From assembly GCF_900185715.1 (NCBI RefSeq), contig NZ_FYAS01000007.1, positions 62,001 to 126,000 on the forward strand: a stretch of 64,000 nucleotides of DNA. The letters are read 5' to 3'. The position numbers and the translations under genes are program-made. Within the stretch, counting starts at the first letter, position 1, and each line of letters begins with the position of its first letter. Under the pieces are notes generated by a model. The model saw only the letters and a list, made by a program, of their open reading frames with translations. It made no database searches and was not told the DNA's origin. Of the stretch, positions 1 through 64,000 are shown piece after piece. Source of the DNA: Allobosea sp. CS1GBMeth4 (GTDB lineage Bacteria > Pseudomonadota > Alphaproteobacteria > Rhizobiales > Beijerinckiaceae).

Positions 1-370
1 GGAGCTGACCGGCGGTCAGCTCTGCGAGCGGGTCGTGGAGGCGGTCGGCAAGCAGGCGCCGCTCGACCTCGCCGGCGAGCTGACCCGCGAGCGCGGGCGC
101 CTGATCGTCGCCGGCTACCATCAGGACGGGCCGCGCCAGGTGAACATGTGGCTGTGGAACTGGCGTGGGCTCGACGTCGTCAATGCGCATGAGCGCGATC
201 CGAGGATCTATGTCGAGGGCATGCGCGCCGGCATCGCCGCTGTCGCGGCCGGCCGGCTCGATCTGGACGAACTCGTCAGCCACAGCTTCCCGCTGGAACG
301 GCTGGGCGCGGCGCTCGACGCCACCCGCGATCGTCCCGACGGCTTCGTGAAGGCCGTCGTCCGGCCATGA
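1..370 (+). CDS. Zinc-type (MDR) dehydrogenase, C-terminal part, cut by window edge
   Basis: The reading frame is open from base 2 with no start codon in view, so only about the last 122 residues are seen. The segment has the late part of the MDR nucleotide-binding domain: a strand-loop resembling GRLIVAGYHQDG, then the typical C-terminal stretch ending in DRPDGFVKAVV. It probably oxidises a sugar alcohol or similar substrate with NAD(P). The zinc-binding half lies upstream of the window, so substrate and exact family cannot be judged. Its TGA overlaps the ATG of the next oxidoreductase (ATGA), so the two are translationally coupled and probably act in one pathway. Confidence 0.75.
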   Translation, partial: ELTGGQLCERVVEAVGKQAPLDLAGELTRERGRLIVAGYHQDGPRQVNMWLWNWRGLDVVNAHERDPRIYVEGMRAGIAAVAAGRLDLDELVSHSFPLERLGAALDATRDRPDGFVKAVVRP

Positions 371-1359
371 TCGCGTCTCGGCCGCGTCTCGGCTTTCTCG
401 GCCTCGGCTGGATCGGGCTCGATCGCATGAAGGCCATTCTCGCTTCGGGAACGGTCGAGGTCGCCGGCTTCGTCGATCCCGCGCCGGAAGCGGCCGGGCA
501 AGCGCATGGGCTCGCCCCCGGAGCCCGGCAGCTCTCCTCGCTGGAGGACCTGCTCGCGCTCGGCCTCGACGGCCTCGTCGTGGCGACGCCGAACGCGCTC
601 CATGCCGCCCAGAGCCTCGCCGCGCTACGGGCCGGCGTCGCTGTCTTCTGCCAGAAGCCGCTCGGGCGCACGGCAGAGGAGGTGCGGGAGGTGGTGTCTG
701 CTGCAAGGGAGGCGGACCGGCTGCTCGGCGTCGACCTGTCCTATCGCTGGACCGAGGGCATGCAGCGCCTGCGTGACCTGGTCCGCACCGGGACGCTCGG
801 GCGTGTCCATGCGCTGGATCTCGTCTTCCACAACGCCTACGGCCCGGACAAGCCCTGGTTCTACGACCGGCGGCTCGCAGGCGGAGGCTGCGTCATGGAT
901 CTCGGCATCCATCTCGTCGACCTGGCGCTCTGGCTGCTCGACTTTCCAAAGGTCCACGCGGTCGGCTCGCATCTTTTCGCAGGCGGCGAACCGCTCGCGC
1001 CGGACAGCGAGCGTGTCGAGGATTACGCGGCGGCCACGCTCGAGCTCGACAGCGGCGCGGTCGTGCGCCTCGCCTGCTCGTGGCGGCTGCATGCGGGCCG
1101 CGACGCGGTGATCGCCGCGGAGGTCTATGGCAGCCGGGGCGGTGCGGCGTTTCGCAATATCGACGGCTCGTTCTACGATTTCGTCACCGAGCATTTCAGC
1201 GGCACGACAGGCCGGACGATGACGGTGCCGCCCGACAGGTGGGGCGGCCGGGCAGCCTGCGACTGGGCGCGCCGGCTCGCACGAGGCGGACGTCATGATC
1301 CCGAGAGCGAACGGCTCGTCGATGTCGCCGAGGTGCTGGACCGCATCTATCGGCGATGA
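367..1359 (+). CDS. Gfo/Idh/MocA family oxidoreductase
   Basis: A 330-residue NAD(P)-dependent oxidoreductase of the glucose-fructose oxidoreductase/inositol dehydrogenase type. The N-terminal Rossmann fold has GFLGLGWIG at residues 9-17. The family lysine is in QKPLG (K98; EKP is more usual), and the substrate-side motif GGGCVMDLGIH gives D178 and H182. Length is normal. The start codon overlaps the stop of the preceding dehydrogenase as ATGA. Family members act on sugars, inositols or their derivatives; the pair suggests successive oxidations of one polyol or sugar, but the substrate cannot be inferred. Confidence 0.9.
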   Translation: MIASRPRLGFLGLGWIGLDRMKAILASGTVEVAGFVDPAPEAAGQAHGLAPGARQLSSLEDLLALGLDGLVVATPNALHAAQSLAALRAGVAVFCQKPLGRTAEEVREVVSAAREADRLLGVDLSYRWTEGMQRLRDLVRTGTLGRVHALDLVFHNAYGPDKPWFYDRRLAGGGCVMDLGIHLVDLALWLLDFPKVHAVGSHLFAGGEPLAPDSERVEDYAAATLELDSGAVVRLACSWRLHAGRDAVIAAEVYGSRGGAAFRNIDGSFYDFVTEHFSGTTGRTMTVPPDRWGGRAACDWARRLARGGRHDPESERLVDVAEVLDRIYRR

Positions 1360-1451
1360 GAATCGACCGGTGCTGCGCCGCCGCCCCGCTGGTCCCGCCG
1401 ATCCGGCAGCTCGGTCGCTGGGAGCGGACCGCCATGGGTGATGAGCCGTCC

Positions 1452-2366
1452 TCACGGATCGCCGCCATGGAGCCCAGCCATCCGTTCCCGCAGGCGCGGC
1501 ACGGTCCAGTCCAGGAAACAGCGGAGCTTCAGCGGCAGCAGCTCCGCCTCCGGATAGACGAGGCTGACCGGCAGCGGCTCCGGCGCGAACTCGGGCAGAA
1601 GGACCTGCAGCCGGCCGGAGCGCAATTCCTCCTCCACCTGATAGGACAGCAGGCGGATGATCCCGAAATCCGCCAGCGCGGCCTGGATCGCTGCCTCCGT
1701 CGTGTTGACCGCCAGCCTCGGGTGCGGATCGACGGCAAAGGCCGCGCTGTCCCGCCGGTAGCGCGTTTCCGGAGCGACGGCGAAGCCCTGGAAGCTGATC
1801 CCGTCATGTCGCGCCAGATCCTCCGGCGTGCGCGGCACGCCGCGCCGGGCGAGGTAGCCGGGGCTGGCGCAAATGACGCGACGGACCGTGCCCAGCCGGG
1901 TCGCGATCAGCGCGCTGTCCGCCAGATGCCCGATGCGCAGGGCGACATCGATATGCTCGTCGGCGAGATTGAGCTGCTGGTCGGTCAGCATCAGCCGCAG
2001 CCTGATTTCGGGCTGCTCCGCCAGAAAGTCCAGCGCGACAGGCATCAGATGGTGCTGCCCGAAGGCGATCGGTGCCGTGACCTGCAGCTCGCCCCGGGCG
2101 GTCCTGTACTCGCCGGCCGCCTCGCGCTCGGCCTCCTCCAATTGTCCGAGGATGCGCCGGGACGCGGCGACGAAGGCACGGCCCGGATCGGTCAGGGCGA
2201 TGCCGCGGCTGGAGCGCCTCAACAGCCGGGTACCCAGATGCCGTTCGAGCTCGGCGATCTTGCGGCTGATCGTGGAGAGCGGGGCGCGCAACTGCCGCGC
2301 CGCTCCCGAAAGACTGCCGGCCTCGACGATGGCCAGCAGCACCGCCATGGCGTCGAAACGGTCCAC
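1452..2366 (-). CDS. LysR family transcriptional regulator
   Basis: A LysR regulator of 304 residues when started at the GTG at 2366, which follows a strong GGAGGAG ribosome binding site; a longer frame up to 2402 has no better start. The winged helix-turn-helix covers residues 1-60 (GSLSGAARQL...STISRKIAELE), followed by the periplasmic-binding-like effector domain. It is divergent from the metallo-hydrolase gene at 2510, its most likely target. The effector is unknown. The HTH and the STISRKIAELERHLG pattern put it in the large CrgA/DmlR-like group. Confidence 0.9.
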   Translation of the reverse strand: MDRFDAMAVLLAIVEAGSLSGAARQLRAPLSTISRKIAELERHLGTRLLRRSSRGIALTDPGRAFVAASRRILGQLEEAEREAAGEYRTARGELQVTAPIAFGQHHLMPVALDFLAEQPEIRLRLMLTDQQLNLADEHIDVALRIGHLADSALIATRLGTVRRVICASPGYLARRGVPRTPEDLARHDGISFQGFAVAPETRYRRDSAAFAVDPHPRLAVNTTEAAIQAALADFGIIRLLSYQVEEELRSGRLQVLLPEFAPEPLPVSLVYPEAELLPLKLRCFLDWTVPRLRERMAGLHGGDP

Positions 2367-2509
2367 GCTCCTCCTCCCGATTTCCGGGAGGACGGCTCCC
2401 AAAGTCGCTGGATACTACATTCCTGGGGGAGGCTCTAGCTTGCCGTCGGACGCGCGAGGCCCGCCCGGTTGGCGCGCCGATGTCGCGTCTCCATCAGACG
2501 GAGCAAGTC

Positions 2510-3478
2510 ATGGCTCAATTCTCTCGCCGCGCTTTCGCGGCCGGCCTCCCGCTCGCCGTCGTCGGCGGCGGCCTCGTCCCTCCGGCCGGTCTCGCCCCCG
2601 GCCTGGCGGCCGCCCCGCCTGCGGCCCGGGTGCCGCCGCTGGCGCAGATCCGGATTGGCCGCTTCACCGTCACGGCGCTGACGGATGGCTATGCGGACAT
2701 GCCCTATACGTTCTTCCCCGGCCGCTCGGCCGCCGAGGTCGAACACGCGGCGGCGGCGCAGTTCGTCGCCCGTCCGAGCGGCGTCCGCTTCGTGTTCAAC
2801 CAGTATTTGGTCGAGGACGGCGAGCACAAGATCCTGATCGATGCCGGGCCGGCCGGCTCGATCGGGCAGACGGGAGCCCTGCCGCAGGCGCTTGCCGCGC
2901 TCGGTCTACGCAACGACCAGATCGACGCGGTGATCGTGACCCATATGCACCAGGACCATATGGGCGGGCTGGTCGCCGGCGGGCAGAACAACTTTCCCAG
3001 GGCCGAGCTGTACATCGATCGGCGGGACGTGACCCACTGGACGGATCCGGCCAGGCGCAGCGGCGCCCCGGATTACCTGCAGACCAGCTTTCGCATGGCG
3101 GCGGACGTCGTGCGCCTCTATCCGCGTCTGCAGGCCATCGACGGACCGCGCGAGATCGCCCGCGGCATCTCCATCGTCGACCTGACCGGGCATACGCCCG
3201 GCCATATCGGGGTGCGGATCGAGGATGCCGGCCGCAGCCTCATCATGGTGTCCGACATGCTCTTCCCGGTGGTGCACCCGGCCGCGACCGATGTGAACTT
3301 CCTGTTCGAGCAGGATCGCGCCGCGGCGCAGGCGATGCGGGACCGGTTCTTTCCGGTCGCCGCGGCGGAGGGCGCGCTGATCGCCGCGACGCATATGCCC
3401 TTCCCGGGGCTGGGCCGCGTCGTTTCCGACCGGGGCCGGATGCGCTGGCAAGTGGCGGACTGGGCGTTGCAGGCCTGA
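2510..3478 (+). CDS. Exported MBL-fold metallo-hydrolase with Tat signal
   Basis: A metallo-beta-lactamase-fold hydrolase of 322 residues. The zinc motif HMHQDH lies at residues 145-150; downstream are GHTPGH (third ligand region) and SDMLFP. The N-terminus has a twin-arginine signal (SRRAFAAG at residues 5-12, then a hydrophobic stretch and an Ala-Pro-rich segment), so it is probably exported folded to the periplasm. I chose the ATG at 2510 because GGAG lies just before it; the in-frame ATG at 2480 has no ribosome binding site. Divergent from the LysR gene at 1452-2366. The substrate is unknown; lactonase-like or quinoprotein-type hydrolases are alternatives. Confidence 0.88.
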   Translation: MAQFSRRAFAAGLPLAVVGGGLVPPAGLAPGLAAAPPAARVPPLAQIRIGRFTVTALTDGYADMPYTFFPGRSAAEVEHAAAAQFVARPSGVRFVFNQYLVEDGEHKILIDAGPAGSIGQTGALPQALAALGLRNDQIDAVIVTHMHQDHMGGLVAGGQNNFPRAELYIDRRDVTHWTDPARRSGAPDYLQTSFRMAADVVRLYPRLQAIDGPREIARGISIVDLTGHTPGHIGVRIEDAGRSLIMVSDMLFPVVHPAATDVNFLFEQDRAAAQAMRDRFFPVAAAEGALIAATHMPFPGLGRVVSDRGRMRWQVADWALQA

Positions 3479-3647
3479 TCGGGCGCGGCGCCGACGGCGG
3501 CCCAGACCGGCGAGGGCAGGGTGGACCCATGCACCGCGGAGATCGTCGACCAGGGCGGCGCGCGACCGCTTGCGCGGCGCGCGTCTCGTCCGGGCCGGCC
3601 GCGCGCTGGAGATGTCGCGACAGCCCGCGAGACGGCCCGAGGCCGGC

Positions 3648-4619
3648 TCATGCCGGTTGCCGCGGCAAGGTATCCCGTGCCCGGAAGGCTTCGGCGAGCG
3701 CCCAGGAGCGGAATTGCTGAACATGCCGCTCGTCCAGCCGTGTCTCATGGATCAGCAGATAGTATTCGCCGGCGCTTTCGGGACCGCCCGCGACAGGCAT
3801 GACGAGCCCGCGCATGCCTTCCTGATGGGCCAGCACGATATCGGGCACGAGCGCGATGCCGCGGCCCTGTCGTGCGGCATCCAGCGACATGAAGAAATGT
3901 CCGAACTGCAGCGCCTGCTCGATCTCGATCGCGGCACGCACGCCATGGGCCTTCAGCCAGTCCGGCCAGGCATGGCGGCGCGTCGAGGTATGGATCAGCG
4001 GCCAGCGCGGCAGGTCGGCTGCAGTGATGCCGGCCTGGCCGATCAGGCCCGGTGAGCAGACCGGCACGAGCCGATCCGGAAAGAGCTCGTCGGCATGGAC
4101 GCCATCCCAGCGCGTCAGCATCGACAATTCGATGCGCGGCTGATGGCGCTCGTAATGGCGGCCGGGCAGGCGGCCGACGCGGATCGCGACATCAGCGTCA
4201 TGCGCAAGCAGGTCGGCGGGCTCGATCGACGAGACCACGCGCAGCTCGATCTCCGGATGCTGGCTGGTGAAGTTGTGCAAGCGCGGCATCAGCCAGACCG
4301 AGGCGATCGTCGGCAGCACCGAAACGGTCAGCGTCGCCCGCTCGCGGCGCCGGGTGAAACGGCCGGCGGCGCGCTCGAGCTCGTCCAGCATGCTCTCGAC
4401 GCTCTGGAAGAACTGCTCGCCCTCGGAGGTGAGCTCGATCCTGCGGGTGAAGCGGCGGAAAAGCTCCTGGCCCAGGTGAAGTTCGAGCTCCTTCACCTGC
4501 CGACTGACCGCGCCCTGGGTCAGGTTCAGCTCCTCGGCTGCTTTCGTGAAGGACAGATGGCGCGCCGCGGCGTCGAAACCGCGCAGCGCATTCAATGGCG
4601 GCAGACGCCTCTTTCGCAT
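3648..4619 (-). CDS. GcvA-like LysR transcriptional regulator
   Basis: A 323-residue LysR regulator. Its N-terminus, RRLPPLNALRGFDAAARHLSF, is characteristic of the GcvA subgroup, followed by a HTH with TQGAVSRQVKELE. The effector domain has the GcvA-type WPLIHTSTRRHAWPDWL region. It is divergent from the sugar-type ABC importer operon starting at 4755, and three ATGCAT palindromes lie between the two start codons, one of them overlapping this gene's start. It probably controls both itself and the importer operon. Confidence 0.92.
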   Translation of the reverse strand: MRKRRLPPLNALRGFDAAARHLSFTKAAEELNLTQGAVSRQVKELELHLGQELFRRFTRRIELTSEGEQFFQSVESMLDELERAAGRFTRRRERATLTVSVLPTIASVWLMPRLHNFTSQHPEIELRVVSSIEPADLLAHDADVAIRVGRLPGRHYERHQPRIELSMLTRWDGVHADELFPDRLVPVCSPGLIGQAGITAADLPRWPLIHTSTRRHAWPDWLKAHGVRAAIEIEQALQFGHFFMSLDAARQGRGIALVPDIVLAHQEGMRGLVMPVAGGPESAGEYYLLIHETRLDERHVQQFRSWALAEAFRARDTLPRQPA

Positions 4620-4660
4620 GCATCACCTCGCTCATGCATGAGGGTAGTTCATGCATGAGC
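4616..4660. promoter_or_regulatory. Candidate LysR operator: three phased ATGCAT palindromes
   Basis: ATGCAT occurs at 4618-4623, 4634-4639 and 4651-4656, that is every 16-17 bases. The second and third copies are embedded in larger palindromes, CTCATGCATGAG (4631-4642) and TCATGCATGA (4649-4658). The first overlaps the start codon of the LysR gene. Position between divergent regulator and target genes is typical for LysR binding sites; binding itself is inference. Confidence 0.5.
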
Positions 4661-4754
4661 GCCGAACAATTCGTTTGTGACAGCTGCGTGGCGGCGCCAT
4701 CGTCAGGGCAACACCGGTGCTGCCGCAAGGCCTCAGGTGAACGGGGAACTGCCG

Positions 4755-6253
<1,499 letters not shown>

Positions 6254-6257
<4 letters not shown>

Positions 6258-7255
6258 GCAGCTTCCCTCTCGGCGAACGGGGGCCGTCCGGCATGCCTGC
6301 GCTCCTGCGCCCGCCCGCCATAGTGATCGTGACGGCGCTGCTCTTCGGGCTGGCCGCCTTGACGGTGCCGCGCTTCGGCACGCTCGGCAATGTCGAGAAC
6401 GTGCTGCGCATCGCCGCGATCCTCGGCATCGTCGCCTGCGGCCAGGCCATCGTCGTGATCCTCGGCGGCATCGAATTCTCCTTCGGCGCCTCGGCGGCGC
6501 TGGCGAGCGTCGTCATCGTCATGGCCCTTCCCGCCACCGGGGTCGTCGGCGCCTTCCTCCTCGGCGGTCTGCTGATCGTCGCGATCGGCATGGTCAACGG
6601 CCTGCTCGTCGCCCGCTTCGCCGTGCCGCCGGTGATCCAGACGCTCGGCATGCTGATGATCGCGTCCGGCCTGGCCGCCTGGCTGGCCGGCGGCCTGCCG
6701 ATCGATGCCCCACCCTCCGACGCCTTCTCCTTTCCGGCCCGGGGCCGCCTCCTCGGCGTTCCGGTCCCGATCCTCTGCGCGGCCGCCGCCTTCGCCATCC
6801 TGCATGTGCTGCTCGCGAAGACCCGGCTCGGACGCGGCTGGTACCTGGCCGGTGCCAATGCGGCCGCCGCCCGGCTCGCCGGCCTCTCTGTGCCGCGCCT
6901 CGTCTTCTCCGGCTATGCCGTCGCCGGCCTGTTCTGTGCGCTCGGCGCCGTCATCCTGACGAGCCGCCTCGCGTCCGGCCAGCCCATGCTCGCGCCGAAC
7001 CTGCCTTTCGAGACCATCGCCGCCTGCGCCGTCGGCGGACTGCCGCTCGGCGGCGGGCGCGGCAATGTCCCGATGGTCGCCTGCGGTGTGCTGATCGTCG
7101 CCATGCTGAACAACATCGTGGTGCTGCTGAACCTGCCGACCGCCTACCAGCTCATCCTGCTGGGCACGCTGGTCCTCACGGCCGTGCTGCTGCAGCGGGA
7201 CTGGGCCTTCCTCGGCCAGGCGGTCCGCGTGCTGACCGCCAGGAGGCGCGGATGA
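6254..7255 (+). CDS. Sugar-type ABC importer permease (RbsC family), first copy
   Basis: A 333-residue inner-membrane permease of the ribose/galactose/autoinducer-2 branch of ABC importers. It is made of about ten hydrophobic segments, with the conserved GIEFSFGA loop and the CAVGGLPLGGGRGN region near the C-terminus. It starts within the stop codon of the ATPase gene and ends within the start of a second, different permease, so the importer has a heterodimeric channel. Substrate specificity comes from the binding protein at 8214. Confidence 0.92.
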
Positions 7256-8217
7256 GCCCGACCGTCTCTCCGCGTCTGCTGGTCGCGCCGGCCGGCATTC
7301 TCGCCGCCGGCCTGGTCTTCGCCGCGATCGCGCCCGGCTTCCTCTCGTTCGGCAATGCGGGCAGCATCGCCGGCCAGGGCTGGGTTCTCGTCCTGCTGGC
7401 GACCGGCCAGATGTTCGCTCTCGCCGCTCGCGGTTTCGACATCTCGGTCGGCGCCATCGCCGCCCTCGCCGGGACCCTCGCTGCCATGGCCGCCAATGCG
7501 GTCGGGCTGGCGGGCCTGTTCGTCGCGCCGCTGGTCGGCGTCGCCTGCGGCACGCTGAACGGCTGGCTCGTCGGCCGCCTTTCCCTGCAACCGATCGTCG
7601 CGACGCTCGGCTCGCTGGTTGCGCTGAAGGGCGTTGCGCTGCTGGTCAGCGATGACGGCCAGGCCGTGCCGCTGGCCGCGGCCGGCCGCACCACCAGCCT
7701 TGCCTTCGATCCGGTGCTCGGCCTGCCGCCGCTCGCCTGGGCCGCTCTCGCCTGCGTCCTCGGCGCACAGGTCCTCCTGAGCCACGCCACGCTCGGGCGC
7801 CGCATCCTGATGCTCGGCGCCAACCCCGAGGCGGTCGGTCTGGTCGGCGCCGATGCCGGGGCCCTCCAGATCCGCGCCTACCAGCTCTGCGGCCTCTTCG
7901 CCGGACTCGCCGGAGCGCTGATGACGGCCAGGGCCGGCGCCGGCCTGCCGACCGAGGGCGCCGGCATGGAGCTGCAGGCGATCGCCGCCGCGATCATCGG
8001 CGGGACCGCCCTGTCCGGTGGCGTCGCCAACGCCATCGCAGTCGCCGCCGGGGCCTTCTTCGTCCAGGTCGTGCTGACGGGGCTCAACCTCACCGGCGTC
8101 TCACCCTTCCTGGCGCAGGTCACCGTCGGCGTCGTCATCCTCGGCTCCGGCCTGATGGACACGGCCCTGCGCTCGCTCCTTTCCCGCAACCGCCAGCCCA
8201 AGGACATATCGCCATGA
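7252..8217 (+). CDS. Sugar-type ABC importer permease (RbsC family), second copy
   Basis: A 321-residue inner-membrane permease, homologous to but clearly distinct from the preceding one. It shows the family's FDISVGA loop (around residue 62), the GRRILMLGANPEAVGLVGAD segment and the IIGGTALSGG motif near residue 250. It is joined by 4-base overlaps on both sides. Together with its partner it forms the transmembrane pore of the importer encoded at 4755-9170. Confidence 0.92.
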   Translation: MSPTVSPRLLVAPAGILAAGLVFAAIAPGFLSFGNAGSIAGQGWVLVLLATGQMFALAARGFDISVGAIAALAGTLAAMAANAVGLAGLFVAPLVGVACGTLNGWLVGRLSLQPIVATLGSLVALKGVALLVSDDGQAVPLAAAGRTTSLAFDPVLGLPPLAWAALACVLGAQVLLSHATLGRRILMLGANPEAVGLVGADAGALQIRAYQLCGLFAGLAGALMTARAGAGLPTEGAGMELQAIAAAIIGGTALSGGVANAIAVAAGAFFVQVVLTGLNLTGVSPFLAQVTVGVVILGSGLMDTALRSLLSRNRQPKDISP

Positions 8218-9170
8218 CGTCCCGGTCCCGCCGCTCCCTCCTGCTCGTCTCGATCGCCATTGCCGCGCTGGCACAGCCCGCCTTCGCCCAGGAGAAGACG
8301 ATCGGCATCGCCGTGCCGAACCTCGCCTCCTCGTTCTGGATCTCGGCCGTCTACGGCATGGAGAGCGAGGCGAAGACCGGCGGCGTCAGGCTGCTCAAGC
8401 TCAATGCCGGCGGCGACGCCAACGCCTCGCAGCAGATCGCGCAGGTGCAGGACCTGATCCAGCGCAAGGTCGCGGCGATCGTGATCGGCGCCACCAATGG
8501 CGATGCGGTGAAGCCGATCGTCGAGCGCGCGATCGAGGCTGGGATACCTGTCGTCGGCATCTCCTCGCCGCCGAACACCCCGAAGCTCGCTTCGCTCGTC
8601 AGCGCCGACCATGCCGACATGGGCAAGCTCCAGGCCGAATGCCTGGCGAAGGCGATCGGCGGCAAGGGCACGATCGCGATGATGGCGGGCCCGGCCGGCC
8701 AGGCCTGGTCTGACCTGCGCGCCAAGGGCTTCCGCGAGGCGCTCGCCAAGGCCGCGCCGGACGCCAGGATCGTCGCGGAATCGCGCCTCGCCGACAATCG
8801 CAACGCCGCGCTCGGCACGGCCGAGGACTGGACGCAGCGTTTCCCCGATCTCGCCGGCATCTATGCCGCGACGGACGACATGGCCGCCGGCGTCGTCTCT
8901 GCCTTCAAGGCCGCGAGCAAGCCGGTGAAGGTCTCGGCCTCGAATTTCAGCCCGACCGCCCAGCAGATGCTGAAGGATGGCGACATCGCCTGCACCTCGA
9001 TCCAGCAGGTCGTCGCGCAGGGGAGAGCCGCGATGGCGCAGGCGCTGAAGGCTGCGGCCAAGCAGCCCGTCGAGGCGCGCGTCGTGCTGCCGGCGCTGCT
9101 GGTGACGCGCGAGAATGTCGCGACCGTGGACCTCTCCTCGGTCGTCGCCCCGGCCGACTATCGCCCCTGA
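8214..9170 (+). CDS. Periplasmic sugar-type substrate-binding protein of the ABC importer
   Basis: A 318-residue periplasmic binding protein of the ribose-binding class I type (Peripla_BP_4). The Sec signal peptide spans about residues 1-25, with cleavage expected after AQPAFA. The mature protein begins with IGIAVPNLASSFW, the usual first strand for this family, and carries the QIAQVQDLIQRKVAAIVIGATNGDA hinge segment (only family pattern quoted). It overlaps the second permease by four bases and completes the importer. The ligand is not predictable; the downstream amidohydrolase and aspartate-dehydrogenase-like genes hint at an amide- or amino-containing compound rather than a simple sugar. 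Confidence 0.92.
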   Translation: MTSRSRRSLLLVSIAIAALAQPAFAQEKTIGIAVPNLASSFWISAVYGMESEAKTGGVRLLKLNAGGDANASQQIAQVQDLIQRKVAAIVIGATNGDAVKPIVERAIEAGIPVVGISSPPNTPKLASLVSADHADMGKLQAECLAKAIGGKGTIAMMAGPAGQAWSDLRAKGFREALAKAAPDARIVAESRLADNRNAALGTAEDWTQRFPDLAGIYAATDDMAAGVVSAFKAASKPVKVSASNFSPTAQQMLKDGDIACTSIQQVVAQGRAAMAQALKAAAKQPVEARVVLPALLVTRENVATVDLSSVVAPADYRP

Positions 9171-9183
9171 CGGACGCACGCTC

Positions 9184-10071
9184 ATGCTGCCTAGCCCCGG
9201 ACGCTTCCCCTACTCGCCGATCGTCGACCGGCCGGATTTCACCTGGCCGGGCGGCAGGCGGCTCGCCGTCTATGTCGCGCTCTGCGTCGAGCATTTCGCC
9301 TATGGCTCGGGGCTCGGCTTGCCCTATTCGCCAGGGCTTCAGCATCCCAACACCTACAACTGGGCCTGGCGCGAATACGGCAACCGCGTCGGTGGCTGGC
9401 GGCTGATCGAGCTTTTCGACGAATACAGGCTGCCGCTCTCGGTGCTGCTCAACACCGAATGCTACGAGCACTGCCCGGAACTGGTCGCGGCCCATCGCCG
9501 CCGCGGCGACGAGATCGTCGCCCATGGCCGCACCAATTCCGAGCATCAGAACGGCATGGCGATCGAGGCCGAGCGGCGCCTGATCGCGCAGGCGACGCAG
9601 GCGATCGCGGGTCATGAAGGCGCGCCGCCCGCCGGCTGGATGAGCCCCGGTGCCCATCCCAGCGCCAACACCGAGGACCTGCTGGCCGAAGCCGGCTACG
9701 GCTACACCATGGACTGGCCGATGGACGACCAGCCGGTCTGGCTGAAGACCAAGGGCGGCCCGCTGCTGGCGATGCCCTATCCGCACGAGGTCAACGACGT
9801 GCCGATGGTCGTGCTCCACGACGGTACGGCGCGGGCCTTCGCCGACATGGCGATCGACAATCTCGACGAGATGCTCGTCCAGTCCGAGCAGCAGGCGCTG
9901 GTCTACGGCATGACGATCCACACCTTCATCGTCGGCCAGCCTTTCCGCATCCGGCAGTTCCGCCGGGTGCTCGACCATCTCAACAAGCACCAGGACCGCA
10001 TCTGGTTCACCACGGCCGGCGCCTGCGCGCGCCATTACGCCAGCCTGTTCCCGGCTCCTCCGGCCGGCTGA
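9184..10071 (+). CDS. Polysaccharide-deacetylase-fold amidohydrolase (PuuE-like)
   Basis: A 295-residue protein of the NodB/polysaccharide deacetylase fold, in the branch with cofactor-independent allantoinase PuuE and related amidohydrolases. Seen are the N-terminal strand AVYVALCVEH, where classical deacetylases have their Asp-Asp metal motif, then EIVAHGRTN at about residue 113 and GWMSPGAHPSANT at about residue 152. It has no signal peptide, so it is cytoplasmic and acts on a small molecule, not on a wall polymer. Start chosen at ATG 9184, 13 bases after the binding-protein stop; an in-frame extension upstream runs through the binding-protein gene. It probably opens or deacylates the imported compound. 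Confidence 0.82.
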   Translation: MLPSPGRFPYSPIVDRPDFTWPGGRRLAVYVALCVEHFAYGSGLGLPYSPGLQHPNTYNWAWREYGNRVGGWRLIELFDEYRLPLSVLLNTECYEHCPELVAAHRRRGDEIVAHGRTNSEHQNGMAIEAERRLIAQATQAIAGHEGAPPAGWMSPGAHPSANTEDLLAEAGYGYTMDWPMDDQPVWLKTKGGPLLAMPYPHEVNDVPMVVLHDGTARAFADMAIDNLDEMLVQSEQQALVYGMTIHTFIVGQPFRIRQFRRVLDHLNKHQDRIWFTTAGACARHYASLFPAPPAG

Positions 10072-10092
10072 CGACAAGACAAGGAAACGCCC

Positions 10093-10926
10093 ATGACGTC
10101 CCCTTCCGCACCCGGCGCGCATCCGCGCCGGCGGGTCGCCATCGCCGGTCTCGGCGCGGTCGGCCTCAAGATCGCCAGCGTGCTCGACCAGGGCGTGCCC
10201 GGTTGCGAGCTCGTCGCCGTCTCCGCCAATGACCGCGACAAGGCGCGCGCGCGCCTCGCGCATCTCTCCCGGCCGGTCCCCGTCGTCGCGATCGACGAGC
10301 TCGAAGCGCTCGCCGACATCGTCGTCGAATGCGCCCCGGCCGCGCTGCTGCCGGCCATCGCCGAGCCCTTCCTGCGCGCCGGCAAGACGGTGATCGTGCT
10401 CAGCTCCGGCGCCATCCTGTCGCATGAGGGGCTGATCGAGATCGCCCGGCAGCATGGCGGCCAGATCGTCGTGCCGACCGGTGCCCTGCTCGGGCTCGAC
10501 GCCGTCACCGCCGCGGCCGAGGGGGTGATCCGGTCGGTGCGGATGGTCACCCGCAAGCCTGTGCGTGGCCTCGTCGGCGCGCCCTATCTGGTCGAGAACA
10601 ACATCGCCCTCGACGACGTGACCGAGCCGACGCGGGTGTTCAGCGGCACGCCGCGCGAGGCCGCGATCGGCTTCCCGGCCAATCTCAACGTCGCGGTCGC
10701 GCTCTCGCTCGCAGGCATCGGACCCGACCGGACGACGCTGGAGATCTGGGCCGACCCGGCGCTGACGCGCAACACCCACACGATCGAGGTCGACGCCGAC
10801 TCCGCCAGCTTCTCGATGACCATCGAGAACGTGCCGAGCGACAATCCCAAGACCGGCCGCATCACCGCGCTCTCGGTCATCTCCTATCTGCGCAAGCTCG
10901 ACGCCCCCTTGCGCATCGGCTCGTAG
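10093..10926 (+). CDS. Aspartate dehydrogenase-like NAD(P)-dependent enzyme
   Basis: A 277-residue protein resembling L-aspartate dehydrogenase (NadX/DUF108 family). It has an N-terminal Rossmann motif, [10 protein letters not shown] (about residues 16-25), and the conserved [20 protein letters not shown] and [12 protein letters not shown] segments of the catalytic domain. Family members interconvert aspartate and iminoaspartate/oxaloacetate plus ammonia. It sits inside a catabolic operon, not beside nadA/nadC, so a role in deaminating an aspartate-like intermediate is more likely than NAD synthesis. AAGGAAAC precedes the ATG. Confidence 0.85.
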
Positions 10927-10951
10927 GCCGAGGCTTCACGAGGAACCCATC

Positions 10952-11737
10952 ATGGATCTCGAAATCGCTGGACGCACGGCGCTCGTCCTGGGCGCCGGCG
11001 GCGGGCTCGGCCGCGCCATCGCCAGGACGCTCGCCAGGGAAGGCGCCAGGGTCGCGCTCGCCGACATCGACGAAACGACACTCGCCGCGACGGCGGCGGA
11101 TCTCTCCGCGCTCGGCGCTCCGCATCTGGCGCGGCGCTGGGACATCGGCCGCCTCGACGAGGCTGACGGGCACCTTGCCGCGATCGGCGAGGCGCTCGGC
11201 CCGGTCGACATCCTCGTCAACAACACCGGCGGCCCGCCGCCGAGCCTCGCCGCCGGCGTACCGGCGGAAACCTGGGCGGCGCAGTTCCAGGCGATGGTTC
11301 TCTCCGTCATCGCGCTCACCGACAAGGTGCTGCCGGGCATGCGCGAGCGCGGCTTCGGGCGGATCGTCACCTCGACCTCGTCGGGCGTCGTCGCGCCGAT
11401 CCCCAACCTCGCGATCTCGAACGCCCTGAGGCTGTCGCTCGTCGGCTGGTCGAAGACGCTGGCGCGCGAGGTCGCGGCGGCGGGCATCACCTGCAACGTC
11501 ATCCTGCCGGGGCGGATCGCCACCGACCGCATCCTCTTTCTCGACGAGCAGAAGGCCAGGCGCGAGGGCCGCCCGGTCGCCGACATCGTCGCCGAGAGCA
11601 CGGGCTCGATCCCGCTCGGCCGCTACGGCACGCCGGAGGAATACGCCGACGCCGTCGCCTTCCTCGCCAGCGCCCGCGCCGCCTACATCACCGGCTCGGT
11701 CATCCGGGTCGATGGCGGCTATCTCCAGAGCATCTGA
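10952..11737 (+). CDS. SDR family oxidoreductase with altered catalytic residues
   Basis: A 261-residue short-chain dehydrogenase/reductase. The cofactor motif GAGGGLGRA (residues 10-18) and the NNTGG motif are present, as is the C-terminal [12 protein letters not shown]. Aligned on the conserved GWSKTLA helix, however, the usual catalytic YxxxK is SxxxR here, within the NLAISNALR segment. Such a replacement is seen in a branch of SDRs of unknown mechanism. Same operon as its neighbours (25 and 14 base gaps). It may be a reductase with an unusual mechanism or a binding or isomerising protein. Confidence 0.88.
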
Positions 11738-11751
11738 AAGGATCTGAGACC

Positions 11752-12444
11752 ATGACCGAACTGCCCCGGCGCGACGCCATCTGGCGCGAGGACATCCGCC
11801 GCCGCTTCCTCGCCGTCGACACCTCAAACGTCGCCGACGTGCTCGACACGCTCGGCCTGCCCGACCAGGGGCTGGCGCCGCAATTCGCACCCTATCCCGC
11901 GACGACCGGCCGTCTCGCCGGCTTCGCCTATACGATCCGCGGCCAGATGACGCCGTTCCCGCTCGGCGGCGACGCCGAGAAGATGAAGGCCTGCCAGGGC
12001 GTCTCGCCCGGCGAGGTCACGGTCTGGAGCGGCGACGGCGAAGGCATCTGCTATTTCGGCGAGCTGATCGCGATCGGCATGAAGGAGAAGGGCTGCGTCG
12101 GCGCGCTCGTCGACGGCGGCATCCGCGACATTCGCTGGATCGGCGAGCAGGCCTTCCCGGTCTATGCACGCTACCGCACGCCGGTCCAGTCGATCGGCCG
12201 CTGGAAGGTCAACGCCAGCCAGGTCCCGGTGCTGATGCGCGGCGCGACCAGCCGCTACGTCGAGATCAAGCCGGGCGACTTCATCCTTGCCGACGAGGAT
12301 GGCGCCATCGTCATTCCGGCTGAGCGGATCGAGGAGGTGCTGGCCGAAGCCGAGCGGTTGACCGCCGACGAGGTCTCGATCCGGCAGGAGCTCTCGCGCG
12401 GGCTCTCGCTCGCCGATGCTCTCGCGAAGTACGGCCACGTCTGA
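11752..12444 (+). CDS. RraA/HMG aldolase family protein
   Basis: A 230-residue protein of the RraA-like fold shared by 4-hydroxy-4-methyl-2-oxoglutarate aldolase, oxaloacetate decarboxylases and the RNase E regulator RraA. The catalytic segment GELIAIGMKEKG followed by ALVDGGIRDIRWI supplies the Arg-Asp pair used in the aldolases. AAAGGATCTGAGACC precedes the ATG. As the last gene of the operon that starts at 4755 it probably performs the final carbon-carbon cleavage or decarboxylation, giving pyruvate from a keto acid. An RNase role is unlikely in this context. Confidence 0.86.
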   Translation: MTELPRRDAIWREDIRRRFLAVDTSNVADVLDTLGLPDQGLAPQFAPYPATTGRLAGFAYTIRGQMTPFPLGGDAEKMKACQGVSPGEVTVWSGDGEGICYFGELIAIGMKEKGCVGALVDGGIRDIRWIGEQAFPVYARYRTPVQSIGRWKVNASQVPVLMRGATSRYVEIKPGDFILADEDGAIVIPAERIEEVLAEAERLTADEVSIRQELSRGLSLADALAKYGHV

Positions 12445-12465
12445 CGGTGGAGCGAGCGGCGCGCC

Positions 12466-13149
12466 TCAGCCCTTGAGGAAGCCCATGGCCGCCCGGGCGG
12501 CGCTCTCGACATGCCGGACGGCGGCGAGCCTGGCGGCCTCGCCGTCCCGCGAGGCGAGCGCATCCATGATCTCGGCCAGCTCGCGCATGCTCTCGCGGCT
12601 GCGCCCCGCTGCCTGAAGGGATGTCGCACGCAGCAGCATGATCCGGGCATTGAGCATCTTCAGGCTGAGGCCCAGTGCGCTGTTGCCGGAGCCTTCGATC
12701 AGGCAGTCGTAGAACCGGTTCTTGGCGTCGAGCCGGACCATCGGATCGGCGATGTCGAAGGAGGCGCGCAGCCGTTCGAAGGCCTGGGACAGCGATGCGC
12801 GCTGGGCGTCGTTCGCGTTCTCGGCAAAGAGCTTGCAGGCGAGCCCCTCGAGCAGGATGCGGACCTGGTAGATGTCGCGGGCCTGGTCGGCCGTGAGCGT
12901 CGCCACGACCGGGCCGCGATGCGGCACCACTTCGATCAGCCCCTCCGATTCGAGCTGTCGCAGGGCTTCGCGGATCAGCGTCCGGCTGACGCCGGTCAGT
13001 TCGCAGAGCTCGCGCTCCGGCAGACGTTCGCCGGCCTTGAAGCGGCCGGTGGCGATGGCATACCGGATGTTCTCGGTGACGCTGTGGCGCAGCGGCGCCG
13101 CCACGCGCTCGACGCGAAAGTCACGCTCCGGAAACGCCGCCTCGTTCAT
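12466..13149 (-). CDS. GntR family regulator with FCD ligand domain
   Basis: A 227-residue regulator with an N-terminal GntR winged helix (ATGRFKAGERLPERELCELTG at about residues 33-53; SRTLIREALRQLE is the recognition helix) and an all-helical FCD effector domain. Its 3' end faces the end of the RraA-like gene. It lies downstream of and parallel to the TRAP binding-protein gene. Two nearby divergent intergenic regions (14450-14483 and 19721-19737) share a GTCATACAAT motif of the type bound by FCD regulators, so it is the best candidate repressor of module A. A small CTAGC-N4-GCTAG palindrome at 13224-13237 lies upstream and might be autoregulatory. Confidence 0.92.
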   Translation of the reverse strand: MNEAAFPERDFRVERVAAPLRHSVTENIRYAIATGRFKAGERLPERELCELTGVSRTLIREALRQLESEGLIEVVPHRGPVVATLTADQARDIYQVRILLEGLACKLFAENANDAQRASLSQAFERLRASFDIADPMVRLDAKNRFYDCLIEGSGNSALGLSLKMLNARIMLLRATSLQAAGRSRESMRELAEIMDALASRDGEAARLAAVRHVESAARAAMGFLKG

Positions 13150-13295
13150 CGCCGTCCGCCCTTCTGTTCCGGCACCTGCAAGTGCGCGCCGGCAACGCCC
13201 TTGTCACATCAGCCGGCGATATCCTAGCGCAGGCTAGCCACCACGCATAATCGGAATGCCGGCGGGGCAGGGGCGTCGCCGGCGTCCTCGTCCCC

Positions 13296-14348
13296 TCACT
13301 GCGTCGGCTTGCCGAGAGCCTGCCGGACCCGGTTGATATAGGCCGGCCCGTCGAAACCGACCTCCTTGGCCCGCGCCAGCCAGCTGTCATAGGCCGCCTT
13401 GGCGAATTTCGGATCGTTGAGCGCGGCGCGCTCCGCTTCCGAGGCCGACCAGGGCTCGATGCCGTTCTTCTTCATGTTGTCGAGCGCGGCCTGGACGAAG
13501 GCGTTGTAGGTGCCGAACGCATCCTTCTGCAACTCGTCCATGGCGTTCTTCACCTGCGCGCGGACATCGGCCGGCATGCCTTCCCATTCCGCCTTGTTGA
13601 TCAGGATGGCCCAGCCTGTGATCGCCCCGACGCCCCAGTCCTGCACGTTCTTCGCCAGCCGCCAGAATTCCATTGCGCCGCCGACGCAGGTCGAGATGAA
13701 GACGCCGTCGATGACGCCGCGCTCCAGCGCCGGCATGATCTCCGTCGTCGCCATCGGCGTCGGCTTGGCGCCGAGCGCGTTCATCTGCGCCGCGGTCTGC
13801 GGGTTGTGCACGCGCAGACGCTTGTTCCTGAAGTCCTCGACGGTGCGGATCGGCGTCTTCGAGAACAGCCGGGTCGGGCACCAGGCGCCTTCGGCGAGCA
13901 CGACCGCGCCCCATTTCTCGGCCCAGATCCCGGCGACGTCCCTGGCCCAGAAGGCGTCGCGCACCTTCTGGTATTCCTCTATGTCGCTGATCAGGCCGGG
14001 CAGGTTGAAGATGCCCATGCGCGGCTCGTCGGCGGCGAGATAGGTGTGCAGCGCGGCCGACATCGGCAGGCGGCCGTCGCGCACCGCCGATGCGATCTGC
14101 GCGGGAGCCACGAGAGAATCGCTGACCGTCACCTGCACCCGGCCGTTCGTCGCCTTGGCGATGCGCTCGGGCACGCTCGCGGTCATCGCCGAATAGGCAT
14201 CGCCCGGCGAGACGATGATCCCCATCGTCAGGTCGATCTGCTGTGCGCGGACCGGTTCCGGGCCGGCGATGGCGAAAGCCGCCACCAGCAATGCGGCGAG
14301 CAGGCCGCTGCGTCGGCCCTCGGCGGCTGCCTTCGTGGACATCGGCAT
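13296..14348 (-). CDS. TRAP transporter periplasmic binding protein (DctP family)
   Basis: A 350-residue TRAP solute-binding protein. The start at 14348 follows GGGAGGG; a longer frame to 14417 lacks a ribosome binding site. A Sec signal covers about residues 1-37 (hydrophobic LLAALLVAAFAIAGP, cleavage near VRAQ). The mature part shows the DctP organisation with the ligand-binding arginine region FRNKRLRVHNP and MPALERGVIDGVF. Divergent from the fused DctQM gene at 14531, with which it forms the importer. TRAP systems take up carboxylates or sulfonates using the membrane gradient; the ligand here is unknown. Confidence 0.93.
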   Translation of the reverse strand: MPMSTKAAAEGRRSGLLAALLVAAFAIAGPEPVRAQQIDLTMGIIVSPGDAYSAMTASVPERIAKATNGRVQVTVSDSLVAPAQIASAVRDGRLPMSAALHTYLAADEPRMGIFNLPGLISDIEEYQKVRDAFWARDVAGIWAEKWGAVVLAEGAWCPTRLFSKTPIRTVEDFRNKRLRVHNPQTAAQMNALGAKPTPMATTEIMPALERGVIDGVFISTCVGGAMEFWRLAKNVQDWGVGAITGWAILINKAEWEGMPADVRAQVKNAMDELQKDAFGTYNAFVQAALDNMKKNGIEPWSASEAERAALNDPKFAKAAYDSWLARAKEVGFDGPAYINRVRQALGKPTQ

Positions 14349-14449
14349 GAAGAACCCTCCCATGGTGCGAGACGTCGCCGGCGGAACGTCGCGCCCGCCT
14401 CGGATGGCGCCCGGCACGATCTCGATAATCGTGCGAGGGCCGTCATCTC

Positions 14450-14483
14450 GTCATACAATATGACAGTCTTATTGCATGTCAAT
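14450..14483. promoter_or_regulatory. Candidate GntR-type operators between dctP and dctQM
   Basis: GTCATACAATATGAC at 14450-14464 is a 6-base inverted repeat with a 3-base centre, and ATTGCATGTCAAT at 14471-14483 is a second, related palindrome. The first ten bases recur exactly at 19721-19730 in another divergent promoter region. AT-rich palindromes of this kind are typical FCD-GntR sites. Assignment to the regulator at 12466 is inference. Confidence 0.5.
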
Positions 14484-14530
14484 CGGAGGCCGTGCTAGGC
14501 ACCTCGACCAGGGATCCTGGGAGAAACGTC

Positions 14531-16591
14531 ATGGCCGACGCGATGATGGCGATGGGAGTGCCGCATCCTGCTGCGGAGCCCCGCTCCGCGGTGATCAGGG
14601 GAATCGACCGGCTGTCCGATCTCGGCGCCTTCATCGGCGCGCTGGCCCTGCTGGCGATGACCGCGATCGTCGTGTTCGAGGTGATCTCGCGCTACGTCTT
14701 CAACGAGCCGACGAGCTGGGTCACCGAGATCGGAACCTATCTGTTCGTCGCCATCGTCTTCTTCGGCATGGCTCCGGCCCAGCGCGCGAATGCCCATATC
14801 CAGGTCGAGATTCTCGTCGATTCCGTCTCGAAGCCCTGGCGCACCCGGCTCGAACTGGTGACGCTCTGGCTCGGCCTGGTCTTCGTCGTGTTCACGGCCT
14901 GGCATGCGGCGCGCTTCACCTTCCTCGACTATCTCCATGGCGCCCGCGACTGGGGTCTGCTCGGCACGCCGCAATGGCTGCCGCAGGTCCCGATGACGCT
15001 GGGGCTCGTCCTCTTCGCCGTCGCGATCCTGCGGGATCTGCACGAGTTGCGGCCGCCGCGCGCCCTCGCGGCGCAATGGACCGTCCCTGTCGTGGCGGCG
15101 GCGCTGGCGCTCGGCCTCTACCTCATGGGGCGCTCGGACTGGCGCATCCCCGGCACGCGCTTCGACTGGGGCTCGATCCTCATCTGCGCTTCGATCACCG
15201 TCGCCATGATCGCCTGGAGCGGCTGGCGCATCGCAGCCGCCACAGTGCTCGTCTGCGCCGGCCTCGCATTGATCTTCTATTCTTGGCGCGGCGCCTCGCT
15301 CCCCTGGCTAGGCGGCCTGCTCGGCCTAACCCTGCTCGTGCTGCTCTTCGCCGGCGTGCGCGTCGCCTTCGCCATGGGGCTCGTCGGCCTGCTCGGACTC
15401 TATTTCCTGCTGCCGCAGGCGCAGTTGCCGGTGCTGGCGGACCGCTCCTGGACCAGCATCAACAGCTTCACCCTGACCGCCGTGCCGAGCTTCGTGCTGA
15501 TGGGGGCGCTGCTCGTGCGCAGCGGCATCACCACCGAGCTGTTCGACGCGCTGGTCGCCTGGTTCGGCAGGGCGCCGGGCGGCCTCGCCCATGCCAGCGT
15601 CGCGGCCTCCGCCGTTTTCGCGGCCGTCTGCGGCTCGAGCCTCGCCACGGCCGCGACGCTGGGGTCGGTGGCGGCGCCGGAAATGGTCGAGCGCGGCTAC
15701 AGCCCGCGGCTGACCTATGGCGTCGTCGCGGCGGGAGCCACGCTCGGCATCCTGATCCCGCCCTCGATCGCGATGATCATCTACGGCAACGTCGTCGGCG
15801 TCGCCGTCACGCAGCTCTTCCTCGCCGGCATCCTCCCCGGGCTGCTGCTGTCGGCCCTGTTCATGCTGACGGTGGTGCTCTGGGGGCTGGTCTCGCCGAG
15901 CGCGATTCCGAAGGGCGAAGCCTATTCCTGGAGCCGCAAGCTCTCCGCCACGGCCGGGGTGCTGCCTTTCCTGCTCCTGATCGCGGCGGTGCTCGGCTCG
16001 CTCTATCTGGGCATCGCGACGCCGACCGAAGCCGGCGCGCTCGGTGCCGTCGCCGCGCTCGGCATGGCTGTGAAGCGCGGCCGTCTCGACTGGGACGGTT
16101 TCTATGCCTGTCTGATCGACACGGTGAAGGTCACGGCGTTCATCATGCTGATCGTCGTCGGCGCTGCGATCATGAGCTGGGTCTTCGATTTTCTGCGCCT
16201 GCCGCGCGCCATGGTGCAGCTCGTCACCGATGCCAACCTCGCGCCCTGGCTGGTCTTCGCGATCATCGTCGGCATCTATCTGATCCTCGGCTGCTTCATC
16301 GAATCGATCGCGATGATGCTGATGACCCTCAGCGTCACCTTCCCGGTCATCGTCTCGATCGGGCTCGACCCGATCTGGTTCGGCGTCGTGCTGGTTCTGC
16401 TGGTCGAGATCGGGCTGGTGACGCCCCCGGTCGGGCTCGTGCTGTTCGTGCTCAAGGGCATGAGCGGCCATGTCGCGCTGCGCGACATCGCGCTCGGCGT
16501 CATCCCCTATATTTTCGTCATGCTCGGCTTCATCTGGATCCTGTATTTCTTCCCCGGCATCGTCACCTGGCTGCCGAAGCAGGTCGGCTGA
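14531..16591 (+). CDS. TRAP transporter fused small and large permease (DctQM)
   Basis: A 686-residue inner-membrane protein that joins both TRAP membrane components. The DctQ part (about residues 20-170) has the ISRYVFNEPTSWVTEI motif after its first helix. A linker of further hydrophobic segments (about 180-285) follows. The DctM part begins near FAGVRVAFAMGLVG and has the VCGSSLATAATLGSVAAPEM motif and ILIPPSIAMIIYGNVVG. The start at 14531 follows GGGAGAAACGTC. DctQM fusions are known. With the divergent DctP gene it forms a complete importer. The following PrpD gene begins 31 bases later, probably co-transcribed. Confidence 0.93.
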   Translation: MADAMMAMGVPHPAAEPRSAVIRGIDRLSDLGAFIGALALLAMTAIVVFEVISRYVFNEPTSWVTEIGTYLFVAIVFFGMAPAQRANAHIQVEILVDSVSKPWRTRLELVTLWLGLVFVVFTAWHAARFTFLDYLHGARDWGLLGTPQWLPQVPMTLGLVLFAVAILRDLHELRPPRALAAQWTVPVVAAALALGLYLMGRSDWRIPGTRFDWGSILICASITVAMIAWSGWRIAAATVLVCAGLALIFYSWRGASLPWLGGLLGLTLLVLLFAGVRVAFAMGLVGLLGLYFLLPQAQLPVLADRSWTSINSFTLTAVPSFVLMGALLVRSGITTELFDALVAWFGRAPGGLAHASVAASAVFAAVCGSSLATAATLGSVAAPEMVERGYSPRLTYGVVAAGATLGILIPPSIAMIIYGNVVGVAVTQLFLAGILPGLLLSALFMLTVVLWGLVSPSAIPKGEAYSWSRKLSATAGVLPFLLLIAAVLGSLYLGIATPTEAGALGAVAALGMAVKRGRLDWDGFYACLIDTVKVTAFIMLIVVGAAIMSWVFDFLRLPRAMVQLVTDANLAPWLVFAIIVGIYLILGCFIESIAMMLMTLSVTFPVIVSIGLDPIWFGVVLVLLVEIGLVTPPVGLVLFVLKGMSGHVALRDIALGVIPYIFVMLGFIWILYFFPGIVTWLPKQVG

Positions 16592-16622
16592 CTGCAGTCG
16601 CCGCATCGATCGAGGCCATCGC

Positions 16623-17972
16623 ATGATCTCCCGCAGCCTCTCCCGCTTCGTCGTCGAGTCATCGTGGCGGAGGATTCCCGACGCGCTCCGCCATGAAGCG
16701 AAGCGCTCCATCGTCAACGTCGTCGGCACGGCGCTCGGCGGCTCGGGCGACGCCGCCGCGCGCCGCAGCGCCGAGACGCTGGCACCGTTCTCGGCGCCGG
16801 CGGAGGCCACCATCATCGGCCGGCGCGAACGGATGAGCTGCCTCGACGCGGCCTTCGTCAATGCGCTCGCCGGCAATGTCTTCGATTTCGACGATACCCA
16901 TCCCGGCACGATCATCCACCCCTCCGCGCCGGTGGCGCCACCGCTCTTCGCCTTCGCGCAGCGCCGGGCGATGAGCGGCGCCGAGCTGCTCCACGCCTTC
17001 ATCCTCGGCGTGGAGATCGAATGCCGGCTCGGCAACGCCGTCTCGCCCTTCCACTACAAGAGGGGCTGGCACATCACCGCGACTTGCGGCGTCTTCGGTG
17101 CGGCTGCCGCCATCGGCAAGGTTCTGGGCCTGGACGCGACGCGGATGCTCTGGGCGCTGGGCAACGCTTCGGCTCAGTCCTGCGGGCTGGTCGAGACGCT
17201 CGGCACGATGGCCAAGAGCGTCGGCGTCGGCCAGTCGGCGCGGGGCGGGCTGCTCGCGGCCCTGCTGGCGCGGAACGGCGTCGAGGGGCCGGAGCGGCCG
17301 CTCGAGGGCCCGCGTGGCTTCCTGCAGGTCATGGGCTGCGATCCCGATCTCGCGAGCCTGGCCGCCGGCCTCGGCGAGCGCTGGGAGCTGCCGCGCAACA
17401 CCTACAAGCCCTATCCGTGCGGCGTGGTGCTGAACCCGGTGATCGACGCGGTGCTGAGCCTGCGCGAGCAGAGCCGGATCGATCTGGGCCCTGTCCCGGC
17501 CGAGCGCATCGCCGGCATCCGCGTGTTCGGCCATCCCCTGCTCGGCGAGCGGGCGGATCGCCCCGCCGTCGCCAGCGGCCGCGAAGCGCAGGTCAGCGCG
17601 CAGCATGCGGTCGCGGTCGCCTGGCTCGACGGGCGGGCCGGGTTCGGCGAGTTCAGCGACGCGCGCGTCCAGGCCCGGGACGTGCTGGCATTGCGCGGCA
17701 AGGTCTCCGTCCATCACGAGGCCGGCCACGGCGTCGATGGCGCGCGCGTCGAGATCAGGCTCGGCGACGGCACGGTGCTCGACCAGATCGTGACGGCGGC
17801 GCGCGGCAGCAGCGGCAATCCGCTGTCGGACGCCGAGATCTCGGCCAAGTTCAGGACGCTCGCCGCCCATGGCTGCCCGGGCTTCGATCCGGAGCCGCTG
17901 CTCGACGCGCTCTGGCGCCTCGACGAGGCGCCGGATGCGGGAAGCGTCATCGCGCTCGCCGCCTTCGGCTGA
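16623..17972 (+). CDS. MmgE/PrpD family protein, first copy
   Basis: A 449-residue protein of the MmgE/PrpD fold (2-methylcitrate dehydratase, cis-aconitate decarboxylase, iminodisuccinate epimerase and relatives). Recognisable are GNVFDFDDTHPGTIIHPSAPV (first 20 residues of a conserved active-site segment at about 82-102), the HITATCGVFGAAAAIGKVLG helix and the NTYKPYPCG motif near residue 259. It probably dehydrates or decarboxylates a tricarboxylate-like intermediate. The start is the ATG at 16623, just after the permease gene. Its context with TRAP and TTT carboxylate-type uptake proteins fits a carboxylate pathway. A second, diverged copy is at 25186. Confidence 0.9.
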   Translation: MISRSLSRFVVESSWRRIPDALRHEAKRSIVNVVGTALGGSGDAAARRSAETLAPFSAPAEATIIGRRERMSCLDAAFVNALAGNVFDFDDTHPGTIIHPSAPVAPPLFAFAQRRAMSGAELLHAFILGVEIECRLGNAVSPFHYKRGWHITATCGVFGAAAAIGKVLGLDATRMLWALGNASAQSCGLVETLGTMAKSVGVGQSARGGLLAALLARNGVEGPERPLEGPRGFLQVMGCDPDLASLAAGLGERWELPRNTYKPYPCGVVLNPVIDAVLSLREQSRIDLGPVPAERIAGIRVFGHPLLGERADRPAVASGREAQVSAQHAVAVAWLDGRAGFGEFSDARVQARDVLALRGKVSVHHEAGHGVDGARVEIRLGDGTVLDQIVTAARGSSGNPLSDAEISAKFRTLAAHGCPGFDPEPLLDALWRLDEAPDAGSVIALAAFG

Positions 17973-18018
17973 ACTCGGCTCGGGCATATGCGAGCCGAGC
18001 ACGACCTCGCCCGATCGG

Positions 18019-18813
18019 TCAGCGCGCCTGCCATCCGCCGTCGATCGGCAGGGTCGCGCCGGTGATGTCCTGGCCGGCCGAACTGCACAGGAAGACCAGC
18101 ATGGCAGCGACGCTCTCCAGCGCGACGAAGCGCTCGGTCGGATGGCGCGGCGCGATGTAGTCCTGCGCCGCCTTTTCCTCGCTGATGCCTTGCGCTCGTG
18201 CGATGCCGGCGATGCGCTCGAGGATCGCGGGCGAGGGCACCGTGCCTGGCGCGAGCGCATTGCAGGTGATGCCGGTGCGCGCGGTCTCGATCGCGATGGC
18301 CCTGGTCATTCCGAGCAGCGCCGTCTTGGTGGTGACGTAGTCGATCCGGTTCTCGGCGCCGCGCGCGCCATAGATCGAGGACAGGTTGACGATCCGGCCC
18401 CAGCCCTTCGCCTTCATGCCGGGCAGGGCGAGGCGCACCGCATGGAAGGCCGCAGAGAGGTTGACGGCGAGCGAGGCGTCCCACTGCGCCGCGGTGAAGC
18501 TCTCGATCGGCCGGAAGTGCCGGATCACGGCATTGTTGACCAGGATGTCGACGGGCCCGGAACGCCGCTCGGCGGCGGCCATCATCGCCTCGATCTGGGG
18601 CGGCTGCGCCAGATCGGTGCCGTCGAAGACGACGGGAACGCCGGCCTCCGCGGCGAGCGCGGCGGCCGCGGCCTCGCCGACGCCCGGCGCGGCAAGGCCG
18701 TTCAACGTCACCGCGGCGCCCTGGAGCGCCAGCCCGCGCGCCATGGCGTAGCCGAGCCCCGCGACCGAACCGGTGACGAGGGCGTGCCGCCCTTGCAGCA
18801 TCGCGCCGCTCAC
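18019..18813 (-). CDS. SDR family oxidoreductase
   Basis: A 264-residue classical short-chain dehydrogenase. Seen are the cofactor-binding GSVAGLGYAMA (residues 15-25), the NNAV motif, the catalytic serine in NLSSIYG, YVTTK as YxxxK, and the ITGATLPIDGGW C-terminus. It overlaps the end of the upstream metallo-hydrolase gene by four bases, so the two form an operon read leftward from the 19.7 kb promoter region. It faces the PrpD gene tail to tail. Probably oxidises a hydroxy acid or alcohol of the module A pathway. Confidence 0.92.
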   Translation of the reverse strand: MSGAMLQGRHALVTGSVAGLGYAMARGLALQGAAVTLNGLAAPGVGEAAAAALAAEAGVPVVFDGTDLAQPPQIEAMMAAAERRSGPVDILVNNAVIRHFRPIESFTAAQWDASLAVNLSAAFHAVRLALPGMKAKGWGRIVNLSSIYGARGAENRIDYVTTKTALLGMTRAIAIETARTGITCNALAPGTVPSPAILERIAGIARAQGISEEKAAQDYIAPRHPTERFVALESVAAMLVFLCSSAGQDITGATLPIDGGWQAR

Positions 18814-19643
18814 GGCAGCGCCTTCGGCGTTTCGTCGAGCCGGACCGCGATTCCGGCGAGCTCGGCCGAGACCGGCGGATAGATCGCCGTCACCAGCGGG
18901 TCGTGGCCCGGCACGACATGCTCGGGCGAATCGGCGAGCCGATGGATGGTGCGATAGCCCTCCATCATCGCGCCGGCATCGTGCACGGCCGGGAAGGGCA
19001 CGCCCTTCCGCATGTTCATGTAGAGATGCGAAGCGTCGGAGGCGATCACCACCCAGCCGCGCTTCGTCCAGACCCGCACCACCTGGAGCCCGCCCGAGTG
19101 CCCGCCGGTGCGGTGCAGGCTGAGCCCGTCCGCCAGTTCCACCGTGCCGTCATGGAAGGCGACGCGACCGGCATAGACGTGGCGCACGAACGAGACGACG
19201 TCCTCGACATGGAAGGGGTGGCGCAGGAAGCCGTGGCACATACAGCGCCCGGTCGCATAGGCGACCTCCGAATCCTGGACATGGAAGCAGGCCCGCGGGA
19301 ACGCTCCGAGCGTGCCGGCATGGTCATAGTGCAGATGGGTCAGGATGACCTCGTCGACCCGGGCCGCGTCGATCCCGATCAGGGCGAGCGCCTCGTGCGG
19401 CTTGCGGATCAGGTCGCGCTTGCGGGCGGCCGCCTGCTCCGTGTCGAAGCCGGTGTCGATGACGAAGGTCCGATCGGAGCGCTGCGCCACCCAGATGAAA
19501 TAGTCGAGGTCGGAGGCTGCTTCGTGCGGGTCGCCGCCGATCATGTTGTCCCAGGCCTTGCGCCCGCCATGGTTGGCGTAGCGCAGCGCGTAGAGCGCGA
19601 ACGGCTCGGGCATGCCCGCCCGGATCGGCTGCGTCGTCGTCAT
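18810..19643 (-). CDS. MBL-fold hydrolase, N-acyl-homoserine-lactonase-like
   Basis: A 277-residue cytoplasmic metallo-hydrolase with the dinuclear zinc motif THLHYDHAG (about residues 101-109), later ligand regions RTGGHSGG and SDASH, and EHVVPGHDP. The fold group contains AiiA-type lactonases, but many members in catabolic clusters open other lactones or cleave esters, which is more likely here. First gene of a two-gene leftward operon with the SDR, divergent from the decarboxylase-like gene at 19822. Confidence 0.9.
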   Translation of the reverse strand: MTTTQPIRAGMPEPFALYALRYANHGGRKAWDNMIGGDPHEAASDLDYFIWVAQRSDRTFVIDTGFDTEQAAARKRDLIRKPHEALALIGIDAARVDEVILTHLHYDHAGTLGAFPRACFHVQDSEVAYATGRCMCHGFLRHPFHVEDVVSFVRHVYAGRVAFHDGTVELADGLSLHRTGGHSGGLQVVRVWTKRGWVVIASDASHLYMNMRKGVPFPAVHDAGAMMEGYRTIHRLADSPEHVVPGHDPLVTAIYPPVSAELAGIAVRLDETPKALP

Positions 19644-19720
19644 CTCGTCATCTCCTCCAAGGTTGCGGCGCGCGCCGCCCCGGCCGGGCGCTTGCCTTCA
19701 TATCAGCACACAATAATACC

Positions 19721-19737
19721 GTCATACAATCATTGAC
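19721..19737. promoter_or_regulatory. Candidate GntR-type operator, shared motif
   Basis: GTCATACAATCATTGAC lies in the AT-rich stretch between the divergent hydrolase (19643) and decarboxylase-like (19822) genes. Its first ten bases are identical to those at 14450-14459 before the TRAP genes. An exact ten-base match in two divergent promoters of one gene cluster suggests one regulator for both. Confidence 0.5.
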
Positions 19738-19821
19738 GCTCCGGACCTCTCTGTCCTATGCATGGCGTCAGACGCCCCGCCGCCCGCGCCCCCGGGGCCA
19801 GACCAGACAGGATAGCCGCAC

Positions 19822-20223
19822 ATGACGATCCGCCCGGAATTCCAGGGAGAACAGTTCCAGAAGGGGCTCGAGATCCGGCGCGAGGTGCTGGGCTCGGCCT
19901 ATGTCGACAAATCCGTCGAGGGCGCCACCGACATGACCGCGCCGCTGCAGAAGCTCGTCACCGAATGGTGCTGGGGCGAGGTCTGGGGCCGCCCCGGCCT
20001 CGACCGGCGCACCCGCAGCTTCCTCAACCTGGCTTTCCTCACCGCCCTGAACCGCCCCAACGAGATCAGGCTGCATGTCCGCGGCGCGCTCAACAACGGC
20101 GTCACCCGCGAGGAGATCCGGGAGGTGGTGCTGCAGGCCGCGATCTATTGCGGCGTCCCCGCCGCGCTCGACTGCATGAAGGTCGCGGTCGAGGTCTTCA
20201 AGGACATCGACGAGGGCCGCTGA
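19822..20223 (+). CDS. Carboxymuconolactone decarboxylase family protein, first copy
   Basis: A 133-residue protein with the single CMD domain of PcaC-type gamma-carboxymuconolactone decarboxylases: TEWCWGEVWGRPGLDRRTR (about residues 47-65), LNRPNEIRLHVRGALNNG, then EEIREVVLQAAIYCGVPAA. Members without the CxxC of AhpD are decarboxylases or isomerases rather than peroxidases, which fits. There is no protocatechuate pathway in the window, so the substrate is probably another lactone or keto acid. It is followed 34 bases later by the hydroxyisobutyrate-dehydrogenase-like gene. A close paralog is at 31557. Confidence 0.9.
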   Translation: MTIRPEFQGEQFQKGLEIRREVLGSAYVDKSVEGATDMTAPLQKLVTEWCWGEVWGRPGLDRRTRSFLNLAFLTALNRPNEIRLHVRGALNNGVTREEIREVVLQAAIYCGVPAALDCMKVAVEVFKDIDEGR

Positions 20224-20257
20224 GGCGCCGCCGCGCCAACGAACGGGAGGACAGGCG

Positions 20258-21223
20258 ATGGCACAGGACAAGCGCATCGGCTTCGTGGGCCTGGGCACGA
20301 TGGGGCTGCCCATGGCCGAGAATCTCGTTTCGGCGGGGTTCAGGGTCGCCGGATTCGACCTCGTGCCCAAGGCGTGCCAGGCGCTCTCCGCCGCAGGCGG
20401 CAGGGTCGCGGCTTCGGCCGCGGCGGCTGCGGACGGGGCCGATCTGGTCATCGCGATGCTCCCCAACGCCTCGCATGTGCGCAGCGCGCTGTTCGGCCCG
20501 CTCGGCATCGCCGACACGCTCGGCGAGGACGCCGTCTTCGTGAACATGTCGACGATCCTGCCGCAGGAGACCGACGCGATCGCCGCCGAGATGCAGGCGC
20601 GCGGCCTGCGCATGCTCGATGCGCCGGTCGGCCGCTCCGCGATCGAGGCCCGGCGCGGCGCGCTCCTGATCCTCGCGAGTGGCGAGCCGGACAACATCCG
20701 CAGGGCGCAGGCCGCGTTCGACGTGATGGGCAGCCAAACGGTCGACTGCGGCGCCGTCGGTGGCGGCTCGCGCGCCAAGATCGTCAACAATTTCATGGGC
20801 ATATCGCTCAATGCCCTCACTGCCGAGGCCCTGACTCTGGCCGAGGCGGCCGGCATCGGCGTCAACCTGGCGCTCGATGTCATGCGCGGCACCATCGCAG
20901 GGCTCGGCCACATGAACATCACCTATCCCAACAAGGTGCTGCGCGGCGATCTCTCGGCCGGCTTCCAGGTCGATCTCGCCCACAAGGACCTCGGCCTTGC
21001 GATCGAGCTCGCGGCGCGCAGCCATGTCCCGGTCTTCCTGGGAGCGGCCGCGCTGCAGAGCTACTCGATCGCCCGTTCGCTCGGGCGCGGTGCGCAGGAC
21101 TACACCGCGATCTACCCGGTCATTCGCGAACTCGCCGGCCTGCCCGCGGAGATTCCGTACACGCCCACCTCGCAGCAGGAAGTCGACCCGTTCTCGAAGC
21201 CCGGGCAGGCCGCTGCCGGCTGA
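20258..21223 (+). CDS. 3-hydroxyisobutyrate dehydrogenase family oxidoreductase, first copy
   Basis: A 321-residue beta-hydroxyacid dehydrogenase. The N-terminal GFVGLGTMGLPMA (residues 8-20) binds NAD(P), DAPVGRS is the substrate loop, and KIVNNFMG carries the catalytic lysine. Family members oxidise 3-hydroxyisobutyrate, tartronate semialdehyde, 2-(hydroxymethyl)glutarate and similar acids. GGGAGG precedes the ATG. Its position between a decarboxylase-like enzyme and a TctC-type binding protein suggests a hydroxy-acid substrate. A second family member is at 24260. Confidence 0.92.
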   Translation: MAQDKRIGFVGLGTMGLPMAENLVSAGFRVAGFDLVPKACQALSAAGGRVAASAAAAADGADLVIAMLPNASHVRSALFGPLGIADTLGEDAVFVNMSTILPQETDAIAAEMQARGLRMLDAPVGRSAIEARRGALLILASGEPDNIRRAQAAFDVMGSQTVDCGAVGGGSRAKIVNNFMGISLNALTAEALTLAEAAGIGVNLALDVMRGTIAGLGHMNITYPNKVLRGDLSAGFQVDLAHKDLGLAIELAARSHVPVFLGAAALQSYSIARSLGRGAQDYTAIYPVIRELAGLPAEIPYTPTSQQEVDPFSKPGQAAAG

Positions 21224-21302
21224 GGCGCCGCTCGTTGCCGACCGCATGACAGAAGGCCGCCGCCGTCCGAGGCGCGCGGTCCACCGACAACCGGAGGATG
21301 GA

Positions 21303-22271
21303 ATGCTCAAGATCGCTGTCGTCGCATCGGCCCTGGCCGTGGCGGGCGCTGCCCCGGCGCAGGATTTCCCCAAGGCCAGGCCCGTCACCATCGTCGTGCC
21401 GTTCGCGGCCGGCGGCCCGGGCGACACGATCGCGCGGCTGCTCGGCAATGCGATGAAGAACGCCCTCGGCCAGAGCGTGATCATCGAGAACGTCCTCGGC
21501 GCGGGCGGCACGATCGGCACTGCGCGCGTCGCCAAGGCCACCCCGGACGGCTACACCGTGCTGCTGATGCATACCGGTCTCGCGACCGCGCCGGCCCTCT
21601 ACGAGAAGCTGGCCTTCGATCCGGTGCGAGACCTTGCGCCGATAGGCCTGGTCACCGACGTCTCGATGACGCTGGTCGGGCGGCCGAACTATCCTGCCAG
21701 AGACCTGCGCGAGCTCGTCGCCGATCTGAAGGCACGCGGCGACAAGGTGACGTTCGGCCATAGCGGCCGCGGCTCGGCGGCCCATCTGTGCGGGGTGCTG
21801 TTCATGGACGCGGTCGGCCGGCCGCTGACCTGGGTCGCCTATCGCGGCGGCTCGCAGGTCGTGACCGATCTGATGTCGGGCAATGTCGACATCTATTGCG
21901 ACCCCGCCACGGGCACGACTCCGCTGATCCGCGAGGGCAAGATCAAGGCCTATTCGGTGACGACCAGGAAACGGTTGAAGACGTTGCCCGATCTGCCGAC
22001 CGCCGACGAAGCGGGCCTGCCGGGCTTCGAGGTATCGACCTGGTACGGGCTCTACGCGCCCGCAGGCACGCCGCAGCCGGTGATCGCCGATCTGACCAGG
22101 GCGCTGCAGGCGGCCCTGGCGGACCCGACGGTGGTCTCGCGCTTCGCCGATCTCAGCATGGAGCCGGTCACGCGGGAGGAGGCGACGCCGAAGGCGCTCG
22201 AGACCTTCCTCGCGGCAGAGTTGAAGAAGTGGTCGGCTGCCATGACGCGCGCCGGCGTGAAGCCGGAATGA
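21303..22271 (+). CDS. Tripartite tricarboxylate transporter (TctC/Bug family) binding protein
   Basis: A 322-residue periplasmic binding protein of the Bug/TctC family. A short Sec signal runs to about residue 19 (AAPA, then QDFPKARPVTIVVPF, the family's first strand). GDTIARLLG and the GAGGTIGTARVAKATPDGYT region bind the carboxylate. The start at 21303 follows CCGGAGGATGGA. No TctA/TctB membrane genes are nearby, so it is an orphan binding protein, common in this family, perhaps using a distant TctAB or acting as a sensor. Confidence 0.92.
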   Translation: MLKIAVVASALAVAGAAPAQDFPKARPVTIVVPFAAGGPGDTIARLLGNAMKNALGQSVIIENVLGAGGTIGTARVAKATPDGYTVLLMHTGLATAPALYEKLAFDPVRDLAPIGLVTDVSMTLVGRPNYPARDLRELVADLKARGDKVTFGHSGRGSAAHLCGVLFMDAVGRPLTWVAYRGGSQVVTDLMSGNVDIYCDPATGTTPLIREGKIKAYSVTTRKRLKTLPDLPTADEAGLPGFEVSTWYGLYAPAGTPQPVIADLTRALQAALADPTVVSRFADLSMEPVTREEATPKALETFLAAELKKWSAAMTRAGVKPE

Positions 22272-22300
22272 GGCCGGCGCGCGCCGGGATCGCGCGTCGC

Positions 22301-23056
22301 TCAGAAGCGGTTGACCGGCAGCATCATCATTTCGGCGATCTGCACATGCGGCGGCTGGTCGAGCACGAAGAGCGCGCAGCGGGCGACGTCCTCCGGGTCG
22401 AGCGCCATCTTGAACTGATCGAAATAGGCCTTTTCCTTGGCGGTGTCGCCGCGATAGCGCGTCACGATGATGCCGGTGCGGGCGAGGCCGGGCTGGAATT
22501 CGGTGACGCGCAGCGCCGTCTCCGCCAGTTCGCCGCGCAAGGTCTGCGTGAACATGTGCACGCCGGCCTTGCTGGTGCTGTAGGCGGTCATGTCGGGGAT
22601 GATCCTGACCGCGTTGATCGAGCTGATATTGAGGATGTGGCCGCGGTTGCGGGCGATCATCCCGGGCAGGATCGCGCGCGTGACGCGCATCAGGCCGATC
22701 AGGTTGGTCTCGATGATCGCGGTCCAGTCGTCGGCGGAGCCATCGGCGAAGGCGGTGCGCCCGCCGATATCGTGGCCGGCATTGTTGAACAGCACGTCGA
22801 TCGGCTGGAATTCCGCCGGGATCAGCGACGGAAGGGCGTCGACCGCCGCGGCGTCGCTGATGTCGAGCACGATCGGCCAGGTCGAGGGCCCCAGCTCGGC
22901 GGCCAGCCCGTCGAGCCGCTCCTTGTCGCGATCGACCAGGATCACGCGCCGTCCGCTGCCGACGAGCGCCCTGGCGAAGGCGCGCCCGAGCCCGCCGGCA
23001 GCCCCGGTCAGCAGGACGGTGCGTGTGGTCTCGACGGCGGAAGTCTCGGCAGCCAT
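22301..23056 (-). CDS. SDR family oxidoreductase
   Basis: A 251-residue short-chain dehydrogenase with GAAGGLGRAFA at about residues 18-28, NNAGHD, the catalytic serine in NISSIN and the YSTSK motif. The C-terminus is QIAEMMMLPVNRF, which lacks the usual VDGG, as in SDRs of the serine 3-dehydrogenase/YdfG type. It is divergent from the LysR gene at 23200, a likely regulator, and faces the TctC gene tail to tail. Confidence 0.9.
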   Translation of the reverse strand: MAAETSAVETTRTVLLTGAAGGLGRAFARALVGSGRRVILVDRDKERLDGLAAELGPSTWPIVLDISDAAAVDALPSLIPAEFQPIDVLFNNAGHDIGGRTAFADGSADDWTAIIETNLIGLMRVTRAILPGMIARNRGHILNISSINAVRIIPDMTAYSTSKAGVHMFTQTLRGELAETALRVTEFQPGLARTGIIVTRYRGDTAKEKAYFDQFKMALDPEDVARCALFVLDQPPHVQIAEMMMLPVNRF

Positions 23057-23199
23057 GGCTCTCTCCTGCGGGGCGGCCGCCGTCGGCGCCCCGCCCGTGA
23101 ACGGTCCTCGCCGCCGAAACTGCCACAGCGCTCGCAGACTGTCCGCCGTCGCCGGCGTGCTAGCTGTTATGCCGGATCCAGCCTCGGAGCGGGCGGGCG

Positions 23200-24129
23200 A
23201 TGATCGACCTCAAGCAGCTCAAGGCGTTCTCGACGCTCGCCGAATTCGGCAGCTTCTCGCGCTCGGCGGGCGTGCTCGGCGTGGCTCAGCCGGTGCTCAG
23301 CCGGCAGATCAAGGCGCTCGAGCAGGAGCTCGGCGTCGCGCTGTTCTACCGCAACGGGCGCGGCACCGTGCTGACCGAGGCCGGCAAGGTCCTGAACCAA
23401 TATGCCAAGGACCTGGTCGAGACCGTCGACCGCGCCGCCGGCGAGGTCATGGCGCTGAAGTCGAGCCCGCGCGGCACCATCGTGATCGGGCTGCCGCCCT
23501 CGGTCGGCATCGTGCTGACCGTGCCGCTGGTGCAGCATTTCCGCGAAGCCTTTCCGCTGATCTCGCTGCGGGTGATCGAAGGCTTCAGCGGCCATGTGCT
23601 GGAATGGCTGCTGACCGGCAAGATCGACGTCGCGGTGCTCTACAACGCCCCCCGCACCGGCAGCCTGAGGGCGGAACCCCTGCTGACCGACGAGCTCTTC
23701 CTCCTCGGTCCCGCGCAGGGCGGCGTCGTGCCGGACGCCGAGAGCGTGCCGGCGCGCCTGCTCTCGCAGATCCCTCTGATCCTGCCGGCGCGCCCGCACG
23801 GCCTGCGCATGCTGGTCGATTCCATGCTGGGCGAGGCGGGCATCGCGCCGCGCGTCGAGATCGAGGTCGAGGCGATGCCCTCCACGCTCGGCCTCGTCGA
23901 GAACGGCGTCGGCTATACCATCCTGTCCTACTCGACCGCCCATGCCCGCGTGCAGGCCGGCCGCATGCGCGCCTGGCGGATCGTCGAGCCCGGCATCACG
24001 CGCCAGCTCATTCTCGCGACATCGAGTCAGCGGCCGACCACGCCGGCGATGCGCTCGCTCGTCGCCATGGTGCGCCAGCAGGTCCGCAGCCTGACCGAGC
24101 AGGGGCTCTGGCTGCCCAGGGGCCGCTGA
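23200..24129 (+). CDS. LysR family transcriptional regulator
   Basis: A 309-residue LysR regulator. HTH: residues 1-60, with SFSRSAGVLGVAQPVLSRQI (20 residues of the helix-turn-helix). The effector domain resembles the Nac/nitrogen-assimilation branch (GIVLTVPLVQHFREAFP). It stands between the leftward SDR and the rightward module B genes, so it probably controls one or both. ATG 23200 is preceded by GGAGCGGGCG. Confidence 0.92.
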   Translation: MIDLKQLKAFSTLAEFGSFSRSAGVLGVAQPVLSRQIKALEQELGVALFYRNGRGTVLTEAGKVLNQYAKDLVETVDRAAGEVMALKSSPRGTIVIGLPPSVGIVLTVPLVQHFREAFPLISLRVIEGFSGHVLEWLLTGKIDVAVLYNAPRTGSLRAEPLLTDELFLLGPAQGGVVPDAESVPARLLSQIPLILPARPHGLRMLVDSMLGEAGIAPRVEIEVEAMPSTLGLVENGVGYTILSYSTAHARVQAGRMRAWRIVEPGITRQLILATSSQRPTTPAMRSLVAMVRQQVRSLTEQGLWLPRGR

Positions 24130-24193
24130 GAAAACCCGCCGCGATCGACATGACTGATATTCGACCCTTGGCGATGCCGCAGGCTGCACGGTT

Positions 24194-24208
24194 TCGCTAG
24201 CGTAGCGA
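24194..24208. promoter_or_regulatory. Perfect palindrome upstream of module B
   Basis: TCGCTA-GCG-TAGCGA is a 6-base inverted repeat with a 3-base centre, 51 bases before the start codon at 24260. No gene covers it. Its position fits an operator for the module B operon, perhaps of the LysR regulator just upstream, though a T-N11-A core is not obvious. Confidence 0.35.
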
Positions 24209-24259
24209 CAACGAATGAAGACGTCGGAGCCGCAGCGCCCGGCGCAGGGAGAACTCGAG

Positions 24260-25147
24260 ATGGCACTTCTAGGCTTCGTCGGCGTCGGCCGGATGGGCAC
24301 GCCGATGGTCTCGCGCCTGATCGACGCCGGGCACGAGCTCGTCGTTTTCGACACCCAGAAGCAGGCGACCGCCGCGCTCGCCGCCAAGGGCGCGAAGGTC
24401 GCGGCCTCGCCGCGGGCGGTGGCCGACGAGGCCGGGATCGTCTTCGTCAGCCTGCCGACGCCGGACGTCGTCAAGGCCGTGGCTCTCGGCCCCGACGGCG
24501 TCGGAGAGGGCAAGCGCGTCCGCGTCATGGTGGATCTCTCGACCTCGGGCCCCGGCGCCGCCGTCGCGGTCGCCGATGGCCTGGCCGCGAAGAACATCGT
24601 CTCGGTCGATTGTCCGGTCAGCGGCGGCATCAAGGGCGCGACCAACGGCACGCTCGCCGTGATGGTGTCCTGCCCCAAGGCGACCTTCGCCGAGCTCGAG
24701 CCGATCCTGAAGACCTTCGGCAAGATCTTCTTCACCGGCGAGAAGCCCGGCCTCGCCCAGACGGCCAAGCTCGCCAACAACCTGATGGCCGCGGCCGCGC
24801 TGGTGATCACCTCCGAAGCGATGGCGATGGGCGTCAAGGCGGGCCTGGACGCGAAGGTGCTGATCGACATCATCAACGTCTCGAGCGGCCGCAACAGCGC
24901 CAGCGAGGACAAGTTCCCGCGCGCGGTCCTGCCCGGCACCTTCGATTTCGGCTTCGCGACCGGGCTTTCCTACAAGGACGTGCGCCTCTGCGTCGACGAG
25001 GCCGAGGCCATGGGCGTGCCGATGGTGGTCGGCGCCGCGGTGCGACAGATGCTGGCGGTGACGCAGGCGAAATTCGGTGCGCAGTCGGATTTCACCAGCA
25101 TTGCCAAGGTCCTGGAGGAATGGGCCGGGGTCGAGATTCGCGGCTGA
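24260..25147 (+). CDS. 3-hydroxyisobutyrate dehydrogenase family oxidoreductase, second copy
   Basis: A 295-residue beta-hydroxyacid dehydrogenase. It has FVGVGRMGTPMVSR at residues 5-18, VDCPVSGGIKGA as substrate loop and KLANNLMAA with the catalytic lysine. The ATG at 24260 follows GGGAGAACTCGAG; the upstream in-frame ATG at 24215 has no ribosome binding site. First gene of module B, followed by a PrpD family gene 38 bases on. It differs strongly from the copy at 20258, so the two are not recent duplicates. Confidence 0.92.
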   Translation: MALLGFVGVGRMGTPMVSRLIDAGHELVVFDTQKQATAALAAKGAKVAASPRAVADEAGIVFVSLPTPDVVKAVALGPDGVGEGKRVRVMVDLSTSGPGAAVAVADGLAAKNIVSVDCPVSGGIKGATNGTLAVMVSCPKATFAELEPILKTFGKIFFTGEKPGLAQTAKLANNLMAAAALVITSEAMAMGVKAGLDAKVLIDIINVSSGRNSASEDKFPRAVLPGTFDFGFATGLSYKDVRLCVDEAEAMGVPMVVGAAVRQMLAVTQAKFGAQSDFTSIAKVLEEWAGVEIRG

Positions 25148-25185
25148 CCCCGCCCCGAACAGGCCGGTCCCGGAAGGAGCGCGCC

Positions 25186-26616
25186 ATGCCCGCTGCCCAC
25201 CCCGACGTGACGAAGCCCGCGCCCGGAGCGGCTCCCTCGCTGACGCGCCTGATGGCGCGAGCGGCGCTGGCGGCCGAGCTCGCGAGCTTTGGCCCGGAGG
25301 TCGAGGCCAAGCTCAAGATCTGCCTGATCGACTTCCTCTCCTGCTGTTTCGAGGCCTTCGACCTGCCGACCAGCCGGCAGGCGCGCGCCGTCGCCAGATC
25401 GCTCTCCGACGGGGTGACGATCATCGGCTCGAACCTCCTGGCGACGCCGGGCGAGGCCGCCTTCGCCAATGGCGTGGCCGGCCATGGCCTGGTGCGGGAG
25501 GACATGCACGCCGGCAGCATCAGCCACCACGGCGTCGTCATATGGCCGACCCTGCTGGCGCTCGCGCAGGAGCACGGCCGCTCCGGCGCGGCGATGCTCG
25601 AGGCGGCGCTGGTCGGCTACGAGGGCGGTGCGCGGCTCGGCCGCGCGCTGTTCGACGCCGATCTGGCGCGTCTCTTCCGGCCGACCGGAACGGTCGGGCC
25701 GATCGGCGGGGCGCTCGCCGGCGCCGTCATGCTGGGCCTGGACGAGGACGGGGCCGTCTGCGCGCTGGGCCTCGCGGCCAACATGTCGGGCGGGCTCAAC
25801 CAATGGCCCCACACCGGGGCCGGCGACATGTATTTCCATCCGGGCCTCGCCGCCCGCAGCGCGGTGACGGCCGTCGAGCTGGCGGCCGCCGGCGCCCATG
25901 CCTCGGAGACGATCCTCGAAGGCGAGGCCGGACTCTTCGCAGCGTTCCGTCGCGGCCCGCCGCGCGCGCCGCTTGCCCTCTTCGGCGACGGCGAGGCCGA
26001 GATCCTCGCGGTCTACAACAAGCCGGTTCCGGCCTGCAATTTTGCCCAGACCGCCTGCCAGGCGGCGCTCCGCGTCGCCGAGCAGATCGAGGATGCCGGC
26101 GAGATCGAGACCTTGACCGTGGATCTGCCCGACGCCGCGATCCGCTATCCCGGCTGCGATTTCGCCGGCCCCTTCGCCCATGCGCTGCAGGCCAAGATGA
26201 GCATCCAGTACGGCGTCGCGGCCGCGCTCCGGCGCGGTGTCGTCGAGGAGGCCAACTATGCCCGTCTCGACGAGCCGATGATCCTCCACCTCGCGCGGCT
26301 CGCCCGTCTGCGCCGGGACGCCGGCTTCACGGCGGCGTTCCCCGGGCGCCAGGGCGCCGAGGTCGCGGTCACGCTGCGCAACGGCACGCGCATCAACCAT
26401 CGCCTGTCCGATGTCGTGCCCGCGACGGAATCCGAGATCCGGGCCCGCTTCCGGAGCGCGGCCGGCGAGCGGCTCGGCCTGCGCCGGGCGGACGAGATCG
26501 AGGCGCTGATCGACGGGTTGGAGACGGAGGCCGACGCGGGCCGCATCGGCCGGCTTTGCCTGGCCGGCGAGGGCGTCGCGCCGGCGCGCGCGCGGCGCAT
26601 GCCGGCGAAAGCCTGA
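25186..26616 (+). CDS. MmgE/PrpD family protein, second copy
   Basis: A 476-residue MmgE/PrpD fold protein. Its start is the ATG at 25186, which follows GGAAGGAG. It shows FANGVAGHGLVREDMHAGS, the family's variant of the active-site NG..H..D..D segment, then the NMSGGLNQWPHTGAGDMYFH region and VYNKPVPACNFAQTA. The sequence is distant from the copy at 16623, so the substrate is probably different. Co-oriented with the dehydrogenase before it and the Liv-type importer after it. Confidence 0.88.
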   Translation: MPAAHPDVTKPAPGAAPSLTRLMARAALAAELASFGPEVEAKLKICLIDFLSCCFEAFDLPTSRQARAVARSLSDGVTIIGSNLLATPGEAAFANGVAGHGLVREDMHAGSISHHGVVIWPTLLALAQEHGRSGAAMLEAALVGYEGGARLGRALFDADLARLFRPTGTVGPIGGALAGAVMLGLDEDGAVCALGLAANMSGGLNQWPHTGAGDMYFHPGLAARSAVTAVELAAAGAHASETILEGEAGLFAAFRRGPPRAPLALFGDGEAEILAVYNKPVPACNFAQTACQAALRVAEQIEDAGEIETLTVDLPDAAIRYPGCDFAGPFAHALQAKMSIQYGVAAALRRGVVEEANYARLDEPMILHLARLARLRRDAGFTAAFPGRQGAEVAVTLRNGTRINHRLSDVVPATESEIRARFRSAAGERLGLRRADEIEALIDGLETEADAGRIGRLCLAGEGVAPARARRMPAKA

Positions 26617-26742
26617 CCCGCGCCATCTCGAGGCGCGGAAGACCGAGGCCGGGCGACACGATCCGGCGCGAACGGACGGGGAGTGGGACATGCCTGTGGT
26701 GACCGGACGGCCGCGCGACGCGGCCGCGGGGAGGGCCCTGCG

Positions 26743-27699
26743 ATGACGGCGCAACTGATCGAGAACATCCTGCAGGCGCTCGCCGCAGGCCTGCTCGCCG
26801 GCGCGATCTACGGGCTGATGTGCGTGGGCCTCGGCCTGATCTTCGGCGTCATGCGGGTGATCAACTTCGCCCATGGCGACTTCATGATGCTCGGCATGTA
26901 CGCCGCCTATTTCCTGTTCGGCGCATTCGGCATCCAGGCGCTCGCCGGCAGCTTCGCCGGTCCCTATCTCGCAATCCTCCTGGCCGGGCCGCTGCTCTTC
27001 CTGTTCGGCTACGGCATCCACAAGGCGCTGATCTCGAGGGTCACGGGGACGCGCACCGCCCAGCTCGACGGGGAGGGGCACTACGCCCAGCTCATCCTGA
27101 CGCTCGGCATCGCGCTCGTGCTGCAGAACGGCGGCATGATCGTCTTCGGCTCGGAGCTGCATTCGATCCGGACGCCGCTCTCCAGCAGCGCCTGGGAGAT
27201 CGGGCCGTTCTGGGGCGACTTCGTCAGCGTCTTCGTCAACAAGTCGCGCGGCATCGCCGCCCTGTTCTCGGTCGCGACGATCGCCGTGCTCGCCCTGATG
27301 ATCGCCCGCTCGCGGCTCGGCAAGTCGTTGCGCGCCGCCGCCGACAATCCGGAAGCGGCGACCTACATGGGCATCGACGTCGACAGGGCACACAGGATCG
27401 CCTTCGCGCTCGGCGTCGGCATCACCGCGATCGCCGGCGCGCTGCTCGCCACCAACTATCCGTTCCAGCCCTATATCGGTCTCGAATACGTCATCGTCAT
27501 GTATGCCGGCGTCGTGCTCGGGGGCATGGGCTCGATCGTCGGCGCCTTCTGGGGCGGCATGACCATCGGCCTCGTACAGCAGCTCTCCACCCTGATCCTG
27601 CCGACGCAGCTCCAGAACGCCGCGATCTTCGTGGTCTTCCTGCTGATCGTCTTCCTCAGGCCGCAGGGCTTCTTCGGCCGCGTCGTGGAGAGGACCTGA
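26743..27699 (+). CDS. Liv-type ABC importer permease (LivH family)
   Basis: A 318-residue inner-membrane permease of the branched-chain amino acid/aromatic-acid/urea ABC group. It has the conserved GLGLIFGVMRVINFAHGDF (about residues 25-43) and VLGGMGSIVGAFWGG near the C-terminus. The start at 26743 follows GGGGAGGG. The next gene starts one base after its stop. In catabolic clusters such importers often carry aromatic or dicarboxylic acids rather than leucine. Confidence 0.93.
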   Translation: MTAQLIENILQALAAGLLAGAIYGLMCVGLGLIFGVMRVINFAHGDFMMLGMYAAYFLFGAFGIQALAGSFAGPYLAILLAGPLLFLFGYGIHKALISRVTGTRTAQLDGEGHYAQLILTLGIALVLQNGGMIVFGSELHSIRTPLSSSAWEIGPFWGDFVSVFVNKSRGIAALFSVATIAVLALMIARSRLGKSLRAAADNPEAATYMGIDVDRAHRIAFALGVGITAIAGALLATNYPFQPYIGLEYVIVMYAGVVLGGMGSIVGAFWGGMTIGLVQQLSTLILPTQLQNAAIFVVFLLIVFLRPQGFFGRVVERT

Positions 27700-27700
27700 C

Positions 27701-29458
27701 ATGCGCCTGTCCTCGCTCGCGCCGGTCCTGGTCTTCGCCGCGGCCTATGCGCTGCTCTCGCTGCTGGTGACCAACTCCTACTATCAGCTCATGCTGACGC
27801 TGGTCCTCGTCTGGGCCTGCTTCGGCCTCTCCTGGAACCTGCTCTCCGGCTATACCGGCCTCGTCTCCTTCGGCCACGCCGCCTTCTTCGGCCTCGGCGC
27901 CTATACGACCGCGCTCGGGCAGATTCATTTCGACCTGACGCCCTGGCTGATGATCCCGGTCTCGGCGCTGGTCGGCGGCCTGGCCGGGCTCGCGGTCGGC
28001 TTCCCGACCTTCCGGCTGCGCGGGCACTATTTTGCTCTCGCCATGCTCGCCTATCCGCTGGCCCTGCTCTACGTCTTCGAATGGCTCGGCTATCAGGAGC
28101 TCACGCTGCCGATCAAGCGCGAGAACCCGGCGGCCTACATGCAGTTCGCCGACCACAGGGTCTACACCCTGCTGGCGCTCGCGCTGCTCGTCGCGGTGAT
28201 GCTGTTCTCGCAACGGATCGAGCGCTCGCGCTTCGGCCGCGCCCTGATGGCGATCAAGCAGAACGAGGCGGCGGCCGAGGCCGCCGGCATCGACACGCTG
28301 TCCTGGAAGCTCAAGGCCATCGCCATCTCGGGCGCGATCGCCGGGATGGTCGGCGGCTTCTATGCGACCGTGCTGCTGGTGGTGACGCCGCCTTCGGTGT
28401 TCGGCATGCTGGTCTCGGCCCAGGCGCTCACCGTCGCCATGTTCGGCGGCATCGGCAGCGTCTGGGGCCCGGTCATCGGCGCGGCCTTCCTGATTCCGGT
28501 CGCCGAGATCCTGCACGCCGAGCTCGGCGCGCGCTTCCCGGGGATTCAGGGCGTCGTCTACGGCCTCGCCATCATAGGGGTCGTCCTGATCGCGCCGGAG
28601 GGTGTCTACTGGAAGCTGCGCGACCGTTTCGGCCGGCGCGCGCAGGGCGATGCGCGCCCGGTCGCATCCGCCGCGATGGACCAGGCGGACCCGCCGACCC
28701 GCGAGAAGCCGGCCGGGGCCTCCCGGGTCGCGCTCGGCGTGCGCAACCTCTCGAAATCCTTCGGCGGGCTGAAGGCCAACCAGGACATCTCCTTCGACGT
28801 GCCGGAGGGCGCCATCCTCGGCATCATCGGCCCCAACGGGGCCGGCAAGACGACGCTGTTCAACCTGCTCAACGGCTTCCTCGCGCCCGACCAGGGCGAG
28901 GTCAGGGTCTATGGCCGCGAGACGGTCGGGATGAAGCCGCACCAGATCTGCGCGCTCGGCGTCGGCCGTACCTTCCAGGTGATGCGCCCCTTCCTGCGCA
29001 TGTCCGTCGCCGAGAACGTCGTGCTCGGCGCCTATGTCGCGACGGCCGACGACGAGGAGGCCCGGCGCCTCGCCGCCGAGGCCGTGACGCGGGTCGGCCT
29101 CTCCCACGTCGCCGACAAGCTCGCCGGCGAACTGATGACCAAGGAACTGCGGCTGATGGAGCTGGCGCGTGCGCTGGCGGGCCAGCCGAAGCTCCTTCTG
29201 CTCGACGAGACGCTGGCCGGCCTCGGCCATGGCGAGGCCGACGAGGTCGTCGCCGTGATCCGGCGCCTCGCCGCCGACTCCGTCACCATCGTGATCATCG
29301 AGCACACCATGCAGGCCATGGTGAAGCTGGTCGATCACTTCCTCGTCCTCGACCACGGCGCCGTCCTCGTCGATGGCGAGCCGCTCGCCGTGACGCGCGA
29401 TCCGCGCGTGATCGAGGCCTATCTCGGCAAGAAGTGGGTGACCGATGCTCCGGCTTGA
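27701..29458 (+). CDS. Fused Liv-type ABC permease and ATPase (LivM-LivG)
   Basis: A 585-residue fusion. Residues 1 to about 305 form the LivM permease (GLSWNLLSGYTGLVSFGHAA, FPTFRLRGHYFALAM). After a short Pro/Ala linker, residues from about 345 form the LivG ATPase with Walker A GPNGAGKTT near residue 377 and Walker B LLLLDETLAGL near residue 500. The signature region reads LMTKELRLMELARAL instead of LSGGQ, and the Walker B glutamate is followed by Thr rather than Pro; both changes occur in catabolic Liv-type ATPases. The gene overlaps the LivF start by 14 bases. Confidence 0.93.
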   Translation: MRLSSLAPVLVFAAAYALLSLLVTNSYYQLMLTLVLVWACFGLSWNLLSGYTGLVSFGHAAFFGLGAYTTALGQIHFDLTPWLMIPVSALVGGLAGLAVGFPTFRLRGHYFALAMLAYPLALLYVFEWLGYQELTLPIKRENPAAYMQFADHRVYTLLALALLVAVMLFSQRIERSRFGRALMAIKQNEAAAEAAGIDTLSWKLKAIAISGAIAGMVGGFYATVLLVVTPPSVFGMLVSAQALTVAMFGGIGSVWGPVIGAAFLIPVAEILHAELGARFPGIQGVVYGLAIIGVVLIAPEGVYWKLRDRFGRRAQGDARPVASAAMDQADPPTREKPAGASRVALGVRNLSKSFGGLKANQDISFDVPEGAILGIIGPNGAGKTTLFNLLNGFLAPDQGEVRVYGRETVGMKPHQICALGVGRTFQVMRPFLRMSVAENVVLGAYVATADDEEARRLAAEAVTRVGLSHVADKLAGELMTKELRLMELARALAGQPKLLLLDETLAGLGHGEADEVVAVIRRLAADSVTIVIIEHTMQAMVKLVDHFLVLDHGAVLVDGEPLAVTRDPRVIEAYLGKKWVTDAPA

Positions 29459-30152
29459 GAACGTCGAGGCCGGATACTCGGCCGTTCCGGTCCTGCGCGA
29501 GGTTTCGCTCTCGGTCGATGCCGGGCAGTTCGTCGCCGTCGTCGGCCCCAACGGCGCCGGAAAGACGAGCCTGTTCAAGACGATCTCGGGGGTGCTCGCG
29601 CCGCGTCGGGGTCGCATCACCTTCGAGGGCGTCGATCTCGCCCATGTCCCGCCATCGGGCCGCGCCCATCTCGGCATCGCCCATGTCCCGGAGGGCCGGC
29701 AGGTCTTTCCCTCGCTGAGCGTGATCGAGAACCTAGAGATGGGCGCCTACACGGCGGCCGGGCGGCGCGACTGGAAGCACAATATCGAGCGCATCTTCGC
29801 CTGGCTGCCGGTGCTGGCCGAGCGTCGCGGGCAGTTCGCCGGCACGCTGTCGGGCGGAGAGCAGCAGATGGTCGCGATCGGCCGCGGCCTCGCCTCCTCG
29901 CCGAAGCTCCTGATGCTCGACGAGCCGTCGATGGGGCTCGCCCCGGCGATCGCCGACTTCATCTTCGAGAAGCTGATCGAGATTCGCCGCGACACGGGGC
30001 TGACCATCCTGCTGGTCGAGCAGCGCGTCGCCGAGGCGCTGGAATCGGCCGACCACGCCTATGTGCTCGAGGCCGGCCGCGTGGTCCTCGAAGGCGGCAA
30101 CGAGACGCTGCGCGCGGATGACCGCGTCCGGCAGGCCTATCTCGGCATGTGA
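29445..30152 (+). CDS. Liv-type ABC importer ATPase (LivF family)
   Basis: A 235-residue ATPase with Walker A GPNGAGKTS (about residues 34-42), the family's HVPEGRQVFPSLSVIENL segment, signature LSGGEQQM and Walker B LLMLDEPSMGLAP. It pairs with the LivG half of the preceding fusion to power the importer. Its start lies inside the 3' end of the LivMG gene, so translation is coupled. Confidence 0.94.
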   Translation: MLRLENVEAGYSAVPVLREVSLSVDAGQFVAVVGPNGAGKTSLFKTISGVLAPRRGRITFEGVDLAHVPPSGRAHLGIAHVPEGRQVFPSLSVIENLEMGAYTAAGRRDWKHNIERIFAWLPVLAERRGQFAGTLSGGEQQMVAIGRGLASSPKLLMLDEPSMGLAPAIADFIFEKLIEIRRDTGLTILLVEQRVAEALESADHAYVLEAGRVVLEGGNETLRADDRVRQAYLGM

Positions 30153-30242
30153 CCGCGCGAGAGCATCCGATCGAGCCGAGACACCTGGAAGACGACCCGA
30201 AAGCCGCGGCCACAGCGGCGACACACTGGAGGAGACCCGAAC

Positions 30243-31475
30243 ATGACGACGAGACGATCCGTGACCGCAAGCCTGACCGTTCTGCCCGCTGTCGCAGCGC
30301 TCGGCCTGGCCTTTCCGGCGGCCGCCCAGAATCCGGCCGAGGTGAAGGTCGGTCTGCTGGTGCCGCTGTCCGGGCTCTACGCGCGCCCCGGCCAGGTCAT
30401 GAAGATGGGCGCCGAGATGGCGATCGAGCACATCAACGCGCAGGGCGGCATCAAGGCGCTCGGCGGCGCGCGGCTGAAGCTCGTCCTGCTCGATTCCGGC
30501 GACACGGTCGAGAAGGCCAAGAACGCGGCTCAGCGCATGGTCGCGCAGGAGAGTGACCTGGTCGCCGCCAGCGGCGCCTATCTCTCCTCCTTCACCCTCG
30601 CCGCGACGGAGGTCACGGAGCGCGCCGGCCTGCCGATGCTGACGCTGTCCTATTCCGACCTGATCACCGATCGCGGATTCAAATACGTCTTCCAGACCTC
30701 GGCGACGGCGGCATCCCAGGCCGAGCAATGCCTGCCCGAGGTGATGAAGGTCGCCGAGAAGGCGACGGGCGTGCGGCCCAGGACCGTCGCGATCATCACC
30801 GACAACACCGGTGCCTCCGTCGCTTCCGTCAAGCCGATGCGCGAGCGCCTGCTCAAGGAGCACGGGCTGAACCTCGTCGTCGACGAGACCTTCACCCCGC
30901 CGCTCTCCGATGCGACTCCGCTCGTCCAGAAGGTCCGCGCGACCCGGCCGGACCTCCTGTTCTTCCTTCCGACGGTGATCTCCGACGGCAAGCTCATCCT
31001 CGAGAAGATGAACGAGTTCGGCCTCGGCCAGGCCCGCATCCCGACGATCTCCTTCGGCATCGCCATCGCCGAGCCGGAAATGCTCAAGACCATGAGCGCC
31101 GACCTCCTGCAGGGCGTGATGACCTGCGTCGGGAGCTGGGGCTCCAAGGGCCACGAGCCGCTGATCGCCGAGCTGAAGACGAAATACGGCGAGCCCTGGA
31201 TGACCCAGAACGGAATCTCGACCTATGCCGACATCTGGGTCGTCGCAGCCGCGCTCGAGAAGGCGGGCAAGGCCGACAAGGAAGCCGTCGCCCAGGCGCT
31301 GCGCACGCTCGATCTCGGCCCGTCGAAATACTACCCGGGCGGCCTGATCAAATTCGACGACAAGGGCCGCCGCGTGAACGCCGGCCTCACCATCGTGCAG
31401 TGGCAGAACGGCGTGCCCAACACCGTCTTCCCGCCCGATCTCGCGCTGGCGCAGGCGATCTGGTCCAAGAAGTGA
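30243..31475 (+). CDS. Liv-type ABC importer periplasmic binding protein (LivK family)
   Basis: A 410-residue class I periplasmic binding protein. The Sec signal spans about residues 1-28, ending at PAAAQ. The mature part begins EVKVGLLVPLSGLYARPGQ, the family's first strand and ligand loop, and continues GAEMAIEHINAQGG. GGAGGAGACC lies before the ATG region. It is the specificity component of the importer at 26743-30152. The ligand is unknown; similar proteins bind aromatic acids or amides as often as amino acids. Confidence 0.93.
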   Translation: MTTRRSVTASLTVLPAVAALGLAFPAAAQNPAEVKVGLLVPLSGLYARPGQVMKMGAEMAIEHINAQGGIKALGGARLKLVLLDSGDTVEKAKNAAQRMVAQESDLVAASGAYLSSFTLAATEVTERAGLPMLTLSYSDLITDRGFKYVFQTSATAASQAEQCLPEVMKVAEKATGVRPRTVAIITDNTGASVASVKPMRERLLKEHGLNLVVDETFTPPLSDATPLVQKVRATRPDLLFFLPTVISDGKLILEKMNEFGLGQARIPTISFGIAIAEPEMLKTMSADLLQGVMTCVGSWGSKGHEPLIAELKTKYGEPWMTQNGISTYADIWVVAAALEKAGKADKEAVAQALRTLDLGPSKYYPGGLIKFDDKGRRVNAGLTIVQWQNGVPNTVFPPDLALAQAIWSKK

Positions 31476-31556
31476 CGAAGCCCGGCCGGCCATGGCGCCG
31501 GCCGCCCCGCCCGGGCGCCGCCCGGGCCTTTCCCACCGCTCAAGCTGGAGAACGAC

Positions 31557-31940
31557 ATGAGCAAGGACGTCTTCGATCGGGGTCTCGCCATCCGCAAGGA
31601 CGTGCTCGGCAGGGAATTCGTCGAGAAGTCGCTGGAGACCGCGGATGATTTCAACATGCCGATGCAGGAACTCACGACGGAGTATTGCTGGGGGGCCGTC
31701 TGGGGGCGCGAGGGACTGCCGCGCAAGACGCGCTCGATGCTGAACCTCGCCATGATCAGCGCGCTGAACCGGCCTCATGAGCTGAAGATGCACGTCAAGG
31801 GCGCGCTGCGGAACGGCGTCAGCAAGGACGAGATCCGCGAGGTCTTCCTCCAGGTTGCGATCTATGCCGGCATTCCGGCGGGGGTCGATTCCTTCCGGAT
31901 CGCGCGCGAGGCCTTCAAGGAAATGGAGGCCGGGGGGTGA
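31557..31940 (+). CDS. Carboxymuconolactone decarboxylase family protein, second copy
   Basis: A 127-residue single-domain CMD protein, paralogous to the one at 19822. The same blocks are present: TEYCWGAVWGREGLPRKTR, LNRPHELKMHVKGALRNG and DEIREVFLQVAIYAGIPAG. There is no AhpD-type CxxC. Last gene of module B, preceded by a GGAGAAC ribosome binding site. It probably performs the decarboxylation or isomerisation step for the imported compound. Confidence 0.9.
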   Translation: MSKDVFDRGLAIRKDVLGREFVEKSLETADDFNMPMQELTTEYCWGAVWGREGLPRKTRSMLNLAMISALNRPHELKMHVKGALRNGVSKDEIREVFLQVAIYAGIPAGVDSFRIAREAFKEMEAGG

Positions 31941-32048
31941 TCTCGCCGCTCCGGACCACCGAGGCCGCCGAGATGCGCGCCCCGTATGTCTTTCTCGGAC
32001 GATGGCAAGCGCCGTGAGACATCCGGGGGCACGCTTCGCCTGAAACGG

Positions 32049-32996
32049 CTAGCGGTGGTAGAGAGCGGGGCGGACGGTCCCGGGGCGCTCCCGGTCCGCC
32101 GGCGCGAAGATCGAAATCGCCCTCGGGTGGACCTTGAAGCGCGCGGGCGTCGCAGTGACGATCTCGCCGTCGGTGTTCACCGGCATCGGCTTGCGCGTCT
32201 CGATGTCGAACTCGACGCATTTCGCCGTCCTGACCTCGCGCCAGGCGCCGTGCGTGCCTGACCGGAACGAGCGAAGCATCAGCGCCAGCGTCCACAGGTT
32301 CTTCATCTCGAGGCTGTAGAGGTCGAGGTGGCCGTCGTCGATCTCGGCGTCCTCCTGCACCACATTGCCGCCGCCATAGTGCCGGCCGTTGCCGACCGCG
32401 ATCTGGTAGGTCTCGACATCGATCGGTCGGCCCTTCTCGATGATCTTCGCCCTGAATCTCGCGGCGCGCGCCATGACCTTCACGGCGGCCAGAGCGTAGC
32501 CGAGCCGTCCGAACCGCTTCTTCAGCACCGGGTCGAGGCTCTGCGCCAGCTCGCTGCTCAATCCGATGCTCGCGACGTTGAAGAAGGCGTGGCCGTTGAC
32601 CGTGCCGACATCGATCCGGCGCGTCTCGCCGCGGGCGATGACGTCAGCCGCGCCGATCAGGTCCATCGGGATGTCGAGGGTCCGTGCCAGATCGTTGGCC
32701 GTACCCATCGGGATGATGCCCAGCGGCAGGCCGCTCTCCATCGCCGCCAGCGCGGCCGACGACACCGAGCCGTCGCCGCCGCACACGATCACGAGATCGG
32801 CCCTATGGCGCAGGCGCACGATGTCGCGGGCGATCTCCGGCAGCGCCTCGAAGGTTTCGACGGTCACGTCGAGGCCGCTGTCCCTCAGGCGCTCGAGCAA
32901 CGGCGCGATCGATTCCTGGCCGCGGCGCGCCTTCGGATTGCGCAGGAGCAGGGCCCGTTTCGGCCCGGGTGCGGGATTGTCGGAGGAGTGGGCCAT
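32049..32996 (-). CDS. Diacylglycerol/lipid kinase family protein
   Basis: A 315-residue protein of the diacylglycerol kinase catalytic fold (YegS/DgkB type). It shows LLLRNPKARRG, the nucleotide-binding GGDGSVS (around residues 93-99), PMGTANDLAR and the C-terminal MPVNTDGEIV. It phosphorylates a membrane lipid, probably diacylglycerol or an undecaprenol-like lipid. It stands alone, reading away from fixL. Confidence 0.9.
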   Translation of the reverse strand: MAHSSDNPAPGPKRALLLRNPKARRGQESIAPLLERLRDSGLDVTVETFEALPEIARDIVRLRHRADLVIVCGGDGSVSSAALAAMESGLPLGIIPMGTANDLARTLDIPMDLIGAADVIARGETRRIDVGTVNGHAFFNVASIGLSSELAQSLDPVLKKRFGRLGYALAAVKVMARAARFRAKIIEKGRPIDVETYQIAVGNGRHYGGGNVVQEDAEIDDGHLDLYSLEMKNLWTLALMLRSFRSGTHGAWREVRTAKCVEFDIETRKPMPVNTDGEIVTATPARFKVHPRAISIFAPADRERPGTVRPALYHR

Positions 32997-33351
32997 GCGG
33001 CAGGCAGGTGGGGACCATGCCTCCCGATGTCAACCGAGCGCGCCGCGCGCCCGGCGGGCGATTCCGTACGGCGCGTGGGGGCGCCGAGAGGCCGCGGAAC
33101 CGGCCCGGGGGGCCTTCGGCCCGCCGCGCGTGCCGGATTGCGAGACCCCTCCGGATGCGTGGTTCGCCGGCTGCGCATTCCCGCCGACATGCCGACCATC
33201 CCTCGCGGACGATTGCGCCGCCGCTCCGGCAGGCGGTAAAGCTTTCAGTCCGAAGCGCGTGAACGGCGAAGGCGGTGGTCGGCAGGGCAGGGCCTTGTCA
33301 CCGGAGTGTTCCCGGACCCGCGCGGCGATGCCGTCTTGATATGAGGCCCTC
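32997..33351. other. 355-base intergenic region before fixL
   Basis: It separates the leftward lipid kinase from fixL. I see no credible gene: the open frames here are compositional and lack ribosome binding sites. No FNR/FixK-type TTGAT-N4-ATCAA box is visible. It should hold the two divergent promoters. Confidence 0.6.
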
Positions 33352-34881
33352 ATGCAGAGCGATTCGGAGGCCGATGGCGAGCCGGCCGACAGGGGCTTGA
33401 CCAGCCCGCAGCCCAGTGCCGCGACCTTCGCTCTTCTCGTGCTGGACGAGGACGGGCGGATCTGCAGCGCCAGTGCCGGTTGCGAGGGCGTCATCGGCTG
33501 GAGCGCCGGCGAGCTGCAGGGACGCTCCCACGAGGTGCTATACGGCGATGACGACCGGCAGGCGAACCGCCCGGCGATCGATCTGCGCCGCTGCCGCGAC
33601 GTGAAGCAGATCGAATTCGGCGATCCGCGCCGCAACAAGAACGGTGACCGCTTCCGTGCGCGAACCGTGATCTCGGCCCTGGAGGGGGACCGGAGCCGGC
33701 TCTTCGGCTTCGCCGTCGTCATCAGCGAGACCTTGCAGGACCAGAGCGCGGAAGTGGCCTCGCGCGCGGGCGAGGCGCATCTGCGCTCGATTCTCGAGAC
33801 GGTGCCCGACGCCATGATCGTCATCGACGAACAGGCTCGTGTCCAGTCGTTCAGCGCCACGGCGGTGCGCCAGTTCGGCTACCAGCCCGGCGAGGTCATC
33901 GGCCAGAACATCAAGATCCTGATGCCGGAGCCGTATCGCTCCCAGCATGACGGCTACATCGCCCGCTATCTGGCGACCGGCGAAAAGCGGATCATCGGGA
34001 TCGGCCGGGTCGTGGTCGGCCAGCGCAAGGACGGCTCGACCTTCCCGATGGAACTCGCCGTCGGCGAGATGCGCTCCGGCGGCCAGCGCTATTTCACCGG
34101 CTTCATCCGCGATTTGACCGAGCGCCAGCAGACCGAGACCCGCCTGCAGGAGCTGCAATCCGAGCTCGTGCACATGTCGCGCTTCACGGCGCTCGGCGAA
34201 ATGGCGTCGACGCTGGCTCACGAGCTCAATCAGCCGCTGACGGCGATCACCAACTATCTCAAGGGCTGCCATCGCATCCTGCAGAAGGTCGAGGGCGAGC
34301 AGTTCCAGATGCTGCGCGACGGGGTCAACCAGGCCGCTGAACAGGCGTTGCGGGCCGGTCAGGTCATCCGGCACCTGCGCGAATTCGTCGCCAGGGGCGA
34401 GAGCGAGCGGCATGTCGAGGCCCTGCCCAAGCTCATCGAGGAGGCGAGCGCGCTCGCGCTCGTCGGCGCCAAGGAGCGGGGCGTGCGCATAACCTTCTCC
34501 CTCGATGCCGCAGCCGCCTATGTGCTGGCGGACCGGATTCAGGTGCAGCAGGTGCTCCTCAACCTGATCCGCAATGCGCTCGATGCGATGTCGCACTCGC
34601 AGCGGCGTGAACTCGCGATCGCGACGAAGGTGTCGTCCAGCGAGCTGATCGAGGTCAGCGTCGCCGACACCGGCCCTGGCATCAACCCCGCCATCGCCGA
34701 GCAGCTGTTTCAGCCTTTCGTGACGACGAAGAAGCAGGGTATGGGGGTCGGCCTGTCAATTTGCCGCACGATCGTCGAGTCGCATGGCGGGCGGATCTGG
34801 GTGGACAGCCGTCCTGGCCACGGCAGCACCTTCAGCTTTACCCTGCGTGCGATCGATCCGGGAGAACTCCAGGATGGCTGA
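33352..34881 (+). CDS. fixL: Oxygen-sensing histidine kinase FixL
   Basis: A 509-residue sensor kinase with an N-terminal PAS-like domain (about 20-130), a second haem-binding PAS domain (about 140-258) and a HisKA-HATPase core. The haem PAS closely resembles Bradyrhizobium Fix[12 protein letters not shown] supplies the proximal haem ligand H199, and IIGIGRV supplies the oxygen-contacting arginine R219. The phosphoacceptor is H290 in [13 protein letters not shown]1 and G2 boxes follow ([21 protein letters not shown]). No membrane segment, so it is soluble. Its 3' end overlaps fixJ by 8 bases. When oxygen falls it phosphorylates FixJ. Confidence 0.96.
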
Positions 34882-35497
34882 AGAGCCGGTGGTTCACATC
34901 GTCGACGACGACGCGGCCGTTCGCCAGTCGCTTTCGTTCCTCCTGGCTTCGGACGGGTTGCCGGTCAGGCTGCACGAATCGGCCGTCGCCTTCCTCGACA
35001 AGGTCGGCGCCGGCGGCCAGGGCTGCGTCGTCACCGATGTCCGCATGCCCGAGATCGACGGCATCGAATTCCTGCGCCGGCTCAGGCAGCGCGGATACGC
35101 CATGCCGGTGATCGTGATGACCGGCCATGCCGATGTGCCGCTGGCGGTCGAGGCGATGAAGGAAGGTGCGCTCGACTTCGTCGAGAAGCCGTTCGACGAC
35201 GACACGATTCTCGGCGCGGTCCGCCTGGCGCTGAGTCGTCACCGCGAACAGCACCGGCTCGACAACGAATCCCAGGAGATCAGGCAGCGCCTGCAGTCGC
35301 TGTCCGAACGCGAGCGGCAGGTGCTCGACGGGCTGGTGGCCGGCAACCCCAACAAGGTCATCGCCTTCGATCTCGATATCAGCCCGCGGACGGTCGAGAT
35401 CTACCGCGCCAACGTCATGACGAAGATGCAGGCGCGCAGCCTGTCCGAACTGGTTCGCTTCGTCCTCCTCGTCGGCGCGAAGGCCGAGCGCCCATAG
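34874..35497 (+). CDS. fixJ: Response regulator FixJ
   Basis: A 207-residue response regulator with a receiver domain (phosphorylation site D55 in [12 protein letters not shown]; acidic pocket DDD at 11-13; K of VEKPFDDD) and a C-terminal LuxR-type HTH ([13 protein letters not shown]...[13 protein letters not shown]). The ATG at 34874 follows CTCCAGG and overlaps the fixL end. It is the partner of FixL and should activate fixK downstream and possibly the receiver gene at 35806. Confidence 0.96.
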
Positions 35498-35805
35498 GGC
35501 CGTTCCGGCCGGTTCGCGCGGCGGGCCGGCCGGTCGGTCTCGCAGCCCGTGAGCGCGTGACACGTCCGCCGACGGCTGGACTCGCGCCGTTCGTGCCGGG
35601 GCCGGGACTCCTGCCCGGCACGTCGCCGCGCCGATGGCGCGCGGAACGGATATCCGAATCGGACGGAGCGGCGGCGTGCTGCACGCTCAGGTGGAGCCGC
35701 CGGCGGCCAGGACGCGTTGCCTGCGATACTAGGGGGTTTTCCTGAATTTCCGGCCGGCTTTGCGGGCGCGATAAGGGCCGGCGATATCTGTCGAGAAAAC
35801 CGCCA
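35498..35805. other. 308-base intergenic region between fixJ and receiver gene
   Basis: No convincing gene; short frames here lack ribosome binding sites. Near its end, around 35728-35745, CTAGGGGGTTTTCC lies about 60-75 bases before the start of the receiver gene. It loosely resembles the inverse of the CCCTTAGG stretch before fixK, which could reflect a common FixJ site, but I cannot establish that from two instances. Confidence 0.4.
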
Positions 35806-36195
35806 ATGCCCGAACGTGCCGGTCCGGTGATCATCGTCGACGACGATCCTGCCGTCCTTCGCTCGCTGAAGTTCGCCCTCGAGATCGAGGGCCTGACCGT
35901 GCACACCTATGGCGATGCGCACAGCCTGCTCTCGGCCGGCGAGTTGCCGCTCTCCGGCTGCCTCGTCATCGATTACGCCATGGCCGGAATGGACGGGTTC
36001 GAGCTGATCGGCCGGCTCCGGCGCAGCGACGTCCGGCTGCCGGCCATCCTGATCACCGGCGTGCTGAACCAGGAGCTCAAGGAGCGCGCGAGGCAGGCGG
36101 GTTTCCGCGAGGTGCTCGAGAAGCCCCTGCAGGACGGCTCGCTGCTCGACGGCATTCGCAGCGCGCTGATCCAGTCGTCCCAGCGGCCTCAGTAA
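35806..36195 (+). CDS. Single-domain response regulator in the fix cluster
   Basis: A 129-residue stand-alone receiver domain: acidic pocket VDDDP (11-15), phosphorylation site D56 in CLVIDYAMAGMDG, the switch threonine in ILITG and K of LEKPL. It has no output domain. The same arrangement, fixL-fixJ-receiver-fixK, is known in Bradyrhizobium. It may compete for FixL phosphate or act as a FixT-like brake; this is inference. Confidence 0.92.
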   Translation: MPERAGPVIIVDDDPAVLRSLKFALEIEGLTVHTYGDAHSLLSAGELPLSGCLVIDYAMAGMDGFELIGRLRRSDVRLPAILITGVLNQELKERARQAGFREVLEKPLQDGSLLDGIRSALIQSSQRPQ

Positions 36196-36277
36196 TATCC
36201 CTTAGGAGTGTATCGGATTTCGGGGAAACGGCGCGCGGTCTACAACATCATCGTAGATCGCAAGCGGAGAAAAGCCG

Positions 36278-36943
36278 ATGTACGCTGCTCTTCAGTCTTC
36301 CCTGCCAAGCCAGGGTATTCCAGGCGCCGTCGCGCAGTATCGGCCTTTGGCTTACATCGATGTGCCGTCACGATTCAGGAAGGGGCAGACCGTCTTTTCC
36401 GAAGGGGCGGCTGCGCAGCACTTCTATGAAGTCGTCGCCGGGACGGTGCGGACCTCGCAGCTTCTCAAGGATGGCCGGCGGCAGATCGACGCCTTCCATC
36501 TGAAGGGGGATCTGTTCGGCTTCGAATCCTCGTCCTGGCACCGGGTCGGTGCCGAGGCGATCGACGACGTCACGCTCCGGATCTACCCGCGCTCCCAGCT
36601 CGAGCGGATGCTGGCCGAGGACAGCGAGTTCGCGCAGCGTGTGGTGGCGGCGATGATGCGTTCGATCGAGCGCGCGCAGAGCCATATGCTTCTGCTCGGC
36701 CGCAAGAGCGCGCTGGAGCGCATCGCCACCTTCCTGCTCGACATGTCCGGGCGGCTCTCGGAAATGAGCCATCTGGACCTGCCGATGTCGCGCAGCGACA
36801 TCGCGGACCATCTCGGGCTGACGATCGAGACCGTTTCGCGCACGCTCACGCAGCTGGAGCGGAAGGGGGTGATCGAACTGCCTTCGCATCGCCGCTCGAT
36901 CATCCTGCGCGACCGGACCGCGCTGCGCCGTCTCGACGCCTGA
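36278..36943 (+). CDS. fixK: Crp/Fnr family activator FixK
   Basis: A 221-residue Crp/Fnr-type regulator with a cyclic-nucleotide-binding-like beta domain (about 30-110), dimer helix, and HTH with MSRSDIADHLGLTIETVSRTL (E184, S187 and R188 in the FNR-like ETVSR recognition helix). It has no cysteine at all, so neither an FNR iron-sulfur cluster nor the single redox cysteine of Bradyrhizobium FixK2 can operate. GGAGAAAAGCCG precedes the ATG. Expression should come from FixJ; the gap from 36196 contains CCCTTAGG as a possible site. The recognition helix predicts binding to TTGAT-N4-ATCAA, and such boxes lie before several nearby genes. Confidence 0.95.
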   Translation: MYAALQSSLPSQGIPGAVAQYRPLAYIDVPSRFRKGQTVFSEGAAAQHFYEVVAGTVRTSQLLKDGRRQIDAFHLKGDLFGFESSSWHRVGAEAIDDVTLRIYPRSQLERMLAEDSEFAQRVVAAMMRSIERAQSHMLLLGRKSALERIATFLLDMSGRLSEMSHLDLPMSRSDIADHLGLTIETVSRTLTQLERKGVIELPSHRRSIILRDRTALRRLDA

Positions 36944-37051
36944 ACACGCCCGGAGCGGTTCCGCGCTCCTTCGGACCGCGGAGCGGCCATGCTTGCGAAG
37001 GCCGGCTCGCAGCAGCGATAACCTGCAGTCGGAACGAGCGTGGAGCCGGCG

Positions 37052-39763
37052 ATGAGTACATACCGCTTCGAGGCGCTGATGCAGCCTCGTTCGGTCGCGG
37101 TGGTCGGTGCCAGCGAACGCGCCGGATCCGTCGGCCAGGCCGTCGTCGCCAACCTCCGCGAGGGAGGCTTTGCGGGCGCGCTCGGCCTGGTCAATCCGCG
37201 CCACCGCATGATCGCGGGCACGACCTGCTATCCCGACCTCGCGTCCCTGCCCACGCCGCCCGATCTCGCCATCGTCTGCGCGCCGCCGGATGCGGCCCCC
37301 GGCATCGTCGAAACTGCGGCACGCCTTCGGATTCCGGCCTGTCTGGTCCTCACGGCCGGGCTCGGCCGCGGTCCCGGTTCGGCGGCCTGGGCGATACGCG
37401 ACCTCGGGCGCTCGTCCGGCATGCGGATCGTCGGGCCGAACTGCATCGGACTGATGTCGCCTTACGGCCACCTGAACGCCAGCTTCGCCTCCCGCCAGCT
37501 CAAGCAGGGCGATCTCGCCCTGATCTCGCAATCCGGCGCGGTCGCCGCCGGGCTGATCGACTGGGCGGCGACGCATCAGCTCGGCTTCTCCGGGGTGATC
37601 ACGCTCGGCGACCAGATCGACGTCGATTTCGGCGACTGCCTCGACCATTTCGCGATGGATCCGCGCACGCGCGCGATCCTGCTCTATGTCGAAGCGATCG
37701 CCGACCCGCGCAAGTTCATGTCGGCGGCGCGGGCCGCGGCGCGGGTCAAGCCCGTCGTCGTGATCAAAGCCGGACGCCATGCGCCGGCGGCGGCCGCGGC
37801 GGCGACGCACACCGGTGCGCTCGCCGGCTCCGACGCCGTCTACGACGCCGCCTTCAGGCGCGCGGGCCTGGTCAGGGCCTATGATGTCGCGGAGCTGTTC
37901 GCCGCTGCCGAGACGCTCGGGCGTCAGCGGCCCTTCGAGGGGAACCGGATCGCCCTCCTGACCAATGGCGGCGGCATCGGCGTCTTGGCCGTCGACCGCC
38001 TGATCGATCTCGGCAGCGAGCTTGCGACCCTGACGCAGGAGACCAAGGACCGGCTCGACGCGATCCTGCCGCCGTCATGGTCCCGCGCCAACCCGGTCGA
38101 CATCATCGGCGACGCCGACGCGGACCGGTTCGCCAGGGCGCTCGACATCCTGCTCGACGACGAGAGCAGCGACGCGGTGCTCGTGCTCGACGTCGCGACC
38201 CGCCTGACCAGCCAGCGCGAGGCGGCCGAGACGATCGCCAGGGTCGTCGAGCAGCGCCGCGCCCAGCGCATGTTCGCCAAGCCCGTCTTCACGGCCTGGA
38301 TCGGAGCCGACAGGGAGGCGGGGCCGGACCGCTTCGTCGCCGCGGGCATTCCGAACTTCCCGACCGAGGCCGATGCGGTCAGGGGAATGACGCACCTCAT
38401 CGCCTACCGGCGGGCGCAGTCCGAGCTGACGCGCATGCCGGACGCCATGCCGCAGGACTTCAGCCCCGACACGGAGACGGCGAGGAGGGTCATCGGCAAC
38501 GCCCTCGGCGGCGGCCGGAGCTGGCTCGATCCGATCGAGACGGCGCAGGTGCTGAGGGCCTACGACATCCCGACTGCGACCCCGCGCCTGGCCTCGACTC
38601 CGCAGGAGGCCGCGAGGCTCGGGGCGGAGGTGCTCGCCGAGGGCCATACGGTGGTGCTCAAGGTGCACTCGCCCGACATCGTGCACAAATCGGATGTCGA
38701 CGGGGTTGCGCTCGACCTGACGACTGCTGAGGCCGTGGGCGCGGCCGCCGAGACCATGCTGGCCCGCATCCGCGGCGTGCGGCCGGATGCGCTGATCTCC
38801 GGCTTCCTCATCCAGCCGATGATCCGGCGCCGCAACGGGCGCGAGCTGATCGCCGGCGTCGCCGACGATCCGACCTTCGGCCCCGTCGTCGTCTTCGGCC
38901 GGGGCGGAACGGCGGTCGAGGCCATCGCCGACAAGGCGCTGGCTCTGCCGCCTCTCGATCTGGACAGGGCGCGCGACCTGATCGCGCGCACCAGGGTCTC
39001 GCGGGTCCTCGCCGCCTACCGCAACGTTCCCGCCGCCAATCTCGACGCCGTCGCGACGACGCTCGTCAAGCTCGCCCAGCTCGCCACCGACTGCCCGGAG
39101 ATCTGCGAGCTCGATCTCAACCCGGTGCTGGCCGACCCTGACGGCGTCATCGTCGTCGACGCCAGGATCAGGCTGATGCCGGCGGGCGAGCGGCGCGAGG
39201 GCGACCATCCCCGCATGGTGATCAGGCCCTATCCACGCCATTGGGAGCGCGAGGCGGCGCTCAAGGACGGCCGCAAGCTCTGGATCCGGCCGCTGCGCCC
39301 TGAAGACGAGGCGCTCTATCCCGATTTCCTGGCCAGCGTCACCGATGACGATCTGCGCCGGCGCTTCTTCGCGTTGCCCGGCAAGCCCAGCCATGATTTC
39401 ATCGCGCGCCTGACGCAGCTGGATTATGCCCGCGCGATCGCGTTCGCGGCCATCTCGCAGGAAGACGGCCGCCTGCTCGGGGTCTCCCGGCTGCACGCCG
39501 ACGCCAATCACGAGCGCGGCGAATACGCCGTGCTGGTCCGGTCTGATCTCAAGGGCCAGGGCCTGGGCTGGACCCTGATGGGCCTGGTGATCGCCTGGGC
39601 CCGGCAGGAGGGGCTGTCGACCATCCAGGGGCAGGTCATGCGCGGCAACTCGACCATGCTGCAGATGTGCCAGGAGCTCGGCTTCCACATTCGGCCGGAC
39701 CCGAACGACCCGGAGCTGGTCGATGTCGAGCTCAGCGTCGGGCGCGCCGCGGCTGCCGTTTGA
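37052..39763 (+). CDS. ADP-forming acyl-CoA synthetase fused to GNAT acetyltransferase (Pat/YfiQ-like)
   Basis: A 903-residue fusion: CoA-binding domain (about 8-130), succinyl-CoA-ligase-like domain (about 150-460), ATP-grasp (about 480-700; VVLKVHSPDIVHKSDVDGV) and a C-terminal GNAT domain (about 735-890; LVRSDLKGQGLGWTLMG binds acetyl-CoA). This is the layout of protein lysine acetyltransferase Pat/YfiQ. Unlike the E. coli protein, which has lost the catalytic histidine of the ligase, THTGALAG keeps H253, so ligase activity may survive. GGAG precedes the ATG at 37052. The gene follows fixK by 108 bases and may be part of the same response. Confidence 0.92.
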   Translation: MSTYRFEALMQPRSVAVVGASERAGSVGQAVVANLREGGFAGALGLVNPRHRMIAGTTCYPDLASLPTPPDLAIVCAPPDAAPGIVETAARLRIPACLVLTAGLGRGPGSAAWAIRDLGRSSGMRIVGPNCIGLMSPYGHLNASFASRQLKQGDLALISQSGAVAAGLIDWAATHQLGFSGVITLGDQIDVDFGDCLDHFAMDPRTRAILLYVEAIADPRKFMSAARAAARVKPVVVIKAGRHAPAAAAAATHTGALAGSDAVYDAAFRRAGLVRAYDVAELFAAAETLGRQRPFEGNRIALLTNGGGIGVLAVDRLIDLGSELATLTQETKDRLDAILPPSWSRANPVDIIGDADADRFARALDILLDDESSDAVLVLDVATRLTSQREAAETIARVVEQRRAQRMFAKPVFTAWIGADREAGPDRFVAAGIPNFPTEADAVRGMTHLIAYRRAQSELTRMPDAMPQDFSPDTETARRVIGNALGGGRSWLDPIETAQVLRAYDIPTATPRLASTPQEAARLGAEVLAEGHTVVLKVHSPDIVHKSDVDGVALDLTTAEAVGAAAETMLARIRGVRPDALISGFLIQPMIRRRNGRELIAGVADDPTFGPVVVFGRGGTAVEAIADKALALPPLDLDRARDLIARTRVSRVLAAYRNVPAANLDAVATTLVKLAQLATDCPEICELDLNPVLADPDGVIVVDARIRLMPAGERREGDHPRMVIRPYPRHWEREAALKDGRKLWIRPLRPEDEALYPDFLASVTDDDLRRRFFALPGKPSHDFIARLTQLDYARAIAFAAISQEDGRLLGVSRLHADANHERGEYAVLVRSDLKGQGLGWTLMGLVIAWARQEGLSTIQGQVMRGNSTMLQMCQELGFHIRPDPNDPELVDVELSVGRAAAAV

Positions 39764-39935
39764 GGGAAATCAAGGCATGCCGGCGGGGCGCGTGCTCCAG
39801 CTTGACGATGGGTCGCAGGCGGCGGTTCCCGCCGGGGGCGCTTCGCTGCGCCGCAGGCGGCCACCCCATTCGTCCGTGCGGCTCCCATTTCGCCGGGCAC
39901 GGAGCGAATCGGCCCCATCATGAGGAGAACGTCCG

Positions 39936-40319
39936 ATGAAAGGTCTCAGCGCGATTTCACTGCGGCTCGCACGCTGCCGGGAGTTCCCGGAGGGCAACCC
40001 GCACGACGGCTACGAGATCGTCGCTCCGATCGACGCCGAGGGGCGGCTCGACACCGCCGCCTGGCACGCTCTGCGCGACCATTGCCGGGTCCGCCGGCTG
40101 AGCCCCGACGGAGCGACGCGTCACGGCAGGCTGGTCCATCGCGCCGGTGGGGCCGGGGGAGCGACCTGGGTGTTCGACTATGATGACCGGACGGACGCGG
40201 ACGACGAGGGCGGTTTCCGGCTCGACAGCCACCGGATGGCGCCGGGTGAATATCTCTCGATCAACGACGCCGACGGCAAGCTGCGGACCTATGCAGTCCT
40301 CGCCGTCAAGGCGGCGTGA
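39936..40319 (+). CDS. Conserved hypothetical protein, 127 residues
   Basis: Not recognised. A soluble acidic protein with the pattern ISLRLARCREFPEGNPHDGYE at the N-terminus, FDYDDRTDADDEGGFRL in the middle and PGEYLSINDADG near the end. AGGAGAACGTCCG before the ATG is a strong ribosome binding site. There are no membrane segments or signal. It is placed in the fixK/universal-stress region, so it may belong to the low-oxygen response, but no function can be assigned. Confidence 0.78.
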   Translation: MKGLSAISLRLARCREFPEGNPHDGYEIVAPIDAEGRLDTAAWHALRDHCRVRRLSPDGATRHGRLVHRAGGAGGATWVFDYDDRTDADDEGGFRLDSHRMAPGEYLSINDADGKLRTYAVLAVKAA

Positions 40320-40377
40320 GCCCGCGTGACCGGCACGTCGCTTCGAATGCCGCACACGGCTGCATGCCGCAATCCGT

Positions 40378-40391
40378 TTGCGGTCGGTCAA
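40378..40391 (+). promoter_or_regulatory. Weak FixK-type box
   Basis: TTGCGGTCGGTCAA matches the relaxed FixK2 pattern TTG(A/C)-N6-(T/G)CAA but only seven of ten positions of TTGAT-N4-ATCAA. It lies 158 bases before the start at 40550, much further than the other boxes in this region, so it is the least certain of the set. Confidence 0.25.
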
Positions 40392-40549
40392 GGACCCGCC
40401 GGCCGGCGCTGCTAATCTGCCGGCTTGGGGTTCGGAAGGAAGGCTGCGCGCAGCAGGGGAATGCCGGGGATGCGCGCTCGCTCAGCCGGGCGTTCCACCC
40501 CGCGCAGCCGGCCGGCCGGGATGGCGGGAATGGCGTGGATGGCAGGGGC

Positions 40550-40930
40550 ATGAACGATGATTTCGTCAGTCTGTTCAGTCGGCTGCCAGCCGAGCAGCGA
40601 AGCCGGATCGAAACGCGCTTCCTGGTGACCCTGGCGCATGGCGTCCACATGCTCGCTTTCGTCGCGCCGTCCGACAATGTGCTGCGACGACTCTCCGCCA
40701 ACGCCGAGACGATCTCGGGAGTCGCCGCCTGCGACGGCTATCGCGTCGGCGATTTCGAGCGTCTGGCCCAAGCCGCGCCGCCGGATCTCGACGCCTCTCG
40801 AAAGCTCAATGCGCTGGTCGACCTGATATGGCGCACGGCGCAATTCCAGCGCGATCCCCAGCTGCGCAAGGCCCTGGTCGATCTCGTCGATCGATATTGC
40901 GCGATGCCGCCGCGCTGCTATCACGGCTAG
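40550..40930 (+). CDS. Hypothetical protein, 126 residues
   Basis: Not recognised. Start chosen at the ATG at 40550, which follows GGCAGGGG; the frame is open further upstream but has no good start. A soluble, probably helical protein (LSANAETISGVAACDG; LNALVDLIWRTAQFQRDPQL), with no signal peptide, membrane segment or known motif. The neighbours are stress genes. Confidence 0.65.
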   Translation: MNDDFVSLFSRLPAEQRSRIETRFLVTLAHGVHMLAFVAPSDNVLRRLSANAETISGVAACDGYRVGDFERLAQAAPPDLDASRKLNALVDLIWRTAQFQRDPQLRKALVDLVDRYCAMPPRCYHG

Positions 40931-41058
40931 AAATCTGGCGAAGCGATCAAGCAGCAAGGATGAAGAAGCTGCGGTAAGTCCCTACTGAACGCGCAATTTC
41001 TCTGCCGTTGGCATGCCGTCGACCGAACCCGGTTCGGCGGCGCTGCGCGAACAGCCGA

Positions 41059-41328
41059 TCAGTGCCGCGGGCCGTCTCGCCGGGTCACGTCGAAGAACGT
41101 GCCGTTCGGGCAGAAGGAGGGGCTGCGCTCGGCGGATTGATGCTCCTCGATCCACCTGCTGCATTCCTGCTGCGCGTCGCACCACAGGCAGCGCCGATTG
41201 GCCGCCTCGTAGAGCCGTCCGCGGCTCGCCGCCAGCTCCGGCGTCACGCCGATCCGCTCCATCATCGCGCCCATCAACCGGGCCTGCCGCTCGAAACGTC
41301 TCCTGAGCCAGATATCCATGGCGTTCAT
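41059..41328 (-). CDS. DUF6455 family small protein
   Basis: An 89-residue protein. The N-terminal part (MDIWLRRRFERQARLMGAMM) leads into a helical stretch, then a cysteine-rich part with RCLWCDAQQECSRWI and FCPNGTFFD: CxxC, a third Cys and a late Cys-Pro-Asn, the pattern of DUF6455 proteins, which may bind a metal or an iron-sulfur cluster. The frame is open far upstream, but ATG 41328 or 41319 is the sensible start. It is divergent from the universal stress gene at 41521, with a FixK-type box in between. Confidence 0.82.
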   Translation of the reverse strand: MNAMDIWLRRRFERQARLMGAMMERIGVTPELAASRGRLYEAANRRCLWCDAQQECSRWIEEHQSAERSPSFCPNGTFFDVTRRDGPRH

Positions 41329-41449
41329 CCCGTCGCTGCCCCGGATGGCGGCATCATAGCGACGGCGCGAAGCCGCTCCTTGATCTCGAACAAACCGGCT
41401 TCCGCGGCGGCTGCGCGCCATGCCTCGCGAGAGCGCGAAGGGCGGGCCT

Positions 41450-41463
41450 TTGACGCGCATCAA
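41450..41463. promoter_or_regulatory. FNR/FixK box before universal stress gene
   Basis: TTGAC-GCGC-ATCAA matches nine of ten positions of TTGAT-N4-ATCAA. It lies 57 bases before the start codon at 41521. The divergent DUF6455 gene starts 122 bases away on the other side and could share it. Confidence 0.65.
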
Positions 41464-41520
41464 GGCGCAGCCAGGTCCGGCGGATAGACTTCGACAAATC
41501 GTTCTCAGCGGAGGCTGGTG

Positions 41521-42345
41521 ATGTCCTATGCCGAGATTCTCGTCGCGCTTGGCGACGACGAACCCGCCTTCCGGCGCGCGGCGTTCGCGGGGGCGCTCGC
41601 CGGCCAGCTGGGCGCAGGCCTCCGCGGTGTCATGTCCCGCTGGCCGCGGACGCCGCAGATCGAGCCGAGCGCCACGATCGGAATGGTCGGCGAACTGCTG
41701 GCCGAGGCACGGACCTGCTGCAGTCTCGACCTCGCCGCAGCCGAGACCCGATTCCGCGATTCGGTCGGGGCGAGGGTCGGTCGGGTGTCCTTCACCGGCG
41801 GAATCGGGTCGATGACCGAAGCGGTCCTGCGCAATGGCCGCCGGGCCGACCTGATCGTGATCGGGCCGGCGGTCCCGTCCGACGACGAGCACGACCGCTG
41901 CGATGCGCGCGCCGTCCTCAGCCTCGGCGGTCGCCCCGTCATGGTCGTTCCGTCCGATTGCGCGGCGCCGGCCGTGCCGCGTCGCATCGCCGTGGCCTGG
42001 CGCGATTGCCGGCCCGCGCGGCGCGTCCTGCGCGAGGCGCTGCCGTTGCTGCGCCGGGCCGAGCAGGTCTCGGTGATCGCGATGGACGAGGTGCTGTCGG
42101 TGACGCCGGACAGCAGCGTCGCCGATGTCGTCGACTTCCTGCACGGTCACGGCGTTCCCGCCCGCGCCACCGACCGCACCGGCTCGTCGCTGCTCTGCGA
42201 AGGCCTGCTTCGCTCGATCGAACGGGACGCCGACCTGCTGGTCGCGCCGGCCTATTGCAGCAATCAGCTCGTCAGTTCCGAGCTCGTGCGCCAGACGACG
42301 CAGATGCTGACGCGCTGCCGGATTCCCTGCCTTCTCGCCAACTGA
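41521..42345 (+). CDS. Universal stress protein, tandem UspA domains
   Basis: A 274-residue protein made of two UspA-fold halves. The first starts EILVALGDDEPAFRRA; the second starts RRIAVAWRDCRPARRVLREALPLL and ends with DLLVAPAYCSNQ, where other Usp proteins have a GxYGHS nucleotide loop, so its ATP binding is doubtful. The start at 41521 follows GCGGAGG. Usp proteins support survival under energy or oxygen limitation. Preceded by a near-consensus FixK box. It faces another Usp gene tail to tail across a repeat-filled gap. Confidence 0.85.
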   Translation: MSYAEILVALGDDEPAFRRAAFAGALAGQLGAGLRGVMSRWPRTPQIEPSATIGMVGELLAEARTCCSLDLAAAETRFRDSVGARVGRVSFTGGIGSMTEAVLRNGRRADLIVIGPAVPSDDEHDRCDARAVLSLGGRPVMVVPSDCAAPAVPRRIAVAWRDCRPARRVLREALPLLRRAEQVSVIAMDEVLSVTPDSSVADVVDFLHGHGVPARATDRTGSSLLCEGLLRSIERDADLLVAPAYCSNQLVSSELVRQTTQMLTRCRIPCLLAN

Positions 42346-42452
42346 CCGACCTGCGGCATCTCGGGGGCGGCCAGCCGGGCTGCGAGGCGGGGCGAGCCAG
42401 ATCGGCCGTGCCTGCGCCTTCTCGATCAGCTTGGATCGCGCGAACCGTGACT

Positions 42453-42533
42453 TGCGAGGCGCGCAACGACAAGCAATCCAGGGCGGGAGAACGCGACGTC
42501 CCCCTGGATTGCTTCGCTGCGCTCGCAATGACG
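42453..42533. repeat. Palindromic intergenic repeat (AAGCAATCCAGGG hairpin)
   Basis: AAGCAATCCAGGG at 42471-42483 pairs perfectly with CCCTGGATTGCTT at 42502-42514, leaving an 18-base loop. Outer TGCGAG (42453-42458) pairs with CTCGCA (42522-42527). It ends CGCAATGACG. It resembles dispersed extragenic palindromes that I know from Bradyrhizobium and Rhodopseudomonas genomes. It sits between two convergent genes and could also end transcription. Confidence 0.7.
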
Positions 42534-42544
42534 AGTCGGCCCCG

Positions 42545-42558
42545 TCGGAACGGGCTCT
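42545..42558. repeat. Lone half of the TAGAG palindromic repeat
   Basis: The 14 bases TCGGAACGGGCTCT are identical to the arm ending the repeat at 45256-45308 (read as its complement) and starting the one at 53717-53763. No partner arm of this type is found next to it, so it looks like a remnant. Confidence 0.5.
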
Positions 42559-42570
42559 AAGCTAAGAGTG

Positions 42571-42621
42571 AGAGACGGATTCACCGATCAGATCGATTCA
42601 ATCTGATCGGATCCGGCTCTA
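42571..42621. repeat. TAGAG palindromic repeat, copy A
   Basis: Perfect inner stem CCGATCAGAT (42584-42593) and ATCTGATCGG (42601-42610) with a 7-base loop; outer AGAG and CTCT. Read leftward it begins with TAGAGCC, and its TAG is the stop codon of the universal stress gene at 42619-43467. Arms are shared with copies at 45256 and 53717. Confidence 0.75.
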
Positions 42622-43467
42622 ATGCGACATCAGGCAACAGACCGGCGCCGCCTCGAGCAGGTCGGCGGTCATGCCTCCGAGCAGCCATTCCCGCATCCGG
42701 CTGTGGCCGTAGGCGCCGGAAACGATCAGGTCGGCATTCTGCCGGCGCGCACAATCGATGAGCTCCTGCGCCGCGTGGCTGGCGATGTCGGGCCGAACGT
42801 CGACATCGGCGGTGACGCCGTGCAGGGCGAGATGGCTGCGGACATCCTCCGCTCCCTGCTCGGCCGCTCCCTGTCCGACGCAGACGATGGTCACCGCCCG
42901 GGCGCGCTTCAGGAACGGCATGGCGTCGCAGACGGCACGCCGTGCCTCCCGCGTGTCGCGCCAGGCGATCAGGATGGTCTCCGCGGCCAGTTCCGTGACG
43001 TCCGGCGGCGCGACGAGCATGGGGCGGCCGAGATCCATGACGAGATCGGCAGGCGTCAGGCCCATCCGGCCCTGCGGCGCATCCAGCGAGCCCTGGCGGG
43101 CGACCACGACGATGTCGGCCGCCCGCGCATTGCCGAGGACGAAGGGCAGGGGTGTCTCGATAGCGCTGCGCCAGACGATGTCGTTGTAGTGGCCGGCGAC
43201 GCGCCGGAAGATCGTCTCCGCCTTGGCGAGGTCCTCACCGGCGGCCTTCCTCGCTTCGTCGATCAGCAGCGCGTCGACGCCGACGGCGCCATCGCCCAGA
43301 TAGGGCACCACGAACTCCTGCGCGGCGATGCCGATCAGCCGGCTGCCGAACCGTTCGGCGAGCGACAGAGAGAGCCTGACCCGGTCGGCCGCGCCGGCAC
43401 CGAGATTGAGCGGTACCATGATGCTGGCGAAACCGGATTCCCGTGGTGCATCCCCGATCCGTTCCAT
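42619..43467 (-). CDS. Universal stress protein, tandem UspA domains
   Basis: A 282-residue protein with two UspA halves. The first starts ASIMVPLNLGAGAADR and the second starts AAETILIAWRDTREARRAV. The second ends VSGAYGHSRMREWLLGGMT, with the Gx-HSR-phosphate-loop pattern intact, so nucleotide binding is plausible. Start 43467 follows GGGAGATCGTC. A degenerate FixK box lies 58 bases upstream. The stop codon TAG is provided by a palindromic repeat. Confidence 0.9.
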   Translation of the reverse strand: MERIGDAPRESGFASIMVPLNLGAGAADRVRLSLSLAERFGSRLIGIAAQEFVVPYLGDGAVGVDALLIDEARKAAGEDLAKAETIFRRVAGHYNDIVWRSAIETPLPFVLGNARAADIVVVARQGSLDAPQGRMGLTPADLVMDLGRPMLVAPPDVTELAAETILIAWRDTREARRAVCDAMPFLKRARAVTIVCVGQGAAEQGAEDVRSHLALHGVTADVDVRPDIASHAAQELIDCARRQNADLIVSGAYGHSRMREWLLGGMTADLLEAAPVCCLMSH

Positions 43468-43525
43468 GACGATCTCCCTGCTCCCTTTGGACGATGGAGT
43501 TTCGGCCCGGATGCCGGGAACGACA

Positions 43526-43539
43526 TTGATCTGCCACAA
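43526..43539 (-). promoter_or_regulatory. Degenerate FNR/FixK box before universal stress gene
   Basis: Read leftward, TTGTG-GCAG-ATCAA matches eight of ten positions of TTGAT-N4-ATCAA, with one half-site perfect. It ends 58 bases before the start at 43467, the same spacing as the better boxes in this region, which supports it. Confidence 0.5.
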
Positions 43540-43593
43540 GCTTCGGTGCGCCTCGCGCGGCCAACCAGGCTGGGTTGACGGCGCCGTGTCGGC

Positions 43594-45135
43594 TCAACCG
43601 CGCCGGCGGGCGACCTCCGCGAGGGCGGCTTTCACGGCGGCCGCGACGCTCCCTGCGTCGGCGTCGGCGCGGATCACGGTCCAGTCGGTCGCCGCGCCGC
43701 CTCGCGCCAGCTGCTGTGCGACCACCGCGGCGGTCGCGTCCGACGGGTCTCCGCGCCGGGCCTTGACGCGCTCGACCAGCACCGTCTCCGGTGCATCGAG
43801 CCAGATGCCGCGGAACGCGACGCCGGCCGCGGCCGCGATACCGGCGAAGTGATCGCGATCGGCCGGCCGGTCGAATACCGCGTCGGCGACGACCGCATGG
43901 CCGCCGGCGAGGACGAGCTCCGCCGTTCTGCCGAGTTCGGCGTAGACACGGGCGGAGACCTCGGATGCATAGGCATCGGCCGGCAGACGGGTCTGCGGGG
44001 TGGCCCCGAACTGCCGTTTTCGGAAGCGATCGCTCGAGACTACGCGCGCGCCGGGCGCGACGCCGAGCGACGGCGCGATCTCGGCCGCGACCGTCGATTT
44101 GCCCGAGCCGGAATAGCCGCCGATGGCGGTGAGGGACGCCGGGGTCTCGCGCAGAAGGTCGCGGCAGAGATCGAGATAGGCGCGAGCCTCGGCGCACGTT
44201 TGCGGACCCGCCTCATCGGCGGCGGCCGCACTGGCCGTCACATGGGCCCGGACGGCGGCGCGAACCGCCATGAAGAGCGGAAGCAGGACAATGCCCGCCT
44301 CGTCGCCGGTCGCGTCGAGATAGCGGTTGAACAGCACGTTCGCCAGATCGTGCGCGCCGCGATGCCACAGATCCATCAGCACGAAGGCGAGATCGTAGAG
44401 GAGGTCGGTCGTCGCCAGCTCCTCGTCGAATTCGAGGCAGTCGAACAGTGTCGGCTCGCCGCCGATCAGGCAGATGTTGCGCAGGTGCAGATCGCCGTGC
44501 ACGCGCCGCACGCGCCCGTCGCGGGCCCGCCGGTCGAGCAGGTCGGCATGGCGCAGCAAGGCCGCCCGGCAGGCTGCATCGGCTTCGGCCACGGCGCCCG
44601 GGGGAAGCAGGTGCGCCGCGGCGAAGGCGCGCGCATTGACGTCCAGCACATGGCGCAGGCGCGCGGCGCCGTCCGGGTCGGTGGCGACCGGAGCCGAGCG
44701 ATGGAAGGCGGCGATGGCGTTGGCGAGCGCCTCGATCTGCGCCGCCGTCAGCTGTCCGGCCGCTGCCAGCCTGTCGAACAGCAGGGCGCCGTCGAAACGC
44801 CGCATCTCAAGGACGGCGTCGACGAGCGGCCCCGACCCGTTCAGCGCGAGGCGGCCGTCCGGCTCGCGCGTGATCCGGTGCACGCGGCGATAGAGGTGCG
44901 GCGCGGTCCGGCGATTCAGCTCCAGTTCGCGCTCGCACAGCTCCAAACGGCGCTGCGGGCTCGACAGGTCGAGATAGGGCAGCCGCACCGGCCGCTTCAG
45001 TTTCAGGGCATGCTCGCCGAGCAGCAGCACGGTCGAGATATGGGTGGAGATCGTCTCGTCCGGCGGCTGGCCGGTGCCGAAGCCCTGCCGCGAGCACAGC
45101 AGCGCCGTGATCTCGTTCTGCCCGTCGTCGTTCAT
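43594..45135 (-). CDS. APH-like kinase fused to P-loop kinase domain
   Basis: A 513-residue fusion. The N-terminal part (about 1-320) is aminoglycoside-phosphotransferase-like: GEHALKLKRPV, and the catalytic loop VHGDLHLRNICLIGGEPTLFDC (first 20 residues). The C-terminal part has a P-loop GYSGSGKST near residue 338 and ATP-kinase features like those of the gluconokinase/zeta-toxin group. Annotated elsewhere as AAA family ATPase; its substrate is unknown and antibiotic resistance should not be assumed. The ATG at 45135 is chosen because upstream codons have no ribosome binding site. A FixK box lies 51 bases upstream. Confidence 0.85.
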   Translation of the reverse strand: MNDDGQNEITALLCSRQGFGTGQPPDETISTHISTVLLLGEHALKLKRPVRLPYLDLSSPQRRLELCERELELNRRTAPHLYRRVHRITREPDGRLALNGSGPLVDAVLEMRRFDGALLFDRLAAAGQLTAAQIEALANAIAAFHRSAPVATDPDGAARLRHVLDVNARAFAAAHLLPPGAVAEADAACRAALLRHADLLDRRARDGRVRRVHGDLHLRNICLIGGEPTLFDCLEFDEELATTDLLYDLAFVLMDLWHRGAHDLANVLFNRYLDATGDEAGIVLLPLFMAVRAAVRAHVTASAAAADEAGPQTCAEARAYLDLCRDLLRETPASLTAIGGYSGSGKSTVAAEIAPSLGVAPGARVVSSDRFRKRQFGATPQTRLPADAYASEVSARVYAELGRTAELVLAGGHAVVADAVFDRPADRDHFAGIAAAAGVAFRGIWLDAPETVLVERVKARRGDPSDATAAVVAQQLARGGAATDWTVIRADADAGSVAAAVKAALAEVARRRG

Positions 45136-45186
45136 CGGCCTGCTCCGGCTGCCGCTGCAGGATAGACGGCGCCTGCGCCGGCAACC

Positions 45187-45200
45187 TTGATGTCTCTCAA
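45187..45200 (-). promoter_or_regulatory. FNR/FixK box before the APH/P-loop fusion gene
   Basis: Read leftward, TTGAG-AGAC-ATCAA matches nine of ten positions of TTGAT-N4-ATCAA, 51 bases before the start at 45135. Confidence 0.65.
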
Positions 45201-45255
45201 GCGCACCCGTTCCCGCACCGGGCGAACCCGGCGGCGGCGGCGCGGTTCCGGCGCC

Positions 45256-45308
45256 AGAGCCCGTTCCGATCAGCTTGCACCGCATACTGATCGGTGAATC
45301 CGTCTCTA
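45256..45308. repeat. TAGAG palindromic repeat, copy B
   Basis: Inner stem CCGATCAG (45266-45273) and CTGATCGG (45287-45294) with a 13-base loop; outer AGAG (45256-45259) and CTCT (45304-45307). Read leftward it begins TAGAGACGG and supplies the TAG stop of the P-type ATPase gene. One arm is shared exactly (19 bases) with copy A, the other (16 bases) with copy C. Confidence 0.75.
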
Positions 45309-47207
45309 GTCGCTCAGGGCCCGCAGGGCGTTGAGCACGACCGCGACGTCGATCGCTTCCTGGAGCAGCGCTCCCTGCACCGGGCTCAGCCATCCCAACG
45401 CCGCCATCACCATGCCGAGCAGCGACAGGCCGATTCCGGCGACCACGCTCTGCAGCGCGACCTCGCGGGCGCGCTGCGCCACCTTTACGGCAAGCGGAAG
45501 CCGGTCCAGCCGATCGATCAGCAGCACCATGTCGGCGGTCTCGGCCGAGGCGGCCGAACCATGCGTGCCGAGCGCGGCCCCGATGTCGGCGGCCGCCAGC
45601 GCGGGGGCGTCGTTGACGCCGTCTCCGACCATCAGGACCGGTCCGTGCCGCCGTTCCGCCTCGACGATCGCGACCTTGTCGGCCGCGGACTGGTCGGCCA
45701 GGACGGCATCGAACGGCAGCCCCGCAGCCATCGCCGCCGCAATCTTCCTCTGGTCGCCGGTCGCCAGCACGACGCGTTCGACGCCGAGGGCGCGGAGCTC
45801 GCCGAGCACGTCGACCGCGCCGTCGCGCAAGCGGTCGGACAGCACGATGCGGCCGGCGAACCTGCCGTCGATCGCGACGACGACGACCGGCGCCCCGTCG
45901 GGGACGGGCGTCTGGCCAGCCAGCTCCGGAAGCGCGATCCGGCTCGCGACGAAATTCCAGCCGCCGAGCACGACATGGTGCGCTCCGACCCGGCCAGAGA
46001 TTCCTTCCCCGGCCGTTTCCCTCACTGCGTCGGGAACGGCGAGGGCGAGGCCGCGGTCGTTCGCGCCGTCGACCAGGGCGCGGGCGGCGACATGGGGCGA
46101 CGCCTGGTCGAGAGAGGCGGCGAGCTGCAACAGCGCGCCTTCATCGCAAACGGGCGGGTCGGCCAGGACGATGCCGGCGAGGCGCAGGCGGCCCTCGGTC
46201 AGGGTTCCGGTCTTGTCGAGCACGATGCCGCGAATTGCGGCGAGGCCCTCGATGACCTGCGCGCCCTTGATCAGGACGCCGTGCCGGGCGGCGCGCGACA
46301 TGCCGGCGACGAGCGCGACCGGCACCGCGAGCAGTAGCGGGCACGGCGTGGCGATGACCAGCACGGCGACGGCCCGGACGGCCTCGCCGCTGAGGAGCCA
46401 GGCCAGGCCCGCGAGGGCGAGGGTGACCGCGAGGAATCCCAGCGCATAGCGGTCGGCGAGCCGCGACATCGGCGCCTTGGAGCGCTGCGCGGCCTCGACC
46501 AGGCGCACGATGCCGGCATAGACGCTGTCTTCCGCGGCATGCGAGGCGACGAGCTCGAAGGCCTCGCCGAGATTGACCGCTCCGCTCGCGACCTCCGCGC
46601 CGACCTCGCGACGGACCGGCAGCGATTCGCCGGTCAGCGCCGACATGTCGAGTTGTGCGATGCCCTTCACCACGACCCCGTCGACGGGGGTGATGTCGCC
46701 TTGCCTGATCAGGAGCCGGTCGGACGGAACGACGCTTTCCGCCGGAATCTCGCGCAACCCGTCGGGGTCGAAGCGCATGGCGCGAAGCGGGCGGCGCGCG
46801 AGCAGCGCGGTCATGTCCCGCTGCGCCCGTCCCTCGGCGAAAGCCTCGAGATGCTGCCCGCCGGCATACATCAGCGCGACGATCGCGGCTGCCAGGCTCT
46901 CGCCGACGACGAGGGCTGCGCTCATCGACAGCGCCGCGGCGAGATCGAGCCCGAACTCGCCGCGGCGCAGGCTGACGACGATGTCGATGGCCAGCTTGGC
47001 GAGGACAGGCAGCGTCGCCGCCATCCAGGCCAGGTTCGCCGCCTCGTTCGCGCCGGCCAGGTGCAGGCCCAGCCCGAGCGGCAGGCCGGCGAGCGGTGCC
47101 GCGACGATTCCGCGCTTGCTCAAGCCGCGGAATCGGGCGGCCGCCTCCGGAGCAGTCCCGTTCCTCGATCGAGCGGACGGGGCCCGGGGCGGCGGTGCGC
47201 CGGTCAC
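45306..47207 (-). CDS. Heavy-metal-type P-type ATPase without metal-binding domain
   Basis: A 633-residue P1B-type ATPase. It has the actuator motif TGES (192-195), the intramembrane TPCPL motif with C289, where CPC or CPH is more common, the phosphorylated D331 in DKTGTLTEG and GDGVNDAPAL near residue 530. No N-terminal heavy-metal-associated domain. Start is GTG at 47207, overlapping the phasin stop as GTGA. The transported ion cannot be fixed; its position downstream of a phasin and opposite a PHA synthase gene is typical for rhizobial low-oxygen clusters. Stop codon supplied by a repeat. Confidence 0.9.
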   Translation of the reverse strand: MTGAPPPRAPSARSRNGTAPEAAARFRGLSKRGIVAAPLAGLPLGLGLHLAGANEAANLAWMAATLPVLAKLAIDIVVSLRRGEFGLDLAAALSMSAALVVGESLAAAIVALMYAGGQHLEAFAEGRAQRDMTALLARRPLRAMRFDPDGLREIPAESVVPSDRLLIRQGDITPVDGVVVKGIAQLDMSALTGESLPVRREVGAEVASGAVNLGEAFELVASHAAEDSVYAGIVRLVEAAQRSKAPMSRLADRYALGFLAVTLALAGLAWLLSGEAVRAVAVLVIATPCPLLLAVPVALVAGMSRAARHGVLIKGAQVIEGLAAIRGIVLDKTGTLTEGRLRLAGIVLADPPVCDEGALLQLAASLDQASPHVAARALVDGANDRGLALAVPDAVRETAGEGISGRVGAHHVVLGGWNFVASRIALPELAGQTPVPDGAPVVVVAIDGRFAGRIVLSDRLRDGAVDVLGELRALGVERVVLATGDQRKIAAAMAAGLPFDAVLADQSAADKVAIVEAERRHGPVLMVGDGVNDAPALAAADIGAALGTHGSAASAETADMVLLIDRLDRLPLAVKVAQRAREVALQSVVAGIGLSLLGMVMAALGWLSPVQGALLQEAIDVAVVLNALRALSD

Positions 47208-47593
47208 GCCGCCAGCTTGTCCTTGTCGGTCGCCGCGGCAGCCAGGTCGGCACCGGCCGCCGACAGCGAGGCGATGTTCCTGCGGATGGCCTCTGAGAGC
47301 TGGCCCGCTTCATCCGCGTAGTCCCGGGTGACCCGCTCGCCGAATTGGCGCTGCAGATCCACGGCCTCGCCGAGCTCCTGGCAACGGCCGAGGCTGCGGC
47401 AGAGTTCCGCCTGGGCCTCCAGGCGCCGGCTGGCGAAGCTCAGCAGTTCCGAGGCCATCGCCCAGTAAGCCTCGGCGATCACTTGTGGGATCGCGGCCGC
47501 GGCCCTGAGCTGCGACTGGGTGGTGCGGGCGATCGTGTCCAGACCGGCGGCCGCGCCCGCCGCCGCCTGCCGCGTCGACTTGGTCTTTCTCAT
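47204..47593 (-). CDS. Phasin family protein
   Basis: A 129-residue helical protein of the phasin type: ARTTQSQLRAAAAIPQVIAEAYW, first 20 residues of the long amphipathic segment, then ASELLSFASRRLEAQAELCR. Phasins coat polyhydroxyalkanoate granules. The start at 47593 follows GGGAGGCGGAG. Coupled to the ATPase gene by a four-base overlap, and divergent from the PHA synthase gene, with one FixK box between. Confidence 0.85.
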   Translation of the reverse strand: MRKTKSTRQAAAGAAAGLDTIARTTQSQLRAAAAIPQVIAEAYWAMASELLSFASRRLEAQAELCRSLGRCQELGEAVDLQRQFGERVTRDYADEAGQLSEAIRRNIASLSAAGADLAAAATDKDKLAA

Positions 47594-47676
47594 CTCCGCC
47601 TCCCTGCGATGGCGAATGTCCGATGATCTATCCAGGCTGCACGAAGCACAATGGCCGCCCTGCACACCGTCTCGCC

Positions 47677-47690
47677 TTGATGCACGTCAA
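47677..47690. promoter_or_regulatory. FNR/FixK box between phasin and PHA synthase genes
   Basis: TTGAT-GCAC-GTCAA matches nine of ten positions of TTGAT-N4-ATCAA. It is 59 bases from the PHA synthase start (47750) and 83 from the phasin start (47593), so it could serve both directions. Confidence 0.65.
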
Positions 47691-47749
47691 CGCGACCACC
47701 GGGACCGCGGCGCATGCTTTGCCGATCGTTCGGGCCGCACGGAACCGCC

Positions 47750-49546
47750 ATGACCACCGCAACTTCGGAACGGACCATCTTCGCGCCGGCCGGGCAGGCC
47801 GCGCCGGCCGCGCTACCGGCGGAGCTGCGGCGCCCTCCGCTGGAGGCGGACGGCGGCGAGCCGCGCGCGGACCAGTTGCTGCATGCGGCGATCGGCCGTT
47901 CCTTCGCCGGCTTCTCGCCGATGGGCCTCGCCGAGGCCTGGTACGACTGGGCCCTCCACATGGCCGTCTCGCCGGGGCGGATCACCGAGCTCGCGCGCCA
48001 GGGACTGAAGGAGGTGGTGCGCCTGGGCGAGCTGGCTGCGAGCACCAACGCCAGCGTCTGCGCGCCCTGCGAACGCTCCCTGCCGCAGGACAAGCGTTTT
48101 CGCCATCCCTCCTGGCAGAAATGGCCCTACGCGCTCTACGCCGAAAGCCTGCTGGCGGCGGAGCGTCTCTGGGACGAGGCGACCCGCGACGTCCACGGCG
48201 CCACGGCGCACCATCTCGCCCAGCTCAATTTCGTCGGCAGGCAGACGCTCGATCTGCTGGCGCCGTCGAACTGGCCCTGGAGCAATCCCGAAGTTGTGGA
48301 GGCGACCGTCCGGGAACATGGCTTCAATCTGCTCCGCGGCGCCGCCTTCGCGCTCGAGGACGCCGCGCATCTGGCACGACACGAGGGGCCGCCGGAGGTG
48401 CGGCGCTTCCGGCCCGGCAAGGATGTCGCGCTGACTCCGGGAAAGGTGGTTCACCGCACCCCGCTGGCGGAGATCATCCAGTATTCGCCTTCCACCGAAA
48501 CGGTGCAGGCCGAGCCCGTGCTGATCGTCCCTGCCTGGATCATGAAGTACTATATCCTCGACCTGCGTCCGGAGAACTCGCTGATCCGGCATCTGGTCGA
48601 CCAGGGCTTCACGGTCTTCGTCGTCTCGTGGAAGAATCCCGGCATCGAGGATCGCGATCTCGCGCTCGACGATTATCGCCGTGCCGGCGTCCTGCCGGCG
48701 ATCGCGGCGGCGCTGGCGGCGACCGGCGCCAGCCGGCTGCACGCCGTCGGCTATTGCATCGGCGGCACCTTGCTCGCGCTCACGGCCGCGGCGATGGCGC
48801 GCGATCTCGACGGCCGCCTGGCGAGCCTGACCTTCCTCGCCGCCCAGGTCGATTTCCGCGAGGCCGGCGAGCTCCGCCTCTTCATCGACGAGAGCCAGCT
48901 CGCCATCCTCGACGACATCATGGCGGAGGACGGCGTGCTCGAGGCGGCGCGCATGGCCGGGACCTTCCACCTGCTGCGCTCGAACGATCTGATCTGGTCG
49001 CGGATGGTCCGTACCTATCTGCTCGGGAAGCGCGAGGAGATGACCGACATCGCGGCCTGGTCCGCCGATGCGACCCGCATGCCGGCGCGCATGCATTCAG
49101 AATATCTGCGCGCCTTCTATCTGAACAACGACCTGGCCGAGGGGCGCTTTCGGGTCGAGGGCGAGCCCGTGTCGCTGCGCGACATCCATATCCCCATCTT
49201 CGCGGTGGGGACCGAGCACGACCATGTCGCGCCCTGGCGCTCGGTCTACAAACTCCACCGGCTGGCCGATGCCGACGTGACGTTCGTGCTGGCGGACGCG
49301 GGTCATAATCGTGGTATCGTCGCGCCGCCGTCCCAGGCCGATCGCCATTTCAACATCGGCACCATGCTGGCGCATGACCGGCACGTCACGGCGGAGCAAT
49401 GGCTGGCTGGGGCCACGCTCCGCAAAGGTTCGTGGTGGCCGGCCTGGTTCGGCTGGCTCGCCGGCCAGTCGAGCGGAACCGTCCCGGCGCGGGACGTCGC
49501 GGATCGTGGGCTCGGCGCGGCGCCAGGCCGCTATGTGCATGGCTGA
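47750..49546 (+). CDS. phaC: Polyhydroxyalkanoate synthase (class I-like)
   Basis: A 598-residue PHA synthase. The N-terminal PhaC domain is followed by an alpha/beta-hydrolase core with the lipase-box nucleophile C336 in GYCIGG, the acidic residue in VGTEHDHVAPW and the histidine in ADAGHNRG. It polymerises hydroxyacyl-CoA into storage granules. The N-terminal extension and the C-terminal insert (GSWWPAWFGWLAG) are typical of the variant found in stress clusters of rhizobia, so it may be an accessory rather than the main synthase. Start at 47750; an upstream in-frame ATG at 47714 is less likely. Confidence 0.92.
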   Translation: MTTATSERTIFAPAGQAAPAALPAELRRPPLEADGGEPRADQLLHAAIGRSFAGFSPMGLAEAWYDWALHMAVSPGRITELARQGLKEVVRLGELAASTNASVCAPCERSLPQDKRFRHPSWQKWPYALYAESLLAAERLWDEATRDVHGATAHHLAQLNFVGRQTLDLLAPSNWPWSNPEVVEATVREHGFNLLRGAAFALEDAAHLARHEGPPEVRRFRPGKDVALTPGKVVHRTPLAEIIQYSPSTETVQAEPVLIVPAWIMKYYILDLRPENSLIRHLVDQGFTVFVVSWKNPGIEDRDLALDDYRRAGVLPAIAAALAATGASRLHAVGYCIGGTLLALTAAAMARDLDGRLASLTFLAAQVDFREAGELRLFIDESQLAILDDIMAEDGVLEAARMAGTFHLLRSNDLIWSRMVRTYLLGKREEMTDIAAWSADATRMPARMHSEYLRAFYLNNDLAEGRFRVEGEPVSLRDIHIPIFAVGTEHDHVAPWRSVYKLHRLADADVTFVLADAGHNRGIVAPPSQADRHFNIGTMLAHDRHVTAEQWLAGATLRKGSWWPAWFGWLAGQSSGTVPARDVADRGLGAAPGRYVHG

Positions 49547-49558
49547 CGCGGCCTCCGC

Positions 49559-49572
49559 TTGATCTCGCGCAA
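49559..49572 (+). promoter_or_regulatory. FNR/FixK box before third universal stress gene
   Basis: TTGAT-CTCG-CGCAA fits the FixK2 pattern TTGA-N6-GCAA exactly and eight of ten positions of TTGAT-N4-ATCAA. It lies 52 bases before the start at 49625. Confidence 0.55.
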
Positions 49573-49624
49573 TGACCGGCGCCGGCTTTGGCGCACCATG
49601 TCGACGCATTGACAGGAGGAAGAC

Positions 49625-50464
49625 ATGCTGACCGGCATCAAGAGCGTTTTCGTCGCGATCACCGAGGAGGGACGGCATGAGCCCAACGCGGCGCTCGGCT
49701 ATGCGCTCTCCCTCGCCAAGGCGGCGAATGCGCATCTGACCCTGGAGGCCGCCGCGGCGCGTTATGCGATCCCGTATTCGCTGATCGACGATTTCGGCCA
49801 GGCGCTGATCTCGTCGGAGAACCGGCGGATCGCCGAGCTGGCGGAGGCCGTCGCGAGCGCGGCCCGATCGGAGGCCGACTTCGCCGGCGTGGTCGCCACG
49901 GTCGAGTCGGAGCAGGCCCATTTCGGCGAAATGCGCGACCGGCTGGTCAGCCGCGCCCGCGTCGCCGACATCACGGTGCTGGATTCCGAGCCTTCCGCCG
50001 CCGAGATCGATCGCGGCCTGATCGAGGCCGTCCTGTTCGACAGCGGCCGGCCGGTGATCCTCGTGCCGCCGAACCGCGCCAGCTTCGACGCCCGTCACGT
50101 GCTGATCGCCTGGGACGGCGGTGCCTGCGCCGCCCGGGCCGTCGCGGATGCTCTTCCCATCCTGAGAGCCGCGGAGACGGTCGAGATCCTCTCGGTCTCC
50201 GGCGAAAAGGATCTCGCCAGCACGGTGCCGGGCGCCGATCTCGCACCGCATCTGGCGCGGCACGGCATCAAGGTCACGGTCAATCTCGAGGGCGTCGGCG
50301 CCCGCAATGTCGCCGAGGTGATCAGGTCGCATGCGGCAGGCATCGGGGCGGGGCTGATCGTCGCCGGCGCCTATCGGCATTCTCGTCTGCGCGAATTTCT
50401 GCTCGGCGGGGTGACGCAGTCGCTGCTGAAGGAATGCAGCCTGCCGCTTCTGCTCTCGCACTGA
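49625..50464 (+). CDS. Universal stress protein, tandem UspA domains
   Basis: A 279-residue protein with two UspA-like halves. The first begins KSVFVAITEEGRHEPN; the second begins RHVLIAWDGGACAARAVADA and ends VAGAYRHSRLREFLLGGVT with a conserved HSR loop. ACAGGAGGAAGAC gives a strong ribosome binding site. Followed after 61 bases by the alcohol dehydrogenase, probably in one operon. Confidence 0.9.
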   Translation: MLTGIKSVFVAITEEGRHEPNAALGYALSLAKAANAHLTLEAAAARYAIPYSLIDDFGQALISSENRRIAELAEAVASAARSEADFAGVVATVESEQAHFGEMRDRLVSRARVADITVLDSEPSAAEIDRGLIEAVLFDSGRPVILVPPNRASFDARHVLIAWDGGACAARAVADALPILRAAETVEILSVSGEKDLASTVPGADLAPHLARHGIKVTVNLEGVGARNVAEVIRSHAAGIGAGLIVAGAYRHSRLREFLLGGVTQSLLKECSLPLLLSH

Positions 50465-50525
50465 GGCCTGATGGGCCGGGGTGGCGCCCGGCTGCGGGTG
50501 CCCCGCGCCGGCGAGGGAGCGAGGC

Positions 50526-51509
50526 ATGAGAGCGATGGTCCTGCACGCTGTCGGCCGGCCGCTCGTCGCGGAGGAGCGGCCTGATCCGCTGCCTGCGCCG
50601 GGCGAGGTGCGGCTGCGCGTCGAAGCCTGCGCCGTCTGCCGGACCGACCTCCACGTCGTCGACGGCGATCTGGGCGATCCCGGGCGCCCGCTCGTGCCGG
50701 GGCACGAGATCGTCGGCATCGTCGACCGGCTCGGGGCAGGGGTGACGACGCCCGCGCTCGGGACCCGCGTCGGCGCCGCCTGGCTCGGACGGGCTTGTGG
50801 CAGATGTCCCTACTGTGCCGGTGGCGCCGAGAACCTCTGCGACGCACCCGAGTTCACCGGCTACACCCGCGACGGCGGCTTCGCGACGCATGTGCTCGTC
50901 GATGCCGCCTATGCCTATCCTCTCCCGCAGGTCGAGAATCCGGTCGAGGCGGCGCCTCTGATGTGCGCCGGCCTGATCGGCTGGCGGGCCCTGCGGATGG
51001 CGGGCGAGGGGCGGCGCATCGGCCTCTACGGCTTCGGCGCCGCCGCGCATATCCTGGCGCAGATCTGCCGCTGGCAGGGACGCGAGGTCTACGCCTTCAC
51101 CACGCCCGGCGACGTGGCGGCGCAGGCCCATGCCCTGTCTCTCGGCGCGTGCTGGGCGGGCGGGTCCGACGTCGCGCCTCCGGTTGCGCTCGACGCCGCC
51201 ATCATCTTCGCGCCGGTCGGGGCTCTGGTTCCCAAGGCGCTCGCTGCCGTCCGCAAGGGCGGATGCGTGGTCTGCGGCGGCATCCATATGAGCGATATCC
51301 CGCGGTTCCGGTACGGGCTGCTCTGGGGCGAGCGCCGCGTCGTGTCGGTGGCGAACCTCACCCGCGCCGATGCCGTCGAGTTTCTTGCGATTGCGCCACG
51401 CGCCGGCGTGAGGACGACGACGCATGTCTATCGGCTCGAGGAGGCCGATCGGGCCTTGGCGGATCTGCGTGCCGGCCGCTTTCAGGGAGCGGCCGTCCTG
51501 GTACCATGA
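50526..51509 (+). CDS. Zinc-dependent alcohol dehydrogenase
   Basis: A 327-residue MDR-type dehydrogenase. Catalytic zinc ligands are C38, H60 and E61 (CAVCRTD, PGHE); the structural zinc site is C91, C94, C97 and C105. The cofactor region reads GLYGFGAAAH. It resembles the AdhA-like bacterial alcohol dehydrogenases often found in low-oxygen stress clusters, where they reoxidise NADH. The start at 50526 follows AGGGAGCGAGGC. Its stop overlaps the NUDIX start as ATGA. Confidence 0.92.
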   Translation: MRAMVLHAVGRPLVAEERPDPLPAPGEVRLRVEACAVCRTDLHVVDGDLGDPGRPLVPGHEIVGIVDRLGAGVTTPALGTRVGAAWLGRACGRCPYCAGGAENLCDAPEFTGYTRDGGFATHVLVDAAYAYPLPQVENPVEAAPLMCAGLIGWRALRMAGEGRRIGLYGFGAAAHILAQICRWQGREVYAFTTPGDVAAQAHALSLGACWAGGSDVAPPVALDAAIIFAPVGALVPKALAAVRKGGCVVCGGIHMSDIPRFRYGLLWGERRVVSVANLTRADAVEFLAIAPRAGVRTTTHVYRLEEADRALADLRAGRFQGAAVLVP

Positions 51510-52027
51510 CGTTCCGTTCGCGGCGACACGCGCTCGCCGACCAGGCGGCGGAGGCGGCCATGGCTTCGATCAGCGCCGGCATTCTGATGTACCAGCTGAG
51601 GGGGCGGGAGCTCCATGTGCTTCTCGTGCACCCCGGCGGCCCGTTCTGGCGCCGCCGCGATCTCGGCGCGTGGTCGCTTCCGAAGGGCGAGCGCGGCCCG
51701 GGAGAGGCGAGCGAGGCCGCCGCCAGGCGTGAATTCGAAGAGGAGCTCGGCAGCGTCCCGTCGGGGCCGCTCCTTCCGCTCGGGAGCGTTCGCCAGCGCG
51801 GCGGCAAGACGGTCGAGGCCTTCGCCCTCGAGGGCGATTTCGATGTCGCGACGCATCGCTGCGCCAGCCGGTTCGAGCTCGAATGGCCCCCGCGCAGCGG
51901 GCGTCGCGAGACGTTTCCGGAGATCGACCGGGCTGCCTGGTTTTCGCTGTCCGAGGCGCGCGCGAAGCTCCTTCCCGGGCAGCGCCCTCTGCTCGACAGG
52001 CTCGAGGCGCTCTGTGGGGCGGGCTGA
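51506..52027 (+). CDS. NUDIX hydrolase
   Basis: A 173-residue NUDIX protein. The Nudix box reads GERGPGEASEAAARREFEEE with the following LG, matching G-x5-E-x7-RE-x2-EE-x-G. It starts SAGILMYQLRGRELHVLLVH, as in the diadenosine-polyphosphate or dNTP hydrolase branch. Two starts are possible: ATG 51506, overlapping the dehydrogenase stop, and ATG 51560 with GGAGG before it; I give the first. It hydrolyses a nucleoside diphosphate derivative of unknown identity. Confidence 0.88.
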   Translation: MTFRSRRHALADQAAEAAMASISAGILMYQLRGRELHVLLVHPGGPFWRRRDLGAWSLPKGERGPGEASEAAARREFEEELGSVPSGPLLPLGSVRQRGGKTVEAFALEGDFDVATHRCASRFELEWPPRSGRRETFPEIDRAAWFSLSEARAKLLPGQRPLLDRLEALCGAG

Positions 52028-52079
52028 GCGGCGGCTGACCATCTCGACGGCCTCGCGTGCCGAGCAAAGCCGCCCGGCG

Positions 52080-52093
52080 TTAACCTAGGTTAG
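52080..52093. promoter_or_regulatory. Candidate operator palindrome before second Crp/Fnr gene
   Basis: TAACCTAGGTTA at 52081-52092 is a perfect 12-base palindrome. With its flanks it reads TTAAC-CTAG-GTTAG, the size and half-site spacing of a Crp/Fnr site but with a different sequence. It lies 52 bases before the regulator start at 52145, so autoregulation is plausible. Confidence 0.45.
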
Positions 52094-52144
52094 TGACGGC
52101 GCGGCAGCGGCGCGCTTTGATGACTCTCCAACCTGGAGGCTTGC

Positions 52145-52849
52145 ATGGATGCCGTCACGTTGGGGGGAGAGACCGCTCGTCACAATTTGCATCACCATCA
52201 CCCATTGGAGCAGCATCCTTCGCCGGAAGGCCGTCTCCATACCGGCGGCACCCGGGTGAATCTCGCGCCCGGCGCGACGCTGAACCCCGACGACATCTTT
52301 TTTCCCGTCGATGCCGTGGTCGCGCTCAGCATGACGCGCGACCAGGCCCGGTTCCAGATCGGTTTTGCGCGTAACAGCGACGTGGTCGGTATCCATCGGC
52401 TGCTCCTGCCCAGCTTCCCCCCGATCGCCGCCCGCGTCCTGAGCGGGGGAGTGGCGATCCGCGTTCCGGCCGAGGCGATTTCCCGTGCGGTCAGGGCAGA
52501 TCGCTCGCTGAACGAGCGGTTGCTGAGCTATGCCTTCCGTTCCACGGCCGGCTTCCTGGCGGAAGCGGCGGCGAGCGCGGCGCTCATGATCGAACAGAGG
52601 GTGGCGCGCTGGATCGCCCACTATCGCGACGCCGTGCAGCGCGACGATCTCGCGATCACCCATCGGGAGCTAGCGGATCTGCTGGGGGTGCGCCGCTCGG
52701 GCGTGACGGTGGCGCTGCACCTGCTCGAAGGCGAGCGCATGATCCGTTCCCGCCGCGGGCGGTTGCAGATCCTCGACCGCGACAGGCTTGTCGCGATGGG
52801 GCGTTGCGACGCCGCAGCCGCTTGGGGAAGGCGCGCCGATGCAGCTTGA
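52145..52849 (+). CDS. Crp/Fnr family transcriptional regulator
   Basis: A 234-residue regulator. The C-terminal winged helix is clear (ITHRELADLLGVRRSGVTVALHLL, first 20 residues of the HTH). The N-terminal beta domain is weakly conserved and no FNR-type cysteines are seen; a His-rich stretch (HNLHHHHP) lies near residue 15. The RRSGVT recognition helix differs from the ETVSR of FixK, so it should not read the same boxes. TGGAGGCTTGC precedes the ATG. The small gene at 52839 overlaps its end. Confidence 0.85.
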   Translation: MDAVTLGGETARHNLHHHHPLEQHPSPEGRLHTGGTRVNLAPGATLNPDDIFFPVDAVVALSMTRDQARFQIGFARNSDVVGIHRLLLPSFPPIAARVLSGGVAIRVPAEAISRAVRADRSLNERLLSYAFRSTAGFLAEAAASAALMIEQRVARWIAHYRDAVQRDDLAITHRELADLLGVRRSGVTVALHLLEGERMIRSRRGRLQILDRDRLVAMGRCDAAAAWGRRADAA

Positions 52850-53171
52850 CGGTCGACATGCCACGGAAAGGCAGGCGCAGGACGGGCGCCTCACCATCGT
52901 GCCCTGGTACGAACCCGCCGACTTTGCCGAAATCCGCGGAGCGCCGGCGAACGATGTCGGGGACCGCGACTACGATCGCTGGCGCGGCCAGGCGATGCAG
53001 GCGATCGAGCGGCTGCTGCGGGCGGGGCGGGCGCTCGAGATCGTCACGGTCCGGCCCGCCGACTATCGGGCCTGGCTCGCCTTGCATGTCGGCCTGGACA
53101 GCCTTGAAGCGCGGCAACGCTTCGTGTGCGAGCTGGCGGCTCGCCGGCCAGATCATCCAGTCCTGTCCTGA
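52839..53171 (+). CDS. Hypothetical protein, 110 residues
   Basis: Not recognised. Starts inside the end of the Crp/Fnr-type gene (11-base overlap), preceded by GGGGAAGG, so it is probably co-transcribed with it. Soluble, with LTIVPWYEPADFAEIRG near the N-terminus and a helical C-terminal part (ALEIVTVRPADYRAWLALHV). No known motif. Confidence 0.65.
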   Translation: MQLDGRHATERQAQDGRLTIVPWYEPADFAEIRGAPANDVGDRDYDRWRGQAMQAIERLLRAGRALEIVTVRPADYRAWLALHVGLDSLEARQRFVCELAARRPDHPVLS

Positions 53172-53479
53172 GCGGCGCCGTGCCGGATGGCGCGCTCTCG
53201 GCGCCGCTGCCGGTCGGCCGCAGCGAGTTCGCTGATCGGCGCGGCTGTTCCGCCTGATCGGCCGGCCGCCGGAACCTTTCATCGGGCGGCTGGTTGAGGA
53301 TTCGTCCGTTGCCAGACTGTTTCCACCACCGGCCCGGTGTCCCCGAGGAGGCACCGGGTCGGTGGCTCTGTGCTCGCCAGGGAGCGGCCGCGTACCGATG
53401 CCGCCGGGCGAAGCCGGCCGGGGAACAGCGTTCCCGGCCATTCGTTGCCAAGGGAGGACCCCAGAACCCGGAGGCCGCG
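53172..53479. other. 308-base intergenic region with a strong hairpin
   Basis: No gene is seen. CCACCGGCCCGGTG at 53326-53339 pairs with CACCGGGTCGGTGG at 53352-53365 with one wobble, leaving a 12-base loop. No run of T follows, so an intrinsic terminator is uncertain; it may end the upstream transcript or be part of the leader of the DUF2171 gene. Confidence 0.5.
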
Positions 53480-53719
53480 ATGATGCATGTGCAGGATATC
53501 CGCGAAGGCCTGGAGGTGATCGGCTCCGACGGCCGCCATGTCGGCACCGTCGATGCCCTCGTCGGGCAATTGCTCAAGCTCGACCGGACCGACCCGGCCG
53601 CCGGCGGTACCCACCATTTCCTCGACATCGGCCTGATCGCCGACGTCGACGACGGGGCCGTCAAGCTTCTCGTCACGGCGGACGACGCCAAGCAGCGCTG
53701 GTCCGAGGAAAGCGCTTAG
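53480..53719 (+). CDS. DUF2171 domain protein
   Basis: A 79-residue protein with the DUF2171/PRC-barrel-like pattern EVIGSDGRHVGTVDAL, then LLKLDRTDPAAGGTHHFLDI and DDGAVKLLV. The two adjacent ATGs at 53480 and 53483 are both possible; GGAG lies just upstream. Such small proteins accompany stress genes in rhizobia, with unknown function. The TAG stop codon is the first three bases of a palindromic repeat. Confidence 0.85.
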   Translation: MMHVQDIREGLEVIGSDGRHVGTVDALVGQLLKLDRTDPAAGGTHHFLDIGLIADVDDGAVKLLVTADDAKQRWSEESA

Positions 53720-53763
53720 AGCCCGTTCCGATCGTATGGATTCAATCCGATCGGATCCGGCTC
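53717..53763. repeat. TAGAG palindromic repeat, copy C
   Basis: Begins TAGAGCCCGTTCCGATC, with TAG acting as the DUF2171 stop. Inner CCGATCG (53728-53734) pairs with CGATCGG (53748-53754), outer GAGCC (53719-53723) with GGCTC (53759-53763). One arm is identical to an arm of copy B, the other to an arm of copy A. Confidence 0.75.
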
Positions 53764-53924
53764 CGGGCCGCAGCCCGGCTGGAATCGGCCGGGCCGCCTT
53801 CGCGGTACTGCGACTCCGGTCCGCGCAAGGCCGCGCAGATGCGCCACGCGCTCCCGGACGAGATCAGGGCTCCCTGGCCGGCGCACAGCGCCGGCGATGT
53901 TCCCGAACACAGGAGGACCAGACA

Positions 53925-54353
53925 ATGAAGGTATCCGATGCGATGACCCGAGGCGCCAGCATCGCCCGGCCCGACGAGACCGTGAGGGAGATCGCACGCC
54001 GCATGGCGGCCGAAGACATCGGCTTCATGCCCGTCGGCGACCACGACCGGCTGGTCGGCGCGATCACCGACCGTGACATCGCCGTCAGGGCGGTGGCGCA
54101 GGGCCGCGGCCCGGACACGCCCGTGCGCGAGATCATGACGCCGGACGTCAAGTACTGCTTCGATGACGAGGACATGGCTCATGTCGTGCAGAACATGGGC
54201 AACGTCCAGCTTCGGCGCCTGCCGGTGGTCGATCGCGACAAGCGCCTCGTCGGCGTGGTTTCGCTCGCCGACGGAGCGCTGAAGGACAGTCCCGAGGTCG
54301 TCGGCATCGCGCTGTCCGGAGTCGTCGTGCCCGGGCGGGCCGCGGCCGCCTGA
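53925..54353 (+). CDS. CBS domain protein
   Basis: A 142-residue protein with two CBS motifs making one Bateman module: VSDAMTRGASIARPDETVRE with GAITDRDIAVR, then REIMTPDVKYC with LVGVVSLADGAL. CBS pairs bind adenine nucleotides and sense energy state. AGGAGGACCAGACA is a strong ribosome binding site. Co-oriented with the small gene 17 bases downstream. Confidence 0.92.
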   Translation: MKVSDAMTRGASIARPDETVREIARRMAAEDIGFMPVGDHDRLVGAITDRDIAVRAVAQGRGPDTPVREIMTPDVKYCFDDEDMAHVVQNMGNVQLRRLPVVDRDKRLVGVVSLADGALKDSPEVVGIALSGVVVPGRAAAA

Positions 54354-54370
54354 ACCAACCGGAGGACACC

Positions 54371-54630
54371 ATGACCGGCAGGAAGACGCATGAGCAGCAG
54401 ATCCGGACGCTCGAACGCAAGTCCGACCTTCCGGACCGCCGCGAGACCGAAGCGGCCCTTCACGACGGCGCAGCCGAATCGGGACCCCATCGCCAGCCGC
54501 AGCGTTCGGCTCGCGCCAGTGAATTTCCGGTGAGCCGGGCCGGCATGAACCAGGAGAGCCGGGACCGAGCAAGCACAACCGTCCCGGGCAGACCGGTCAC
54601 AAGGGGCAGGTGCCGCGTCCCGGCCGCTGA
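54371..54630 (+). pseudogene. Small conserved protein gene with a one-base frameshift
   Basis: Starts with MTGRKTHEQQIRTLERKSDL after a CCGGAGG ribosome binding site. In frame the protein runs on to 54982, deep into the antisense of the ligase D gene. Moving to the +2 frame near 54568 gives KHNRPGQTGHKGQVPRPGR and a stop at 54628-54630, just before the ligase end. This tail matches the ending I know from short rhizobial proteins of this type (NQESRD..KHN..GQTGHK). One base appears missing at about 54564-54570, either a true mutation or a sequence error. The intact protein would have 86 residues; function unknown. Confidence 0.65.
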
Positions 54631-54640
54631 CGGAGCTCCG

Positions 54641-57145
54641 TCATCCCATGCGCAAGGGGCGCGCCTGCCGGCTGAAATCGGTCCAGACCTCGTCGACCGC
54701 GCCGCCGACGAGGTCCATGGCCCTGAAGCCGTCGGGCTCCACCTCGGTGATCGCATCCCACGGGATCGGCATCGCGACCGCCGCTCCCGGACGCGCCCGG
54801 GTCGAATAGGGAACGATGGCCGTGGCGCCGCGGCCATTGCGCAGATAGTCGATGAAGATCCGCCCCTTGCGGGCCTTCTTCGACAGGGTCGCGGTAAAGC
54901 GCTTCGGTTCCGCCTGCTCCATGGCTTTGGCGAAATCCCGCGAGAACGCCTTGACCTGCGCCCAATCGGCCTTGGGCTGTAGCGGAACCACGACGTGGAA
55001 GCCCTTGCCGCCGGAAGTCTTGAGGAAGCTGGTGAAGCCGAGCTGGTCGAGGCGCTCGCGCACGGCGAGCGTCGCGCTGCGCAGCTCCTGGAGGGCGATG
55101 CCCTTGTCCGGGTCCATGTCGAAGATGATCTGGTCCGGGGTCTCGATCGCGGCCAGGGGCGCTCCCCAGGCATGGATCTCGACGGTGCCGAGCTGGACCA
55201 GCGCGGCGAGCCCGTCGAAGTCGCGGATGAACAGCAACTCCTCGCCGTCGCTGTCGCGTTGGCTCGCGATCGCCTGATGCATGCCGGGCGAGGCGTGCTT
55301 CTGGAAGAACGTCTGGTCCTGGATGCCGTCGGGCGCCCGCACCAGGCTGAGCGGCCGTTCGAGCACGAAGCGCTTCATCACCGGCCAGACATGGGCGTAG
55401 TAGTCGAGCAGGCCCTGCTTGGTCAGCCCGGTCTCCGGCCAGAGCGCCTTGCCCGGATTGCTGAGTTTCACGGTCGTCTTCGCCATCGGCGGACTGGCAC
55501 CCTTTCTGTCGGCGCTGCGTTTGCCGGCTGACCCGCTCTCCTTGCCGTCCACCGGCCACTCGCCGCGAACCTGCTTCGCCGGCTTGTCCTCGCGCAAGCC
55601 CAGGAACGAAGCGTGCCGCAACGTTCGCGACGCTGTCCAGGCCCGGAACTCGATCTCGGCGACCAGCTCCGGCTTCACCCAGACGACGCCGCGCTGGCGT
55701 GCGGCCGCGCCCGAGAAGGGCGATGTCTCCGTCGCGAGCCGGTCGAGCTGCGCCTTCAGGATCTTGGCGGATTTCTGGGTGAAGCCGGTCCCGACGCCGC
55801 CCGCGGGCTTCAGCCTGCCGTCCTCGTAATAGCCCATGACCAGCGAACGCAGGCTGCGTCCGGACGCGGTCGAGGGCACGTAGCCGGCGATGACGAACTC
55901 CTGCCGCTGGGTGCATTTCGATTTGATCCAGTCGCGGCCGCGCCCGCTGCGATAGGGGGCGTCCCGGCGCTTGGAGACGACGCCTTCCAGGCCGATGCGG
56001 CAGGCATGGCGCAGCATCGCCTCGCCCGGCTCGACGAAATGCTCGCTGAAGCGGAGTGGTCCGTCCTCCGGCACCCGCTGCAACAGCGCCTCCAGCCGCT
56101 CCTTTCGGGCGATGAGGGGATCGTCGCGCAAATCCTCCCCGTCGAGATGAATGAGATCGAAGGCGTAGAAGACGAGCTCGTCGACCTTGCCGTCGGACAG
56201 GGCGGCCTGCAGGGCCGAGAAGGACGAGCCCGTCTCCGACAGGGCGACGACCTCGCCGTCGATCAGGGCCGCCTCGCAGGGCAGCGCCGCCAGGGCGTCG
56301 ATCAGATTCCGGCCGAACCGGTCGGTCCAGTCGAGTCCGGAGCGCGTCAGCAGATTCACGGTCCCGTCGAGCACGCGCGCCTGGAGGCGGTAGCCGTCGA
56401 ACTTCACCTCGTGCAGCCAGGCTTCGCCCTCCGGCGGGCGGGCCTGCAGGGTCGCGAGGCAGGGTTCGACGAAGGCGGGCATGGCTTCCGCGGCGCCGGC
56501 GGGCTTCGACGCCCCTGCCGGCATCGCCCCGGCTGCCGGCTTGCGCCGCGCCTTGGCGGAGCCGCGCGCCTCGCCTCGGCCGACCTCCTCGATGCTCAGC
56601 CCGGACTTCACCGAGTTCGGCGCGGTCTCGAGGATGTCCTCGTCGCTGCGGGCTGCTGCATCGTCCGACTTGATCAGCAGCCAGTTGTCGCGCTTCTCGC
56701 CGCGCCGCGGCCTCAGCCTGACGAGGTGCCAGCGCCCCGCCAGCTTGTGCCCTTCCAGAGCGAAGACCAGGTGCCCCTTCTTTATCCCCGCCGCGGGATC
56801 GCCTTCCGGCAGCCATCTGCCCTCGTCCCAGACGATCACCGAACCGGCGCCGTACTGGCCGGCCGGAATCGTGCCTTCGAAGGAGCCGTAGTCGAGCGGG
56901 TGGTCCTCGACATGGACGGCGAGGCGCTTCTCCTCGGGGTCGAGGCTCGGGCCGCGGGTCACGGCCCATGACCACAGGACGCCGTTATGCTCGAGGCGAA
57001 GATCGTAGTGCAGGCGCCGGGCCGCATGCTTGTGCACCACGAAGACGCCGCCGCGCTCGCCCGCCTTCCGCCGGGCCTTGCCGCCCTGGGGTTCGCGGGT
57101 TCGGGTGAAGTCGCGCTTGGCGCGATAGACGTCGAGGCTGGACAC
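54641..57145 (-). CDS. ligD: DNA ligase D (phosphoesterase-ligase-polymerase)
   Basis: An 834-residue LigD in the Pseudomonas-like domain order. The 3'-phosphoesterase domain (about 1-170) has HKHAARRLHYDLRLEHNG. The ATP-dependent ligase (about 220-520) has catalytic K248 in EVKFDGYR. The primase-polymerase (about 555-834) begins KLSNPGKALWPETGLTKQGL and has FDMDPDKG. Start is GTG 57145, with GGAAGG upstream. LigD joins double-strand breaks with Ku, but no ku gene lies in this window. It is convergent with the frameshifted gene. Confidence 0.95.
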   Translation of the reverse strand: MSSLDVYRAKRDFTRTREPQGGKARRKAGERGGVFVVHKHAARRLHYDLRLEHNGVLWSWAVTRGPSLDPEEKRLAVHVEDHPLDYGSFEGTIPAGQYGAGSVIVWDEGRWLPEGDPAAGIKKGHLVFALEGHKLAGRWHLVRLRPRRGEKRDNWLLIKSDDAAARSDEDILETAPNSVKSGLSIEEVGRGEARGSAKARRKPAAGAMPAGASKPAGAAEAMPAFVEPCLATLQARPPEGEAWLHEVKFDGYRLQARVLDGTVNLLTRSGLDWTDRFGRNLIDALAALPCEAALIDGEVVALSETGSSFSALQAALSDGKVDELVFYAFDLIHLDGEDLRDDPLIARKERLEALLQRVPEDGPLRFSEHFVEPGEAMLRHACRIGLEGVVSKRRDAPYRSGRGRDWIKSKCTQRQEFVIAGYVPSTASGRSLRSLVMGYYEDGRLKPAGGVGTGFTQKSAKILKAQLDRLATETSPFSGAAARQRGVVWVKPELVAEIEFRAWTASRTLRHASFLGLREDKPAKQVRGEWPVDGKESGSAGKRSADRKGASPPMAKTTVKLSNPGKALWPETGLTKQGLLDYYAHVWPVMKRFVLERPLSLVRAPDGIQDQTFFQKHASPGMHQAIASQRDSDGEELLFIRDFDGLAALVQLGTVEIHAWGAPLAAIETPDQIIFDMDPDKGIALQELRSATLAVRERLDQLGFTSFLKTSGGKGFHVVVPLQPKADWAQVKAFSRDFAKAMEQAEPKRFTATLSKKARKGRIFIDYLRNGRGATAIVPYSTRARPGAAVAMPIPWDAITEVEPDGFRAMDLVGGAVDEVWTDFSRQARPLRMG

Positions 57146-57198
57146 CGGTCTCTGCCTTCCGGTTCGGGTCAGGCGAATGCCGCCGCGGCCATGGTCCG

Positions 57199-57612
57199 CT
57201 AATTGTTCTGATGCTCCCGCACATAGCGGTGGTCGGTGTGGCGGCCGGCATAGTCGCGATCGATCTCGGAGATCAGCTTGTCCGCGTCCTCACGGTCGAC
57301 GGCGCGCAGGATCGCATCGAGCTTGGCCTCGATCCTGTCGTCTCCCTCCTTGGATTGCGGCGAGCCGACATAAAGCAGGAGGGCGAGGCCGCCGACCTGC
57401 CATAGCAGCTGCAGGAATTCCGACTGCCAGTTCTCGAGCGTGTCGCGCATCATCACGATCAGATACTCCGAGAACACGACAGGCTGCTGATGGCTCTGCT
57501 GCTCCTGGACATAGGCGAACCAGCCGAACAGCCAATGGCCGGTCAGGCTGATCAGGAAGAAGGCTGCGGTCACCCAGGCGAACCCGTATCGGGACCAGAT
57601 GCTGCGGTACAT
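57199..57612 (-). CDS. DUF6766 family membrane protein
   Basis: A 137-residue membrane protein with two hydrophobic segments (AWVTAAFFLISLTGHWLFGW, about 12-31, and LLWQVGGLALLLYVG, about 68-82) and a charged C-terminal tail rich in Asp, Arg and His (ISEIDRDYAGRHTDHRYV). The family is widespread near ligD/ku and stress genes in rhizobia; function unknown. It lies 53 bases upstream of ligD and may be in the same transcript. Confidence 0.85.
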   Translation of the reverse strand: MYRSIWSRYGFAWVTAAFFLISLTGHWLFGWFAYVQEQQSHQQPVVFSEYLIVMMRDTLENWQSEFLQLLWQVGGLALLLYVGSPQSKEGDDRIEAKLDAILRAVDREDADKLISEIDRDYAGRHTDHRYVREHQNN

Positions 57613-57645
57613 CGACGGCCTCGCTGGAAGCTTGGCATTTGCGCA

Positions 57646-58299
57646 TCAACCGGCTCTCCCGCGGGAAGTTCCCGCCGCCGGCTCCAGCGACAAGCGTCGA
57701 ATCCGGCTCAGATCCGCGACGAAGGCCTGGAAGGCCCTTGCTCTGGCCTCGGCTTCCGGCTGGCGCAGCACGGAGGAGGGATGCACGGTGATGAAGCCGC
57801 GGCGCTCGCCGAAGTGCGTTTCCCCGCGATGTCGCGAAATCGGCAGGGCCTTGCCCGCCAGCGCCAGCGTGGCGGTGGCCCCGAGCGCGACCACGATATG
57901 CGGGTCGACGAAGGCGAGCTCCTTGTCCAGCCACCAGCGATAATGCCGGACCTCGCCGGCCGTGGGCCGCTGGTGGATGCGCCGCTTGCCGCGTTCGACG
58001 AATTTGAAGTGCTTCACGGCATTGGTGAGATAGGTCTCGGCCCGGTCGATGCCGGCTTCGGCCAGGGCGCGGTCGAGCAACCGGCCGGCCGGTCCGACGA
58101 AGGGCCGGCCCTGCTGGTCCTCCTGGTCGCCGGGCTGCTCGCCGACGAAGGCGATGGCCGCGTCTTCCGGCCCCTCTCCGAGCACGGCGCGCCCGGCTCC
58201 GGACACCAGCGGGGGCGAGGCCGCGATGGCGGCATTCAGGGCTGCGAGGCTCGCAACCTCCCGCATGGCTGGATCAGCGGCCCGAACCTCTCCCGGCAT
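57646..58299 (-). CDS. UdgX-like uracil-DNA binding protein lacking cysteines
   Basis: A 217-residue member of the uracil-DNA glycosylase superfamily. GEQPGDQED (53-61) is the motif A variant of UdgX, KRRIH (105-109) is the UdgX-specific loop whose histidine makes a covalent link to the abasic sugar, and HPSS is motif B. Unlike known UdgX and family 4 enzymes, it contains no cysteine, so the 4Fe-4S cluster cannot form: the N-terminal CxxC region reads NAAIAASPP and the later Cys position reads Tyr (VRHYRWWL). It lies downstream of the general-stress and small-protein genes. Confidence 0.85.
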   Translation of the reverse strand: MPGEVRAADPAMREVASLAALNAAIAASPPLVSGAGRAVLGEGPEDAAIAFVGEQPGDQEDQQGRPFVGPAGRLLDRALAEAGIDRAETYLTNAVKHFKFVERGKRRIHQRPTAGEVRHYRWWLDKELAFVDPHIVVALGATATLALAGKALPISRHRGETHFGERRGFITVHPSSVLRQPEAEARARAFQAFVADLSRIRRLSLEPAAGTSRGRAG

Positions 58300-58386
58300 G
58301 GCTCATCCTTCATTGCGTCGAGACAACCCGCCGGCCGCTGAAGCGATAGCCGGCCGGGCAGGGGGCGAGCCCGTCGCGCAGGCGGC

Positions 58387-58593
58387 TCACGACGTGGATT
58401 TGCCGCCCTTCATGCGCGGCGAGCGCGAGTGATGGCTGTCGCGCTCGCCGCCGCCGCCCGAGACGGTGCTCTGTCGCCGCCGGTCCGATTCCGCAGGCGG
58501 CTTGTCGATCTCCAGCGGCGCCTTGGCATTTTCATGGGCCGCGCCGGGCCCGCCTTGGCGGATGCTGGCCGGGGTCTTGGTCGAAGTCGGCAT
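58387..58593 (-). CDS. Small hydrophilic protein, 68 residues
   Basis: A low-complexity, probably disordered protein (TPASIRQGGPGAAHENAKAP; later SGGGGERDSHHSRSPRMKGG). GAGGAGCCGTC before the ATG is a strong ribosome binding site. The gene starts ten bases after the previous small gene ends and is read in the same direction. Similar short polar proteins occur near stress genes in rhizobia. Function unknown. Confidence 0.65.
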   Translation of the reverse strand: MPTSTKTPASIRQGGPGAAHENAKAPLEIDKPPAESDRRRQSTVSGGGGERDSHHSRSPRMKGGKSTS

Positions 58594-58602
58594 GACGGCT
58601 CC

Positions 58603-58782
58603 TCATCGATCCTGCTGATAGCCCTGATTGGTGGTGTTCTGGCGGATGTTGGCGTGCCGCCCCGTCGCGCCGGAGCGCTCGGCCGGTTTCTCGCTCGATT
58701 GCTCGACAGGGCGGGTCTTGTCCTCGCCCGGCCCCTTGTCGCTGCGGTTGGCCGGCGGAACCGGCAGGGTCTTGCTGGTCAT
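58603..58782 (-). CDS. Small hydrophilic protein, 59 residues
   Basis: A short gene starting MTSKTLPVPPANRSDKGPGE after GAGGAGTATCGTC and ending NIRQNTTNQGYQQDR. Polar, with no hydrophobic core, so probably disordered. The ending is one I recognise from small conserved rhizobial proteins. It lies 27 bases after the general-stress gene and directly before the 68-residue gene, so the three look like one operon. Confidence 0.75.
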   Translation of the reverse strand: MTSKTLPVPPANRSDKGPGEDKTRPVEQSSEKPAERSGATGRHANIRQNTTNQGYQQDR

Positions 58783-58809
58783 GACGATACTCCTCGAATG
58801 GTTCGAACC

Positions 58810-59361
58810 TCAGGAGACGACGCCGGAGAGGTCGTCGCGGCGGGCCTCGGCCCTCTCGTCGAAGCCGGTCCAGCCCTCGGCCTGGTAGCGGCTGCGCAGG
58901 GCTGCGACGTCGACCGGGCCTCCGCCCGCCATGATCGCGCTCGCCTGCGCAGCCTGGTGGTCGGCCGCGCGAACCGCCACGACGGCGCCGCCGCGCCTGA
59001 TCGTCTCGGCGAGGACGTCGGCGTCGCCCTCGTCCACGCCGGCACCGGTCAGGGCTCCGATCAGGCTGCCGGCGGCGGCTCCCGCCACCGCGCCGACCGC
59101 GGTCCCGCCGATCAGCCAGCCCGCTGCGACCGCGGCTCCGACGCCGGGAATGGGCAGGCTCATCAGGGCGCCGAGCAGGCCGGCGCCGCTGCCGATGACG
59201 GTTCCGGCTCGCGCGCCCTCCTCGGCATTCTCCTCGACCGCCTCGAGCGGCCGGGCGACGAGACTGATGTCCTCCGTCGGCAACCCCGCATCCTCGAGCT
59301 TGCCGACGACGGCCGCCGCGCGGTCGTAGCTGGCATAGGAGCGGACGATCGTGCGTGCCAT
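58810..59361 (-). CDS. General stress protein 17M-like domain protein
   Basis: A 183-residue protein. Residues 1-50 match the general stress protein 17M-type domain (TIVRSYASYDRAAAVVGKLE). It continues with a Gly/Ala-rich hydrophobic hairpin (about 55-105: GSGAGLLGALMSLPIPGVGA) resembling glycine-zipper membrane segments, then a soluble tail with VVAVRAADHQAAQA. Possibly membrane-associated in stress. First gene of a leftward group with two small proteins and possibly the UdgX-like gene. Confidence 0.85.
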   Translation of the reverse strand: MARTIVRSYASYDRAAAVVGKLEDAGLPTEDISLVARPLEAVEENAEEGARAGTVIGSGAGLLGALMSLPIPGVGAAVAAGWLIGGTAVGAVAGAAAGSLIGALTGAGVDEGDADVLAETIRRGGAVVAVRAADHQAAQASAIMAGGGPVDVAALRSRYQAEGWTGFDERAEARRDDLSGVVS

Positions 59362-59393
59362 GGATCTCTCCTTCGCCGGGGCATGTTCTGACG

Positions 59394-59419
59394 AACCCCC
59401 TCGCCGGGGCGGTTGTTCC
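59394..59419 (-). promoter_or_regulatory. Possible EcfG-type general stress promoter
   Basis: Read leftward, GGAAC (59419-59415), 17 bases, then GGTT (59397-59394), compared with GGAAC-N16/17-CGTT used by the alphaproteobacterial general stress sigma factor; one base of the -10 differs. It lies 32 bases before the start codon of the general-stress gene at 59361. Confidence 0.4.
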
Positions 59420-59445
59420 CGCCGGCCGCGGCATGCGTCGACCGG

Positions 59446-60375
59446 TCACGCGGCCCGGGGTTCGGCTTCGGGACTCCAGACCTGCTTCAGCATGCGCATC
59501 AGCCGCGCGGCATCCTCGGGCGCGTGGCGTTTGTCGGTGTTGTCGAAGAACAGGAACACGTCGCGCGGCCGCGCCGCGGCGGCGCCGGCCTCATCGGCGA
59601 ATTCGCCGTCGCGCATCGGCTCTCCGCGCGTCCAGGCCTGGATCCGCGCCGCCCAGCGCCGAAGCTCGGCCTCCTCGTAGCGCGAGCGGTAGAGTTCGGC
59701 CGAGCCGTGCAGGCGGCAGTAGACGAAGTCGGCCGTCAGATCCATCAGCCTCGGCCAGTCGACCGTGTCGGCGCAGACGAGGGCGACCTCGTGCCGGCGC
59801 AGCAGGGCGATGAAGGCCGGGTCGCGGAAGCTGTCATGGCGGATCTCGATCGCATGGCGCAGAGGCCGGTTCGCATCGGTCCGAGTCCAGGCCCGCCCCT
59901 CCAGCCGCTCGTCGTGCCGCCGCGCCAGGGCGGCGGCGGCCTGCGTATCCTTCGGGAGGAGCGCGAGGAAATCCGTCATCAGGCCCGGATCGAAGCGGAA
60001 GCTCGGCGGAAATTGCCAGAGCAGCGGCCCCAGCGTGTGGCCGAGCCGCAGAACGCCCGACGCGAGGAAATTGGCGAGCGGCGTCTCGATGTCCCGGAGC
60101 CGGCGCATATGCGTGATGTAGCGCGAGCCCTTCACCGCGAAGACGAACCCCTCGGGCGCGACCTGCGCCCAGCGCGCGAAGGCTTCCGGCTTCTGCAGGC
60201 CATAGAAGGTGCCGTTGACCTCCAAAGCGGGGAACTGCCGGGTGGCGAAGGCCAGCTCGTTCTTCTGGGGCAGGCCTTCGGGATAGAAGTGGCGGCGCCA
60301 GGGCGCATAGGTCCAGCCCGACAATCCGATGCGGATCATCGCCTGCGGCCCGCCCGCCCTTCGCCGTTCGGCCAT
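59446..60375 (-). CDS. DUF72 (YecE-like) protein
   Basis: A 309-residue TIM-barrel-like DUF72 protein. Visible are RIGLSGWTYAPWRRHFYPEG at the N-terminus, FAVKGSRYITHMRRL, and the conserved C-terminal FLFFDNTDKRHAPEDA. Function unknown in any organism; often found near DNA repair or stress genes. Unlike the ligD group it has its own 110-base upstream gap. Confidence 0.9.
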   Translation of the reverse strand: MAERRRAGGPQAMIRIGLSGWTYAPWRRHFYPEGLPQKNELAFATRQFPALEVNGTFYGLQKPEAFARWAQVAPEGFVFAVKGSRYITHMRRLRDIETPLANFLASGVLRLGHTLGPLLWQFPPSFRFDPGLMTDFLALLPKDTQAAAALARRHDERLEGRAWTRTDANRPLRHAIEIRHDSFRDPAFIALLRRHEVALVCADTVDWPRLMDLTADFVYCRLHGSAELYRSRYEEAELRRWAARIQAWTRGEPMRDGEFADEAGAAAARPRDVFLFFDNTDKRHAPEDAARLMRMLKQVWSPEAEPRAA

Positions 60376-60488
60376 CGTGATGCCCTGGCTCGCTCCTGCC
60401 CCAAAACAAGCGCGGGGAGACTGCCTGGTTCCCGCCGGGGCGATCGCCGGTCACGACAATGCGGCTGGCCGCCGGCGACGCCGACCCG

Positions 60489-60683
60489 TCAGCAGGCGCG
60501 GCACGCGAACGGCCTGATCTCCGGCCGGCCCTGCTGGATGACGATCCGCTCCATCGCGCCGTCCGGCTTGACGCGGATCACGCCGTCGCCCGAGCACTCG
60601 TCGATGAAGTAGGCGGGCAGCCCGGCGCGCGACGCCTTCTCGATCGTCTGCCGGCGAAATTGCTTGAGCTTGTCGGGGTCCAT
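60489..60683 (-). CDS. Small protein with C-terminal CRAC, 64 residues
   Basis: Start at ATG 60683 after GGAGCCTCGCC; an upstream in-frame start at 60716 is less likely. The sequence has an N-terminal helix (LKQFRRQTIEKASRAGLPAY) and a short beta region, and ends FACRAC. The two terminal cysteines suggest metal or disulfide chemistry. Not recognised. Confidence 0.65.
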   Translation of the reverse strand: MDPDKLKQFRRQTIEKASRAGLPAYFIDECSGDGVIRVKPDGAMERIVIQQGRPEIRPFACRAC

Positions 60684-60777
60684 GGCGAGGCTCCGTAGCG
60701 CGATGAGGCGAGGCACCCTTCGGCCAGCGATTTGGGGAGGATCGCCGCCGGTTCAAGCCTCTGTCCGCGCCGCCGGG

Positions 60778-61335
60778 TCAGCGCAGCACGACGACCTTGG
60801 CGCCGAGCCGGACGCGGTCGTAGAGGTCAATGACGTCGCGATTGGTCATGCGGATGCAGCCGGACGATACCGCAGCTCCGATCGTGTCGGGCTCGTTGGA
60901 GCCGTGGATGCGGTAGAGGCTGGAGCCGAGATAGATCGCCCGTGCGCCGAGCGGGTTGTCCATCCCGCCGGGCATGTAACGTGGCAGATCGGGCCGGCGC
61001 CTCAGCATCGCGGCGGGCGGGCGCCAGTCCGGCCATTCCCGCTTCCTCGTCACCGTCTTGGTGCCCGACCAGCTGAAGCCGCGCCGTCCGACACCGACGC
61101 CGTAGCGCAGGGCCCGGCCGCCGCCGAGGACGTAATAGAGCCGTCGCTGGCTGGTCGAGATCACGATCGTTCCGGGAGCATGTGTGCCTGTCCAGGGCAC
61201 GATCTGCCGCGCAATCGGCTGTTCGCTGAAGATGTTGAGGAAATCCGCGAGCCCGCGGCTGAGCGGATTATCGTAGGCCCGTGCGGGCGCCGCGAAGGCG
61301 AGGGCGCTGACGAGGAGGAGGACGGTACGCAGCAT
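60778..61335 (-). CDS. L,D-transpeptidase (YkuD family)
   Basis: A 185-residue exported enzyme. The signal peptide is about residues 1-20 (LLLVSALAFAAPARA). The YkuD catalytic region has IHGSNEPDTIGAAVSSGCIR (H143 and the nucleophile Cys in SSGCIRM). It makes 3-3 cross-links in peptidoglycan or anchors proteins to it. Rhizobial genomes carry many copies. Stands alone. Confidence 0.94.
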   Translation of the reverse strand: MLRTVLLLVSALAFAAPARAYDNPLSRGLADFLNIFSEQPIARQIVPWTGTHAPGTIVISTSQRRLYYVLGGGRALRYGVGVGRRGFSWSGTKTVTRKREWPDWRPPAAMLRRRPDLPRYMPGGMDNPLGARAIYLGSSLYRIHGSNEPDTIGAAVSSGCIRMTNRDVIDLYDRVRLGAKVVVLR

Positions 61336-61522
61336 GATCGGCCTCTGGAGGCCCCCCGCGCCGATTTAACGGGAAGAGCGAAAACGAGGTCAAGGCAGCG
61401 GCCGGCCCCGCTCCGCCGGTGCGCCGGGGCCTCGGCCGGTATGCGGGCCTCACTGCCGGCCTCTTCGCGTGGCGCAGGGCGGCCCGGCTTGCCTCGCCTC
61501 GGAGCGGCTCTAGACTGCGTCC

Positions 61523-62323
61523 ATGGCACATGCTCTCAGATCCGGCGCGACGCCGGCGGCCGTCTCGTCCGGCCTGAACCAGCCCGATCTCGATTCCGAC
61601 GCAGTCTGGGAGGCGCGGCGCGACCTCGCCGCCTGCTTCCGCATGGCGGCGCGCTATGGCTTCGAGGAGGGCATCTGCAACCATTTCTCGGCGCTGGTGC
61701 CGGGTTACGACGATCTCTTCATCGTCAATCCCTATGGCTGGGCTTTCCGCGAGCTCACCGCCTCGAAGCTGCTGATCTGCGATTTCCACGGCAATGTCGT
61801 CGCCGGCGAGGGGCAGCCCGAGGCGACCGCCTTCTACATCCACGCCCGTGTCCACAAGAACCTGCCGCGCGCCCGCGTCGCCTTCCACACCCACATGCCC
61901 TACGGCACAGCGCTCTCGATGACCGAGGGCGAGCCCCTGATCTTCGCCGGGCAGACGGCGCTGAAATTCTACGGCCGCACCGCCGTCGACCGCGATTATA
62001 ACGGCCTTGCCCTCGACGAGCGCGAGGGCGACCGCATCGCCGGCGCGATCGGCGAGGCCGACATCGTCTTCATGAAGCATCACGGCGTCATGGTGCTCGG
62101 CCCGACCATCGCCGAGGCCTGGGACGATCTCTACTACCTCGAGCGTGCCTGCGAGGTGCAGACGCTCGCGCTCTCGACCGGCCGCGAGGTGCTGCCGGTG
62201 AAGCCGGAGATCGCCGAGGCGGCCTATCGCCAGATGCGCGAGGGCGACCCGGAATCGGCGCGCCTGCACCTGGCTTCGATCCGCCGCCAGCTCGACGCCG
62301 AGGAGCCGGTCTATCGCGATTGA
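61523..62323 (+). CDS. Class II aldolase/adducin family protein
   Basis: A 266-residue class II aldolase-fold protein. ICNHFSALVPG and VAFHTHMPYGTALSMTEG (with HTH metal ligands near residue 118) and FMKHHGVMVLG (third histidine) are present. Members act as zinc-dependent sugar-phosphate aldolases, epimerases or decarboxylases, but many, like this type, are uncharacterised. Faces the MocR regulator tail to tail across a hairpin-rich gap. Confidence 0.88.
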   Translation: MAHALRSGATPAAVSSGLNQPDLDSDAVWEARRDLAACFRMAARYGFEEGICNHFSALVPGYDDLFIVNPYGWAFRELTASKLLICDFHGNVVAGEGQPEATAFYIHARVHKNLPRARVAFHTHMPYGTALSMTEGEPLIFAGQTALKFYGRTAVDRDYNGLALDEREGDRIAGAIGEADIVFMKHHGVMVLGPTIAEAWDDLYYLERACEVQTLALSTGREVLPVKPEIAEAAYRQMREGDPESARLHLASIRRQLDAEEPVYRD

Positions 62324-62420
62324 GGCGGCCGCGGTCGAAGCTCTCGCCGTCTTTCCGGGACTGCGCGCAGCGGAGGGCCCGGAATAATCCACGACCACGG
62401 CAATTCAGTAGAAGCGCAGC

Positions 62421-62447
62421 CGCTTCGCCCTTCTGAAGGGCGAAGCG
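62421..62447. terminator. Strong hairpin between convergent genes
   Basis: CGCTTCGCCCTT (62421-62432) pairs perfectly with AAGGGCGAAGCG (62436-62447) around a 3-base loop. It lies between two convergent genes and could end transcription from both, though no T-run follows. It may be part of the adjacent repeat. Confidence 0.5.
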
Positions 62448-62452
62448 TTCAT

Positions 62453-62491
62453 GGGTTCCGGGTTCGCCGCATCGCGGCGCCCCGGAATGAC
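62453..62491. repeat. Extragenic palindrome (TTCCGGG ... CCCGGAATGACG)
   Basis: TTCCGGG (62456-62462) pairs with CCCGGAA (62481-62487), enclosing GCCGC (62466-62470) with GCGGC (62474-62478). The CCCCGGAATGACGG ending is familiar from dispersed intergenic repeats of rhizobial genomes. A related TTCCGGG/CCCGGAA pair lies at 62353-62384. Confidence 0.6.
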
Positions 62492-62515
62492 GGCGGAGCG
62501 GATGGAAGCGCAGTC

Positions 62516-63982
62516 TTACGCACCGAGTTGCCGCAGCAGCCCATCCAGCCGCGCGATGCCCGCTTCGATCTCCGCCTCGTCGAGCGCCGCATAGCCGAGG
62601 ACGAGGCCGGCGCGGCGTTCCGAATCGTCCGGCCGGTCATAGAGTCCGCTGACGCCGTAGAGGCCGAGCGAGACCGCCGCCGCGCGCTCCGTCAGCTCGG
62701 CCTCGCGCGATTGCGGCAGCCCGTTGATCCAGGCGAGGACATGCAGTCCGGCATCGGTCCCGGCGATGGTGAGGCGCTCGCCCAGCCGCTCGCGCAAGGC
62801 CTTCAGCAGCGCGGCGCGCCGCTCGCCATTGCGGCGCCGGGCGCGGCGCACATGCCGCTCATAGGTCCCGCTTTCGATCAGCTCGGCCAGGGCGGCCTGT
62901 TCCAGCTCCGGCGTGTGCCGGTCGATCATGCGCTTGGCCCTGGCGAAGACCTCGCGCAGCGCCGGCGGCAGGACGAGATAGCCGAGCCGCAGGGTCGGCG
63001 AGAGCGTCTTCGAGACGGTGCCGAGATAGATCACGCTGCCGGCCTGGTCGAGCGAGCGCAGCGGCGGCACCGGGCCGACGCCATGGCGGTATTCGGCGTC
63101 GTAGTCATCCTCGATGACGAAGGCGCCGTGGCGGGCGGCCCAGGCGAGCAATTCGAGCCGGCGCGGCGCCGACAGGATGCTGCCGAGCGGAAGCTGATGC
63201 GAGGGCGTGACGAAGGCGAGCCGTGCCGGCGGCAGCGCGCTGGTCCGCATGCCCTCGCGGTCGACCGGCTGCGGCGCGAGCTCGGCGCCCGCCGTGAGGA
63301 AGGCCTGGCGGGCGAGGACATAGCCCGGGTCCTCGATCACGACGCGGTCGCCCGGGTCGATCAGCAGCCGGGTGCAGAGGTCGAAGCCCTGCTGCGAGCC
63401 GTTGACGACGAGGATGTCCTCAGCCTCGCAGCGCAGGCCGCGGGCGCGCCAGAGATAGCCTTGCAGCGCCGTGCGCAGCGCCGGCAGGCCGCGCGGATCG
63501 CCATAGCGCAGGCGCGCCGGCCGGCGCGTCGCCGCATGGGTCAAGGCCCGCCGCCAGGCGAGCGTCGGGAAGTCGCCGCCCGCGAGCTCGCCATAGCGGA
63601 AATCGAGCGTGCAGGGCTGCGGGGCCCACGGCACCGGCGACGCGGCCGCCAGCCGGCGGCCATAGGCGGAGAGCCCCGCCGGCTGCGGCGAGGGCATGTT
63701 GTCCGGTGTCGGCTCCGGCCGCGCCAGCCCGCCGGCGACCCGGGCCCGTGCGCCGGGCCGGGTCTCGATATAGCCTTCGGCCGCCAATTGCTCGAAGGCG
63801 GCGGTGACGGTGCTGCGCGACAGGCCCCACTCCGCCGCGAGCGCGCGGGTCGACGGCAGGAGGCTGCCAGGTGCGTGGAGCCCGGTCGCGATCTCGCCCC
63901 TGATCGCGGCGACGACCCGTCGTTGGTCGCCAGGATCATGCTGGACTGGACCAGTTGAAATGGTCGAAACTGGCCGTTTCAT
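62516..63982 (-). CDS. MocR family regulator (GntR-aminotransferase fusion)
   Basis: A 488-residue fusion: GntR-type winged helix (about 20-90; LPSTRALAAEWGLSRSTVTA) and a fold-type I aminotransferase-like domain (about 130-480) with the PLP lysine in SKTLSPTLRLGY. MocR/PdxR/GabR-type regulators sense PLP or amino compounds. The start lies 19 bases from the window edge, so the promoter and any divergent partner gene are not seen. CTGGACTGGACCAGT at 63941-63955, inside the first codons, resembles direct-repeat sites of this family. Confidence 0.9.
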   Translation of the reverse strand: MKRPVSTISTGPVQHDPGDQRRVVAAIRGEIATGLHAPGSLLPSTRALAAEWGLSRSTVTAAFEQLAAEGYIETRPGARARVAGGLARPEPTPDNMPSPQPAGLSAYGRRLAAASPVPWAPQPCTLDFRYGELAGGDFPTLAWRRALTHAATRRPARLRYGDPRGLPALRTALQGYLWRARGLRCEAEDILVVNGSQQGFDLCTRLLIDPGDRVVIEDPGYVLARQAFLTAGAELAPQPVDREGMRTSALPPARLAFVTPSHQLPLGSILSAPRRLELLAWAARHGAFVIEDDYDAEYRHGVGPVPPLRSLDQAGSVIYLGTVSKTLSPTLRLGYLVLPPALREVFARAKRMIDRHTPELEQAALAELIESGTYERHVRRARRRNGERRAALLKALRERLGERLTIAGTDAGLHVLAWINGLPQSREAELTERAAAVSLGLYGVSGLYDRPDDSERRAGLVLGYAALDEAEIEAGIARLDGLLRQLGA

Positions 63983-64000
63983 GCAGGCCAGATTAAGGGC

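Follow-up and report, generated by a model that had tools for sequence, protein, structure and literature searches.

UdgX and its relatives

UdgX proteins excise uracil from DNA and then become bonded to the damaged site, and are related to the family 4 uracil-DNA glycosylases (UDGs), which have four cysteine cluster ligands. Why some DNA glycosylases carry a 4Fe–4S cluster is debated, with a structural role set against one in redox chemistry or charge transfer. UdgX itself is described as a 4Fe–4S protein, with a published sequence signature consisting of R107, H109 and Q53 (PMC10359453). In the Mycobacterium smegmatis protein (MsmUdgX; PDB 6ail, 6ajp and 6iod) we find exactly three cysteines, C24, C27 and C120, which accompany the cluster (PMC10359453), and ten of its residues have been mutated: E52, Q53, D56, D59, F65, N91, K94, R107, H109 and H178 (PMC10776899). 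Replacing Cys by Ser in UDGs of families 4 and 5 lowers activity by only about 40%, and the cluster there has been proposed to act as a loop stabiliser (PMC5295032), so that a structural role was already on the table. Among DNA glycosylases, one lineage lacking its customary cluster has been mentioned, 'clusterless' MutY (PMC11078426), but MutY has an unrelated (HhH) fold and offers an analogy only.

UdgX also occurs in the rSAM–DUF4130–UdgX operon (TIGR03916, TIGR03915 and TIGR03914). Many close homologues of the protein described here, from Methylobacterium and others, are cysteine-free UdgX domains fused within this operon. The present udgX gene, in contrast, stands alone, and no match to TIGR03915 or TIGR03916 was found in its source genome, where the uracil glycosylases of these kinds comprise one UdgX and one family 4 UDG.

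A stand-alone UdgX without cysteine

The gene lies on the minus strand at 57646..58299 of the window (the whole 64,000-nucleotide stretch of Allobosea sp. CS1GBMeth4 DNA that was analysed) and encodes a protein of 217 amino acids. The initial annotation had called this a UdgX, and the assignment is borne out by the curated UdgX model TIGR03914 (265.8 bits against a cut-off of 189.95), by a PF03167 domain match and by the closest PDB sequence matches, all MsmUdgX entries. The three motifs it had listed are likewise present in the translation, all encoded on the minus strand: motif A, GEQPGDQED (residues 53–61, 58117..58143), the R-loop KRRIH (residues 105–109, 57973..57987), whose cross-linking histidine is residue 109 just as in M. 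smegmatis UdgX, and motif B, HPSSVLR (residues 173–179, 57763..57783). The protein thus has the R-loop with R107 and H109, the GEQPG motif containing the glutamine equivalent to Q53, and a sequence of the HPS(S/A)(L/V)(L/V)R type. It scores below the cut-off of the family 4 model TIGR00758 (115.8 versus 125.3 bits), and GEQPG and the R-loop separate it from family 4 UDGs, in which motif A reads GE(A/G)PG, the R-loop is missing, Asn occupies the position of His109 and the cluster has four cysteine ligands.

What the protein lacks is cysteine: there is none among its 217 residues, as originally reported, and of the UdgX cluster ligands (three cysteines, presumably plus a histidine) the histidine position alone is kept. 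As the published signature rests on R107, H109 and Q53, with the cluster a feature of the members characterised so far, we refer to the protein as a cluster-less variant of UdgX rather than as a standard member.

Could the cysteines be concealed by a misread start, a frameshift or decay into a pseudogene? The codons in frame immediately 5' of the start read TGA-GCC-ATG, and with a stop two codons upstream of the ATG a longer N-terminus is impossible in this frame. Homologues are just as free of cysteine and also lack a CxxC motif, dN/dS within the clade is well below 1 and GC3 of the ORF is 0.83. A misread start hiding a CxxC, one of the refutations envisaged at the outset, is therefore not what we find; misread start and frameshift are both rejected, and the chance that cysteines are concealed in any of these ways is negligible.

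An AlphaFold2 model of the protein has a mean pLDDT of 92.9, with values of 91–94 in the blocks spanning residues 21–40, which include the loop replacing the CxxC. Its top Foldseek match is MsmUdgX 6ajp (TM 0.80/0.84, rmsd 2.0), the structure alignment giving about 49% identity, and both fold and motif layout resemble those of the family 4 enzyme UdgA from Thermus thermophilus (1ui0; TM 0.77/0.86). AlphaFold2 is also confident for cluster proteins modelled without their cofactor, so the high pLDDT is weak evidence and does not exclude a cofactor.

Remodelling of the cluster-ligand sites

Alignment to a characterised UdgX, proposed earlier as a check, places all three MsmUdgX cysteines at sites where the 217-residue protein has none. 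C24 falls opposite a gap and C27 opposite P29, within a remodelled loop, ASPPLVSG (residues 27–34, 58198..58221, minus strand), that is shorter than the MsmUdgX counterpart around C24, whilst C120 is replaced by Tyr120 (57940..57942, minus strand). This exchange is widespread: position 120 is Tyr in 36 and Glu in four of 40 cysteine-free representatives, and Cys in all 85 representatives with cysteines. The positions that diverge most between the two groups cluster at the ligand sites, with eight of the top 15 lying within seven residues of them (p = 0.008).

The third ligand cysteine of family 4 UDGs (in the motif KCRPP) aligns with the UdgX sequence VKHFKF, that is, with MsmUdgX His95, and for this reason we infer that His95 is the fourth UdgX ligand. 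Its equivalent here, His97 (58009..58011, minus strand), is kept. Among representatives with cysteines the residue is His in 85 of 85; among the 40 cysteine-free representatives it is His in 33, Arg in six and Tyr in one.

In a rival reading, His97 and His119, together with an acidic residue of the loop, form a different metal centre that has taken the cluster's place. His97 and His119 occur together in 28 of the 40 cysteine-free representatives, and Glu or Asp is frequent at Msm position 27. The combination is not conserved, however, since His97 is Arg or Tyr in seven of the 40, and the protein studied here has Pro at that loop position and no acidic residue anywhere in the loop. We have therefore rejected a replacement metal site, which we consider very unlikely.

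The family 4 UDG of the source genome (L002:1198-2085) has Trp in place of the third cluster cysteine in its KCRPP motif. Trp replaces this ligand in all 20 alphaproteobacterial family 4 UDGs sampled (L203–L222), and Phe replaces the first cysteine in most. With two of four ligands gone, these enzymes may also be cluster-less, a parallel to the loss in UdgX within the same class.

Active site and selection

The active site tells a different story from the ligand sites. Across the 40 cysteine-free representatives, the ten positions mutagenised in MsmUdgX are all kept, with the exception of a single D56N (one of 400 cells in the alignment). E54, Q55, P56, G57 and D61 of motif A are present in 40 of 40; R107 and H109 are invariant in the cysteine-free representatives (40/40) and in those with cysteines (85/85), as are H173, P174 and R179 of motif B in both groups. 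Between close pairs of the cysteine-free clade dN/dS is 0.05–0.30, and selection on the clade is purifying. A conserved active site, divergence at the ligand sites and low dN/dS are, as read from sequence, the marks of a working enzyme with a rebuilt cluster site.

These data also bear on the idea that the protein folds without a cluster but has lost excision or cross-linking, surviving as a mere binder of uracil-DNA or abasic sites. Such an outcome would fit what is seen in family 4 and 5 UDGs, where a loop is anchored by the cluster and activity falls on loss of the cluster, but plain binding would not require the residues whose mutation abolishes or impairs MsmUdgX activity, and these are all conserved. 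We regard the binder as unlikely, and retention of covalent trapping as likely.

Distribution and phylogeny

To the single protein can be added a clade. UdgX domains with R107 and H109 were gathered from two sources, named genome contigs and genomes sampled from the family, class and phylum of the source organism. The resulting set is uneven, since the named contigs had been picked for their closeness to the query and stand-alone copies were sought deliberately. It comprises 257 distinct domains, of which 190 have all three cysteines, 67 have none and none is intermediate. All 20 loci from genomes outside the class, obtained in one sampling batch, have the three cysteines. A tree computed after removal of the ligand columns places 55 of 59 cysteine-free rows in one alphaproteobacterial branch (SH-aLRT 95) that includes the 217-residue protein; the other four, from Parasphingorhabdus (two), Novosphingobium and Belnapia, lie outside it. 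These results confirm the absence of cysteine and extend it from one protein to a clade, so that an isolated mutation can be rejected.

How often the cysteines were lost is less clear-cut. A quick tree requires three changes, yet an AU test does not reject a single cysteine-free clade (p 0.756; the tree in which the clade was held together was better by 22 log units), so that one to three losses are possible. Several independent losses are not a necessary reading of the data.

Closest to the protein in the tree are the stand-alone cysteine-free UdgX of L049, L113 and L114, of which two belong to its own genus. Within this genus (g1) most sampled genomes encode a three-cysteine UdgX in a long ORF (L004, L005, L007, L009, L011, L012, L014–L020 and L022), the exceptions being G000, G148 and G296 (L113, L114 and the present gene), with stand-alone cysteine-free forms; this mix suggests replacement or horizontal transfer. 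Two further loci are atypical. In L126 (genome G076) UdgX is split over two reading frames and is likely a frameshifted copy, and L266 encodes a three-cysteine UdgX with the R-loop TAKLH and the motif GEQPGL, lacking R107 and D56, in which cross-linking is possibly altered.

A UdgX that has probably dispensed with its cluster

Taking these lines of evidence together, we give a probability of about 0.8 to the reading that the protein is a UdgX of an alphaproteobacterial branch that has lost the cluster, rebuilt its site and retained the covalent-trap chemistry. The 4Fe–4S cluster would have been lost as one unit in this branch, the CxxC loop being shortened to a turn of the P-L-V-x-G type and the C-terminal ligand cysteine becoming Tyr. 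Packing can substitute for a structural cluster, and here Tyr120 and the shortened P-L-V-x-G loop stand out as candidates for taking over its structural work. No cluster would be bound, and uracil excision and formation of the His109 bond to the abasic site would persist. Of the two possibilities in the initial annotation, that the cluster is dispensable here appears well supported, given the family score, the invariant active site, purifying selection and the existence of an entire cysteine-free clade.

The other possibility, that the protein was reshaped to work without iron, as would be useful under stress, finds no such support as a form of iron saving. This is a claim about cause, and is compatible with a cluster-less UdgX. 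Radical-SAM proteins carry a 4Fe–4S cluster, and most fused cysteine-free homologues still adjoin the radical-SAM gene (TIGR03916); where flanks are long it is present at 26 of 41 cysteine-free loci and at 35 of 55 loci with cysteines (Fisher p = 1). Loss of the cysteines is thus not associated with loss of the radical-SAM partner. Moreover, genomes G010, G015 and G051 each hold a cluster-type fused UdgX (L026, L024 and L029, respectively) and a cysteine-free stand-alone one (L125, L122 and L124). With the partner kept and both types of UdgX in one genome, general iron avoidance is no explanation.

What favours selection under iron limitation or oxidative stress is the gene neighbourhood. The next gene downstream of udgX encodes a DUF6766 protein (57199..57612, minus strand; PF20554) and is followed by that for an NHEJ-type DNA ligase D (54641..57145, minus strand; TIGR02776 and others); upstream are genes for a YflT-domain protein and a DUF72 protein. 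Patterns resembling EcfG-type promoters (GGAAC-N-GTT) are in excess in the window (eight versus 2.6 expected; two of 100 shuffles reach as many), among them sites at 57648–57672 and 59394–59419 on the minus strand and 53271–53295 and 53422–53446 on the plus strand. One lies upstream of the YflT-domain gene and one upstream of the DUF6766 gene; directly upstream of udgX, however, none was found. The neighbours LigD and YflT and the promoter-like sites make it plausible that the neighbourhood has a role in stress; that iron limitation or oxidative stress selected the cysteine-free form we think unlikely. The four EcfG-like sites listed above lie near the DUF6766–LigD genes, the YflT-domain gene and, at 53736–54353, an ORF of CBS-like appearance. 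The DUF72 gene (59446–60375) has counterparts near stand-alone cysteine-free UdgX in L049, L113, L122 and L123, adjoining it in L122 and L123, and a functional link between DUF72 and UdgX is possible.

Significance

No description of a cysteine-free UdgX was found in the literature searched, which did not take in the main structure papers, so that priority is uncertain. A cysteine-free clade with an intact active site amounts to a natural loss-of-cluster experiment, and some of its genomes supply a cluster-type paralogue for matched comparison. UdgX is already in use as a probe for uracil in DNA and in base editors, and production might be simpler for a form into which no cluster has to be loaded. 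We think it reasonably probable, if less so than the main reading above, that this is a naturally cluster-free, fully active and self-cross-linking UdgX lineage in which a protein-only core has replaced the 4Fe–4S cluster, in some genomes beside a cluster-type paralogue. If so, no catalytic or redox role that the cluster may play in UdgX would be indispensable.
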